Assembly: GCF_041381155.1 (NCBI RefSeq)
Contig: NC_091141.1
Span: 27,029,828 to 27,093,827 of the forward strand
Length of the DNA stretch: 64,000 nt
Origin: Argopecten irradians
Lineage: Eukaryota; Mollusca; Bivalvia; Pectinida; Pectinidae
Direction: 5' to 3'
Of this stretch, positions 1-64,000 are shown in pieces. How positions within the stretch are numbered: the stretch's first letter is position 1; every line of letters starts with the position of its first letter. A model generated the notes under the pieces. It did not search any database. It had not been told where the DNA came from and saw nothing but the letters and a program-made list of their open reading frames with translations. A program made the position numbers and the translations under genes.

Positions 1-205
1 ACGTATCACAGCCCTACAGAGACTTTCTTTGATGATTACACAGAAAGCGACGCTCAACTTTAAACACATACAATATACCGTTATTCGATTCTGTTGGACC
101 AAACTACTTGTACCTGCTCATGCGTTGTAGCAAAATTTCTTCAGTTATGCTATGACATATTACAGGGAGATAGTAACCCCTGGAATATCGAGGATAACAT
201 GTATA
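1..205. repeat. Dispersed repeat fragment (family of 9300-9570)
   Basis: CTACAGAGACTTTCTTTGATG, TACCGTTATTCGATTCT, TGTTATGCTATGACAT-type segments and AGTAACCCCTGGAATATCG are shared in order with 955-1200 and 9300-9570. It lies 3' of copy A. Confidence 0.5.
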
Positions 206-450
206 GGCCAAACATCTCTGTTAGAAAGCCTATGTCATGGCCAGTGTATACTCGCATGACTCGATCACGATTTTTCACATATCATAAATCCAAATCGTAT
301 GAAAAGAATAAAATTTTAATTGAACACAATAACAGGCCAGCACAGGGAACTGACTGATATATTGATATCATATTAATATGTATACACACATATATATATA
401 AATCATCAATGTACGAAATGACATATAAATTTATCAGTAACTTAATTTCC

Positions 451-3400
451 CTATCCCTCCTGTATATACTGCCCCAGTACCCCCAGACACTCGGCGTAGA
501 AGTCCGGTACAAGACGTCTCGTGGCGGGATCAGAAGACCTTCCGAGGGCCTCCATGTCCTCCTGAGTAGTGATCCCAGAAAGGACCAGTAGGGACTTTAG
601 GCCCGAGTTTTTGGCCAGTAGGATGTCAGTACTGGGTCTGAAATGTAAATAGTATTATCGATCCGCTAAAAAAAGAACATTTTCATTTTATTGAAATTTT
701 ATGTCAATATGCTAATTTCAAATTTTCTTAACATGATTAATAACGCCATAAACCCGTTTGGTAAAATGCATCGGTCCCCTGCGATTCATGGTTTTATCAA
801 AGATATCAAAAACTTAATTATACTTTGCTTAAATTAAATAAATAATAGATATGTATCGAAGACATGAATTCAATTGTAACTGAAATCAGAGCGTCTTCCC
901 AATATAAAAAGCATAAACCCGACAACAGCTTTCAGATATACCCCCTTGTTGTTCCAAGTCAATATCAATGTCGTAATATCCACCTCTGGACAACCCTATC
1001 GTAAAACTGGAGTCACTTCAGGAGAAATATAACACGACCAATTACAAGCCTGGAGAAATCCTTTAAAAAGAGTGAAACCCAGCTTCAAAGCCATACATTG
1101 TACCGTTTATTCGATGCTATTCTACCGCACTACCTGTATCACGTGTTGTCGCCCACTGAGCCTTCAGTTTTGTTATGACATATATATATGATCCAGGAAA
1201 ATCTAACTAAAATCCACAATTCACTGTGTACACTCCGTAAACCTCGTTCATATGGAGTTTAATGAGACGAGTCCATGGGTGGATATGCCGACAGTGATAG
1301 TAAACACTGGAATATAAGTAAATATACTTATATACATACGTATCTCCAACCATCATGGTCCTGGCCGGGTCTAAGTTATGAGCATCCCTCAGGACGTCAA
1401 AGATCGCAGGTTGGGGTTTACCGACGACGATAGGTTCTCTTCTCGCAGGCACCTTGATAGAAGACACGATACTTCCGGTTCCTGCCAACATTAAGAACGA
1501 TGAGCATCAGGATCACGTATAGAGGTTTACCAAGAGAGGTGATATAGCAATTCATTGTCAGAAACTCGGAAAGTACTATTCTAAATCTGACAAACGGCAA
1601 AACTGTACAAATTTTCGTCGTTATGGCGTTAGGATTCAAAATATGTTCTGTTCTATCCAAACCAAAAGGCAATTGCAAGGTAGCTGGAAATGGAAATGAC
1701 CATAAGAACAATATACATTAGCTCGTATTATTATATCATTATTGACTTTGCAAATAATAGTATAGCGCCAATACACAATAGCATTGATTTCACGCAAAAT
1801 AGTATTGTGTTAGCACGTTTTCTGCCACTATCAACTCTATACATTGCCCAATTGTATGATTGACCATTGGCCGGCCGAAAATAGAAACTACGCAATACTC
1901 TCCTAGACCTATCAAATTGTCACGTGACTTGATACCCAGGCGTACCTGGTACGACAACGTCCTCGGTGTGGAGGGGTAGGTGGGTGTCCTCATTCGTCGC
2001 TAGAAACAACACGTGTGGACGTCGGGCGTACGACGCACCTTTCACCATCTTTATAAAACTGATGTTAGGATCGAACCCTACTAGCACACAGCTAACCTGT
2101 ATACAAAAAAAATGTTGTAAATTTTGCAGCATGAATTATTGTCTTTCATTTTTATCCATATAAACCATGTTTCAAGCCATATGGGAAAAAAAGATAAAAA
2201 AGAAAATGAAATTGACATTTTACAGTTGAATTCATTATAACCTTATCTTTGTCTCACCTCTGGGTCGAGTTCCGTTGGGACGAAATCTTCTAGCCTTCTT
2301 TGATCCCCCACTGTATCAGGCTGTAGTATATAGATCAAAAGACAATTAAAGTTCAGTAACTAAACTCAATGAAGCTCGTTACTCGTGTTAAAATCAATCA
2401 CTGATCAGTGTGCGTCTGATTTTGACTGAAACACCGAATCGTATTACATCTAACTAGGAACATTAGCAACACTTGATTCCGACGACACCACTGGCTTAAT
2501 TTATGGAAATGGTAAAATAAATACCATTGGGGAAAGATAAACGTACTTGTCTATCATCATGTTGATGCTACAATCTTAATCAGATAAACTGCCATAGCGA
2601 AGTACAGACAAATAGTTGAGGTCAGTGGCTATGTGTCGACGTTTTCATTCTATAAATGTGTTGGTTTTTTTTAATAAAGCTGAGAAACATACCGATGTGC
2701 GCTGTAAACGTTTTTGTCAAGAGGCAGAATAAAACGAGAAAAAAAAACATAAAAATAAGCCTATGATACGACGTTTCTTTCACAGAAGGAGGGCCTCCTA
2801 TATATAAACAGCGACTATTTAACTTTAAATAGCCATACGACTTACCCCAAGGCCAGTATGACGTATTCCAAACCTGTCCAACTCCTCCCCCATGGCCGGG
2901 TTCCCGACTACATACACTTTACCATTAAACTTCCGGTTGTGAAGGTACAGTGCACTGGCGTAGGCTGTACACAACACCTCGTCCTGAGTAAAACACATGT
3001 AAACTAATAAAATAACCAAGAAACACGGTTTATGTCAATATGTTACAGACAAGAACATGTAACCCTATATTGATGGGAGAAGACTACCAAATACACCTTC
3101 AAAGCGTGTTACGCCCTTTTGTATTTACAAGACTAAACATTCATATTGCTTAGTACTCATTCTTCAATTGCTCATGGCCAACCTTTCGCATCCTTCAGTT
3201 ATTCACTGTCAGGCTTTTGCCCCCTTTAGTTGCTCATGAGCAAACTTTAACATCATTCAGAGACTCACGGAGAAACCTTAGCATCCTATAAATGCTCAAA
3301 GTCCAACTCTTGCATCCTTCAATTGTTTATTGCCAAACTTACGCATAAAATAGTTTAAATTCAAACTTTCGCATCTTTCAATTGACCATGATCAAACTTA

Positions 3401-5910
3401 CGCATCCGTCTGTTGTTATGACAAAACCTTCCCATCCTTCAGTTACCCATAACCAAACCTTCGCATCCTTCATTTGCTCCTAACCCAACTTTCCCATCCT
3501 ATAGTTGTTCATTACCAAACTTTTGCAAGCATCTGTTGTTCACAGGCAACTGTTGTTCACAGGCAAACTCTCTCCTTAATAGTGACTAGATACACGTGTA
3601 CCGAAAAGCCGGTAATTTTAGCGGAAATGATGTTTTCGCGCTTTGGTGGATATATTGTTTGTAACATCAAACATCAAAACTAAAATCCCTAAAACACAAA
3701 AATAGAGATTCTTAAAAATATTATAACATAAGGAAACATATACAGATGAGGTTATAATACAAAACAAATGCAAGATTTCCTTCGTAAACTATGTTAACAT
3801 TGAAGATTCGTTTCGCTGTTTTACCGTCTCACTCAGCGATAGTCAACTAACGCTGGTAATAAGGACGACGGCGGGAAATATAATACGACCCGCGTTATGA
3901 AAATTAACATTTAATTTACATTATTTTAGATGTGTAGAGGGTGATGACAGGCCTAGTATTAACAGTAAGCTAACAATTTTTGCGAATCTACAAAATTATC
4001 AATCTCGTTTTGCATTCCAATTTTGAAAATTAAAAATTGTTTCGAAAAGGTAGCGGGCCTTTAAGTAAATCATATATATACTCTTTTAATTTTTATATGT
4101 ATTGAAACATTTTTGGTGTATTTGACCCAGGAAAGTAACCGGTTATAAATATGGCTCTCCTGTAACTTACCTCGGTAGCATTATAGCCATACTTATGACA
4201 GATATTTAGGTAGTACTGTCTTGTATCATTACTGTTGTTCGTTAGGTAGAAAACTCGTTTCCCCTGTAAATTGAAAAATGTCAATTAAAGCAGGTATTAC
4301 AAAAGTTTGTTGATAAAAGAATAGTGAATGTAAGAGACAAACTTTAGAGCTCGCGCGAAATTAAATTTATTTTCAATGTTAAAACTGTTGGACCAATGGA
4401 CACAAAACAACACATGTAACAGATGCATTCTTTGTCGCGTCATTGCCGTAATTTTCATATAGGCCCCTAATATTCTTTACTCTAATGGCATTTTTTTTCA
4501 TCATCTTATCATCAGCTATTCTTTTCAGTATCCCCGATATTCTATTGGTAACTATCACTGTGGTTATAGTGGATATAACGTCAGTGATAGTTACCCAGGG
4601 AGTATTGAGGATGTCTTCTCAGCAACATTATCTGCAACTTCTTCATACGACCAAATGTATTACTACAATTATATCATTATATTTGGTAATCGTGTGGTGT
4701 AGTAGTCAAGTCATTCGCCTTTTATCTAGCCGACCGGGGTTCGATCCACGAATTAATAGGTCAGGGTCCGGTTACTAACCTGTAAATTATTTAATTTTCA
4801 AGGAAGGATGTACTGACAGTGATATTAACCCCTGATATATCGAGAATGCAGTGTGTCTGGAACTATAATAATTTAGCGAGTTAACACAATTAAAACTTGA
4901 GGGAGACACAGCACAGCCTTGCTGCATTCTTTTTTAATACCAAACGCATGCGTGACGCATAATGAGGCTCATTTTAGTTGACCTTAAAATTGATGATTGT
5001 CAACTTTGTGAGTTAAAATATATACACGACCTTCTTTTATCCATCGTATTCAGAGTTACACTAACTCGCTCGTCCTCCACAACCTTTATAAATATTTACT
5101 ATATTCAGTGTACATGTACATGTAACATACGTGTATGTGCATGCTCGTAATATTGAAGATGCTCCCACGCCTACATAGCTTAAATGATATTCATTATTTG
5201 AACTATAATTGGTGTTTAATCGTGTATATGTATCTCTAAGTAACACAAACAAATGATATAAAATAATTCGTTTTGCCTTTGGTGCATGCGCAATTAATAC
5301 TTCATTCCGTACAGGATATAGTGCCACGGAATTTTTTCGAGATGCAATTAATTATTTTTCATATTTTTAACTTCACAAGTAAAATTAGAAGCACAAACTT
5401 TCCAATGGTGATAATGGTGTAAAGGAAGTAATCTTTGTAACTGAAGAAAAATACTTTATCGTCTGTTTTTGATAGTGAAAAAAATACCGTTTGTCGGCGG
5501 AGGAGCATCATTAAGTACAAGTAACGTGTATTTCCTATATTTAGCGTAATATATACTCGCCCGTGATTTCAGCAGCTTTATCGTCTCCACGCTGCCTGGG
5601 ATTGCCTCTGAATTTTTCCACAACACACCTAGACCAAAATCCAAGGAATCAAATATTGCAATAAACAGCAGGCTCAGTGCTAATTATATATTTAGCTCAC
5701 TAGTGTACAGTAGGTAGAACAAGTCTGCATGGTTTATGTACATAACATTATTCCGTTACACATATTACACCAAGTGATCATTTACAAAGCAATACCATAT
5801 AGCAAAGGTGCATGTATGAACCCCAACTCACCGAAACAATCAAACACAAAGTTGTCTGTTGACTCCATGATTTCCTCCGTGACTTTAAGATCGACATGTC
5901 TACAGGCCAT
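451..5910 (-). CDS. PGP-like HAD phosphatase, copy A (probable pseudoenzyme)
   Basis: Eight coding exons read on the minus strand: 5910-5832, 5628-5561, 4263-4171, 2983-2846, 2320-2258, 2096-1946, 1481-1340 and 637-451, giving 306 residues. The start ATG lies in a strong context (ACCATGG), with an in-frame stop about eight codons upstream. The family (glycerol-3-phosphate/phosphoglycolate phosphatase and chronophin, about 300-320 aa) hydrolyses small phosphate esters in the cytosol through a phospho-aspartate. Visible motifs are: motif I at 24-27 as DCFG instead of DxDG; the TNNS motif with T57; the lysine of GKP (K219); and GDxxxTD (D244, D249). The C-terminus has the typical VPDFY segment. 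The nucleophile D24 is kept, but the acid/base Asp at 26 is Phe, so hydrolysis should be badly impaired. Intron 2 starts with GC, not GT. The frame is open throughout, so this is not an ordinary decayed pseudogene. A possible ATTAAA signal lies at 320-315. Resemblance is closer to PGP than to PDXP. Confidence 0.9.
955..1200. repeat. Dispersed repeat fragment in copy A intron 7
   Basis: TAATATCCACCTCTGGAC, GTAAAACTGGAGTCACTTCA and TTATTCGATGCTATTCTACC match the repeat at 9290-9500 in the same order. Confidence 0.5.
3163..3570. repeat. 31-bp minisatellite in copy A intron 3
   Basis: About 13 degenerate units of 31 bases, consensus GCATCCTTCAGTTGNTCATN followed by ACCAAACTTTC, lie in intron 3 of copy A. 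One short inner duplication (CTGTTGTTCACAGGCAA) occurs at the end. Confidence 0.85.
3690..4064 (-). mobile_element. MITE family 1 copy in copy A intron 3, one end eroded
   Basis: The right end is intact (GGTAGCGGGCCTTTAA) and the interior matches the family (ACGACCCGCGTTATGAAAAT). The left terminal repeat is no longer recognisable, so the start is approximate. It lies between exons 3 and 4 of copy A. Confidence 0.7.
4690..4780 (+). mobile_element. tRNA-like SINE head in copy A intron 2
   Basis: TGGTGTAGTAGTCAAGTC resembles an A box, and GGGGTTCGATCCACG is a near-consensus B box about 35 bases later. No paired acceptor stem was found. Confidence 0.4.
5153..5514 (+). mobile_element. MITE family 2 copy in copy A intron 2
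   Basis: About 362 bp from TTGAAGATGCTCCCACG to CGGCGGAGGAGCATCATTAA, with the family interior. It ends 45 bases from the GC donor of this intron (5560-5559). Confidence 0.8.
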
Positions 5911-7599
5911 GGTAAGGGTGTCGTCTGCTAATGGTTAGCTAGCTAGGCTGAATAAAGCTACATGTAAAGGGCATTGAAGAATATATTTACCAAAGTATAT
6001 CTATGCAGCTACTGTACATGTGGTTCTGAACTGTCACGGGGGAGAAAGCGTGATACAGTATAATTGTATACCATAATAGATGTATGTTACATTACATGAA
6101 GAGAATGACGATTTCCACTTTGAGACGAGTTACATAAAATTCCATGTGCAGTATGGAATTTCTTATTGTATGTTACGTCATGTGCCATTTGAATCCACAA
6201 TGCATTATACAGAATATTAATGATGCACGTGTCCTATTCATCTGGTTGCTTCCACGGACATTTACAGACTAAAAAAATAATCTGACAGCGTGTCTGGGTA
6301 ATAATATATTCAGAGAATACTACCAACACATCAATTATTCAAAACACAAATAGACCAATTTGCTATCTGACTTTCTATATATAAATGTAATTTCGTGGAA
6401 GAACGTTTACATTTGCATGCGCTTAATTGTTGACGTCATATCGAATTCAAATCAGTAAATACTCTTATTGAGCATTTTAGAACAGCAAGGAAGTTAAAAT
6501 TCGATTCAGATATACAAATGTATTCACATATTGATATTCGAATGAACGGCTTATACCAACTGATAGATATTTGCATTTTCTGCGTGTCATCAGTTTATGT
6601 ATGTAAATGTAGCTGGCCGATATAGAGTCTCTGCATGTATTAGACAACATATTCAGGTTGTTGAATTGTGTACAATTGCCAAGGAATCGCTTCAGAGATC
6701 GTACACAAAACACCGTAAAATGACAACAATGCGAGTAATACGGAACCGTACCCTGCAAATTCTTTAATATTCACGAGGAGAAAACGGTAACGCATAACCT
6801 ATAGAGATACCTAGGCATGTAGAATGATATACAGACGCACGGCTATAGATACATATATTGTAAAGCAAATAATTTCCATGCCGCTCGGTAATATGCCAGA
6901 AACATAAATATCAATTACGAATCTTTGATGAGGTTCATTTGGTGTTACATGTACACATCGCCCGAGTCGAATAAAGGGTAATATAACACCGTATCAACCG
7001 AAATAAATTAATTATAAGAAAAGCGTTGGCCAAAGAACGACAACCTGAAGAATGCCGCGTTTGTGCACTGAAGTTCACAAAGGAATATGTTCTCTACTCG
7101 GTCTTTCTGAAAATGGAAACAACGAAAGTTAATATGCTATATATTGAACGTCACGTGACTATATATTAGTAAATGAAAGTAGTTGAAAACCGAATAATAA
7201 AAAAATGCATAATTTTTAGTTTAAGCATTATATAATGGTTTGATATGACCAGTTTATTTACCTGTGCTTTATTTTGAAAATCATACAATCAAAACCGCGA
7301 AAGTGTATTTTCTTTTGTTCAAATATGACTTCAAAATATATTTTTTTTTTATTCTCAAACATTTACTCACACTATCTGAAAATTATTGAAATATTATATA
7401 TAAAGTCATTTTCCTGTATTTAGCTATTTTGAAAAACAGGGAAAAAAACCAAGGCACATACGTGGGTACATCTGCCGATCGTAAACATGTCGGAATTTCC
7501 AATCTATATATTTAATGTTTCTGGTTATGTGTTAAGAAATCACAACATTTTAGCATATTACTAAATTACTGCACGATAACTTACTGCACCATAGTACTT

Positions 7600-7890
7600 G
7601 TGTATATAAAAGTGGTAATTTCTGTTACTGCTTATACATAATTAGCACTCAGCATAAAGGGAGTGGGAGTGGGACGACTGATTCGCCCGTTGTTAGTATA
7701 ATGTGACCAGGTGGGGTGTTGCTTGGTGTCTTCAGAATGCTTTAATGATATGCCAATATAAAAAGGACAAGAGTTCCATTATACAAGAAGACACAACACA
7801 AATATACCTCAGTCTCACAAATAAATGGGAGGTCATCCATACATAATCCTGGCTGTTAATAGGACGTTGATTAATCTAACAAAGAATTAA
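7600..7890 (+). mobile_element. ~500-bp retroposon copy, 5' truncated
   Basis: Begins in the TATAAAAGTGGTAATTTCTG segment, then GCACTCAGCATAAAGGGAG, GTTAGTATAATGTGACCAGG, and ends CTGGCTGTTAATAGGACGTT, as expected of a retroposon truncated at its 5' side. Confidence 0.65.
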
Positions 7891-7904
7891 ACAAATCATT
7901 CAGG

Positions 7905-8405
7905 GTTAACAAGAGCTGTTTGAGAACAGCAAAGCTCGTCTCAGGAATTTTGTTGATTTAAATCAGGTTCCTTGTTTACCAGTATTATAAAATATAGCAA
8001 TGACATTACATAACTTAACTTTTCAGCCCAATGAGCTCTTGAAATTACAAAAATTAAGCAGTTTCCCCTTTTAAGAGATTGTCAATACCTAATTATAATC
8101 CTAAACGATTGCAGAAATCAATGTCAGCTGTGACGGATAACAGTTTTTCAACACTTACACCAAAACCTTACCCTGGCTATTTCGGCTATTAGGCGTCTTG
8201 AAATTATCAAAATCCAGCATTTGGTTCCTTTGTATGTTTGTCCACACCCGTAACAACAATTATAATCCAAAATGATTGTAGAAATCAATGTTACTTGTTA
8301 TAGATAACAGTTTTTTAACACTTACACCAAAACCTTTCACCTCGGATTTCCAACGCTGACACGGGAAAGATTCATAAGCTCCCTCTCTTTGAGGTGCGAG
8401 CTAAA
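7905..8405. repeat. Element with ~170-bp tandem units, AACAAGAG start
   Basis: Starts AACAAGAGCTGTTTGAGAAC with a GCTGTT/AACAGC hairpin. Two internal units share AATTATAATCCNAAANGATT and GATAACAGTTTTTNAACACT. It ends near CTCTCTTTGAGGTGCGAGC, another hairpin. Similar plan to the elements at 10870 and 59655. Confidence 0.55.
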
Positions 8406-9116
8406 AAGGCCAAAACATGAATGGCTTTTTCACTAATGGCCGAAAAGCTATGGTGTTGCGCCTGCATGTTGTAGCTTATTTGGATAAGGACTACTAAGGT
8501 TGTTCACATTAAGTTAACAAGCCTTTATGATGGCAGCCACAAGTCGTGTGTAACAGTTGACCTTCATTCAAGGTCACAGTAGTCAACTATCCAGGAATCG
8601 TTTTGTATTGCAAAAATAAGAAAGTCATCAACTACTACAAGGTGATTGTATAGGATGATAAACCAGCAAATACCTCATTATTTTTTTTTATATATATCTT
8701 TATTTCTTTGATACAATATCACTATCACGATACGCTGTAAAAACGTTTTGTAGACTATCATATCTTTATATTTAAATTTGTTTATACAAATTGTTGCATA
8801 AGCATTCAACTAAAAAGAATAATTCCACTGCCATAATTTTGTTTAACTTATTTTTTTATAGCCACAATCACGCAGATACCAAACACCAATTCTCCAAAAC
8901 ATATATCTCAACAATGAAATTCATAATATTCTATAATGTACTTTAAATTAATCAAAAAATTGTTTTCTTCAAACAAAATGACAATATGAAGTAATGAGCT
9001 GATAATTACGTAGCAACTTTACCGACATGTGTTCTTGCACAATAAAACGAGAAAGCACTAAATATTACAATAATTTGGTAAATATATGTTTAGACTATTT
9101 TGTATTCATCCCCAAT

Positions 9117-9300
9117 ATTCCAAGGGTTACTGTCACTGTAGATCATCTAAGATATTCCAGGGGTTACTATCACTGTTGTTATATCCACCCCTAGACCATC
9201 CAAGATATTCCAGGGGTTATTATCACTGTTGTTATATCCACCCATAGACCATCCAAGATATTCCAGGGGTAATTATCACTGATGTAACATCCACCCCTGG
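9117..9300. repeat. Tandem ~57-bp units within a dispersed repeat
   Basis: Three to four units of CCAAGATATTCCAGGGGTTA plus TATCACTGTTGTTATATCCA. The same motif (AACCCCTGGAATATC, inverse) occurs in pieces at 170, 1240, 4548, 4800, 9545 and 17720. Confidence 0.75.
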
Positions 9301-9575
9301 ACTACTTGTAGCTATGTCGTAGTAAAACTGGAGGCAGTAGCGGAGAAAAATTTACCAATCACAGACCTGCAGAGACTTCCTATGAACATGATGAAGATTA
9401 CATAGAGTGACATCAAACCCACAAAGCCACATATATTATACTATTCACTTCTTTTTCATGAAATGTCCAAACTACCTGACTCATCTGTTGTCTCTCACAG
9501 AGCTTTTAGTTGTTTTGCTATGAAATAGACTTGGGTTGGATATAATGGCAGTGATAGTAACCTTTGAATTTTGAG
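9300..9575. repeat. Dispersed repeat copy following the 57-bp units
   Basis: GTAGTAAAACTGGAGGCAGT, ACAGACCTGCAGAGACTTCC and ACTATTCACTTC occur in the same order as in the pieces at 1-205 and 955-1200. Confidence 0.5.
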
Positions 9576-10370
9576 GATGATGTATACTATTTACTTGTTT
9601 TTCATTACAGAACAAATTTATCATGAAACATAAGAGTTCAACATAAGTCAATAAATTGCCAGCAACTTCAGTCATCACAAACACCAATTCTCCAAAACAT
9701 ATATCTCAACAAATTATAATCATATCTAAGGTAACAGTGACCTTGAGCTTTGACCTCAGGTCTGAAAAGATACATACCGGTAAATGTACATTTTGTATGA
9801 AAGATGTGCATTAAATTTGGAGCATTATCAGCCCAAGGTAACTTGACTTGCCACACATACAGAAATCATTTTTCTGTTTATAGATAATTTATAAATAGCT
9901 GAGGTAGAGTTAACATAAATTCTGGGAGAGTTGGTTAATCAGACACAGAAAGTAGTAAGTTATAATTGTTACCTTGTACAAGGACACATACATAAATGTA
10001 TCATCTATTGTCCATTGTACACAAACACAGATATTTGGTTCAATCACAGGTCACATAGCTATGACCATACAACAGCAGCCACTTATAAAAGCATGCATTA
10101 AAGTCACCGGGTCCATCATTACAACTTTGAAACTGTCTTCTTTCTTAAATTTTTAGCTTCAACATAAAAATTGGATTACTAAAGAACTGAAAGTACATAT
10201 AGATCTGTACAACTGATATACAGGAATATCAAAGATTTTATTTACCCAGGTACCGGTAATAGCCACAAATTTAATTCACATGGACAATTCCTTTTCATAT
10301 TTGTTGTGGATTTCATACTATACTGTCTATACTATCTTATTATTATTATTATTTTTTTTTTTTTTTTTTT

Positions 10371-10468
10371 TTGGTTTTTTCGTAAAAGTTACGGTCACGG
10401 ATTAACCATATGCACCATATTGGTTTTTTCGTAAAAGTTACGGTCACGGATTAACCATATGCACCATA
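10371..10468. repeat. Perfect 49-bp tandem duplication
   Basis: Two identical adjoining units of 49 bases (TTGGTTTTTTCGTAAAAGTT to CATATGCACCATA) follow a long T tract at 10350. No difference between the units was seen, so the duplication is young. Confidence 0.95.
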
Positions 10469-10490
10469 TACAACCCCAAATTTTGTTTTA

Positions 10491-10867
10491 TTAAAGATGC
10501 TCCACCGCCATAAAAGAGCGTAAAAGATATTCATCATTTGAACAATAATTGGTGTTTAATCGTGTATATATATACATGTATGTCTAATTAACACAAAAAA
10601 TAATATAAAATAATTTATTTCACCTTTGGTGCATGCACAATCAGTACTTCATTCCATATAGGATATAGTGACATGGAATTTTTTCGGGATGCAATTAATT
10701 ATATTTCATATTTTTAACTTGGAAGTAAAATTAGAAGCTCAAACTTTTCAGTGGTGGTAATGGTGTAAAGTAAGTAACTTTTGTAACAGAATAAAAATAC
10801 TAAATCATCTGCTCCTGTTTTTGATAGTGAAAAAAAATACCATTTGTAAGCGGCGGGGCATCTTTAA
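10491..10867 (+). mobile_element. MITE family 2 copy (GATGCTCCACCGC ends, TTAA-flanked)
   Basis: 377 bp from TTAAAGATGCTCCACCGCC to GCGGCGGGGCATCTTTAA. It shares its interior with the copies near 5153 and 57722. Different sequence from family 1, but the same TTAA habit, so possibly the same type of transposase. Confidence 0.85.
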
Positions 10868-10869
10868 AA

Positions 10870-11797
10870 TCATACAAGAATTCCACGGAAGTGGATGTGT
10901 CACCCGCACAGCATCACAAAAAATAAGATAGTTATTTACAGTTGAAAATATTGTTAATAATTAGGTGAAGATATCAAATCCCGTAACTCTTGCAAATATT
11001 GATGGATTTTGACAAGTATCAAACCCATTTTAAATCTCATTAATATAAAGCAATACACAAAATTTGGTTGAAGTTATATAGCGGAAACCATGTTTTGACG
11101 ATTTTAAAGTCCAGTAACTCTTGCAAATATCGACGTATTTTGACCATTATCGAACCCATCAAAGATCTCATTGATATAAAGCGATACATGTACATCAAAT
11201 TTGGTTGAAATCGGACAATAAATAATAAAGTTATTGAGCGGAAACAATGGATTTATCTGTTTTAACAATTTTAAAGTCCTGTAACTCTTGCAAATATTGA
11301 CAGATTTTGACCATTATCGAACTCATACGAGATCTCATTGATATAAAGCAATTTATGAAATTTTGTTGAAAATGGACAATAAATATTTAAATTATCGCAC
11401 GGATAACATGGATTTATCTGTTTTGACGATTTCAAAGTCCTGTAACTCTTGCAAATATTGACAGATTTTGACCATTATCGAACTCATACAAGATCTCATT
11501 GATATAAAGCAATTTATGAAATTTTGTTGAAAATGGAAATAAATATTTAAGTTATCGAGTGGAAACCATGGATTTATCTGTTTTGACAATTTTAAAGTCC
11601 CATAACTCTTGCAAATATTGACGGATTTTGACCATTATCAAACTCATATGAGATCTCATTGATATAAAGCATTATACCAAATTTGGTTGAAATTTGACAA
11701 TAAATAATTAAGTTGTCGCACGGAAACCGTTTCCCAGACGCCGACATAGTGATATCTAAGTGTCGCCCTTGCGTTGCAGGCGACACAAAAATCGGGA
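10870..11797. repeat. Element with five ~155-bp tandem units and hairpin end
   Basis: Five units from about 10976 to 11735, each with GTAACTCTTGCAAATATTGA, GATTTTGACCATTATCGAAC and CTCATTGATATAAAGC. They are flanked by GTGTCACCCGCACAGC on the left and a GTGTCGCCCTTGCG hairpin (inverse GGCGACAC) on the right. This layout is known from widespread bivalve minisatellite elements, possibly Helitron-derived; the class is not proven. It abuts MITE family 2. Confidence 0.7.
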
Positions 11798-11944
11798 AAT
11801 GTTTACCCTTGAAAATAAACCGCTATTTGATATAACAGCAAAAAGAACTGCAGCACAAACACACATATGATTTTGATTTTTTTATACTTTCTCAAAGTTT
11901 CTAATAAATAACTTTATAAATATATTCCTAAGGATCTACAAACA

Positions 11945-14900
11945 TCAAAGAGAATCTGGGATGTGTTTTCCGAATTCCCAAAGACATTTCGCGACATGGT
12001 CCGGGAGATTTCGTGTGATCTCCGTGTCTGTGGACTCTTTGTCTCTATCTAGATCTTCCTGGCTCACTACCCCAGATAGGACCAACAAGGAGTGAAGTCC
12101 GCAGTTCTTGGCCAAGGCCATATCTGTGTTACATCTGTTTGGACAGAAAACAAAAATATGATATTAACCTTAAAGATTGGGGATGGGGTATAAAAGGGAG
12201 ACAACTTGGAGAAAATGGCTGGAAATACAACCAATTCTGCATCTCTCACTTCACTTTCTTGAAAACATAAAACTTAAATTCTGTCATGGTTGTTATTGTT
12301 TAGTAAGGAATTCATATATGATATTAGTTTTATGAACAAAATTATAAATCAGGTACTTTTTCAATTTTAGTAAGTATTATATATATATAAGGATCAGGTG
12401 CCTACATGTCAATCACAGTTTGAATTTGCTGTTAGCCTAAGCAGAAGTTTATAGTGGAAGTTTACAGACATGTACTGTTGTTAGGGTGTAGACTATGCAT
12501 GCTGAGTAATCAAGTCACTGTACCTTATCTCTGTTTTAGCAGGTATTATCCAGAAACTCAGACACATACACATAAATCCAATTAGCAGATTGAATAACAC
12601 AGACATATGCAAATTATATAAATTTCTATAATGTTTCTAGTATAGAAAATATTACTAAAATTGATTAGGATGGTAGAATCAACAAATAGGTGTATGAAGA
12701 TTACAAATCCATTGGAGTTAAGAGCTATTTCCAAAGATATGTCCCATGTTTGCTACATTTTCTGGATTAGGAAACCAAAAGTGCACAAGATTTACAACAC
12801 AGTCAGGCATTATTTCACGGCGATAAACTAGTTTTTGGGTAGCAGAGCTGCTAGTTTTCTTTCAATATATCTCCGACCATGAAATACATTGCTATGGTAA
12901 AGGAATGTCCAAAATCGCCTGTGCAATTCCTTCCTTCAACTTCAATTAATTCTTAATTCTTATTAATTCACTCATCAGTTTGAGTTGAAACATCTTTTTT
13001 TTTGTACTGTACGCTTGAGTTTTTCACAACAATCATAAGATGCCATAGTGTGTTATCTATGGCCCTTTTACTGGCTGTCTGGAGGGAAAGAGTTGGTCAC
13101 TTTGTAGGGAGTGGTAGGGTACAGCAGAAAGGTAAATGTTTCAGAGGGATGCTGAATGATGGATTAAATACAACTTGAAAACCAGCACTACATTATATAT
13201 TTTATCTAAAATTTATAATACTTCTGTCTGTAAAATACAGCAGTGAATGTGATACAAAACCAAACTTTTTATTTCATTTAATGTGTAATTTTATGTGTTT
13301 CTTCAATAAGGAAAATGATGTTCAATAAATACACAAATATTTCCTGACCGGTACTTCTGGTCCCAAAGCAAGTGTAGGGAATTCATAGTGATGTAACATA
13401 TAGTCATTCAGTTATTTACAGTAGACTGAAGCGCAACATCGTCTCATTTATATAGTTAACCTTACTGAAAATTTACGATAGTCATGGAGGAAAAAAGAAA
13501 AACACCAGCATGTTTTAAGATGGAAATACTGGGAGATGAAACAATGAAAAGGGCTACAACAAAAAATGCATAAAGTGAGAAACTTGATATTTAGAAAGGC
13601 AGGACACCCAGTGAACAATGGAGACATCATGACTGAAGTATTGGAATATTTTCTTCAGGGACAAAAGGGCAATTAAAACCAGGAAAGAGTTCTAAAGTTC
13701 AACACCTACGGTATACCTACACGCAGAGGAACAAAAATCGGATATTTTCTGACTGCACGCGTGTCTTAAGAGAAATTGATTAAAGTCACACAAAAACACT
13801 CTCTGATATGCCAAGGAAATGTCCATTTTAAGAAAATTGCAATGAAAGGACATGCAGCTGTAGTCTGATTGAGCTGTAATAAATACCTTCACCGTATCTA
13901 CCCAAAAACAGATACCTGGTGAATTACAGAATGTATCATGGAATGAAGTTTTATAATATTAATTCTGCAGCCATCAGAAATGAATATGAGGACAGTATTG
14001 AGACAGCAGTATTAGAGGAAGTGGCAATTAAGTTACCGTATTCGACCCAATAAGCGCCCAGAGCGTTTAAATTTAAAAAAAAATCATAATGAAAAGATGC
14101 TGATAAGACAAAATTATTGCAAATCTATACAGTTTTGTGTAGTTTTGGTCTTCATTTATGCCTGGGCAATTGAAATTGAGGTCTCAAAAAGGAGAGGGTG
14201 CTTATAGGGACATGAGCTCATATTGGGTCAAATACGGTACGAAGAATTAATAGATGGCATAGATGTTATGAGTGATGCTAGACATGTGTGGAGAAAGAAT
14301 ACCAAGGATACTAACTAGTGTTGTTGTCGCCATGGGACAAAATTCACACAAAGTTCGATTCTATGCCATATTCATATTACAATGGCAGACAACCCAATTT
14401 CCCAACAAAAAATTGGGGACTGAAAAGTTTTATGAAAATATGGATGAGAAACCAACCTCAATAAACATTCACACACATGACAGAAATCTGGCAATAAACA
14501 ATTTGTTAGAGAGTCAAAGTATTCAACAAACCAAATTGACAGCTGGCATTCAACCAAAAGTTTGAAAAAAGCATTGTGTAATGCTTCAACAGATCCAGCT
14601 TATCATGCATCACTTCTTCAAGACAAAGTTGAAGCCACACTAACACATGCTTTTTTAAGCATAAGAACATGCAATGTGGATCCCGATCTGCTTAAACAAA
14701 ACCTGTTGAACATGATTAAACATTACAAAGGAAACAAAGGATACTGAATGTCATAATGAAAGCAGATGTAGAACAGACAAGAAGTAATATGAACCATCCA
14801 GACAAATTCTTTCAGACAAAATTGCTACAGAACTTCTGTTTAAAGTTACCACAAATTCAGTTTTATAGAAATCTCCACAGGATTATGTCCTTGCACATGA

Positions 14901-17900
14901 TACATGTTATGTTGAAAGATTCAATTACGTGATGAATATTTTTCATGACAAACAGATTTCAGTTAGCACCAAAACAATATAAAACATGAACAGAACTTGT
15001 AGCTTATTTTTATTATATTCACTGCAACTTCTTGTTTCTTTCACTATGAACTAAATTACTCTTTCCTTTTCCGACACATCTCTAGATCTGCTAAATTTTG
15101 GGTTCACAGATGGCAGACTTTAATCCCATTCAATTACGAATACAATTACCTACCCCTCCAAAAATCATCTGGAGCACTGTGACCTCTACAATCCCTGTGA
15201 CCTTGGTTGAAGGTGAAGGTCATGGAGCATTACAGACAAACTTGATTTGCCATTTGAGCATAATGATATCTTCATACAATATCAAATGAGGAAATTTTAG
15301 AACTATACACGTCAGATACAACTGTAAACCAACTTTCTTTTGCTTGCATATTTCACAGTCAATCAGAACTTGCAAAAAATAATTGATGTAAAAAATGACA
15401 ACTACAAGAACAAAATGTAACAGTTTTTAAAAATAAATCGCAAAATTAAATAATCATGAAATATGAAATTAAGATGTTGCAGAAAATAAATCGGATTATA
15501 TATACATAAATTTGTTTTGTTCTGACACCAACAAATCTATACATACCTGTCTCCCACCATTAGTGTTCTACTGGGATCCAGCCCATGGGCCTCTTTCAGG
15601 ACATTGAATATTGTAGGGTTGGGCTTGCCTATTACGATAGGTTCCCGCCGAGCTGGGGTCTTAACAGCTGCAACTATACTCCCAGTACCTTAGACACCAT
15701 ACAAAGGAAACAAAAGGTCTAATATACCTGTATATACATTTTTACAACATGGAAAGCTCTATTATAATGAGCCCTCCACCTCTGGGTCATGGGATTCGAA
15801 CTCATGACCAAGAGGTGGAGAGCTTATGGAGATATATTCTCTTAAAGTTATATATGTGTTGTAACTGGGTGAACATTTGACATGCTATTTTATTCTTCAG
15901 TGTAATCTTTTGAAAACCATCAGGTTTGATGAATTAAGCTATGAAAATAATTCATATAGAAAGATAAACATGTATGTTGCCATATAAATATTACAACACA
16001 GAATTAATGCACTGTAATGGAAACAATCAGGAATCACTTTACAATTACTTATAACACTGTAAAAATGTGAAATGGAATTGTCAACCACAACTTGTCTTCA
16101 TGGACTATCTGTATGTACTCATTTCACTACCCCTAGCTGGTATGTTGTAAATGAAAAATTCTTGATTTTAGCAGTACTGCCAAAATCATTTTCAGCTCTT
16201 ATTTGTACTTGTAAAATTATTGCATTGCATTGTAAGTATCATATTTCTCAAAATGTTGGTAATTTTTGGTTGTGAATAGAATATTAAAACTCTTTTTGAT
16301 TCGTGAGTATGAAAATTACAGATATAACTTTATAACTGGCAAATTCTATAATGATCCTGACTGTTAAAATGATACAAATTAACATAAATCCAAACCCTAA
16401 TTAATCAATTCACTGTCTGCTACTGAATGCCACCCTAAACCACACTGTGAAAGTTATCAAATATTACATATGGATTACACCATACATCTATCATAACCAG
16501 TGGTCAATCGGTCAAACCAGAACTAAGAGAACCGCTCACCTGGGATAGTGACCTCACTCCTGAGAGGCAGGTGGGAATCCTCGTTTGTTGCTAGGAACAA
16601 CGCACCTTCTTTCCTGGCATATGATGCCCCCTTCACCATCTTGTTCAGACTAAGGTCAGGGTCAAACCCAACTAATACACAATCTACCTATAAAATAAAA
16701 GTCCAAGGTCAAGGTCAAAGCCAATCATTACCAAATCTTCCTGTATAATAAAAGTCAAGGTCAAAGCCAACTAATACACAATCTACCTATAAAATAAAAG
16801 TCCAAGGTCAAGGTCAAAGCCAATGAATACACAATCTGCCAATATAATAAACAATAACAATATCATTGCCATTTAGGTTCATAGAAGTTTGATAGAAGTA
16901 GCTCAATTGTTAGAGCATCTAGCTGAAGTGTTTGGTGGTCCCGAGTTCAAACTCTCGCCTGGCCATGCATTTTCTGTTTCTCTTACATTTAGTGTCACAT
17001 TTTAGTGTTTTCTTCTTTTCCAATAACTTTTCTACAGTATTCTCCCAAACTAAGCAAAGAAAAATAGTTTCATCAAAAATTCTGCAATGGTTTATAGTCA
17101 ATATATTTATACAGTCAAACCTGCTATAAAGGACATCTCTAGAGAAAGGACGCTTGTCTTCATAAACGAGACTCATCAACCCCATATAGTGCAATTTACT
17201 TATATGATTGTCCCCTACATAAAATATACCTGTCTAAGGACAGACTCATCAATACAATTTGGTGTTATTTACTATATCATTTACCTCTAAATAAATGATA
17301 CCTGGCAATGGTGCAATTTACTACATAATTTACTTAATAATTCAACATAAATAATATAATTGACCTCTGTATAAAAGATACCTGTCTAAACAGGACATTT
17401 TCACTATTTCCCTATGGTGTCCTTTATAGACAGATTTGACTGTATTATATCCTCTATTCTAGTAAATTACCAAATGTTACAAACACAAACCTCTGGGTCA
17501 AGTTTTGTACTGGCAAAATCTGTAAGTAATGACTTGTCTCCCACAACATCAGGCTGAAGAAAAATACAAAAAGAAGATTAATGTAATTGAATATCAATTT
17601 AGTAAAGATTATTAATGAAAATAGTTCTATAGTATAATCAATCAAAGAAAAGGAATAAATTTCACTCTGTATCTCATCGCCAGAAAAAACTGTGATTAAT
17701 ATAACTACATTGATAGTAACCCCTCGAGTATTGAGGTTGGGGTAGATAAAACAAAAATAACAGTTACGTCTGGAATATTGAAGATGATTGATATAAAGCC
17801 GACCACCATAGTCTTATGATAGAAAAAGTAAACGATATTTACCCCAATGCCTGTATGTTTGATACCGAAGTTGTCCAGCTCCTCCCCCATGGACTTGTTT

Positions 17901-20784
17901 CCAACCACATACACCTTCCCCTGGTGTTTCCTGTTGTGGAGGTACAGGGCCGCAGCGTAGGCCGTACACAGAATCTCATCCTACCGAATAAGTTATTTGT
18001 TTTCATCAGTAGAGAGAAACCTGTGAAAACTGGCCCTTAATGTTTAAACCATATCTATTCTAGCTTTGCTTAATTTTCCTCTTATACAATTATAATAATT
18101 AAAACCTATGTGATCTGGAATGCGTCTTTATCGATCATAAAACCTGGACTCGGTGGGTATACTGTTTAGAGAAGTTTTATGGTATATACCTGCAGTTCAA
18201 GAACAAACACAATTTTATATGTTGAACTAATACTTTAAAGTTTATATACAATTTAGAACATTTACATGAAGAAATTTTAAATGAATATTTTATCAATTTG
18301 AGGTTTAATGGTTATCAACTAAAGCTTTAATTACTGGTGAAACTTACTATACGTTTTGAAGTTGTTTATATAGTTTGAGAAACTGGAACTTCACTTTATC
18401 TGTATACTATGCTTAAATTAAAATTCATGTTATGAAAATTGTGTAAATCATTTAAAGTAAGATTACTTTTTTTGTGGATTTAATGACGTTTTACTTTCAT
18501 TGTTTACAGTATAACTTTCAGTTCCGGAAGAGGTACAAAATTTTAGCCCAAAGCAACTTTCATACAACACTCACCTCTACGACTGGGAACCCTAACAGCT
18601 TCTCACACTTGTCCTTGTATTTTTTCCTGGTGTTTGTGCTGTTGTTGGTTATATAATACACTTTTTTACCCTGAAAGCAACACAAAATATTTCAATTTTT
18701 AATTCATTAGTAAAGCCACTTGCCTTAGTTTAGAGCCTTGTCTTGTAAATCAAAATAGTGTACAAATACATTTTCTGTTCTTATAATGTAAAAGACATTG
18801 GAGTCGATCATTACAAGAAAGAACAAAATATATTTTGGCCAAAACATCCATCTGATATAAATATAATAATACTAGACAGACCATTAGGCTATGTGCTGAG
18901 ACATTAGTAAATAGTTCCATGTTCGGCCCAATAAGCAACCCTGTAAGCCACATGACCTATTTCCAGGTAAAAAAAGTTGTAAATAGCCCATAACATACTC
19001 ATCAGTTTTTTGTTTATTTGATTTCTTTGCAAATTGATTTAAGGCTTACTTGTGTAAAACATAAGTCATAAGTTTGTCATTTCTAATTAGTATCCCCTCA
19101 TTTTTTTCAATTCAAATTTTTGAGCCATAAATATAAGTACTTATTGGGTTGAAAACAGTAACTTTGTTATCAATTAATAATGGTATCAGTGAAATAAAAA
19201 TATTGTTGTTTTCTTTATTTATTCATCAATTTGTTTGTCATATCAGATCATATATCTCAATCTAGAGCTGCTCCTCTCAAAGTAAGTCCACTTATGTTAC
19301 TGTATTCCACCCTACAAACACCCCTCTCCCTATTTTGAAGCCTCCATATGCATTTTACTACCATGGCCTCAAATTAATTGCAGTACAAAACTAGGTAAAT
19401 CATGATGATTTCCTTATTTAGTTGCATTTGCAAATTGATTTTTTGGCTTCGATAATTAGTGCTACAATTTTGTTAAAGTTAGTCAAAATTTGGACCTACA
19501 TTATATTGTACACGTATAGCTACATGTATTATGCCCCCTTCATTTGTTCAGGCACTTTATATGTGATTGTAATGATATACAATAACTTACCAGTTTCTTT
19601 AAACGTTTTAACGTCTCTGGACTGCCTTCTATAGCTGTGAGTCCATCCCACAGAACACCTGGAAAAAACAAGCTTATATGTGTGCAAGTTTTATATTAAA
19701 GCTATTTATTCCAACAGTTATGTTCAAGGTATAACACGACGAGAAATATTAATTTTGAATCACTTCATACATTGTGTCCTTAATTTATACTTTTTGTCAA
19801 ACAAACTGCAAGTTTCTTAATGTTTTACATCTAGTATTATTGTAATATATACAGTATCAAAACTTCAAGTTGACTAGCCAGATGCGTTTGACACCCCTTT
19901 AACCTTATCATGTATAAGTTACATATTATGACCCAGCCAGCCAGTTCATGCACATGCAGTGCTAATGTTATGTAGTGGCATTGGACTGGGTCGATCATCG
20001 GTGACCAGGTAGCTCAGTTGGTAGAGCACTCAGCTATATAGTGTTCGGAGGGTCCCAGCTTCGAATTCCAGTCTGGCCGCTACATTTTCTCCTCTCCTGT
20101 TACAGAATTGGCGCCCAACTAATTAACCCACATTGGTGGTTGTTTGGAAGGGTCTTGTATGTCTTTGAGGGCTAAGACTTTGAGAACGATGGGAGGAGTG
20201 TAACTGATATTTATACATTACATGCAGATGTATATTATACATGTACATTTTGATATATTAGGAACTCACATTCAGATGCCTATTTCTCTCTTTTATAATT
20301 GTTATAAGTAATAACATAGTGCAATATAATACGAGTTTGCTCCCTTGGCACGTTATCTGTAATGTATATAACACATGCTATATCATGTGATCGGAGACAT
20401 ACACTTGACACGACTTGTTACTATCCAGTCTTATGAGACCTAATAATTATAGGTTATTACGTAGAATTATAATAAGAAATTCAGAAAAAGAGAATGTGGG
20501 CGGATCCCGGATCTCCGTGACGTACATTGTTTAGTACATCAAAAATGACACATGTAACTTATACATAGAGTAATTATAACTTACCGGTAATGTTAACACG
20601 CACATTTTAAATTTCACGACCGATCGATGATAAAATACATCTTCTTAATCAAATCCAAAAACTTGTTAATAAAAGCAATCAAAGAACTACATCTCTAAGT
20701 CTTACCGTCACAATCGAAGACAAAATTATCAACATTATCAAGGATCTGCTTAGCAGACAGCTCGGTGACTGGACTGCATGCCAT
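11945..20784 (-). CDS. PGP: PGP-like HAD phosphatase, copy B (catalytic motifs intact)
   Basis: Eight coding exons on the minus strand: 20784-20706, 19658-19591, 18670-18575, 17980-17843, 17553-17491, 16687-16540, 15688-15547 and 12134-11945, giving 307 residues. All donors are GT, and intron positions and phases match copy A. Expected role: HAD (C2 cap) phosphatase that dephosphorylates glycerol-3-phosphate or 2-phosphoglycolate in the cytosol using Mg2+. Motifs: I, DCDG at 24-27; II, TNNS with T57; III, GKP with K219; IV, GDRCNTD at 243-249. The cap region carries TAYAAALYL and a VGFD segment as in PGP. The start MACS was chosen because it aligns with copy A. The same frame, however, stays open upstream to an ATG at 21039 and another at 20880, which would add a basic N-terminal extension. 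Introns hold SINEs, MITEs and a transposase-like relic; intron 7 is 3.4 kb. The PGP versus PDXP assignment is an inference from motif resemblance. Confidence 0.92.
14034..14239. mobile_element. MITE family 3 copy in copy B intron 7
   Basis: 206 bp with inverted ends TACCGTATTCGACCCAATAAG and TATTGGGTCAAATACGGTA. No ORF. An older relative lies at about 18915-19160. Confidence 0.7.
14272..14747 (+). pseudogene. Decayed transposase-like fragment in copy B intron 7
   Basis: Two abutting open frames (14272-14565 and 14562-14747, different frames) together resemble a piece of a DNA-transposon-type protein seen in invertebrates. An initial DRNLAINNLL stretch is followed by LKKALCNAS and a later IRTCNVDPDLLKQNLLNMIKHY. 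A tryptophan-rich block expected between them appears deleted. There is one clear frameshift and no start context. The family cannot be named with certainty. It lies antisense to copy B. Confidence 0.35.
15770..15835. repeat. Hairpin made from a SINE B-box segment
   Basis: CCTCCACCTCTGGGTCATGG ... CATGACCAAGAGGTGGAG around GATTCGAACTC is a self-complementary version of the SINE tRNA-like 3' half. It lies in intron 6 of copy B, about 80 bases upstream of the exon 7 acceptor in the gene's direction. Confidence 0.5.
16635..16860. repeat. Tandem ~50-bp units duplicating the exon 6 acceptor of copy B
   Basis: About four units of TAATACACAATCTACCTATA plus AAGTCCAAGGTCAAGG. The first spans the true acceptor (AG at 16689-16688) and the first bases of exon 6. 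The others lie in intron 5 and carry copies of the same acceptor and exon edge. Confidence 0.8.
16888..16985 (+). mobile_element. tRNA-headed SINE relic in copy B intron 5
   Basis: A box GTAGCTCAATTGTTAGAGC, B box CGAGTTCAAACTC and CTGGCCATGCATTTTCTG are shared with the relic at 20004. The acceptor stem is not fully paired and no 3' body remains. Confidence 0.55.
18915..19160. mobile_element. Old MITE family 3 relative in copy B intron 2
   Basis: Ends CATGTTCGGCCCAATAAGC and ACTTATTGGGTTGAAAACAG are inverse to each other and resemble the element at 14034-14239. The interior is diverged. Confidence 0.45.
20004..20200 (+). mobile_element. tRNA-headed SINE relic in copy B intron 1
   Basis: A box GGTAGCTCAGTTGGTAGAGC, B box GCTTCGAATTCC, then CTGGCCGCTACATTTTCTCC and an unrelated-looking tail. 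The tRNA head is long for a tRNA and the arms are partly unpaired, so it is a SINE head and not a gene. Confidence 0.55.
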
Positions 20785-22236
20785 GTTTGACAGAGAGTTA
20801 GACAAAGAGAGATAACTCCAAGTGGATAGGCGTTTACTTTGCTGAAATATCAATTTCGTTGTTCTTGAAATAATTCCCATAAGCAAAATACACAGCTTGG
20901 TCTTCTTTCTTCGATTGGCGATCACTTTCCAAGGTGGGTACCGTTGATAGCACATGGACTTATAGATATACCGCAGTTTCGTACTTTTCAACCGGAAATG
21001 AATTCTAAAAGTGAAAGTAAAAGTGAAAGTAAAAAACATTTTGAAGCATTTCTTTCTGGTAACAATTTACCTATAAAGCCCTTCTATGGGCCTAATCCAA
21101 GAATCCGGTGGTAACCTATTTGGATATAATACAATGTATATATTACATGTTATATAATATGTGAGACCTTTGATACATGTGCAATCTATGTATTCAGTAT
21201 AATAAATGAATATTTTTAAGGTACATGTATCTGCTATGCGCGTCTCTTAGGTCAATTTTGGCCGGACATTTTTTATGTATATTCTATATGTATTTTAAAT
21301 GTGTGACATGGAAATAAAATATGTATTATTATTATATTATTATAAAACAAGGTATTTACTTACATGTACCTTCCTCTTTTATTCAGGGGATTTAGAATGG
21401 TTGCAATTTTTTAAGGTGCTGCATTCATCAGCAAAATACTATTCATGATATACATATGTATATACTGACCCAAGGTCAGTTTTCAACGTTGAATAATATG
21501 GACCTTGAATATGCGTGTCGTAGAAAGTTGATTGTGGCGTTTAAAACTGACAGTTCGGAGAGATACAATAAAACAGATTTATTTTTTAAATGTGCTATTG
21601 CTATTTGACCTGAATAAAATATCTGAAATACATGTATAAGAACTATTTTTGCTGTGATTTCATGGAGAAAAGGGCGGGATTAAGCTGCAGTCAATGGCGC
21701 GCTTTTTCTGAATTGCTGTTGTGCATGGATAAACATGACGTCAGTATAATTTTGACGGAGAATAACACACAGTAAATGACTGTATCTGTCATTCTGGTTG
21801 ATTTTATTGTCCAAAGAAAATATTATAAACATAAGGATTGACCTGTTACTTTGCTTCGTTTATGGGATGTTAAACCCAATAGAGCACGAGGTAAATTGCG
21901 TAAACGCGAAATGATTAGATGGTGACAAACTAATTATTTTTGTATCCGATTTCAATTACTGCCCTATAACGTGGTATTTTTTATTCGGGTTATAGTAAAT
22001 CTACATCTGAAATGAAATGATACAATAAAGGTCATGGAGATTCATTTTCGATGTCGTTAAAAGTTGCATAACCAGCACAGAGACCAATTCATAGTAGTGT
22101 GTACATTGACTACAGTATGTGGTAAGAAAAAAATAACTTCATTAAGATATATCAAAAGAAAGTGTATTTATCGTTCTGTTATAGTTTTCTGTTCTTCTGA
22201 AAACTATCGAAAAACTGTCTCGAAAACTTGTTAAAG

Positions 22237-22322
22237 ATGCAGCGCCTTGTTTATGTATGCAGCCTAGTTTTGAAGCATGCAGTGCTTTGTTGAAGTATGC
22301 AGCGTTTTGTTGAAGTGTTTTA
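22237..22322. repeat. Short tandem repeat with GCAGCGTTTTGTTGAAGTAT core
   Basis: About four imperfect copies of a 25-base unit lie just upstream of the mariner relic. They are either ordinary microsatellite-like expansion or decayed ends of that element. Confidence 0.5.
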
Positions 22323-22409
22323 GGTCGAAAAATGATTTTGTTTTGCGTTTGGTGAATGTAGTTGGTTCGTTATCATAAGCCAAAGAATAAAGCTCAGAGT
22401 CTTTAGATG

Positions 22410-23075
22410 GTAGGGCAAAGCCACGATGCCACATAAGTTAGAGACGCAACCATTTCATGGCAAGGTGATGGCCACTGTATTTTTGGATACAAAAGGCGTT
22501 GCTATGTTGGACGATATTACCCCCTGAGATAAACTATGCAGCAATGGAGTGTATATGTAATTATGCAAGACCTAATGAGAACCGTCATTCGTGAAAATGC
22601 CAAGGTGCTGCAACATGACAACGCGGAAGTCCACGCTTGCAAAGGTGCGATGTACAAGGTATGGTGTAGAGCGAAACTGGCAGTGTTCAATCTACGATTA
22701 TTTTTCGTGGGTCCTTTTCAATGGTTTTTGTGAAAACAATGGGTCCCACAGTGTTATAGATACCCATTCCCAGAAATTTCATGGGTCCTTTTGAAATTCT
22801 GTGAGTCCAGGACTCGGAATGCGCACGTAGATTTATCACTGAACTGGTACGAATTAATACCACATCCTGCCTATTCGTCTGACCTAGCTCCTTACGTCTT
22901 CTTCCTGTTTCCAAAGGATATCTGTGGACGTCATTTCCGGTCTGACGAAGAAGTCGTTAAGACAGGTCAGAAAAAAGTCAATAAAAAAACCATTAACCAT
23001 TTCATTTTTGGGCTAATGGCACTAGAACACCAGAGGACAATTAAAGCGGAAAGAAGAGGTGGATTTCATCGTTAG
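22410..23075 (+). mobile_element. Decayed mariner transposase (Tc1/mariner superfamily)
   Basis: Translations in shifting frames show mariner hallmarks in order: GKVMATVF then DTKG (about 22457), ENAKVLQHDNA with HxDNA (about 22594), then ELIPHPAYSSDLAP and FLFPKD (about 22850) and SDEEV. Only the C-terminal two-thirds of the catalytic domain is recognisable. The residue after LAP, where a second catalytic Asp is expected, is not Asp. About 130 bases between the HDNA block and the IPHP block are out of register and rich in a GGGTCC motif. No terminal inverted repeats were identified. It is an old, dead copy. Confidence 0.75.
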
Positions 23076-24545
23076 GCTATGTACTTATTGACTCCATCGT
23101 AAATGATAGTACCAATGCATTGTCTGCATCCAGATCATTTTTCCTGTTCTCAGTGAGACAGAGTAATTTATTCCGAAACCAAAACCTTTTATAACAGCTG
23201 CAAAATGGCATTGAAATTAAGTATAAATATATATATATTTGATTGTTGATAATGAATTGCTCTCTCAAAATGTTTTAATATGCGAGTACTTTTGATGTGT
23301 TTTAAATGTAAAATCATACTTTACTATTAAAAGCGGAGAGTAATTAGTAACGCCATGTCATGGCACATTTGTAATATTGACGCGAGAACTGCACTTAACG
23401 CTGTAAGCTGCTTAAAGACCGTGGTCTTCGCTTAAGCCCTGTAAACAGCGTGTTACGTAAACGAGCGATGTCATTGACTGGTGGGTTAAGCAATGGCAAA
23501 CAGCATATAATGTACCAAAAGTTATTAAACATTGAATTTGCAATGAACGTCGTTCTGGATGCGCTACTGGTACGTAGTGTACTAAATAATTATATATAAC
23601 CTCTCATAAGTGTTCCAAAGGGAACATTATTCATATTATTCATAATATAAACCATCTCTGCCCAAATTTTCGGACGAGGTTTATATCCTTGACCAAGGCT
23701 ACATGTATGCAGTCGAAAAGTTGGAGCAGATACGGTTTATATTATGAATACTGTAAATAATTATACTTGATAAAATAGTCTTTAATAGCGATAAGTAGAA
23801 CATTAGCAGAACATGAAAAGTGATAGCTCATCACATAGTGCTACGTTGAAGGATACCGACGACAATTCGAATACCGAGTATAACCTTATTTTGTATGAGT
23901 ATATATTTAGTTTAAATTATGAATGTACAAGTAAAACGACCCACCCACTTCGTCTCGTGTTAAACCTAAAATTCATGAGCTAATTTCCAGTAAATTTATA
24001 AAAAATGACATTCTATCCCCTAAATAGATGTTGACAACTATAAAAGCCGGATAGGGATGGATGATGTACGAGATGTTTGTCACAAGATTTGAATGGCTCA
24101 CGTGTGAAAAATATTGATAGCACATCCTTACTGCGTCAAATATTACACTGAACTTAGCAGGAAATGGCACGATCCGAAGAAGGATCTCGAGTACATTGTA
24201 CACTCTGATTTTTGCTATAACATTAATGTATATTTAAGTGAATTATATATATATGTATAATTCGATCTGGTTACTGTCCAGTATGACACAATTATTTGTC
24301 GAAAGAATTCGATCTCCTGCTTTGAATGTCTTGCGGAACTCTTCTCTCTATGAAATCGTAGTGCCCTTGCACCAGCCAATCAGAGGAAATGTTATAAACG
24401 TAGACTTCGGGTTTTTACGTCATGACATGGTATGGTCGTTATAAACAACCTTTAACTGTGACAAATTAACAATATGTTGTTAACTTCCAGAAATTTTGTA
24501 ATTTAGTGTGAACTGGACTAATATTTGTACCAAATTGTGTCATTC

Positions 24546-24953
24546 TTAAAGGCCCACTACCTTTCCGAAACGGCTTTTAATTTTTAAAATGGGAATTTAA
24601 AATAAGATCGATAATTTTGTAGAGTCCTAAAAATTATTAACTTACCGTTAATACTACAATTATCATCACCTTCTGAACGATTTGATTAAAATGAATAAAA
24701 TGTTTATTTTCATAACGCGGGTCGTATTATGTTTCCCGCCGTCGTCCTAAATACCGCGCGGTAGTTGACTATCACTGCGCCAGACGGCAAAACAGCGAAG
24801 TGACTCTCCACTGTTTTCATATATTACGCAGGCAATCTTGCATATGTTTGGTGTCGTAACCTTATTTTAGATCATCAGTATGCATTTTCTGGTGTTAGTA
24901 GTGTTTTTTAAGAAACCTTTATATTTTGATCCGGAAAGGTAATGGGCCTTTAA
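24546..24953 (+). mobile_element. MITE family 1 copy (TTAA-flanked, 408 bp)
   Basis: Starts TTAAAGGCCCACTACCTTTC and ends with the inverse, GGAAAGGTAATGGGCCTTTAA. TTAA at both ends fits a TTAA target-site duplication as used by piggyBac-like transposases. Same length and orientation as the copy at 55864-56271; no coding capacity. Confidence 0.85.
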
Positions 24954-25059
24954 ACTGACTACAAAGGTATTATTAGGTGAGGACTATGGTGTTTATTGAA
25001 AACTAAACATTTGTTAACTAGTGACAACCATATCGTCATTACATCTACATACAATGTAC

Positions 25060-26553
25060 AAACAGTAAGATGAAGATTTAACAAAAACAAATGCAAGATT
25101 CCTAAGTGCATATTCGGCAGCAATGGAAGTTCTGTTCTCTGTTTTGCAGCTGTAGTGTAACGAATAAACTTATGCTAGGTTTACACTATGTTCCCGGCAG
25201 CCACGGCAGCCCCGTTTCAGGCCACCGTGGACAAAACGTGGTGACCGCGAGACAACGTGAGACAACGCAGAAGGACGTGATAGACAAACGTGAGCGGTAG
25301 TGATTACCGTGGATGCCGTGCCAGATTTTTAAACTGTCAAAAATTTGCCACGGCAGTCACGGTACAGATGGTGAACGCACAGGACGTAATAAAACGGGAT
25401 TGACGTAACAAAAGTTAACAGTGCGTACGAGGCCGTAACAAAACTTCAAGACGGTCCGTGGTGGGACGGGCAGCAAGCACGTTCCCCGAAATCTCACGGT
25501 GATTTCAAGTTTTGTGACGTTCTGTTGCGTTTTTTCCACGTTTTATCACGGTTGTTGGAGATTGGCTGCACGTTTTGTGCCGTTTTGTCCAGGTTTGTCA
25601 AGGTTTTTACGGCAATCCAAGGTGGATGAAAACCGTTTTGATGCGTTCTGTCAAGGCATCTCACGGCTTGTAGCGACTGAAAGTCCGACGTGATACGGCT
25701 TGTTACGTCTTATTTCGGTCTTACGTTGCAAGCAAAATATGATGAAGTATCATTGCCTGGCCTGGAACATATTTGCTATTTCATTGAATCATTTTTATTA
25801 ATAAATAGAAATAGTCATTATGAAACACATTTAAACTCTCAAACCCCCAAAGCTATTATTGCAAAAGGCAGATTAAATGAGTACAAAAAATATATATTTG
25901 CGTAGAAACACTAGGCTATAATAATTATATATTTATACCAAATATGCTTTTAACAAATTTTGTAATTAAAACGTGTTTAAAATGACATTAAATATTGTTT
26001 CAGTTGCTCCAAAAAGCCCGGCATCAGACCTTCAACCTAGTAAGCCTTGACGGACCGTGAAAAACGTATTGGAGTTCGATCAAAACGTGTAAAACGTAGC
26101 AGACCTCATCAGATCGTAACAGGCCTGGAGAGAACGTAGTGGTATCCTTGATAGACCGTGCTAAAGCCGCAGTGTTCCTTTAACCTCCAGGAACAAAACT
26201 TTCCTCTGAATCCACGGTCCACTACGTATAAGTAATCCGTAAAAGACCGTAGCAAAACTTCACAAGACCTAGATCAACTTGAATACAGATACAAAAAAGC
26301 CAAACTTCCACGGCGCACCACGTTACGGGCAAACGGGGCTACCGTGGTCGCCGGGAACATAGTGTAAACCAAGCATAACGCGCTGTTATAGGACGATGCT
26401 GGGAAACAAAAGACGACTCGTGTTATGGGAATTAGAATTTCGTTTCATTTTATTAAAATTGTCCAATAAGTGATGGTAAGTGTAGTATTAACGGACAACT
26501 AATAATCATCAAAGTCATCGAAACTGTTTTACAAAGCCGTTTCGGTAAAAGGT
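25060..26553 (-). mobile_element. MITE family 1 copy split by the 1.2-kb element
   Basis: The left part (about 25060-25172, CAAATGCAAGATT and CTGTTTTGCAG) and right part (about 26376-26553, GACGACTCGTGTTATG to GCCGTTTCGGTAAAAGGT) are the two halves of one reverse-orientation copy. Together they give the family length once the TA-flanked insert is removed. The termini are worn, so this copy is older than the insert. Confidence 0.65.
25173..26375. mobile_element. 1.2-kb non-autonomous DNA transposon with TA target duplication
   Basis: Both ends carry inverted repeats starting TGCTNGGTTTACACTATG and continuing about 45 bases (GTTCCCGGC, CCACGG, GCCCCGTTT are shared). TA flanks each end (25171-25172 and 26376-26377). 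The interior has no convincing ORF. It is built of many degenerate copies of a CACGTTTTGTCACGG-like motif, running in one orientation in the left half and mostly inverted in the right half. It splits an older MITE. TA duplication suggests mobilisation by a Tc1/mariner-like or similar transposase, which is inference. Confidence 0.8.
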
Positions 26554-28059
26554 ATGAACATTTAACACTAAATGAAGTGACGAATAGGAAGTTGAGAATA
26601 AGAAATGCGTTTCAAGATTATGTGTGAAATATTACAAAATCTCGTTCAGTCAACAATTTGTCAAATCTGTCAGTTATTCCCAATATCAACTGCAGTGATC
26701 ACAGTTCCACAACTCGGCTCAACAATAGTTGATTGGCTACAGCAATAGATGAAGTGGCCAATTGGCGTGCAGTTGCCCTTCTTGCCACGTGCATCTGTGC
26801 CTTTCCCATTATGTGACGACATACATTATCATATACACGGTAAACATGTTGTTTTTTTTGGCAAAGACAGCTACTTATTATTTGAAATATTCACTTAGTA
26901 CAATTTTATGAAGATTTATGGAGAATATCTACAGAAAGGAGTATTGTTAATTAAGCAGCAACGTTAAAATTCAATAGAAAAAAAGAATTACCTTCAAAGG
27001 TATGTTTTGTGCCTGATCCCTTGTGTCAAGGGACGATTGATTCGTATATTTCGTGTGTCTTCGTGATATTGGTTATGAATTGTTGTTTTTCTATCTGTTG
27101 TGCCATTTCACACGCCCAAACAAAAGCCGGACAAACGAGCATAGGACGGTTCTAATTTCAACAAGTGTTTATCACGAGCAAGAAACATGCAGATTAAACC
27201 ATAATGAAATTTCAGAAGTTTAATTTCGAAATGCTATTTATCAATATTGAGAAGATTTGATGAAATATGGCAGCTGATTCGTGTGGCATACAGTATGTGA
27301 CATGTTTTATAATGAAAAGAGCTATTCTCTGTTTTGAAATTTATAAACTAGCAAGCTCTTAAAAGGCGACATTAATATATAGATACTACACTTAAGTAGG
27401 TCGCTAAAATATTACTTAAAGTGTGTTTATTTCCCTTAGAAACGATGATATGACTATATAGGTAGATTATCACGGATGTCATGTGAAATAATTACGCCTT
27501 AATACTTTGTAGTGTATTTCAAACGGCTCGAGACCAAACGTCATCACAACGCCAACATACACGAGGGGTGATAAAAATAACAATTACAATATTCAAAATA
27601 CAACTTAGTCTAAAAAAACTTTATTCAAAATGCAATCTTTGATCTTAATGAAAGTCGATCAAAGTGCGTGTATATTTTTAACGGCATTCTTATAATTTTT
27701 GTATTTTCTCACTTCAAGGACCTATTTATTTTCGCTCGCATTGTACATTCAGTCTATTTTATGAATCTTTGCATTAAGTTCCTCAACCTCTATTTTGCAC
27801 TTTAGTTTGATAAAACTAAAACAGATACATTTGCGTTATGCTTCACACGTAGTAACAGCTTATAGCTTCGACAAGTTTAATTCTATTGTGTTAAATACTA
27901 AATAACAAATTGCTTCTTGAATGATTATTCGACATGTTGTAATTTGTGTATGAATATGATTACTTTTAGATATAACACCTTCCCAGAATTTTGACCTACA
28001 TTTTCTCCGTAATTGTTAAATTGTTACCCTGAGCATAATGCAGTTTATCATGTAACTGT

Positions 28060-28248
28060 CAATTCCGTATTTGCATATTACAGAGTTGTTTGCCCTTGCA
28101 GGTAGGTATTGATTGTGACGTCATGTGTTTGCGAGCGTAACGTCATACCTTTCGGAGAGAACGACGTGAATTGCGCTCACAAAATAATGACGTAACAATC
28201 GATACCTACCCGCAAGGGAGCTAACTCGAATATGCAAAGACGGAATTG
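28060..28248. mobile_element. Short palindromic MITE
   Basis: Arms start CAATTCCGTATTTGCATATT and end with the inverse (AATATGCAAAGACGGAATTG). Both contain GGTAGGTATYGATTG and GACGTCA/GACGTAA motifs around a roughly 80-base centre. It has the form of a non-autonomous hairpin element. Confidence 0.7.
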
Positions 28249-28374
28249 CGTAAATACCAGTAGTTGGTTTGATTCACAAAGTTGGTCAGTGTCATAAGAA
28301 GACTTGCAAGTTTGCCATGTATTCAATGAACGGCTTAAATATATTTTCCAAAGTCAAGTTTTAAAACTAAACAT

Positions 28375-28407
<33 letters not shown>

Positions 28408-28619
28408 CTTTTTAGCATGAGGTGTACTCGCCAATTTTTGATTGCCTTTTTGTCTATTCAAGAAGTTAATTGGTTTGAGCCCATGCACGCACAAAGAGTA
28501 GTATTTTAAAAGCAAATTTTTCTACCCCAAAGGGTCTGGCCAGCCTCATTTATATAAAAAAATACTTTAAAGACTGTTTTATCAGTGTGTGACATACATG
28601 TATATTACATTTAAACATT

Positions 28620-28750
28620 ATATTATTATACAGTTGCTGACTGGGGTTGAGGGCAACATATGATTTGTTGGACATGAAGACGAACTGTTGCCCGAGGCCG
28701 AATACCCCATTGTGAAGTCACTCCGGTCCAACAGCACATTTTAACAGTCG
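28620..28750. repeat. GTTGCCCGAGGCCGAA repeat copy
   Basis: Shares CAGTTGCTGACTGGGGTTG, TTTGTTGGAC and the CTGTTGCCCGAGGCCGAA core with 44400-44495. It follows a 27-base T tract at about 28378-28405. Confidence 0.5.
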
Positions 28751-29033
28751 ATTTTAACAGTTCTTTAGACCGCTCGACGGAACAGTTCATTTATAAAGAA
28801 ACTATTTTATAGGGGTATAACAAAGCTTACTTTTACCTGATATTCTGTCAACTACGATTTTGCCAGCACGAAAAGAAGTAATTTTGACTATTTTTTTTGT
28901 TTAAATTGCTTTCCTTAATGTATCAATCAAACATCAACATATCTGCCTACATCTTCTAAAAGAATTGAATCTTTATTGCATATGAAACTTCTATCGGTAA
29001 CACACATGAGTATATCTACCGTTCACAAGTGCA

Positions 29034-29258
29034 ATGAAAGATATATCGATGCTTTCGTTAATGTTAAAACAGGACACGTTGTCTGACTGGGAAGACACCA
29101 TTCTACAGCTGCTTATGTGTGTGTGTTTGTTACCTTTTGTTTTATGCCTCCCACCGAATGGCAATGACCACATTGAGAACGAGAACGTTGAACTCCCAGA
29201 AGGAATGAACTTTCACGAACACCTGCGACTTGATGCTAGTGCGGTACATGTGTACTAA
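29034..29258 (+). CDS. Small ORF with signal-peptide-like segment, unrecognised
   Basis: A 74-codon frame. Inside it, Met at about residue 29 begins a short hydrophobic run (MCVCLLPFVLCLPP) resembling a signal peptide, followed by an acidic, Asn/Glu-rich stretch. TTCTACAG just before this point could be a splice acceptor and GCG|GTACAT a weak donor, so it may be an exon of a secreted protein gene. No family is recognised and no neighbouring exon was found. Part of the Cys/Val run is a short TG repeat, so chance is a real alternative. Confidence 0.2.
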   Translation: MKDISMLSLMLKQDTLSDWEDTILQLLMCVCLLPFVLCLPPNGNDHIENENVELPEGMNFHEHLRLDASAVHVY

Positions 29259-29364
29259 ACACCACATAATTATCGCGATACATGTACATACCGCGGTATA
29301 TTGCACGTGAATTCAAATGCTTTGAAAATAATTGCATAAAACGTATTTGTGAATGTATGATTTA

Positions 29365-29465
29365 AGTTAGTTTGTTTGTTTGATTGATTAATTAACGTCC
29401 TATTAACAGCTATGGTCATGTAGGGACGGCCTCCCATGTATATGTAGTGCAGTGTGTATGTTCAT
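29365..29465 (-). mobile_element. Retroposon 3' end, reverse
   Basis: GTTTGTTTGATTG then TTAACGTCCTATTAACAGC and GGGACGGCCTCCCATGTA are the inverse of the family's 3' end and tail. Confidence 0.5.
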
Positions 29466-29516
29466 ATTGTAATTGTTTGTAAGAACACTTGATTGGAAAT
29501 ATATATAAAAAATATC

Positions 29517-29640
29517 TATTTGTTTGTTTAATTAGCGGGGTTTTTCCCGGGTACTCTAGCTTTTCCCCATCTCCTAAAACCTGTCATGTCCTTAAGTGAT
29601 CTTGGATGTTAATAGGACTATAACCCCATGAAGTCAAATC
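29517..29640 (+). mobile_element. SINE 3' half fragment
   Basis: GGTTTTTCCCGGGTACTC, ACCTGTCATGTCCTTAAGTG and ATCTTGGATGTTAATAGGAC match the body and 3' end of the SINE at 33945. Confidence 0.5.
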
Positions 29641-30214
29641 AAACCAAATCGCATGTGTTTGCATATTGACAGTATTCTCCTACAATGACATTTAACTACA
29701 ATATAGATACGTGGGTTTTAGTGCCATGTCTTTGAACTTCTACTTTCCTTCCAAACAACAATGACACTCGATTGTATTAGAGAACATTGAACTCCAAGTG
29801 AAAATAAGTATGACAGAAATAAGTGAAAATATTCTAAATGTATATTTCACCATATGTTTTTTTTTTAAATTTCGACATTACATAGGTCAGCCAGACAGAC
29901 AGCACATTGATCTCCTATTTGATAGAAACTATTAAGTACACAAGAACACATTTGGTTTATTATCAGCTAACAACTGTATAAATCAGATTAGAAAATGGGT
30001 CAAAGTCTCGCTATTATAAAAATAAAACTGTCTGGCTGAGTTTGTCTTAAAATCCAAGTAATCGATATTTATAAAATTTACGTATGTTGATGTCGAAGAA
30101 AAACGTTTACCATGTCGATGAGAGGACGAACATCATTTATCTTTCGAATCAAACGTTAAGAGCCAAGAATCAAATCAAAGGACACTAAATTAACGAACAT
30201 GCTCTGCAGGCAAC

Positions 30215-30540
30215 TATTAGGATTTTATCGTTTCTTCGTCTAGATACCGCCTCTCATTTTTAGCCTTCTTTTGAGGTAGTTTCTGGATTCTGTCCCCTGG
30301 CAAAGACACACCATAGTCTATAAAGCTGGTTGTATTCCTGATTAGCGCTCAGCATCAATGGAGTGGGACGACTGGTTAGCCGGTTGTCAGTATGTGACCG
30401 GGTGGGGTGTGTTGCTTGGTGTCTTTACTCAGCAAGACATATTTGGAAGAGTTTCACTATAACAGACAACAAGAATATACCGAGTCCCCGAAAACACGCA
30501 TGCTGCATTTCACACACACCAAATTGCATTTAATAATGTG
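30215..30540 (+). mobile_element. ~500-bp retroposon copy, 3' truncated
   Basis: Family landmarks GACACACCATAGTCTATAAA, GCGCTCAGCATCAATGGAG, GTGACCGGGTGGGGTG and GCTTGGTGTCTTTA are present; the copy ends before the GGACGTT segment. Confidence 0.65.
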
Positions 30541-31244
30541 ATGAGAAAATATAGAGGAAAGAAGTAATGTTCCCAGTGGTCTATGTAAATCTCTGCCAGT
30601 AAAAACCTAAAACGAACATATAGACGACAGTGGAACAAAAAGGCACATAAAAGGTATTCCAAAAGGCAGACATAAACACACTATATTCCAATGAACATCT
30701 AAGTCGAAGGTAAGCGTTCTTTAGCTCAAAAATCGTTTGGGTTAGCCGCTTCCCATCGGGTTTATTTCGCAATAAAAATCTCTGAAAATTCTGAAAGTAT
30801 GGCCCACTGTTTAGATGTAAAGCTCGTCTTCTGCCCAGTTTGTGCAGTTACTGTCTGTAAATCATAACCACGTTTGCCAAAAAATATTTCGAAAATTGGA
30901 GAAGTGACCTTCTATGTTATTTATTCTATTTTAACTGTCTATTTGTTCACCGCAATCTTTCTTGCTGTGTCGGAAGTTTAACACCTGCCGCAGCCACAAG
31001 TGTCAGCTTCTTCAAACAGAAATAATATCAGTCTAGTCCATTGCCTGCCACAGATTTTTGGTATCGGTTAAATTTGATTAGGACGTATACGATCATACTG
31101 AATATGTCATAGAAATGGTTCATGGAAGGCTCAATGATAGATATCATCCTAAGACAGATCGTGATTGGTGACTTACATACCTTCCTCATAATGATCGATA
31201 TTTGTCTGTTACGTCGTCTCACTTCCTTTATGCCAATTATCACT

Positions 31245-31385
31245 AAACAGGAGCAGAAACTACTATGGTGTGTTCTTAGTCAAGGGACAGAAATCTGAGG
31301 CCTCCTCTTTGGGGCGAGCTCTCAACTGAAGGAAGAATTTAAAATAAGATCCCAAATTAAGTCGCCTACTATGATATTTCTTGTT
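31245..31385 (-). mobile_element. ~500-bp retroposon fragment, reverse
   Basis: The inverse of AGTCGGGGCGAGC-type landmarks: AGGAGCAGAAACTAC, GGGGCGAGCTCTCAACTG and AAATTAAGTCGCC match the 5' half of the family read backwards. Confidence 0.55.
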
Positions 31386-32190
31386 TGGGTGCCAAAAGCC
31401 GGTCAGCTATATAAATAAATTATAGCTAAAACTTAAGGAAGACGGGTGAAATTTGAAGATGCATATATATAGACTTAATAGAAATACAATAAAATTATCA
31501 ATATAGGAGAAGGCGTCTTTTATTTCGCAGATGTATCCCTTGATTATCCTTATTTTTCAAATAAAAATGTAATTCTAATTTCGCCGAATATGTTCAATAT
31601 CCAATAAAATTAATCAAATCGAAAGATGATACTTTTAACTGTAGGCAGATAAAATTATTGCAAAACATTTCAAACCGTAGGCGAGGTGACAAACAGAGTT
31701 TGAGGAAAAAGCCTAATCATTATGGGGAAAAAGAAAAACTAGAAATGTCCCCAGGCATTTTTATCTCCTAGACCTAAATAGGCAGGGGATAGGGTAGATT
31801 TGACTAAAGATGCTAGTAAGATGCATGTTGGCGGATATTAGACAGAAGAGTATGCAGTACGGCATTTGAGAAATACATATGCAAGACCACATACATGAGT
31901 TTTTCTAACGAATCAGAAAGCACTTATTCCTTGCGCGGACGAATTTATTCACGAGTGCGCGGATACATAAGTGTGTGGTCTTGCTTTTTTTCACATGCCT
32001 TCCCTATTTGATGTAGATCGATACCTAGATTTTATTGACTTTGAGGTTATTAACAAATACCGAAATGTATCAGTTCGCTTCGTCTTTCAAACACCAGTCT
32101 GAACCAGTTTCGATACAAAACAATGTCTTGCTTGTTAGAGAGAGATAGTAAATAAGATAGTAAATTCTCCCAACTCGCGATATCGTGGTC

Positions 32191-33237
32191 TGATCACAGG
32201 TGTTCGTTTCTAATATAAGTATAAGTATAATACTGGGTCAAGGTCTATAACTCGGCCGGCCATATAACACTACCCAATTTCAGAAAAAGTATGATTATTA
32301 ACCAACCGTATAGGATATAATAATAGGAATACTCTCAATCGACAGCCAGGTAATTTATCTTTATTTTGGTATATGATACAATATATATCATGCCGTATAA
32401 ATGTCACTAGGTATCCAAAAACATCGGAAAACAGCCAGATTTCAACTGGTCGGACACTGTGGTGTCCTCCGATGAACACGCCAGGGCTCTAATGGGTAGC
32501 TCAAAAACCACTGCATGTCAACACTTCAGCGTCATAAGAATGAAAGTTTGGTAGAAAACAAACTTACCGGTTAGTAAATCCCTGGATAAATACCATCCAT
32601 TTGCCTAACGTAGCCCTTTGAAATTTCCGATTGAAAAAAATTATGTCTCTAGCCGCCATGTAAGTATGTGTGCAGTAGATTTGTTTTGTCGGCGTTGATT
32701 GGCTCTCGAAAATTAATTGACCAATCAACGCCGAGAAAACAAATGTACTACACACATATCAACATGACGGCTAGAGACACACATTTTTTCAATCGGAAAT
32801 TTCAAAAGGCTGTATTGCGCAAATGGATGGTACATAGATAAACACTAACATACCGCTAAGTTTGTTTTTTACCAAACTTTAATTCCTATGAAGCTGAAGT
32901 GTTGACATGCAGTGGTTTTTGAACTACCCATTAGAGCCCTAGCGTGTTTATCGGAGGACACCACATGACAGTGTCCGACCAGTTGAAATCTGGCTGTTTT
33001 CCGATGTTTTTGGATACCTAGTGACATTTATACGGCATGATATATATTGTATCATATACCAAAATAAAGATAAATTATCTGGCTGTCGATTGAGAGTATT
33101 CCTATTATTATATCCTATACGGTTGGTTAATAATCATACTTTTTCTGAAATTGGGTAGTGTTATATGGCCGGCCGAGTTATAGACCTTGACCCAGTATTA
33201 TACTTATACTTATATTAGAAACGAACACCTGTGGTCA
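32191..33237. repeat. 1.05-kb near-perfect palindrome (fold-back element)
   Basis: The left half (from TGATCACAGGTGTTCGTTTC) reads as the inverse of the right half (to GAAACGAACACCTGTGGTCA), with the centre near 32714 and only a short spacer. The outer 330 bases of the arms differ at about five sites, including a 4-base indel. The inner 180 bases are much more diverged. No believable ORF. It is either a fold-back transposon or an inverted duplication. Confidence 0.9.
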
Positions 33238-33944
33238 CACACTCAAACTTTCCCACAACATAACTTCAGTCTGAGTCCGGTACTGAGCTATACGGCTGTA
33301 CTTACGAGGAGGTGAAGTGTTATGAGATGCTGTATTTTTTGACTGGGATGATATTTGGAATGAGATATTAAAAGTTCCACTATTGATGTTTGCACTAGAA
33401 AACATTCACATTGCAAGATTTTGTAGGCTTACGTCTTTCTCACAACACATGATGATACATGTATCTGGTAAACTTTGCCTGAGTGGTGTTTCATGGGCAT
33501 GGTCATAATCATGGGCATGCGTGATACTGTGGAAGTTACAGTGGAAGCTACACTGGAGGATACAGCAGACGTTCTAACATTTTGAAGATTTTCGCATATT
33601 TCACGCTGTTGATGAAATGAGGCGACGTTATTTGAAAAAAAACCGTCAATGGTTGAGGATAGCCTGATTCATCAACTGTCTCTGGATCTGTCAGAAAATC
33701 ATGTAAAATGTCGATATTGCCAGCAAATGTCATTATAAACAAAGCCAACACCGGCTTTAATAACCAGGTGTAAGCAGACGACAACTTGTTTTTATTTGTT
33801 GCTCTCTTTTTAATATTTCAATTTTAAACTCTACCCAGAGATACAATATATTTCATTGTCTAAAATATGCTTGTATAAATATAACCAGATTGAACAGGTA
33901 TGTGATAAAATGAAAATTTCATAACGTTCTCTTAAGTCTTGGGA

Positions 33945-34150
33945 CCACAGTGGCCGAGTGCATAATAGTCCCCGACATATTACACCACATGCCATCCACT
34001 TTAGGGGCATGAGTTCGAAACCCAGATTGAGCAGTTTCCAGATACTGACTAGAGGTTTTTCCCCGGTTACTCCTGCTTTCTTCCGCCGTTTACTCATGGC
34101 ACGTCATTACATGATCCTGGCTATCAATAGGACGTTAGCCCACACAAACC
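33945..34150 (+). mobile_element. tRNA-derived SINE, nearly full length
   Basis: The 5' head resembles a tRNA with A-box-like CAGTGGCCGAGTGC and B-box GAGTTCGAAACCC. Then come a GTTTTTCCCCGGTTACTCC body and the 3' end GATCCTGGCTATCAATAGGA. The order matches tRNA-headed SINEs typical of molluscs. The gap between boxes is too long for a working tRNA. Confidence 0.7.
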
Positions 34151-34195
34151 AAACTATGCAGAGCAATGAAACTGATACGATTATGCTAGGGGACA

Positions 34196-34576
34196 TAAAA
34201 GGCCCACTACATTTCGGAAACAAAAGTTTAAAGTTTCTTAAAATCAGCAATACAGTATGAAAAGTTAAGTCGATTAACTAAGATTAGCTTACAATACCAG
34301 ACAAATGTAAAGTTCTATGCGTTATCTACATGTTAATTAACTGTGAAGTTTCATTTCGCCGTTTTGTCGTCGGGGGCCGTTGCAGCCGGTTAGTAGGATG
34401 ACGGCGGGAAACATAAGACGACCCGCGTTATGAAAATTAACATTTAGTTTATTTTGATAAGGTTTTTAAGTGTAGAGTTAACGATTAGTTATAACTTTTG
34501 CCACTGTACAAAATTATCAATTTCGCGTTATACTCCCATTTTCAAAAGCCATTTCGGAAAGGTAGTAGGCCTTTAA
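34196..34576 (-). mobile_element. MITE family 1 copy, reverse orientation
   Basis: 381 bp bounded by AAAAGGCCCACTAC and GTAGTAGGCCTTTAA, with an interior (CGACCCGCGTTATGAAAATT) inverse to the copies at 24546 and 55864. The left TTAA has become ATAA. It follows a SINE by about 30 bases. Confidence 0.8.
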
Positions 34577-35324
34577 TGAAGGACAGGCTATAATGTCCCA
34601 TCGTATCCAATGTTTTTGAAGTATATTGAGATATTCTAAAATTTAAGTACCTCTGCAAACAAGAGGAAATAAATAATTATCTTACACGGGAGTATTAGTA
34701 AATAAGTATGATAAATAACCAAAACAGCACAAAGGTTAGATAGGTGTCTGACATAAGTAAAGTTTAACTGGCCCTCGTCACGGATTGGCACAAAGGCTTA
34801 AGACATGATAGTAAATACATCCGGAAATCCTATGTTGTTTATGGTAAATTAAGAATCAATTGATCGGAAAGACTGGTTCTGGTGAATGAATGAAAACCCA
34901 AAACTGCTTAAATAATTTCTTTTATTCATTAATGTCACTATTTTTTTTTATTTCATAGAGGCATGGCACATATTCAAAAGCTGTGTGAATTCCCGTATCA
35001 GATCAATTCTTGTATATTTTTTTTTCCAGACTTTTTGATATATAAAGTTCGTTTAAACGCACAATTCCTTGAGTTTTTTAAAGGGTAATTCATTACCCAG
35101 AGGTATGAAAACAGAACGGGCCAATCAGAAAGTCAGATTTAGTATAAAAATAATGATATATTCATGCACATGAATTTATAATGTAGCTTTTGTTTCTGAG
35201 ATAATTTAGATTTAAATACATCGTATTACATGTATTTACTAAATGTGCATACAGCTATCTATAATTGACTAATCGCCATACTAGCAGTAACATATGCATG
35301 ATATTCCAGTTTCTTTAATATTGT

Positions 35325-35445
35325 GAATTCCACACGAACATACCGCAGCCTCCCTAAACATCTACATACGCAACACATATACAGAGTTGTCCAACAACCC
35401 TAGCTGTTAAAAGGACGCTAAGACTAATTAAATAAAACAATCAAC
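35325..35445 (+). mobile_element. Retroposon 3' fragment
   Basis: CACACGAACATACCGCAGC, CTCCCTAAACA and CTAGCTGTTAAAAGGACGCT match the 3' third of the ~500-bp family. Confidence 0.45.
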
Positions 35446-38084
35446 GAATCATGTAATAATCAACTTTCAAATATCTGTTCTCTCATGTGTATGGAAGGGG
35501 AAAAAAGAATAATTGTGTTTTAGTAACTTATATAATAATATATATTTTCTATATGACTGACGTTATCTTAATGTTTATTTGCGAAAAGTCGTCATCATTA
35601 TCACTTGGACCACGTCATTGTATGCTGTCGTACGCGTGTAGGTACGGAACTCGAGTCAAACATGCGTGTACTGATAACTCACATGTTTACAGACTGATAA
35701 TTAGCCGCTAATTACCAATACGTCATGTCCAGTTAGCGATTCAATGACACAAATACGTAGATAAAGTACAGACGTATCAATACATGATCAACAAGTAACA
35801 AAGGCTGATAGTAACAGGTATTGTATGCTACATGTGTTGATTTGCACTCAAACTGCTGTTGAGTATCACCATTGCTCAGGGTGGTGTCCACACCAACAAG
35901 CAGGCATCGTCATGAAATCTGGGGGATAAAAAATTAGATAAACTACATCAACATACTGTTTTTATAGTATTTAACATACTGTACGAGTAAAGTTAAGGTG
36001 TGGTTTCCCCATACGCCTATATATTTTTTTATAGAATGTTAACTATATATATACATATATACATGGTATGTGGAAGTCGAAATTGAACGAGTAATAGTGA
36101 GAGAAATTTATCAAACACGAATGTTTTACTGTGCTGGTTTGGCCATTTTGTGAGCTTAAAGTTTGTCTGATGTCAATTAAATATGAAGATTTCAATTGTT
36201 TGATAAAATTTCATTTCTACACCATAAAACCGTTTTAAAATTAAGTTAAAATTAACTATTATATTTACTGATATTAATCGTTATAACTGAGCACAGGTAT
36301 CAATTAATTTTCTTTCTAAATTTGATGAAATATATATACATAAATACCTCACAAATACATACGGTGTGTGAGCATATTTCCTGTACATCAAAATATTGAA
36401 TGCGATTTATGTACTGAGATTAGTATAATGAATATTTTCAAATTAAAACAGATAGTGATTTGTCATTTACTTATTATAGCACTTAAATAACTAAAGCTAT
36501 TATTTCTGCAAATATTTTCAATGACAACCAAAATGTTGAGATTTGCGAACCAAGTTATGTTTCATTAACAGCATTTTCAACGCATTTTTGTTATAAAAAA
36601 GGTTTCATTTTCCTCCTATCCATAAAGATATGAAATCTTTTATAAAACATTTCGCATTTCTAAAGATACTTTTAATATGTGTCTAAATGCCGTACTGCAA
36701 AGATCAATATTAGATACTTTTGTACTTTTATTTTAAAAAGAATTTTGTATAATATGGTCCGAATAAAATAAGCAACTAATGATGTGTTATTTCCAATCGT
36801 TAAAAACATAAACTACTGTAAATACATACTTTCGTGTACTTTTAAAACACGATGTGGTTTAATGTAGATAGAGACAAATTAATCAATTATGGCAATAAAT
36901 TAACCAGTCAAGCACAGTTCTTTCCAATGCACTCTATAACCCCAAATTATGTGAATTAAAGGTCCAAGTATGATTGTTTACAATTTCTGTTATATACAAT
37001 GCTGACCATAATCTTGCTGATACAATCCTAGGTTTGAAACATAGGAGGAGATGACTTTCAGCTAAGTTAACAAACAAAACGAATGTTTCATGTACCAAAT
37101 TTTAAATTAATGTATTTTTAAAATGGCGATGCTTCGAAAGAACAATAACAAAGACATATTGTAACGAGGTGCGTTCGATGTGAAACATGACTGCATCAAA
37201 CAGTAACATTGTCTCTGATGGCAGAAACAAACAAAGGCGTGTTGAGAACTAAGAAACTTGATACGCAGATTTTATTATTACGATGATGGTTTCATTTAAA
37301 TATTAATCGATAATTATTTTCACATTTATTTCTGTTATCTCATATATCTACCTTTTCCAATCATTTCTGACCTACCATTTGTGATATGGTCCGGCTACTA
37401 TGGCTGATATTCAGTGCCAAAACCTGGCGATTTAGCCTGTTAGGGAAAGATAAAAACTCCAACCTCTCGTTTCTGACAGCTATAGGGTTCCCCTTCAATA
37501 CCTTTCGTGTGCCTGTCCATTTGTAGCGAGGTCGAGGCACGCGACCCCTAATTAAAGACTTCCTTATAGGGGCCTCGACTCCCTTAATCTTACACCTGGT
37601 GTAGGACTACCTAGATATCTGATACCATTATTAACACGACATGCGAAATACACAGTCCATTTATACAATAGAACCCGTATACAATATGAACAGAAAGATA
37701 CATAGTTGATTCAAGTATCAAATTTAATCTACATATTACATGTAACATGCGAGTATTATTTTTTTGAAACATTTGGTAGTGACATTCCGGTTTGATTAAT
37801 AACATCCATATCCTGTGTTTCTGTGATCGTAAAGGCGGTTGGTTTTGCGCTTTTTATTGTAGAAATGAATATATAAACTGCATACTGACGCTCGTTAGAA
37901 TCCACGTCTGACCCTAAAACTGTACAAATCATTTAGTTTGTCTTTTACCAAGAGGGTCCAGGGATCTAGTTTGGTCACCGATAGCCGATCTTACATATCA
38001 AACCTGATGATTAAGGCTTGCATCGCACTGCCTTCTTTTTGAGTTTCGAAGCTTTTTACATCTCTGATTAAAATTTGTCTACAG

Positions 38085-38500
38085 ACATTATTATAATTAC
38101 ACCTGCTGTATCCTTTGCATGATTGTAAATGGCGACTGAATTTGGGATCATATAGTGTTTCTTCTTCCTAAACTGACTTTCTTTAATTGACATTGTCTCA
38201 ATTTTGGACTTCAGGTGAACTCTCTTTCCTGTAGAAAGGTTTTGGTTTCTGTCCGCGTGATAAGATCCACTATAGTATATCAAAGTGGTACATGTAGTTT
38301 CTGCTCCATCATGCTTGGCACTCAGCATAAATTGAGTGGGGCAGATGGTTTGCCCGTTAGCAACATGATGTCACTATGTGGGATGTGCTCTTTGGTGTTT
38401 GTCTAAGTGGGATAGGACTATAAAAGTACACGACGAGTTTCACAATTACAAGGAGACACAGCACGACATACCGCAATTTTACAATATCGATATGTATTGT
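38085..38500 (+). mobile_element. ~500-bp retroposon copy, 3' truncated
   Basis: Carries GTAAATGGCGACTGAATTTG, GCACTCAGCATAAATTGAG and GACATACCGCAATTTT of the family in the same order as the complete copy that follows. The two copies lie in tandem about 130 bases apart. Confidence 0.65.
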
Positions 38501-38624
38501 TTGAATACAATTTGTTGGTTACGTTGGTGGTTGTTCTTATGGCTTTATAGAAAAACAATGTCACACCTTTATGCATTTTCCAATATATTTGTGTAATTTA
38601 CCTGCTTAGCTATCTATCTTAGCC

Positions 38625-39165
38625 CTAGAGCGTTATAATTGTACCTTCTGTCCCAATTGTATGATCATAAAAGGCGACTAAATTTAGGATCTTATCTTTT
38701 CTCTTCTTCCAACTGACTATATTCTTCCTATTGCCTCCCCTTGGCACCGCCTCACTTTTGGCCTTGAGTTGAGCGTTCGCCCCTTTGAAGAAGGCTCTCT
38801 GTTCTGTCACCTGGCCGAGACACACCAAAGTCTATAAAAGTGGTAGTTTCTGCTCCTACTTAGCGCTCAGCATACAGGGAGTGGGATGATTGGTTCGCCC
38901 GTTGTCAGTATAATGTGACCGAGTGTAGTATGTTGCTTGGTGTCTTCGGCGGCATGCTTCAGTGATATAGCACTATAAAAAGGGCAACAGTTCCACTATA
39001 CAAAAAGACACAACACGAACATACCGCAGTATCCCAAAACACGCACCTCGCACTTCACACACGCTATACACTGCATACATGGGAGGCCATTCTTATATGG
39101 CATGGCTGTTAATGGGACGTTAAAATAATCAAACAAACAAACAAACAAACAAACAAAAGTTTAGC
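38625..39165 (+). mobile_element. ~500-bp retroposon, most complete copy, (CAAA)n tail
   Basis: A non-autonomous repeat with landmarks in order: ATAAAAGGCGACTAAATTTA, GAGTTGAGCGTTCGCCCC, GACACACCAAAGTCTATAAA, GCGCTCAGCATACAGGGAG, GTCAGTATAATGTGACCG, TGTTGCTTGGTGTCTTCG, CACAACACGAACATACCG, GGCTGTTAATGGGACGTTAA and a pure CAAA tail. No ORF. The 3' poly-simple tail points to LINE-mediated retroposition. Confidence 0.75.
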
Positions 39166-40912
39166 TATCACACTTAAACATACTACAAGCTCATGTTAAG
39201 AATCTTTATATCCCAATTACAGAATGATGACAAATCTAACACCGCGTTTTATTATTGATATCCCTATGCTATCTATATGATATCTAACGTCAACAGTTTG
39301 TTAACTTGATGAGAAGTTTATAAGCAATCACTTTGATGGACTATCTAAACAGTTTCATATATACGAATTTCGCCTTTTCCCATGTTTTGGGAATTGTTAC
39401 AAATATATCTCATTCTTCTTAGAGTGGATGAATAATGAGGAACAAATCCTAATATTATTTATTTATCACATTTTATATTAAGTACACATTGTACCAATGA
39501 AGAAAGTAAAATGGGACCAAACATTTTCTCCCCCCCCCGCGATGATTAATTTTCCCGTTTAAACCAGTAGACAAAGAAAATGATGTTATTGAAACGTTTA
39601 CGTTGAGAAAATTTCCATAGACAAAGCTATAAGAAATGTATACCCTCTCTGCTTTTAATGTTGTATCGTTAGTAGATATCATGTGTTTAATAATGATAGG
39701 AAACATGCTATGCTCTAAGAAACTGGCGGTATTAGAACCGGAGGTCATACGAAGAAATTATTCAATATTTGAAATAAGGGAAAACTTTTTCAGCGTTCGT
39801 GTAATAGAAAAATAGAACAGTGAACCTCAAGATGTTGCCAAATACAAAAGATGTGAAACATCTAGAAATACTGCTGGACAATAAATGTAATATTAGCAAT
39901 TAAATATAAACACTGATATAACTATTGTTATGGACATATGTACACCTGAAGTTATTGTAAATTAACAATTATGTATATGATATGGACATAGAGGCTCGCA
40001 GCTTGCGTCCATTATTTTTCATATTCAATCGTATTTTAAGATATTTCACTTCAGAACCCTTTTTTGAACCTATTAGAAAGGTCATAACAATTTTAAAATG
40101 TGTACTAATGCTGCACCCACAACGAACTAGTGTAAAATCGGTATTAAATATTCTAATTAAAATGTTAAAACATTGACCAATAAGAAAACAGACCCTCCCA
40201 CTTTCGGCTTTTGTGCGTGTTGGGTCGTCATTTATTAAGTTAGAATGACGGACCCTGTGATCGGCCCTATTATGCGATTCGCTCCAATGACCGTGAGATT
40301 AATATCCATTTATGTTACAGTGTAGAGACCTAAGAAAATCAGTATCTATATTGGTTTTGATTAATAGCTTCGTCCAGGGTGCGTTTTACGTTAATAAGGG
40401 TGTTGCTAAAGTAATTAAGGTCTAATAGAGCGTCGAGGGCACGAATATCCTGTTGGAAGGGGTTTACGGCAAGATGGGTTACTACAATGGAACATAGACT
40501 TGTTCTTCTGAATGCGAAGTATTCCTAATGTTCACAGGAAGTTCTGGGTCCTTTAATGGGTCTGATCCTACCATGCCGAGCAGACGACAGTATCAGAGAC
40601 AAATATCTGACATTTGGACTGCTGTATTGTTTGTTGTAGTATGTATTTAATTGTCATGTGATTGAGAACTTCTGTCATGCCGGAAACTACTGTCATCAAT
40701 GTGACATTTTGCATGATAGTATAATCATTCAAATTTAATTAGGCCATCAGCTTGAGATCGTATCAGTTATTTGCAGTTATTTTTAAGCATTTCAAATTTA
40801 GAAATATGTATTACATATTTATATCAATTATTTGAATACAAAATGTCGACGAACACTTTGGCCAATTTATGATTTAAATGTTTTTGGTTTTTTTGTGTTT
40901 TTGTTTTACGGA

Positions 40913-40973
40913 GTATAAATTCAACATGGACAGTTTGTTGTGGTGCGTTGTTGACAAGGAGCAGTTACAATGA
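40913..40973 (+). promoter_or_regulatory. TATA-like box and short upstream ORF before the claudin-like start
   Basis: A TATAAAT motif lies near 40914, about 55 bases before the coding ATG. An ATG at 40926 opens a 15-codon frame whose TGA overlaps the main start (ATGA at 40970-40973). If the TATA box sets transcription about 30 bases downstream, the leader would be very short and would exclude this upstream ORF. If transcription starts earlier, the upstream ORF could limit translation. Both readings are inference. Confidence 0.35.
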
Positions 40974-43900
40974 AGAAGTTAAACTTATTGGTGTTGCTGG
41001 CCTTAGCTATGTCCAGCGTGTCGCTGGTCAGTGTTACTATCGCGGACGTAACTGACCACTGGGGAACTGTTGACCAGTCCGGAGAGACCCTCCGTGTTCC
41101 CTGGAAAACGTCCACTGTGATTGGCCTTTGGACGACGTGTACGTATAGAGAGTCCGGATTCGTTCGAGAGGAGGTTTACAGCTATAATTGCTATCCAACT
41201 AAAGACGGGGAACACGTATCGGCCGGTAAGTGATCAACAAAATATACCTTCTTGGTTCTGGAAAAAAGTTTATGCATTGCCAATGTTTTGATACGTTTTA
41301 TAAAGAATTAATTAACAGAGCAACAATCAGACGAAATTTCACAGTCGAAGGAGATGTTAATAATTTTTGATCGCGAATACAAAACGTGCAAAATATCGGT
41401 AAAACTCATATATTTGGAGTTATATTCGTATTTTATAGAGAAAATAATCCTTAAAGGTATTGCACTGCGGAGAATTTGACAATTTTATTTATCAAAACAC
41501 CGAAAAGACGAATTGATATTTTTTTCAACAACTAAAAGCATCACTGAAGAAAGTTAATAAAGAGAAACGACTAATGCATTAAGTAAAAATCCGTTCACAT
41601 TTTCCAATAGACCTGCTTCCGTATATGCAATATTATAAATTAGGTATACTACATGTGCACACCATGTAATTGATGGAAAAAAGTAATTTTCTTCTTTGAC
41701 GCTTTTCTGATACAATGTAGATCTATGTTGGTTTTGAAATTAATCTTTCAAAAAGAAGATGTATTATCCGTAAACTTGATCGAGACCCATAGCAAAATAT
41801 GTTCCGCCAATTTCTTAAGATCAATGTAACAGGGTGTGTTACCTTTATGTTGATAATTAAGGTAATAAATTATGATTGATTGGAGTAACACCCGTTTAAT
41901 CAATTTATCAATTATTTTCTGAATCACATTTAATTTGTAGCCGTGCAAATTCCTTGAAACGTTATGACGCTCTTTGGTGGCGATATACTGTAACTGTATG
42001 AATATTACCGAGAATCGTAAATTAGTGATTGACGCGCTGAAGTAGTAAAATACCTTGTTAGAAATGATTCGTAATAAAACTGATTTCGCAAAATTAAGGA
42101 AATAAAAAAATTGAAAAATATAAATAAATGACACTGTTTACTACTTTTAAAAAATATTCATTTTCCCAAGAATTGAGTAAAAAAGAAAAAAGTGTGCATG
42201 TAATTCGGTACTATTGTCCTGAATTCTGAATTTCCAGCATTGTCCTTTGTGACCCTTTTGACCAAACGTCAATAAAGATCATCACAAACTGTTACAAATT
42301 ACATTATAACAATCACGCTACTATTTACAGGTGACCTGGGTGTGAGCCAAGGGTTCGTGATAGTGTCCACCGCTTTTACAGCCCTGACGGTGGTGACTGG
42401 AGGGCTATACCTGCTCGTAGTCCCCAACAAATCAGTCGTACTTGTGGTCGCTACAATACTAGGTATTCTCTCAGGTAGGTTGTACTAACACAACCACAAT
42501 AGGTGATTAGAAACAATAAAATATATTCTAGCGTGTGGATATATTCGTTATGTAGACATTCAAACTGTTCGCACTGTGATAATTTTAGCGCTTTCACCTA
42601 TTCATTTTAGTCCAATTGTTCACCTGATTAGAACCTATTCATATATACTGAATATATTTGCGCATAGAAATCTAATGAAAAAGAAACAGGAGAAAATATC
42701 GAAGCCTTGAATAATTCCACCTGTTTTCAAGGACGACGATTATTTTGATTTGATGTTTGAGAAGAAAGCAAAATTAATGTAAAATTAAGCTAAGTTTCCG
42801 ATTTCTATTTTTGTTATCTGTATGTACAGTCAAAACTCGTTATCTCAAAAATCGCTGTATATCAATTATGTTCTTCAATGAAGTTTCGTTAAAAGTTAAA
42901 AGTATTTCCTTTCGATTTTCTCGAGCAGTGTATGAATAGCGTATTTGAAAAATTAATTGGAATTAATGTTAATTTTAGGATAAATGTCGCATTTCCTTTT
43001 TTTCTTCTTTTTTTTAAAATTTTTTTTTATGTCTTACGTTTTTCACTGAAATAACATTAAACTTAAGTCTATACTATCTCCTTACATATTTTCAGAGCAG
43101 TATTCAAATGCATATAATCTTTTCTGATATTTTGCTGTGGTTTTATAACATTTAAGCCTTTATTGAGGTTTACCTATAACTTTGGTATCGTGCTTTTAAA
43201 ACAAAAATTATAAATACACATTGATGTTTTGTATGTAATATTATTAAGAATGTATTTCCCTTGTAAGGAACTTTAAATGAGCTTGGTTCCTAGATCTACT
43301 TACATATAAACTCATGTTTTGAATCACAGATTTAGTTTCTATTCGTTATTTTTTCGTTTGAAAAATTGAATTTGATAATTTTCTTTTTCATACTGTTTGT
43401 GTTAATATCACGGAGATGATCAAATTGTGTTTACTACCTATTTCAAGAAAATTTAAACATTTTAATGCATATATAGAGGTTACACAACAAGTGATTGTTG
43501 GATATTGAATTTATTTCATACGAAGGAGTTATTTTTCAAAGTTACAAAAGATACGAGCTTCAGCGTGTATCCAATAACCTCGACTTGTGTGACCTGTTTC
43601 TTACTATCTACAAATATAAGCCAAAGTAAGATAAACGTATTGTGGTAGAAACACTCTTTATGTGTTTATGTATGTTTTTTTACCTTTCTGGGAGGTCTTT
43701 AGTGTTTTGTTTGTGTCTAACGGAAGACAAAATAAATAATCTCACGACATATTTACACAGAAAGTGTTAATACGTGTTAGTCGTGACATAAAAATATAGA
43801 CAAAGACCTTTTGTGAAATTTTAGTGTTATTAGAATTTTAATATGCACAATTGTCAAAACTTAATTATGCAATTACATTCATGTAAATGGAAGACCACAC

Positions 43901-46264
43901 CTTATAAATTAATGCAGCATTCTTATTCAGCTAATTGGCTTAGTGACTTCGCCACGTTTTAAAGAAATAAATTCTTCCTTGCATTATGTCTAGTAAAGTA
44001 CGTTTTAAATCAAATTAATAAATACTATTGCTATAACTTGTGATATGTCCTCTCTGTGATATTTTAGATATGAAAGACCATACCTTCTTTCAAACGTTCT
44101 TGTTCTGCTAATTGAAGTAATGAATTCACCGTTTTTAAAAAATATATAGTTTGTCATGCATTCTTCAGTATTATTTCTAGTAATGTACGTTTTTAATTAA
44201 GTTATTTATACTATTTATGTAACATATGATAGAATATATTCCTATGTTCGTGACATTTTTCGCGCTAGGAATCTAGAATGAAATGATTCACATGCTAAAC
44301 GTGCTCTTGACATATCCCCGTGTGGCTTATATTCAAGGTCACGAGTAATTGCGATTTCTATACATTATAAATTTCTATATACTTGATTTCGGTCTATATC
44401 ATACAGTTGTTGACTGAGGTTGAGAGCAACAGATGATTTGTTGGACCCGAAGACAAACTGTTGCCCGAGGCCGAAGGCCGAGAGCAACAGTTTGTGTGAA
44501 AGCCGATTGGGCTCATTTTGGTAGAAGAAAAAATAATCACATAATAACGCGAAACTTACGCGAAATTAATGCGTTATTACGCGGAACTTTTGGCGTTATT
44601 ACGCGAAAGTTATGCATATTAACCGAATCATTTGTATTAGATAAGAATTTTCTCTGAAGAATGTCAAAAGGATTATTTGAGGTGCTTGTAACTAAACAAG
44701 AAAAAGGGTGGCCATAAGATAACATTTTATTACATTTGAAATTGGGGTGTTAAATGAAAATGTACATTGTACATTTTTCTTCCATTTTTTTAAATACCAC
44801 TGGCACTGCATGTATTAAATTACTCGTTATAGACGAGTAATATAAATTTGCATACATTCACTGGTACATGTATCTAAAACATAAATACAGTAACTTACAT
44901 CATAGATCTACATGTGCGTGTGATATAGGACATCGTCGGTATAGACACGACGTAATAATCAAAAGTGTCTTGTCGTGCTGTACCTATACCATAATTGACC
45001 GATTGATCAGGTGTAATATAGCCGCGCCTCGTGCTCACAAACGCACGTGTTTCTGTTCAATGTCGGAGCAAACATCGTAGCATACACAATACAAAATGCA
45101 AAGTCACGTGCTGTTTGATTGACAGCTGGCAATCCGTCAATTGGAGTAAGTTTACACACAGGTGTTTGCTTCTGGTTTTGAAAAAAAAAAATTAGCCTAC
45201 ACTACACGTACACCTACTCATAGTACAGAAGGTTATTTTCTACCACAGTACGTCATGTTATTCCACTCTCAGGCCATTGTATAAATGTGCTGGGTGTAGA
45301 GATAAGAATTTTCTCTGAAGAATGTCAATAGGATTATTTGAGGTGCTTGTTACTAAACAAGAAAAAGGATGGCCATAAAACACTACCCTGATAAACTCAA
45401 TGTTTAGATAGTGGAATTTAAGCAAATTTTAAAAGTCCAATATCGATGCGACTATGACGTCACAACACTAATATTAGATTGATGTTTCTGAAAAAGTATA
45501 ATCCGAGTCCATATGCTATACCTTATGTGGTTGCACGTAATTTAAACAATGTTTCAACATTTATTTTGAGTGAACTTCGGCATTCTAGACATCGTCATGG
45601 GTATAGATGACAAAGTTTTCCGGAATCGAAATGTGGCTTTCAAGGGCTCAAACAATATAATTATATATAGGTTTTTTTCGCGTAATAACGCCAAACGTTT
45701 TGCGTAATAACTTAAAATTTCACGTAATAACGCCAAAAGTTTCGCGTAATTACGCGAAAATTTCGTGTTATAACGCAAAATTTATTTTTATTTTTTTTTC
45801 TACCAAAATGAGCCCAATCGGCTTTCTTAGAATTGCTATTTCGTCGGCTAATATATTAAATAATTTTATTAATTTGCACGTAAAATATACCACAACAAAA
45901 AGGTTACTGTTGAGAAGAAATATATTTTTCTATGCAATATGTTAATTATTTTTCGGTTTTTGGATTTTAAATGGCATATTACCAAGGATACTATAATTAT
46001 CTTATTCATCTGTTTTTGTATTTGTTGCCAGTGATATCGGCCAGTGTGTCTCTTGCTACATTCCAGTCCAGTCTGAAGACAGTGTTCACACCTAGCTGGT
46101 CATTCTATGTGGGTGCTGCTTCTTTAGGGTGTAAGGTACTGGCTGTGGTGACATACGTAGCCGCCCTGCTGAAAACCTGTTGTAAGACTAACTCGGTGAC
46201 GAATGACCAGACTGCCCAGCCTGACTTATCAAAGTGTGAACAGAAAACTGTCATTGGAGATTGA
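40970..46264 (+). CDS. PMP22/claudin-superfamily four-transmembrane protein
   Basis: Three coding exons, 40970-41225, 42331-42474 and 46032-46264, with GT-AG introns in phase 1, give 210 residues. Four hydrophobic segments are visible: about 4-26, the start of exon 2 (FVIVSTAFTALTVV), across the exon 2/3 join, and SFYVGAASLGCKVLAVV in exon 3. The first extracellular loop has the claudin/PMP22/EMP signature: a Trp after the first membrane segment (DHW), then GLW, then two Cys (GLWTTC and NCYP), as in W...GLW...C...C. Length fits the family (about 160-230 aa). The cytoplasmic tail starts with a Cys pair (CC) and ends in VIGD. Family members form cell-cell barriers or act as membrane adaptors; the exact subfamily (claudin, EMP or clarin-like) cannot be decided here. 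A TATA-like box lies upstream. Intron 2 is 3.6 kb and holds an inverted-repeat element. The 3' UTR may run to AATAAA sites near 47244 or 47521. Confidence 0.85.
44400..44495. repeat. GTTGCCCGAGGCCGAAGGC repeat, second copy at 28620-28750
   Basis: An ACAGTTGNTGACTGNGGTTG start, a TTTGTTGGAC segment and the CTGTTGCCCGAGGCCGAA core are shared with 28620-28750. The core forms an inverted CTGTTG...CAACAG hairpin here. Small interspersed repeat of unknown type. Confidence 0.55.
44499..45825. mobile_element. 1.3-kb inverted-repeat element in claudin-like intron 2
   Basis: The ends AAAGCCGATTGGGCTCATTT (44499) and its inverse (ending 45825) are matched. Next to each are short arrays of an ACGCGAAA/CGTAATAACGCC motif, again inverted relative to each other. 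Inside, about 80 bases are directly duplicated (44640-44720 and 45299-45380). No transposase-like ORF. Confidence 0.6.
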
Positions 46265-46874
46265 AATTGAATGTTAAAAGATGCAACAATTCTGTCTTTT
46301 GTTTGATAAGATCATTGTACTTTAAAGATATACCCACAATAATGACAAAAATAGTTCGAATATATTATGCTTTAATTCCGATTGACTGTTACTGAATAAC
46401 GTGATGATTTAAGTCTCTCCATACTCTATAGTGTTGCTTTCATACATGGCACTCTCGGAAACCTAGTGGCTAATTACAAACTCCACTACGCTTCGTTTAT
46501 GCCTTGAGTTAGAAGACAAGGAAATCGGCGGTATATGTCTAAATATACCATCCAATCACAATACTTCACATAGGTGCCGTTATGGAATTAAGTGAAATTT
46601 TCGAAGGGACTTCCTTCGGGAAAACGATCGTATCAAGTAACCCAAGGTATTAGACTGCAAGGTAATGTAGGCTAATTACGTGGGTAACCAACGACACATA
46701 CAAGTGCACGATAATGATACCATGTTGCAATTGTACAGTTGTATATTGTATAACATGTTTGAATATCGACCTTTTCAACGAAGATAAGCAATTTTTGTAA
46801 GCAAACTTAAATATTATTTTTATTGAAAAACATAGGTGGGTAAATTTTCTATTTTCATCACGGCGATTTCTCTA

Positions 46875-47115
46875 CTCTCATTTTATACATCTTCTGAAAA
46901 TGATCTTTTGGAAGGTAGAATAGATCAAAATTTATTTTTTTATCTCTCGAATCCTCTCATTTCAAACATCGCCTGAAAATTATCGATGGAAGATAAAATA
47001 GATCAAAATATAAATTTTATATCTCTCGAATCCTTTCATTTCATACATCGTCTGAAAATGATCTATGAAAGGTAGAATAGATCAAAATATAATTTTCATT
47101 ATCTCTCGAATCCAT
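46875..47115. repeat. Three ~78-bp tandem units 3' of the claudin-like gene
   Basis: Units share ATCTCTCGAATCCTNTCATT, ACATCGNCTGAAAATNATC and AATAGATCAAAATATAA. They may lie within the 3' UTR if the transcript runs to the AATAAA sites after 47240. Confidence 0.8.
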
Positions 47116-47694
47116 GCTTTACAACGTAGTTTGTATCATTAATCAGTTAACAAAAAATGTTAGAATATCATATTGCGTATGAAACTTTGCGTTTACATTA
47201 CATCATTATGTTAGTCTGAATCACCTGTCATATGATATTAGGAATAAAAGGTTATTTTAGTATTCATCCAGTTAAGTATTAAAATGTAGACCAGATACTG
47301 TCGCCTTCATTTCCGGTATAATATTACTCAAGTATTACTTGCGATCTCCTCAAATACGTTTGCTAATCAAGTAAAAGTAGAATTGTCTATGTAATGCTAA
47401 CATTATACCCAACATCTAACGCGTAACTTATCATCATATCATCTTTGTTTCTTTTGTACCTTGTTTTGTTTACATGTTAAACCTTACTATTGTTCCTGTT
47501 GATTGTACATTAAAAATAGATAATAAATCAAGCTTCAATGGTAGTCTGTGTTCTTTTTCATTACATCAGGTTTTATATTTTACGTTCTTCGGTTGCAGTA
47601 ATGATATCACTAAGACGAGCACAGAAAACTTACAATCATATATATCTTTCTAGTACAAGTGACATTTAAGAGCCCACCCTTATGTGTAATACGT

Positions 47695-48230
47695 AATTTG
47701 AGGTCACCTCAGACGAAGTCTCAAGTGACCTATTCTACGCGCCCTTTGTCCGTCGTCGGCCGTCGTGCGTCGTGTGTTCGTAAACAATTTACATTTCTTC
47801 GACTTTTTCTCAAACTTTTTTAAGCATATTCAATGAAATTTTTCACAAATCTTTTAAAGCATAAGGCCAATCAATTTTTTTTCAAATTTTGCAGCTACAG
47901 TATAGTTGTCATGGTAACCTTTCGGGAAAAAAAGCATACAGTAAGCGGATTGTTTTGCCTATTTTTACCTTTTCTTTTGGATAGTTTTTTTTTGTTTAAC
48001 AAACAGTAGCGCAATTCTGAATATAAGGTAATTACTGATAATATGTAGGCACTTCAGATATATCTTCAGGAGAAATAAAGTTTGTTCAAGGATTCGCTCA
48101 GTGGTTTCTATATGAAAAACTTTGCAAAAATAGACCACAAATGATCAAATCATTTACGTTGCTTAATGCATATTTCTGATGGTTACCATAGTAACTATAT
48201 CTGCAGTGATACAAGGGTATCATATTAATT
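47695..48230. repeat. GAGGTCACCTCAGACGAAG repeat element
   Basis: TTTGAGGTCACCTCAGACGA and GTCTCAAGTGACC form partial inverse matches. They are followed by a run of CGTCG triplets (CCGTCGTCGGCCGTCGTGCG) and a long AT-rich body. I recognise this as a repeat frequent in bivalve genomes; its limits are approximate. Confidence 0.55.
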
Positions 48231-48831
48231 ATATCGAGGATGAATTTTATATTTGAAATTCAACAATTGAATCACAAATGTCAAAATTTAACAGGTTTGG
48301 GGACTTAAATGGACACGAGCTATACTTAGTCCTCCATACTAATTACTTTAGAAAATACATATCATCCCATAAATTTCTTTAAACAAGCAAAACATAATTT
48401 GTATTACATTATGTTGAGTTTATTGCTCACATGATTCAGATGTTAATTTTACAATCAAATTGCATAGATCACAATGGACTGGTAGGTGTACCTTAACTTG
48501 TTATAGACAATCAAAAGTCTATATTCCAATGTATTCTGTCAAGAGAACCATCTTATACAATATTGTAGTAATTCACATGCCCAAACTAAATATTCATTAT
48601 CCTGATACAGATATGACTGAGTTTTGACATCGACACACCGATAAACGTCGGGTATGACTAGGAATAGCGACATTTTTAAATTCAGTCATTTCGACACATT
48701 ACAATGCTGTATCACAGTGTTGTATACCCAGCAGTGCCGAAGTCGACATTGAGCATTAAACTTCGAATTTTGTAACAAGACAACTCGTACACTTTTACAC
48801 CTTTTGTGTACTTATTCTGTCTGGTTGTATG

Positions 48832-48987
48832 ATGGAAGTGACAGAGAACCTCAAGTATCAAATTTTCACTGGTTGTGTTACAAATACCATTACATATATC
48901 GGTATTGGTCTAGCAACATATACTTTAGGTTCACCGTCACAGACCACGACAGACAAGGCAAGTGATGTTGATTTGTCAGTTATTTGA
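48832..48987 (+). CDS. Short ORF with a possible membrane segment, unrecognised
   Basis: A 51-codon frame with coding-like composition and a mildly hydrophobic run around residues 11-32. It could be a first exon, because ACAAG|GCAAGTG near 48958 is a near-consensus GC-type donor, but no following exon was found. It is not recognised as a member of any family and may be chance. Confidence 0.15.
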   Translation: MEVTENLKYQIFTGCVTNTITYIGIGLATYTLGSPSQTTTDKASDVDLSVI

Positions 48988-49569
48988 TTAATATGACGTC
49001 TGCACGTGTCAATCTACTGTTCATGTTTGTTTGACAGTACCAAATTGAGATTTTAGTCAAGGTGAAATCAAAACACAAATACATGTAACAAAGATGAAAG
49101 GAGACTGTACCTAGTTGTTTCACTAGAAGCTGGAGATTTAGCTTACATAGTAGTTTCTTCAGAACCATCTTAAAAGCACTACAGATAAAAACTTTCGTAA
49201 GGACTTTCTACTTTTTAGTTCCTGTGTTAATTTAAGTCATTATAATTAAAATCAGCTAGTAGTCAAATGAAAGGGCTTTAATGTATTACTTTAAAAAATG
49301 CATAGTGATTTCTCTTTCTGGTACAAAGTATCATGGGAAATTACGATGTCAGGAGTCAAATGGCAGCTCTATTGAAAACAAAAGTAAATTTATCAATCGG
49401 TTCTGCCAGATATATCAAAATACTTTTAATTGCTTGAAACAAATAATTAGACATAAAATGCCACAATTATGTCATATCTAAGTTGTGACATTTGCTTAGA
49501 AATGCAGTTACACAATATAATGACGTTACGCGTTTTGACTATTTTTGTGACGGATAAAGGTTGATATGG

Positions 49570-49830
49570 ACAAGTTTTTCTCCCATACTTCACAGAGATA
49601 TCCCGCGGTTGCTAGAGAAAAGATATCTCTATCTTACACAAGGGGTGACAGCTCACACGCGCTAAACAATAACGTGACGTCATCAATACATGGGGCGTAA
49701 CTGCGGCGCGCATTGAAGATGACGTCATCAATTTTGACGCAGAACGACGTTCCTGCGATAATGGCGCGATGAAAAAGCTGGAAAACAAGTGGAATTTCGT
49801 CATTTTTCCTACTAAGTATGGGAGAAAAAA
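49570..49830. repeat. Inverted-repeat unit carrying two CRE-like TGACGTCA sites
   Basis: TTTTTCTCCCATACTT near 49575 and AGTATGGGAGAAAA near 49815 are inverse ends. Inside, TGACGTCA occurs at 49675-49682 and 49720-49727, 45 bases apart, both followed by TCAA. Probably a small mobile element. CRE function is untested. Confidence 0.5.
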
Positions 49831-49836
49831 AATCAA

Positions 49837-49975
49837 ACATAGGTCTGTGAAGTGGACAGGGATATCTCAACCCTCGTGAAAGATATTGGCCGTCAACCCT
49901 CGGCAAGCCTCGGGTTGACCGGCCAAAATCTTTCACGAGGGTTGAGATATCCCTGTCCACTTTACAGACCCATGT
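49837..49975. repeat. 139-bp imperfect palindrome
   Basis: ACATAGGTCTGTGAAGTGGA at the left and its near-inverse ending ACAGACCCATGT at the right bound arms of about 60 bases (GGGATATCTCAACCC, CTTTCACGAGGGTTG). It directly adjoins a second inverted-repeat unit at 49570-49830. Confidence 0.8.
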
Positions 49976-51686
49976 AAGATTATATTAATCATTAAGTAGA
50001 CAATGAATCTCCGCAAGGTTTAGAAGAAACAGCGTACAGTATTAGCCAACTGAGCGCACATCACACTAATGATCTGAATTCTGACATTGCTATGATTTTC
50101 CAAGCAGCTTAATAATACCCGTCTTACGAATATAACTAACGTCCTGTAAATCTGAACAGCTCCGTAAACAACTGCTGATAACGCGATTGACGATGATCAA
50201 GGTCAAGGACAGATTGCAGTTACAAAGCTCTCTATTATTAAGAGCTACAGATCAGCATTGTGTAAGTGATTAAACCTGTATATGGGGTATAATAACAATG
50301 GGTTTATGTACCGTTATATGTTAACTATAGTTCTGCAAGTCACAGGAGGATTTTGATTAAAGATATTGTCAACAAAACTAATTCCTTTATATGTCAACGT
50401 CTTTGAAACAGAATAAAATACCAAGTGTACCAGAGAGAGCGTTTTCTGTCTTGGTTTATGTGATATAGTTTTGTTTTGATATTTTTAGTCCTAATATAAT
50501 AGCCGGTCATTTCCGTCGGTATAACATTCCTCGATTTTGACGTAAAAATTTCAACGATTAGAACTTAGCGATTTAATACTAATATAGGACTTACTTATTA
50601 TTTCGTAGGTTACAGTTTTCAAGCAACCATTATATTCAACAAAACCACGAAAATATCATCCCCGCGAAAATGACGGATTCACGGTATAATTGGTGTCGCT
50701 AACTTAGTGTTAATCAAGGCCACCAAGTCGATAAATAATCTTCTTTAGATTTAGGTGATACACACAGTTACTGTAGATACAGTTAATCATGTCCTAGCGG
50801 CCACCTCTGTATAAAGACCACCTCCTAAACAAACCACTATATTAGGGTCACAAATGGTCTATTTCAACACATTTTGCCCTGTTGTTTACTTGGTTATAAT
50901 GATAAGTTTAGACAGGGTTGATTGTAGCGCCATCATATCAACATTCAATATCATTTCATTTTTCCTGATTAGATTTTTCCTAATTAGGGATATATAACCG
51001 TTCTCCAAAGTGTCATATACACGCATTTCAGCATTGTTGCCACCGTATACATCAGTTGTGCTAATCAAGTCAAGAGGACTTTTAACACTCCCATCGATTT
51101 CCTACTTGAAGACTTCTGACGTCACGTATAACAGTGTCCATGATGACAAATCGCACGTGACATCAATGCCTGAAACATAAAAACAACCGTTCTTATCATG
51201 ACAGTAATTCTAGGAATATTCATATCTTGGGCACATTGGAAATTTCACTGCAAACGAAATAATCGTCAACTGCAGGAGAATTAATGTTTGGTGATATACG
51301 AGGCAACGGAAAGAGCAAGGATGACGATAGCCTAGAATTGATGAGATCAGTGACAAGGATCTACGATCGATAGAGCACGCACTAGGATGGAATAATCCAG
51401 GTATGATCAATTCATATCGGTGTGTGAATAGTGGTGAGGTTTGCTTGCGATCAATGGTGTAAATAAATCCATATAAGATGACGACGGATTAATGATGGCC
51501 GCCAGTACTTGACACTAACCAGAGGCAGTAAACATTGACCATTTCCATACTAGATGTAAAATGTAACAGTAAAATGATCATAAACAGGAAGTGGTACACC
51601 TGGATGCTATTTGTAAGGTACATGGTTAACACAGAAGAAATTTCTTCGTTTCGTTATTGGAAGGTGTATAAATATCTTCTTTTTGA

Positions 51687-51816
51687 ATGCTGGTTTTCGA
51701 CTTGACTGTTATCGGAAGGCGTATTATGATGGAACAACAACTTGCCCGTCCTTCTAACTATGAACATGATGATATCAGTTGCCTAGGGAAATGCTATCCA
51801 GATATGAGTTCGAAAG
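51687..51816 (+). other. Candidate upstream exon with open frame ending at a donor
   Basis: An open frame starts at 51687 (and again with two ATGs at 51726) and runs into AAAG|GTGAGA at 51816/51817, a strong donor. Joined to the GPR19 acceptor at 56411, the frame does not enter GPR19. It would end at a TGA that overlaps the GPR19 ATG by a few bases, like an inhibitory upstream ORF. No homologue is recognised, and the link to GPR19 is only inferred from position and splice signals. Confidence 0.2.
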
Positions 51817-52774
51817 GTGAGAAAAAGAAAACAATAGTCACCAAAACATGTATGCAAATAGTAATTATATTATAATAGTATAAAATATTCATGTGATAAC
51901 TAAAAGAATATTGAATTTTTTTTATTTTTTTTTTTAAATCTATTGATAAAAAAATGCATGTGTAACAGAACTTTTGGAGGGCAGTGTATATGTTATCGAA
52001 AGACTAAAAGTTGATCTCGGTCAGTTATGAAATTTAATTTCATGAATATTACATTGGATATAGTTACTTGTATGCAGCTTCAAATGTGTTTAAAATCACT
52101 TAAAATCATGATCAGCCTCATTGTTCGTGTGTCTTTCCAGAAGGAAATAAACAAACCGTTCTTAAATGTTTATATAAGCAACCAACTAAGCGACATCACT
52201 ATATTGTAAAAAGGCAACCTAAGTTATTCACTCGAACTTACAATATAATATCACATTATATTGTGTACTATCGTTCTTATCTCTGTTATCTCAAGTGTTT
52301 ATTCTATGTCTCTGTAAATACGATTCAGTGAGATAGCACTATATGCGACTGTAACACGGAGAGTCACAACATCAGCATACTGTAATAGCATACACGTTGG
52401 AGGCAATTTACTATTATATTTACTTACTGTTTTCAAGTAGCTGAATGGCAAAATAAATTTAAGCTCCTCTTTGTATGCGATGCTTCGTTTACATGTTTTG
52501 GAAACTGTGATATATTGGTATTTATTCTGTTGTATTGTCTTTTCATATTTTTAGCTATATTATTTTGAAGCTAATTGTCCAAAAAATATATACTATTTAC
52601 AAAATTCTAATAATAATTTGATATGTTGGGGTAAAGGTGATTAAATAGATTGTTCTGTCTTCTAGGTAGGATGTTAGAATTGTGCCTCGATACACATTGT
52701 ATTTGTTCTATTCTTCATAACGTCCCTCCTTTCCTTTGGCGTGTATATTAATATCATATCTAAATTGAGTTCTG

Positions 52775-52880
52775 TCCACGTTGTCAGTATGATGTAACCG
52801 GGTGGGTGTATTGCTTGGTGTCTTCGGCGGCATGATTCAGTCCTTAAATTATCCTGGCTGTAAATAGTACGTAAATATTA
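52775..52880 (+). mobile_element. ~500-bp retroposon fragment
   Basis: GTTGTCAGTATGATGTAACC, GTATTGCTTGGTGTCTTCGG and TCCTGGCTGTAAATAGTACG match the family, with an internal deletion of about 150 bases. Confidence 0.55.
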
Positions 52881-53650
52881 TAAAAAATGAATATTGATTT
52901 AATTCAATCAGTTGTTTAACTTGTATCAAGGCTAAAGGGTACATAAACCACTAGAACAATGTCGGTTCCATCACGTTACGACGACTCTCCATTTTGAATC
53001 GAAGCGGGAGTCAATCGTATCACATAGTCTAGGCATTATGCTTCCGCGACTTTGGCGGACGATTTTTGCAATCATTTCTAAATCTATTTTAATTGTTTGT
53101 GTTTTTTTATTTTTTTTTCATCTGGATTACACTGTTAATATAAATATTAAATATTGAAATATATGAATTGAAATATAAAGATAGAAATTTGCTTAGGTCG
53201 ATTAAGTTCCTCTTGAAACAATTTTAACATTAATTGCTTCGCAGTTGATTAATTCAATCCTTAAATGCGAGAGTCAATTAAATAAATAGGATATTTCAAG
53301 TATGATGTTTTATCAGTCTAGCAATGACGAGAGTCATTTGATTAAATTCTATATAAGTGTTTTCAATTTCAAGAATAAGAATTAAAGTTTTTAGTTATAT
53401 TTACATTTTTACTGCAGTCCCTCTATGTAACCTTACCAAGACCAGTTGGCATTTATATAGTCTATGAACTTCCTTCGCTTATTGTAACGTCATTATCACT
53501 GTAACGTCATAATTATCGTACCAGCAATAACGGAAAACGGCTGTTAAAATGGCTGTTCCATTCTTGCCGATAACGAATGATTTGTTCATTATAGATGCAA
53601 AATCCCTTGGGATTTCATCATAAAATTGTAACCAAATGTAAATATAAACA

Positions 53651-53697
53651 TTGGACGTCTTTCAGTTGGCTATGAATGCCAACTGAAAGACGTTCAA
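53651..53697. repeat. Hairpin with 20-bp stem and 7-base loop
   Basis: TTGGACGTCTTTCAGTTGGC is followed by loop TATGAAT and the inverse arm, with a single mismatch that is a G-U pair in RNA. It stands alone in AT-rich DNA and is too short for a standard microRNA precursor unless the flanks pair. Confidence 0.75.
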
Positions 53698-55043
53698 TTC
53701 TTAAAAGAATACACGTAAGTGGTATATACAACATTACGATTGCGTTTTAAAATAACTATACTATATTTTGACACTAGAATAACAAAGATCTTTTCCAAAA
53801 CTTTATGGACACAATATCTGCAGCAGAAAATAATCAATATCTAATTGGCGATACGTTGTGCGGATAATAATTATCTAGCATTTCGTTTAGTCAGGATTTC
53901 GTATAAATCTCCTTTTATAGATATGCTTACGTCATTCTAGAGAGAATATGTCGTAAACAAGTATCCTAATTTTAATCAAGGCTTTGAGTCTGTCATTATC
54001 AATATAACGACTTTAAAAAGCTGACATTTAGTTTCGGAAATATGACTTTATTTGAACAGCTGCCTTTGGCGTCCATTTTCAAAAATATGTGGGATTTTAA
54101 TTTCATGATTTTTGACTTATCTCATTAGTTTGTTTGGAAGAATTATTCATTTGTAGGAATACATATGTTAATACGAAAATGAGCATTTGCCTTGTTTTTC
54201 GTGTAAAAAGAATGGTAACATCATTTACTTTAAAGTTTTTAAGCCTTTTTTGGTGTATGAAAAAAAAATAATTTAAAAAAACGGAAAGAAGTATTTGTAA
54301 ATTATTTTGTGTGGAAATGTATAAATTTTAATTTCTGGTCATAACACACCTCAAGCAGCTAATAGATGAATAAATAAATCAATGAATATGATAATAATGG
54401 CTAAGAAGAATAGAAACTGCACATACTAATGTTATACGCTTCTTTTCTATTTCTCTCTTTCTATTGTCAACATAATCTATATCTGAATCACGAGAAATGT
54501 TTTATCCAAAATTAAGTAGAAATATCGAAGCATAATGAAAGCATATACCAGAGAATAAAACCTTGGCAAATATGTGTGTTCACAAACTATTATTTTTTAT
54601 CGTTTTATAATGTTGTATTATAACAGTGAAATACGTTTATTAGAGCATCCCACCTAAAATGCTGTCTACATTGTGATAAAAACAATTTTAAAGTTAGCTT
54701 TAAATACTACACGTGCTACCTTAAATGTAAAAAGTTGCAAAATGTATCGTGAGACCCACTACTAAATGAAACTTTTCTCTACTTTGCCACTCTCCTCTTC
54801 CTAGGAACCATTCAATATTATTCTGAACTATACCAAACAACTCACCCCACCATGTCACGTTTTACCGACAAACCAATCCTTCTACAAATCAAATGTGGTG
54901 CTAAATATCAGTATCGAAATATTCAATGTAAAGTTAGATTAACGTTATACCACTACGATATAAATGGCATGTCCTGAAAGTTTCTATCTATATTATACAG
55001 TCATACTACTGTTATCATTGTCCTGACGTAATAACCATACGTT

Positions 55044-55180
55044 CTCCCTCCACCTCTGGGTTGCGAGTTCGAATCCTATGGGGCAGTTGTCAGGTACTTT
55101 TTTCGCAGGCTGTTCCGACTTCAACAAACATGTCACGCCATTAAATGATCCTGGATGGTAATAGAACGATAAAACAAAGT
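55044..55180 (+). mobile_element. tRNA-derived SINE, 5' truncated
   Basis: CTCCACCTCTGGGTTGCG, B-box GAGTTCGAATCC, GGCAGTTGTCAGGTACTTTT and GATCCTGGATGGTAATAGAA follow the same plan as the copy at 33945. Confidence 0.6.
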
Positions 55181-55863
55181 TATCAATACCATGGTCAAGA
55201 TAGAATTCCACTGGAATCAACAGTTGCATCTATGACAACTAGCTATCTATGTGACAAAGAAGTAATTTCAACCGTGTGGATAAAAAAATGTGAAATTTTC
55301 GAGGCGATCTGTCCCTTTATCATGACACACAAAACGAACACGTTTACTATGATACGAACAATAATACGGGACAATGAAAGTAGACAAATATTTAGCAGCA
55401 CAATGGAGAGGAATTCTAGAGACATAACAGTCACTTGCCAATAGGAAAAACACATCTATCAATTTAAAACACATCGGTATGGAGAAATAATAAACAAGAC
55501 GGCATGGAGAAACATAAAACCAGACCAAATTAGCCATATGATCCGTCATGACTAACTTAACTATCTGTAGTATGTATGGGAATACCGGATGTGGTGTGTT
55601 TTGTGACGTTTGTGTTGTTAAGTATGGCATTTATGGGTATACTATTAGTTGAAAGAGAAAAATTAAGATCATATTTCAAATAAAATCTGTTCTTAAGTAA
55701 TTTCAGCTAAAATTATGACACTGTTTCAGAGACAGTGCCATTTAACCTTTTACTTGTCTTATTTGAGTTTAAAAAATAACCTATCTATTTTAGGATCATT
55801 CAAAGGTTGTGATTGTAATTAACTGAATCCTTTAATGCAAAAAAGTATAATCCTGACTTTTAC

Positions 55864-56271
55864 TTAAAGGCCCATTACCTTTCCGAAACGGCTTTTAACT
55901 TTTTAAAATGGGAATGTAAAACGAGATCGATAATTGTGTAGAGTCGCAAAAGTTATTAACTTACCGTTAATACTACACTCATCGTCATCTCCTGAACAAA
56001 ATAATTAAAATAAATAAAATGTTAATTTTCATAACGCGGGTCGTCTTATGTTTCCGGCCGTCGTCCTAATTACCGCGCGGTAGTTGAATACTAATTCGCC
56101 AGACAGCAAAACAGCGAAATGAATATCAACAGTTTCATATATTACGCAGGAAATCTTGCATATGTTTGGTGTTGTACCCTCATCTTAGGCCATCGATATG
56201 TATTTTCTTACGTTATTAAACGTTTTTAAGAAACCTATGAAATTTGCTCCGGAAGGGTAGTGGGCCTTTAA
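55864..56271 (+). mobile_element. MITE family 1 copy, upstream of GPR19
   Basis: A 408-bp copy with the same inverted ends (AGGCCCATTACC ... GTAGTGGGCCT) and TTAA on both sides. It ends about 140 bases before the GPR19 acceptor, so it may sit in the last leader intron. Confidence 0.85.
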
Positions 56272-56389
56272 ACACATTCTAATGTAGATAGATTCAGAGG
56301 AACTTTAATTGTCTTTATAAGGTTTATATATAAGCATATCCCATCCCATTTTTACATGATAATGAATATGTGCGTCATATTAATCTATT

Positions 56390-56458
56390 TCTATTTCTAC
56401 TTTTTTATAGCCCGACCAGCTTCATGTCTGTACGAATACACAGTCGATCACCAAGATT
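56390..56458 (+). promoter_or_regulatory. Putative splice acceptor and leader of the GPR19 coding exon
   Basis: A T-rich tract ends in TATAG at 56406-56410, a good 3' splice site, followed by 48 bases before the ATG. The genomic frame has a TAG at the acceptor itself. With splicing, an upstream exon could either be untranslated or, in the right phase, lengthen the N-terminus. Vertebrate GPR19 is usually coded by one exon after non-coding exons, which favours an untranslated leader. Confidence 0.45.
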
Positions 56459-57592
56459 ATGTTTGATCACAACTACACCATTCTGAGGCCACGAGGCTTG
56501 GAAGGAGATCGGCCATTGGTCCAAATTATACCGGAAGTGATTCTGCTCGGTGTGCTCTGGTGTATTAGTGTTATAGGGAACCTACTTGTATGTATAGTAA
56601 TTTACCGGAGTCGACGTGTCCAGTCTACAACAAACTACTTTGTGGTCACTTGCGCATGCGCAGATTTGCTGTTTATATTCGTAGTTATACCATTGGAATG
56701 CGGAAGGATAATTTTGAGTGAGTGGGTGTTTGGTGATTTTATGTGTAGATGTGTACGTTTTGTACAGGCGGTTTTCCCTAACGTCACCCTGTATATCCTC
56801 ACATCTATCGCAATTGACCGGTACTATACAATAGTATACCCACTAAGCTTTAAAGTCACACGAGAAATTGCAAAGAGAATGATCGTAATGTGTTGCCTGC
56901 TGTCTTGTCTCTTGTCAAGTTATAGTTTATATTTTTATAAAGAGATTGGTATATTAAGTAACGACAACGCGTCCAAAAGCGTTTGTCCGACCTTCGTGAA
57001 TCCTATCAATAATACTAGTCTAGCTTTCACTCTAAGCTCTGTCCTACTACAATACGTTATCCCCGCGGTGGTGGTCGGAGTCATCTATTTCCGGCTGACA
57101 AGATTCATATGGCGGTCAAGTGGAAAATGTCTCCGATTTAAAAGAACAACGAATAACGTGCCTAGGACGAAGGAGAAGATGGTCAAAATGTTGATTGTTA
57201 TGACGATAGTCACTATGGTGCTGTTTCTGCCGTTCTTTTGTGTTGTTTTATGGGTTGCCTTGTATTTACCGACAGAAATGAACCCAACTATTTTCATTGT
57301 GTGCCTATTTTTACTACTTCTCGCCACAGTTGCCAAACCCATGATATATGCATGCTGTAACTCTAACTTTCGGCGCGGTTGTAAAGAAGTGTTTTGTATG
57401 TCCAACTCTCGCTGTTATCGCAGTAGTACATATGCCATAACAACAGCCTCTGCATTTGGGAAGAAAAATCACGTGGGAATCATGAACGGTAACTCTGTTA
57501 GGAATTCCCCAACTAAAGCATTTGACAGATCCAATCATGTAGATAAGAGCGTGTGGCCTATTCAGGGGAGTTTACCCACAACTTATCTCTGA
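56459..57592 (+). CDS. GPR19: GPR19-type class A G-protein-coupled receptor
   Basis: A single open frame of 377 residues. It has a class A rhodopsin fold: N41 of GNLLV (TM1), D69 of ACADLL (TM2), C96 (TM3) expected to pair with C176 (loop 2), DRY at 120-122, P202 (TM5), FLPF at 256-259 (TM6) and KPMIY at 293-297 in place of NPxxY. I recall vertebrate GPR19 as sharing several blocks: SRR.QSTTNYFVV, the DR(Y/F)YTIVYPLSFKV run after TM3, NxVPRTK in loop 3, SKPTLY in TM7, NFRRG then FCMS and CYRS in the tail, KKNxVGI and WPI near the end. The lysine of KPxxY is thus a family trait, not damage. N-glycosylation sites are N5, N170, N184 and N185. GPR19 is a plasma-membrane orphan-type receptor. An acceptor-like AG at 56409-56410 suggests the leader is spliced. 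A possible ATTAAA lies at 57664. Confidence 0.95.
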   Translation: MFDHNYTILRPRGLEGDRPLVQIIPEVILLGVLWCISVIGNLLVCIVIYRSRRVQSTTNYFVVTCACADLLFIFVVIPLECGRIILSEWVFGDFMCRCVRFVQAVFPNVTLYILTSIAIDRYYTIVYPLSFKVTREIAKRMIVMCCLLSCLLSSYSLYFYKEIGILSNDNASKSVCPTFVNPINNTSLAFTLSSVLLQYVIPAVVVGVIYFRLTRFIWRSSGKCLRFKRTTNNVPRTKEKMVKMLIVMTIVTMVLFLPFFCVVLWVALYLPTEMNPTIFIVCLFLLLLATVAKPMIYACCNSNFRRGCKEVFCMSNSRCYRSSTYAITTASAFGKKNHVGIMNGNSVRNSPTKAFDRSNHVDKSVWPIQGSLPTTYL

Positions 57593-57721
57593 CACAATTC
57601 TGTAAATGTTTGTGTTATTTATTCCATGTTTAGTTAAAATTGTCTGTTACATACTGATAAATGATTAAATAATATCATAAAATTATATCCATTTATTATT
57701 TATTTCCATCTAAGTTGCAGT

Positions 57722-58085
57722 TTAAAGATGCTCCACCGCTGACAAATGGTATTTTTTCACTATCAAAAACAGGAGCTGACGATTTAGTATTTTTCTTCAG
57801 TTACAAAAGTTACTTAGTTTACACCATTACCACCATTGAAAAGTTTGAGCTTCTTATTTTACTTCAAGATAAAAATATGAAAAATAATTAATTGCATCCC
57901 GAAAAAATTCCGCAGCACTATATCCTATATGGAACGAAGTACTGAATGCGCACGCACCAAAGGCGAAACAAACTGTTTTATATTATTTTTTGTGTTAATT
58001 AGGCATATATATATACGATTAAACACCAATTATTGTTCAAATGATGAATATGATTTATGTTCTGTCGGCGGTGGAGCATCTTTAA
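57722..58085 (-). mobile_element. MITE family 2 copy, just 3' of GPR19
   Basis: 364 bp from TTAAAGATGCTCCACCGC to GCGGTGGAGCATCTTTAA, inverted relative to the copy at 10491. It starts 130 bases after the GPR19 stop, near or beyond the expected poly(A) site. Confidence 0.85.
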
Positions 58086-59654
58086 TATATTTCAAACTTT
58101 ACGCATGACCACATTGCAGATTCCGTGTAGATAGCTGAAGATATTTTAAGTTAATGTACGCTTTTACTGCTAATACATTCTAAGTAGATGCTATTCTTGT
58201 AATATGCTAACTTATGAAGAGAAATTTTTTATAACTAGCTTTGGTTAATTGTTGATAAATTTGTTGATTATCCTTAATCTCCTTATTTTAGTTTGGGAAC
58301 TCGAAGTTGAAAGACGGCGGCCGTCTTTCTCTGCATTATAAAATTTGATGTATATAGTGAATGAATGTATCCTTTAAAAATGGCGATATGTTGTATTTTG
58401 CCTTCTTGAAACAGTGAAATGTAACTTATTACAAAACTTGTAAACTTACCTGATGTATTAATAACCTTATAGTTGATGGACATTTGTTGTGGTCTATATG
58501 GTGTTAAACTGACCTGGTACGATCAAATAATGACTTCGGGCTACGCCTTCCTTTAAGTTTAATTCTACTAGGGCGGTATAACACCATATAAACCGAATCA
58601 AAGGTCCTTATAAGTATGTAGTTTCTTTGACAAATGCAAATTATCTGATGTGCATGTTAATTAAAAGAAAAACGATGGTCATAGGACGCTACCCTGAAAA
58701 ACTCAACGTAGATTTAGCTCGCAAAAGTAATATTGACTCGATGTTTATAAAATGAAAACTGGCCGTGCGTTCCATTTGCGGATTCGTACCAGTCCTGCCA
58801 AAGTGATATAGCACCGCCTAACCAAACGCGTTTGGATTTTTCTATGATGGCTGCAGCCATATCAGGGGGTCGAACGTGTCTTGGTATGCTAAGGTGTAAT
58901 TTGGTATGCGAAGCAAATTTGGCGTCGAAGCTCCGCTTCGAGTGTCAACAGTGACTGGGAAATCACTCATGTCGCATTTATGCTTCATGCAACACTCTTA
59001 TAGATGTTGCGTGTTGGTGACAAAATGATTGCAGTTTCTAAAAATGCAACATATAATTACTGTCCTCACTTAAACAAAAATCTATTGGAGAAAAACCACG
59101 CGATTTTCAAAAAACAGCACCTGGGCATGGTACAGGCCTTTGTTTGGCTGAATGTGAAATTGTAGTTCGTGAGAACAGCCGTATGATAGACAGAATACTG
59201 TAAAATACCCTCTCAAACAATGTTTGCCCTGTTTCCACTATGAGAAATGACTGAATTCACAGTACCAAGCGTTTTATTTCGGTGTACGCAATCATTGGTA
59301 TAGGCAGTCGTTGACACCACCGGTTTTGGTATGATGTGATCTGTTTACATTCAAGTGATGTAGATATTTGGAAAGTGGTATAATTGCTTAAATATATGAT
59401 GTAGGTATTTTAGAGTGTGCAACAATGTTTTTGTGTCAAACATTCTATAATGGACTAAACATCAAATTTATTAGTGAGCCCTTTTTGTCAGGCATGCTCA
59501 AGAAAAATCTATTAGAAAAGGTAAAATTGCTCGAAAAGCAAAAGCAAATACAGACATGTTCTTTGCCGACTATAACAAAATAAATTATGATTTTCCGTTC
59601 ATATCATATTGCTCCATAATCATCGAAACTGAAGTAAATATTTCAATTAAAAAC

Positions 59655-60440
59655 AAGAGGCCCATGGGCCTTAGCGGTCACCTGAGTTCGGATACAGAAT
59701 GAAACAAAGACACAAAAACACTATCTGTTGGCCCACCAGGCCCTTGAAACCAGTCAGTGATTTTATAACTGACTTTTCAATCTATGAAGAGTATCTGGTT
59801 CCATCAAATCTGTGAATTCAGAAGATTTTTTTTTCTTATTTTAGTCATTTTGACCCCTTTTGGCCCCGTCCATCTACCCCTGGAGGTTGGCCAGGACCAA
59901 TATGGATATGATGCTTAAATTCTATCACAGGGTAATAATTCTAACCAAGATTGACCTATTGAAAATTAAGCAAATAATGCTCATAAACGTATTTTTCCAA
60001 TATTAATTAAAATAGATTTGACCCCTAATCAGGGGAAAGTCTGAGATGCCAGGGCCATGAAATTCACAATTTTTGTAAAGGGCCTTAAAAAGACCTTCCA
60101 ATCTATTAAGAGTATTTGGATCCATCAAATTTGTAAATTCAGAAGGAGACTTTTGATATTTTAGCCATTTTGACCAATTTTGGCCCCACCCTCTGGCCCC
60201 TTGGGGTCGGCCAGGACCAATATGGATATGATGTTAAAACACTATCTCAGGCTAATAATTCTAACAAAGTTTGACTCATTTCCTATTACACATGACCAAA
60301 TAATGCTCAAAAATATGTTTTCCCTATATAAACTATAGTAAACTTGACCCCCTCCCCAGGGGGGAACGTGAGACCCCAGGGTCTTATAATTCACAACCCT
60401 ACATCAGCCTGTCTAATATCTTATAACTATGTTTTACATC
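59655..60440. repeat. Element with ~315-bp tandem units, AACAAGAGGCCC start
   Basis: Starts AACAAGAGGCCCATGGGCC (hairpin) and AGCGGTCACCTGAG. Two units share CCAATCTATNAAGAGTAT, ATTTTGACCNNTTTTGGCCC and GGCCAGGACCAATATGGATA. This repeat type is common in bivalve DNA. No ORF. Confidence 0.65.
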
Positions 60441-62989
60441 GAAAGATTGAAAATTAACAAGATAATATCCTGCCATCCAATTTTAGCCAAATTGACTGGA
60501 AATATTTTCGCAAAGTGAAATTCAAATGATTGCAATAATGTGACACCATCATATTTGTGTAGCACATGTATATCTTGGTACAATGTCGTATATAATGCCA
60601 TACTAAAATATACTGTCAAACATCCTGATTTATCATAAGAACTTTTAAATATAAACATATTTACTAATACTTTTTCGCGGGGCATTGCTAGGATCGAGAC
60701 AATTGATGTACGGTGTATTACGACATATCATTTCAAATTAAAGAAACCAAATTGAAACCATTTGAAAGTTCAGATATGTTGGGAAAAAACAGTTGGAGTG
60801 ACTTTTTTATCACATCAACTAAAATAATTACAACGTGAAAAAACAATTATGTACATATTACATATACATGTAATATAGGTCGTTTTAAAAGGTATTTAGT
60901 AACCTTGGCCGCAAATGCTCAAAAATAATTCACAACTAACTATTTGATTTTGATCTCTAATTCCAGGAACAAGGAAAAGACTTGTGATTTGAACTCTAAA
61001 ATAAAAAGTTATGTCAAAACGACCTTTAAATTCCTTTTATATGAATAGCAAGCAATAAAATGCATAAAACATTGCATTTATTCATTACATTCACTAATGC
61101 AAAGTTTAGATCAGCTTGCACTCGAAACTCAAATCCAATTCCATAATCCTCTGTCATATATGCAAAACTTAAGAATGTGGGGATTTTCCAGATGACATTT
61201 GGAGTACAGTGCTTGTATGTGATTTCATACATGTCAACGATTTCGTCATTGACGAAAATCAATAAGCCTTTCATAGATTATATTCTTAAAAACCCGAGTG
61301 GTATCCGCTCTTTGTAGGTATCTCTTTTGGAATCTATTAACATGCAAAATACATTGATTTTATACTTGGATCGTAACAAATTCTATGGAGACAAGGATAT
61401 TTGTGAAAGACAGTCTTTTGACAAGCGTATGGTCGATTATCAGGTGGCTAATGTGTCTAGTGAAGTAAGCACACTACTAAAAGGCCTGTACGCTAGAGAT
61501 ATATTCTCATTAAGGGTGATCTTCTATATAAATGGGATCATCTTACCGCTAAATCACTTTATTCTTGTCATTCTTTTTAGCATTATAGTCATGGTGCACA
61601 TGTAGTTTTAAAACGATTTTTTTTTGTAATTAGTTTACAAAAGAAAATATACTAATCAATTTGACAAAGTTTTCTCATATAGCTATTAAAAACTATATTA
61701 TTATGGAGTACATGTATATGGTCTATATAGATGCCAGAGCTTTGCAGACGATCATCTTAAAATGCGTAAGACCATAGATAGCTTGATGGTTAAATAGATT
61801 GCTTTCTGTCAGTGTAATAGTTAAAAAAATCAGTATGAGTATAATTTTCATCTGTACTAAAACAAAGGAATTATATGTAACTGAAAATAATATAAGAATT
61901 GTGATTTCAACCTAAATCATTAGAGAATATTTAATTGATACAAACAATTAAAAATGAACCATGACGTTGATTAATCTAATTTACATTGAAGACGTTGTAG
62001 CGAGGAAGGTGTGAACTGCACTTATGTTAAAACATATCTTTTGTCAAATACGATATATCCAACGTCATCTATCAATTAAACGAGTCATGAAATGCATGAA
62101 CTAATTGCTTATCTGTTGAATTAAGTGAAATCTTCAGTTAAAGTTCAAAATATCAGAACTGTTTAAAAAGGCGTCTGGAAAGTAAACAATGCAAATAAAT
62201 TTACATATGCTTAATAAACAACACGAACATGTATTATGCTTTCTATAAAAAATCGATTGTGTATATTCGAAAATCGTATGTTATAAAAATATATATAATT
62301 ATATTCTTGTTTTGTAGCTGTTTTTGCCTGTCGATTTCATTGTACGCCTCTTGTCTGTCACATGGTGATATAGTGGTTTCGCTGGTCAATTTCAAGTCTC
62401 CGATATGTCCCATAAACAGCTGACATGGTCGCGGCATATGACATGCCATCTTTATGTATCATATCAAACTGACAGAAATGTACCATAAATCGAAAACTGC
62501 ATGACGTGTTTTATACAACTCTTAATCAAAAAAATAATTAAATATGGGTTGTATATAGAAGTCTAACGCCATAGCTAATTATAGCGGATAACAAGATGCA
62601 GTTCATGTATAATGATAATGTTGCAGAGACATCTATAAATTTTACATTTATATCATACACGTCCTTTATGTGCGTTATACATGAATAATTAACAGCTTAA
62701 CAACTACTGAACATAAGTGAGATTTTTGGACCTCGGTATTCGAGAGTGGTTTTAACCACTTTTTAAAATGTTAATCTGTTAAATATCGGCAGCAGGACTA
62801 CAACATAATGGAAATGACGTTTACATGTTGGCATTGGAGATACTTGATTCCTAAGTAAAGAAAATAAAGAATGAAGTGAACTTACCTAGAATAGCAATTA
62901 CATACCTATTTTAGCGGTAATCTTCCTAATCGGGTCTTCTATATAATGTTTACATATCAACTGTCGTATTATATCTGTTGGCCCTCCAG

Positions 62990-63370
62990 GAGGTAGAGTG
63001 TTAAAATCCTACCTGCTGACCCCATTGCATGATTGTAAAATGCGACTAATATCAGGATCTAATATTTACATAGTCTTTAAAATGATAGTGTCTGCATCTG
63101 CTAAGTGCTCAGCATACAGGGAGTGGAACAACGTTGTCAGTATAATGTGACTGGGTGGAGTGTGTTGCTCTGTATCTTCGACGGCATGCTTCAGAGATAT
63201 AGCGTTATAAAAAAGGCAAGAGTTCCACTATACAAGAATACATCACACGAATATACGAATCTCCCTAAACACACACACTTCATACAAGCTACACACCCCA
63301 AACATGGCAGGCCATCCTTACATGACCCTGGCTGATAATAGGACGTTAAACAATCAAATAAACAAACAAA
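62990..63370 (+). mobile_element. ~500-bp retroposon copy with (CAAA) tail
   Basis: Carries TGTAAAATGCGACTAATATC, GTGCTCAGCATACAGGGAG, GTCAGTATAATGTGACTGG, GGCTGATAATAGGACGTTAA and AACAAACAAA. The internal part between the first two landmarks is shortened. Confidence 0.7.
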
Positions 63371-64000
63371 TGATATTTGTGATTACTTGAATTCAGGTAT
63401 GTCTCAATATGTTAAGGATTGAATTTGCGATGAATTTTGATTCCTCCCAAAATAACGTGAAAGTGAACGTCTACGTGTTCGATATTTTTTAATCCTAAGC
63501 AAGCTCACATTGAAAAAAAAATTCAATCAATAAATCATTATTTATAGTTTCTTAGTAACACACATGTAGTCATGTAACACGTTTGATTGTGTCGCATGTA
63601 TTTAAGCCTCCCGGCGTCGGATCCTGACCATTTCTTGGAGCCTCCGCCATAGCGCGCGCGGACGACGCACAAGAGAAGAACGATTACGTAGCAATTTATG
63701 TTGCTACGTCACTATTCTGTGTGCACATTTTGGAATTTATAAGATATATACAAAGCTTATTTGTTACTGACGTCTGTTTCATCTATATCAAGCACTGAGG
63801 TATTTATATCAAATAATATATAGACAGGTTTGATTAATGGACCCACTATCGGTAAGTGACTTTTAGGTCATAGTTCAATATTATGACAGACTTATTAACT
63901 GATTACGTAATCTTACATTGAAACGCTATACCATTACACATACAGTACCATGTAATTGTGGTATTTAAATACAAATGTGTCTTAATGATGGAAACACTTC

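Follow-up and report, generated by a model that had tools for sequence, protein, structure and literature searches.

A candidate pseudophosphatase: a tandem PGP/PDXP-type phosphatase paralogue of Argopecten irradians without the second aspartate of motif I

Introduction

What becomes of a phosphatase gene that has lost one catalytic residue and kept the others? Catalytic HAD phosphatases carry a nucleophilic Asp in motif I, an acid/base Asp two residues further on (the +2 position of DxD), a Thr or Ser in motif II, a Lys in motif III, and an Asp pair in motif IV. One of two tandem paralogues in the window (the whole stretch of A. irradians DNA analyzed here, 64,000 nucleotides), referred to below as copy A, has the nucleophile (D24) and the residues of motifs II to IV (T57, K219, D244, D249), with Phe (F26) at the +2 position. 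Pseudoenzymes are known to arise when a gene is duplicated and one copy loses a catalytic residue, and pseudophosphatases in other families include the STYX-type proteins and Tim50. As a class these have kept the fold and lost a catalytic residue, as copy A appears to have done, though the families differ; those treated in PMC3827238 are of the tyrosine-phosphatase kind.

Gene structure and motif I

Copy A consists of eight exons on the minus strand (5910..451), which join in phase into a frame of 306 aa:

5832..5910, minus strand: exon 1, residues 1-26 and base 1 of codon 27, with motif I D24-C25-F26-G27
5833..5835, minus strand: F26 codon, TTC (the copy B equivalent is GAC, Asp)
5561..5628, minus strand: exon 2, followed by the GC donor CGG/GCGAGT
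4171..4263, minus strand: exon 3, motif II TNNS (T57, N58, N59)
2846..2983, minus strand: exon 4, cap segment, in the interval between motifs II and III (cap from alignment to 7po7)
2258..2320, minus strand: exon 5, cap
1946..2096, minus strand: exon 6, cap
1340..1481, minus strand: exon 7, motif III K219 and motif IV D244, followed by the donor TAC/GTATGT
451..637, minus strand: exon 8, D249, C-terminus, and stop

Its tandem neighbor upstream, copy B, lies in the same orientation (minus strand, 20784..11945) and encodes 307 aa:

20706..20784, minus strand: exon 1, with DCDG
19591..19658, minus strand: exon 2
18575..18670, minus strand: exon 3
17843..17980, minus strand: exon 4
17491..17553, minus strand: exon 5
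16540..16687, minus strand: exon 6
15547..15688, minus strand: exon 7
11945..12134, minus strand: exon 8

The two genes have their eight exons and intron phases in common, and 187 of 305 aligned residues are identical; copy B differs in keeping DCDG and GDR and in having GT at all seven donors. The 3′ end of exon 1 (slashes mark exon-intron boundaries) is TTT GAT TGT TTC G/GTGAGT in copy A, giving F-D-C-F-G, and TTC GAT TGT GAC G/GTAAGA in copy B, giving FDCDG. The F26 codon (5835-5833) is thus the last whole codon ahead of a clean GT donor. No other first exon that could supply the Asp to copy A was found on the minus strand below 24 kb with one exact pattern (GAY-NNN-GAY-G, then GT or GC and a purine), whose sole match was copy B's own site.

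A preliminary description of this locus had pointed to 5832-5910, where copy A reads DCFG against DCDG in copy B, and had described the exons of copy A as open and correctly phased, with the other motifs remaining. All of this agrees with the gene model given here: the interval is exactly exon 1, the joined frame has no internal stop or frameshift, and T57, K219, D244, and D249 are present. Its statement that a change from Asp to Phe takes at least two base changes is likewise borne out by the codons, the path from GAC or GAT to TTC running through Tyr or Val.

Several further features of the region can be recorded. An ATTAAA lies 130 bases past the copy A stop, with none in the 600 bases past that of copy B. 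A tandem array of a unit of about 161 bp (3.9 copies, 11091-11728) sits close to copy B exon 8, on its downstream side. A second copy of window positions 9881-12655, including this exon and DNA downstream of it, lies some 16 Mb from it along the contig (L024; C8:43064155-43064328 and flanks); in the longest alignment between the two, of 896 columns, identity is 90%. The exon copy there carries an in-frame stop, and the whole is a fragmentary duplication. Elsewhere in the window, a single-exon frame of 377 aa (plus strand, 56459-57592) resembles a seven-helix receptor by eye; the nearest sequence to it elsewhere in the genome has 30% identity.

Family assignment

Both copies, and a third paralogue elsewhere in the genome (C), score above the curated cut-off (201.95 bits) of TIGR01452 (PGP_euk), the eukaryotic phosphoglycolate/pyridoxal-phosphate phosphatase subfamily, with 256.4 bits for A, 273.2 for B, and 230.9 for C. 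Copies A and B are also above the cut-offs of Pfam Hydrolase_6 (99.3 and 107.2 bits, respectively) and Hydrolase_like. Copy A can be placed among the HAD-IIA proteins with a C2 cap, both by its match to TIGR01460 (161.3 bits; cut-off 100.15) and by an alignment to mouse PGP (7po7) that spans the cap. Among solved structures this is its best match (E 1.3e-64); a PDXP/PGP hybrid ranks next, and then PDXP. TIGR01428, the type II haloacid dehalogenase model, is absent from the 18 NCBIfam matches of copy A at E 0.001.

Like PGP and PDXP (chronophin), to which it is similar over its full length, copy A has the same motif order and the cap, and it keeps D24, T57, N58, N59, K219, D244, and D249; it is unlike them in having Phe for the +2 Asp of motif I and GDT for GDR. 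In PDXP, Asn60 can bond to Asp27 (PMC11164532); the matching residue of copy A, N59, is kept.

Paralogue C (contig C1, L001 1276-2334) is an intronless single open frame of 352 codons that retains DCDG, and is possibly a retrogene. It resembles copy A in its match to TIGR01452 but lacks introns and is only 33% identical to it. In a tree of 13 sequences, of which 8 were picked by hand for spread from the 80 prokaryotic relatives described below, A and B were split from the rest at 100%; C fell beside PGP/PDXP at 52%, and support for the order of C, PGP, and PDXP is weak in part (52%, 88%). A retrocopy of copy A, as proof of transcription, was considered and rejected: the 15 best genome matches were pieces of A, B, C, and L024.

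Conservation of the +2 aspartate

How unusual is the change at position 26? A first scan of prokaryotic genomes, with patterns from the alignment of A, B, and C, gave 73 pattern matches and no relatives. A second gave at least 598 pattern matches, at least 118 of them relatives; the analysis here covers the best 80. Every one of these best 80 of at least 118 relatives has Asp at +2, as do copies B and C, in keeping with the preliminary description's assumption that DxDG is the family norm. Because one of the two search patterns contains motif I, a fairer count is that of the 31 relatives that match the search pattern outside it, and here too the residue is Asp in 31 of 31; in 22 of these loci the +1 residue is Leu or Ile, which excludes any match to the motif I pattern.

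At the 19 near-invariant columns (a single residue shared by 95% or more of the 80 relatives), copy A departs at two, copy B at one, and C at two. The departures of copy A are at 26 and 161, and copy B departs at 161 as well; by this measure copy A lacks one near-invariant residue that B retains, and it is a catalytic one. At the 41 columns conserved at the 80% level, departures number 10 in A, 8 in B, and 12 in C.

No published pseudophosphatase of the PGP/PDXP branch and no bivalve PGP paralogue was found in the part of the matching literature that was covered, which included few subscription papers. Of three paralogues tested in an insect expansion of the PGP/PDXP family, one is active on pNPP and apparently without action on farnesyl pyrophosphate; a +2 change is not mentioned in the accessible part of that paper (PMC3734299). 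Conserved motifs are described for three PGP homologues in the worm (PMC8752807), and the accessible part of PMC12184663 makes no mention of the +2 residue.

Age of the duplication and selection on copy A

Between copies A and B, silent sites have reached saturation (pS 0.83 over 212 sites), while pN is 0.26; the duplication is therefore old, and copy A has been kept. Third-position identity ranges from 28 to 54% per exon, and blastn between the loci (word 7, E 0.001) still aligns exon 4 alone. With saturated silent sites, dN/dS between A and B is qualitative at most, which limits the dN/dS test put forward in the preliminary description.

In a simulation of neutral evolution, which models substitutions only and no indels, the probability that the frame acquires no stop is 0.63-0.29 at 0.02-0.05 substitutions per site, 0.08 at 0.1, and 0.015 at 0.2; a gene that had long been neutral would be expected to contain stops. 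In relative-rate tests, copy A has more changes than B with each of four outgroups, 23:15 with PGP, 18:14 with PDXP, 15:13 with C, and 23:14 with the outgroup L028, but none of these differences is significant (chi2 1.68, 0.5, 0.14, and 2.19, respectively). Its branch in the tree is also the longer (0.37, against 0.25 for copy B).

Splice donors and alternative explanations

Intron 2 of copy A is GC-AG, with the donor CGG/GCGAGT at 5560-5553 on the minus strand, where copy B has GT-AG; the sole in-frame GT ahead of the first stop in this intron would add 14 codons. GC donors are found in about 1% of animal introns. At the exon 7 donor, copy A has TAC/GTATGT where copy B has CAG/GTATGT, so that the last G of the exon is lost, a change that also turns GDR into GDT (R245T). 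Neither donor figures in the preliminary description.

These features are what would be expected if copy A were in early decay, under recently relaxed selection, with F26 and the two donor changes as first hits ahead of any stop. The longer branch of copy A and its lower scores relative to copy B with TIGR01452 and Hydrolase_6 point the same way, and a brief neutral phase (0.02-0.05 substitutions per site) would quite often leave no stop, by the simulation above. The donors are not decisive, however, because GC donors do occur, position 245 is variable (R in 61 of the 80 best relatives out of at least 118), and copy B has imperfect donors too (GTAAAT at exon 4 and GTTTGT at exon 5), so that such donors alone mark no decay. 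The absence of stops and frameshifts in copy A, its unremarkable count at the 41 conserved columns, the lack of a significant rate difference from B, and the need for two substitutions within the single codon of F26 all argue against early decay, which we consider rather unlikely, although the GC donor, the weakened exon 7 donor, and R245T do leave room for it. It is on this point that the pseudoenzyme reading of the preliminary description is qualified: an Asp has been lost from an otherwise intact, old gene whose rate does not differ significantly from that of copy B, and the splice-donor features keep early decay in consideration.

Alternatively, copy A might still be an enzyme, the acid being provided by another residue or by the substrate, or the aromatic +2 residue being used in a dehalogenase-like chemistry. 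Some members of the superfamily lack the +2 Asp: of five TIGR01428 matches above the cut-off in four genomes, four were examined, and these have Tyr, Tyr, Asn, and Asn there. Type II haloacid dehalogenases and copy A thus have in common the HAD core, a nucleophilic Asp, and a +2 residue other than Asp (Tyr in two of the four), and copy A has kept D24, K219, D244, and D249. It scores above the phosphatase-subfamily cut-off, though, in a family where the best 80 of at least 118 relatives all have the +2 Asp, and unlike these dehalogenases it has no match to TIGR01428 at E 0.001. Changed chemistry is therefore a minor possibility, and an improbable one. A very improbable explanation is that F26 does not represent the species, being either a rare allele or a mistake in the assembly. 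The TTC codon is known from a single assembly, with no second haplotype copy among the 15 best genome matches; against an error, it lies outside any homopolymer run and would require two wrong bases side by side, and the codons around it and the donor are clean.

A proposed role for copy A

We favor, with a little better than even confidence, the interpretation of copy A as an old tandem paralogue of a PGP/PDXP-type HAD phosphatase (HAD-IIA, C2 cap), retained by selection as a ligand-binding or regulatory pseudophosphatase after loss of the +2 Asp. Phenylalanine cannot carry a proton. The phosphoryl group in HAD phosphatases is transferred to the first Asp; the second, a general acid-base, deprotonates the water that hydrolyzes the aspartyl-phosphate (PMC12357310, PMC8069645, PMC6211248). 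In beta-phosphoglucomutase, replacement of this residue by Asn leaves ligand binding intact but abolishes proton transfer to the leaving group (PMC11283535).

The copy A protein would presumably be made, adopt a PGP-like fold, and bind Mg2+ and a phosphorylated metabolite. With its acid-base Asp replaced by a residue that carries no proton, it would be expected to bind but to release phosphate poorly: protonation of the leaving group and activation of water would be inefficient, and D24 might at best be slowly phosphorylated to an aspartyl-phosphate. A protein incapable of efficient protonation or water activation could then act, we propose, as a ligand-binding or regulatory partner.

The simplest way to such a role would be for copy A to pair with copy B through the cap. 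PGP and PDXP dimerise in this way (PMC9652372), and in chronophin dimerisation is reportedly needed to position the substrate specificity loop (title of a paper cited in PMC11164532). An A-B heterodimer is worth testing because A and B are most alike in the cap: with bounds of 81-205, chosen by us, identity is 91/124 in the cap and 89/156 in the core (Fisher p 0.006), while PGP and PDXP, at 52/112 and 78/151, have no significant contrast. The likeness of the caps fits a common partner or ligand. The contrast is modest, however; core exon 7 (34/47) is about as similar between A and B as cap exon 6 (35/49), and past gene conversion in exons 4-5, where third-position identity peaks (0.54, 0.52), could explain part of it.

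More speculatively, and in our estimation with a low probability, copy A could be a dedicated pseudophosphatase subunit in a cap-to-cap heterodimer with B, binding phosphoglycolate or glycerol-3-phosphate, possibly with a long-lived aspartyl-phosphate at D24, and setting the position of the substrate loop of B according to glycolytic load; it would then be a metabolite sensor derived from a metabolite-repair enzyme.

Judged from its sequence in one genome, copy A is a good candidate for a pseudophosphatase. PGP is a metabolite-repair enzyme, and in mice a phosphatase-inactive PGP knock-in is embryonically lethal (PMC5059750). If the pseudophosphatase interpretation is right, copy A would be a natural experiment on the role of the acid/base Asp, and would allow a test of whether a dead partner can regulate a phosphatase that dimerises through its cap.
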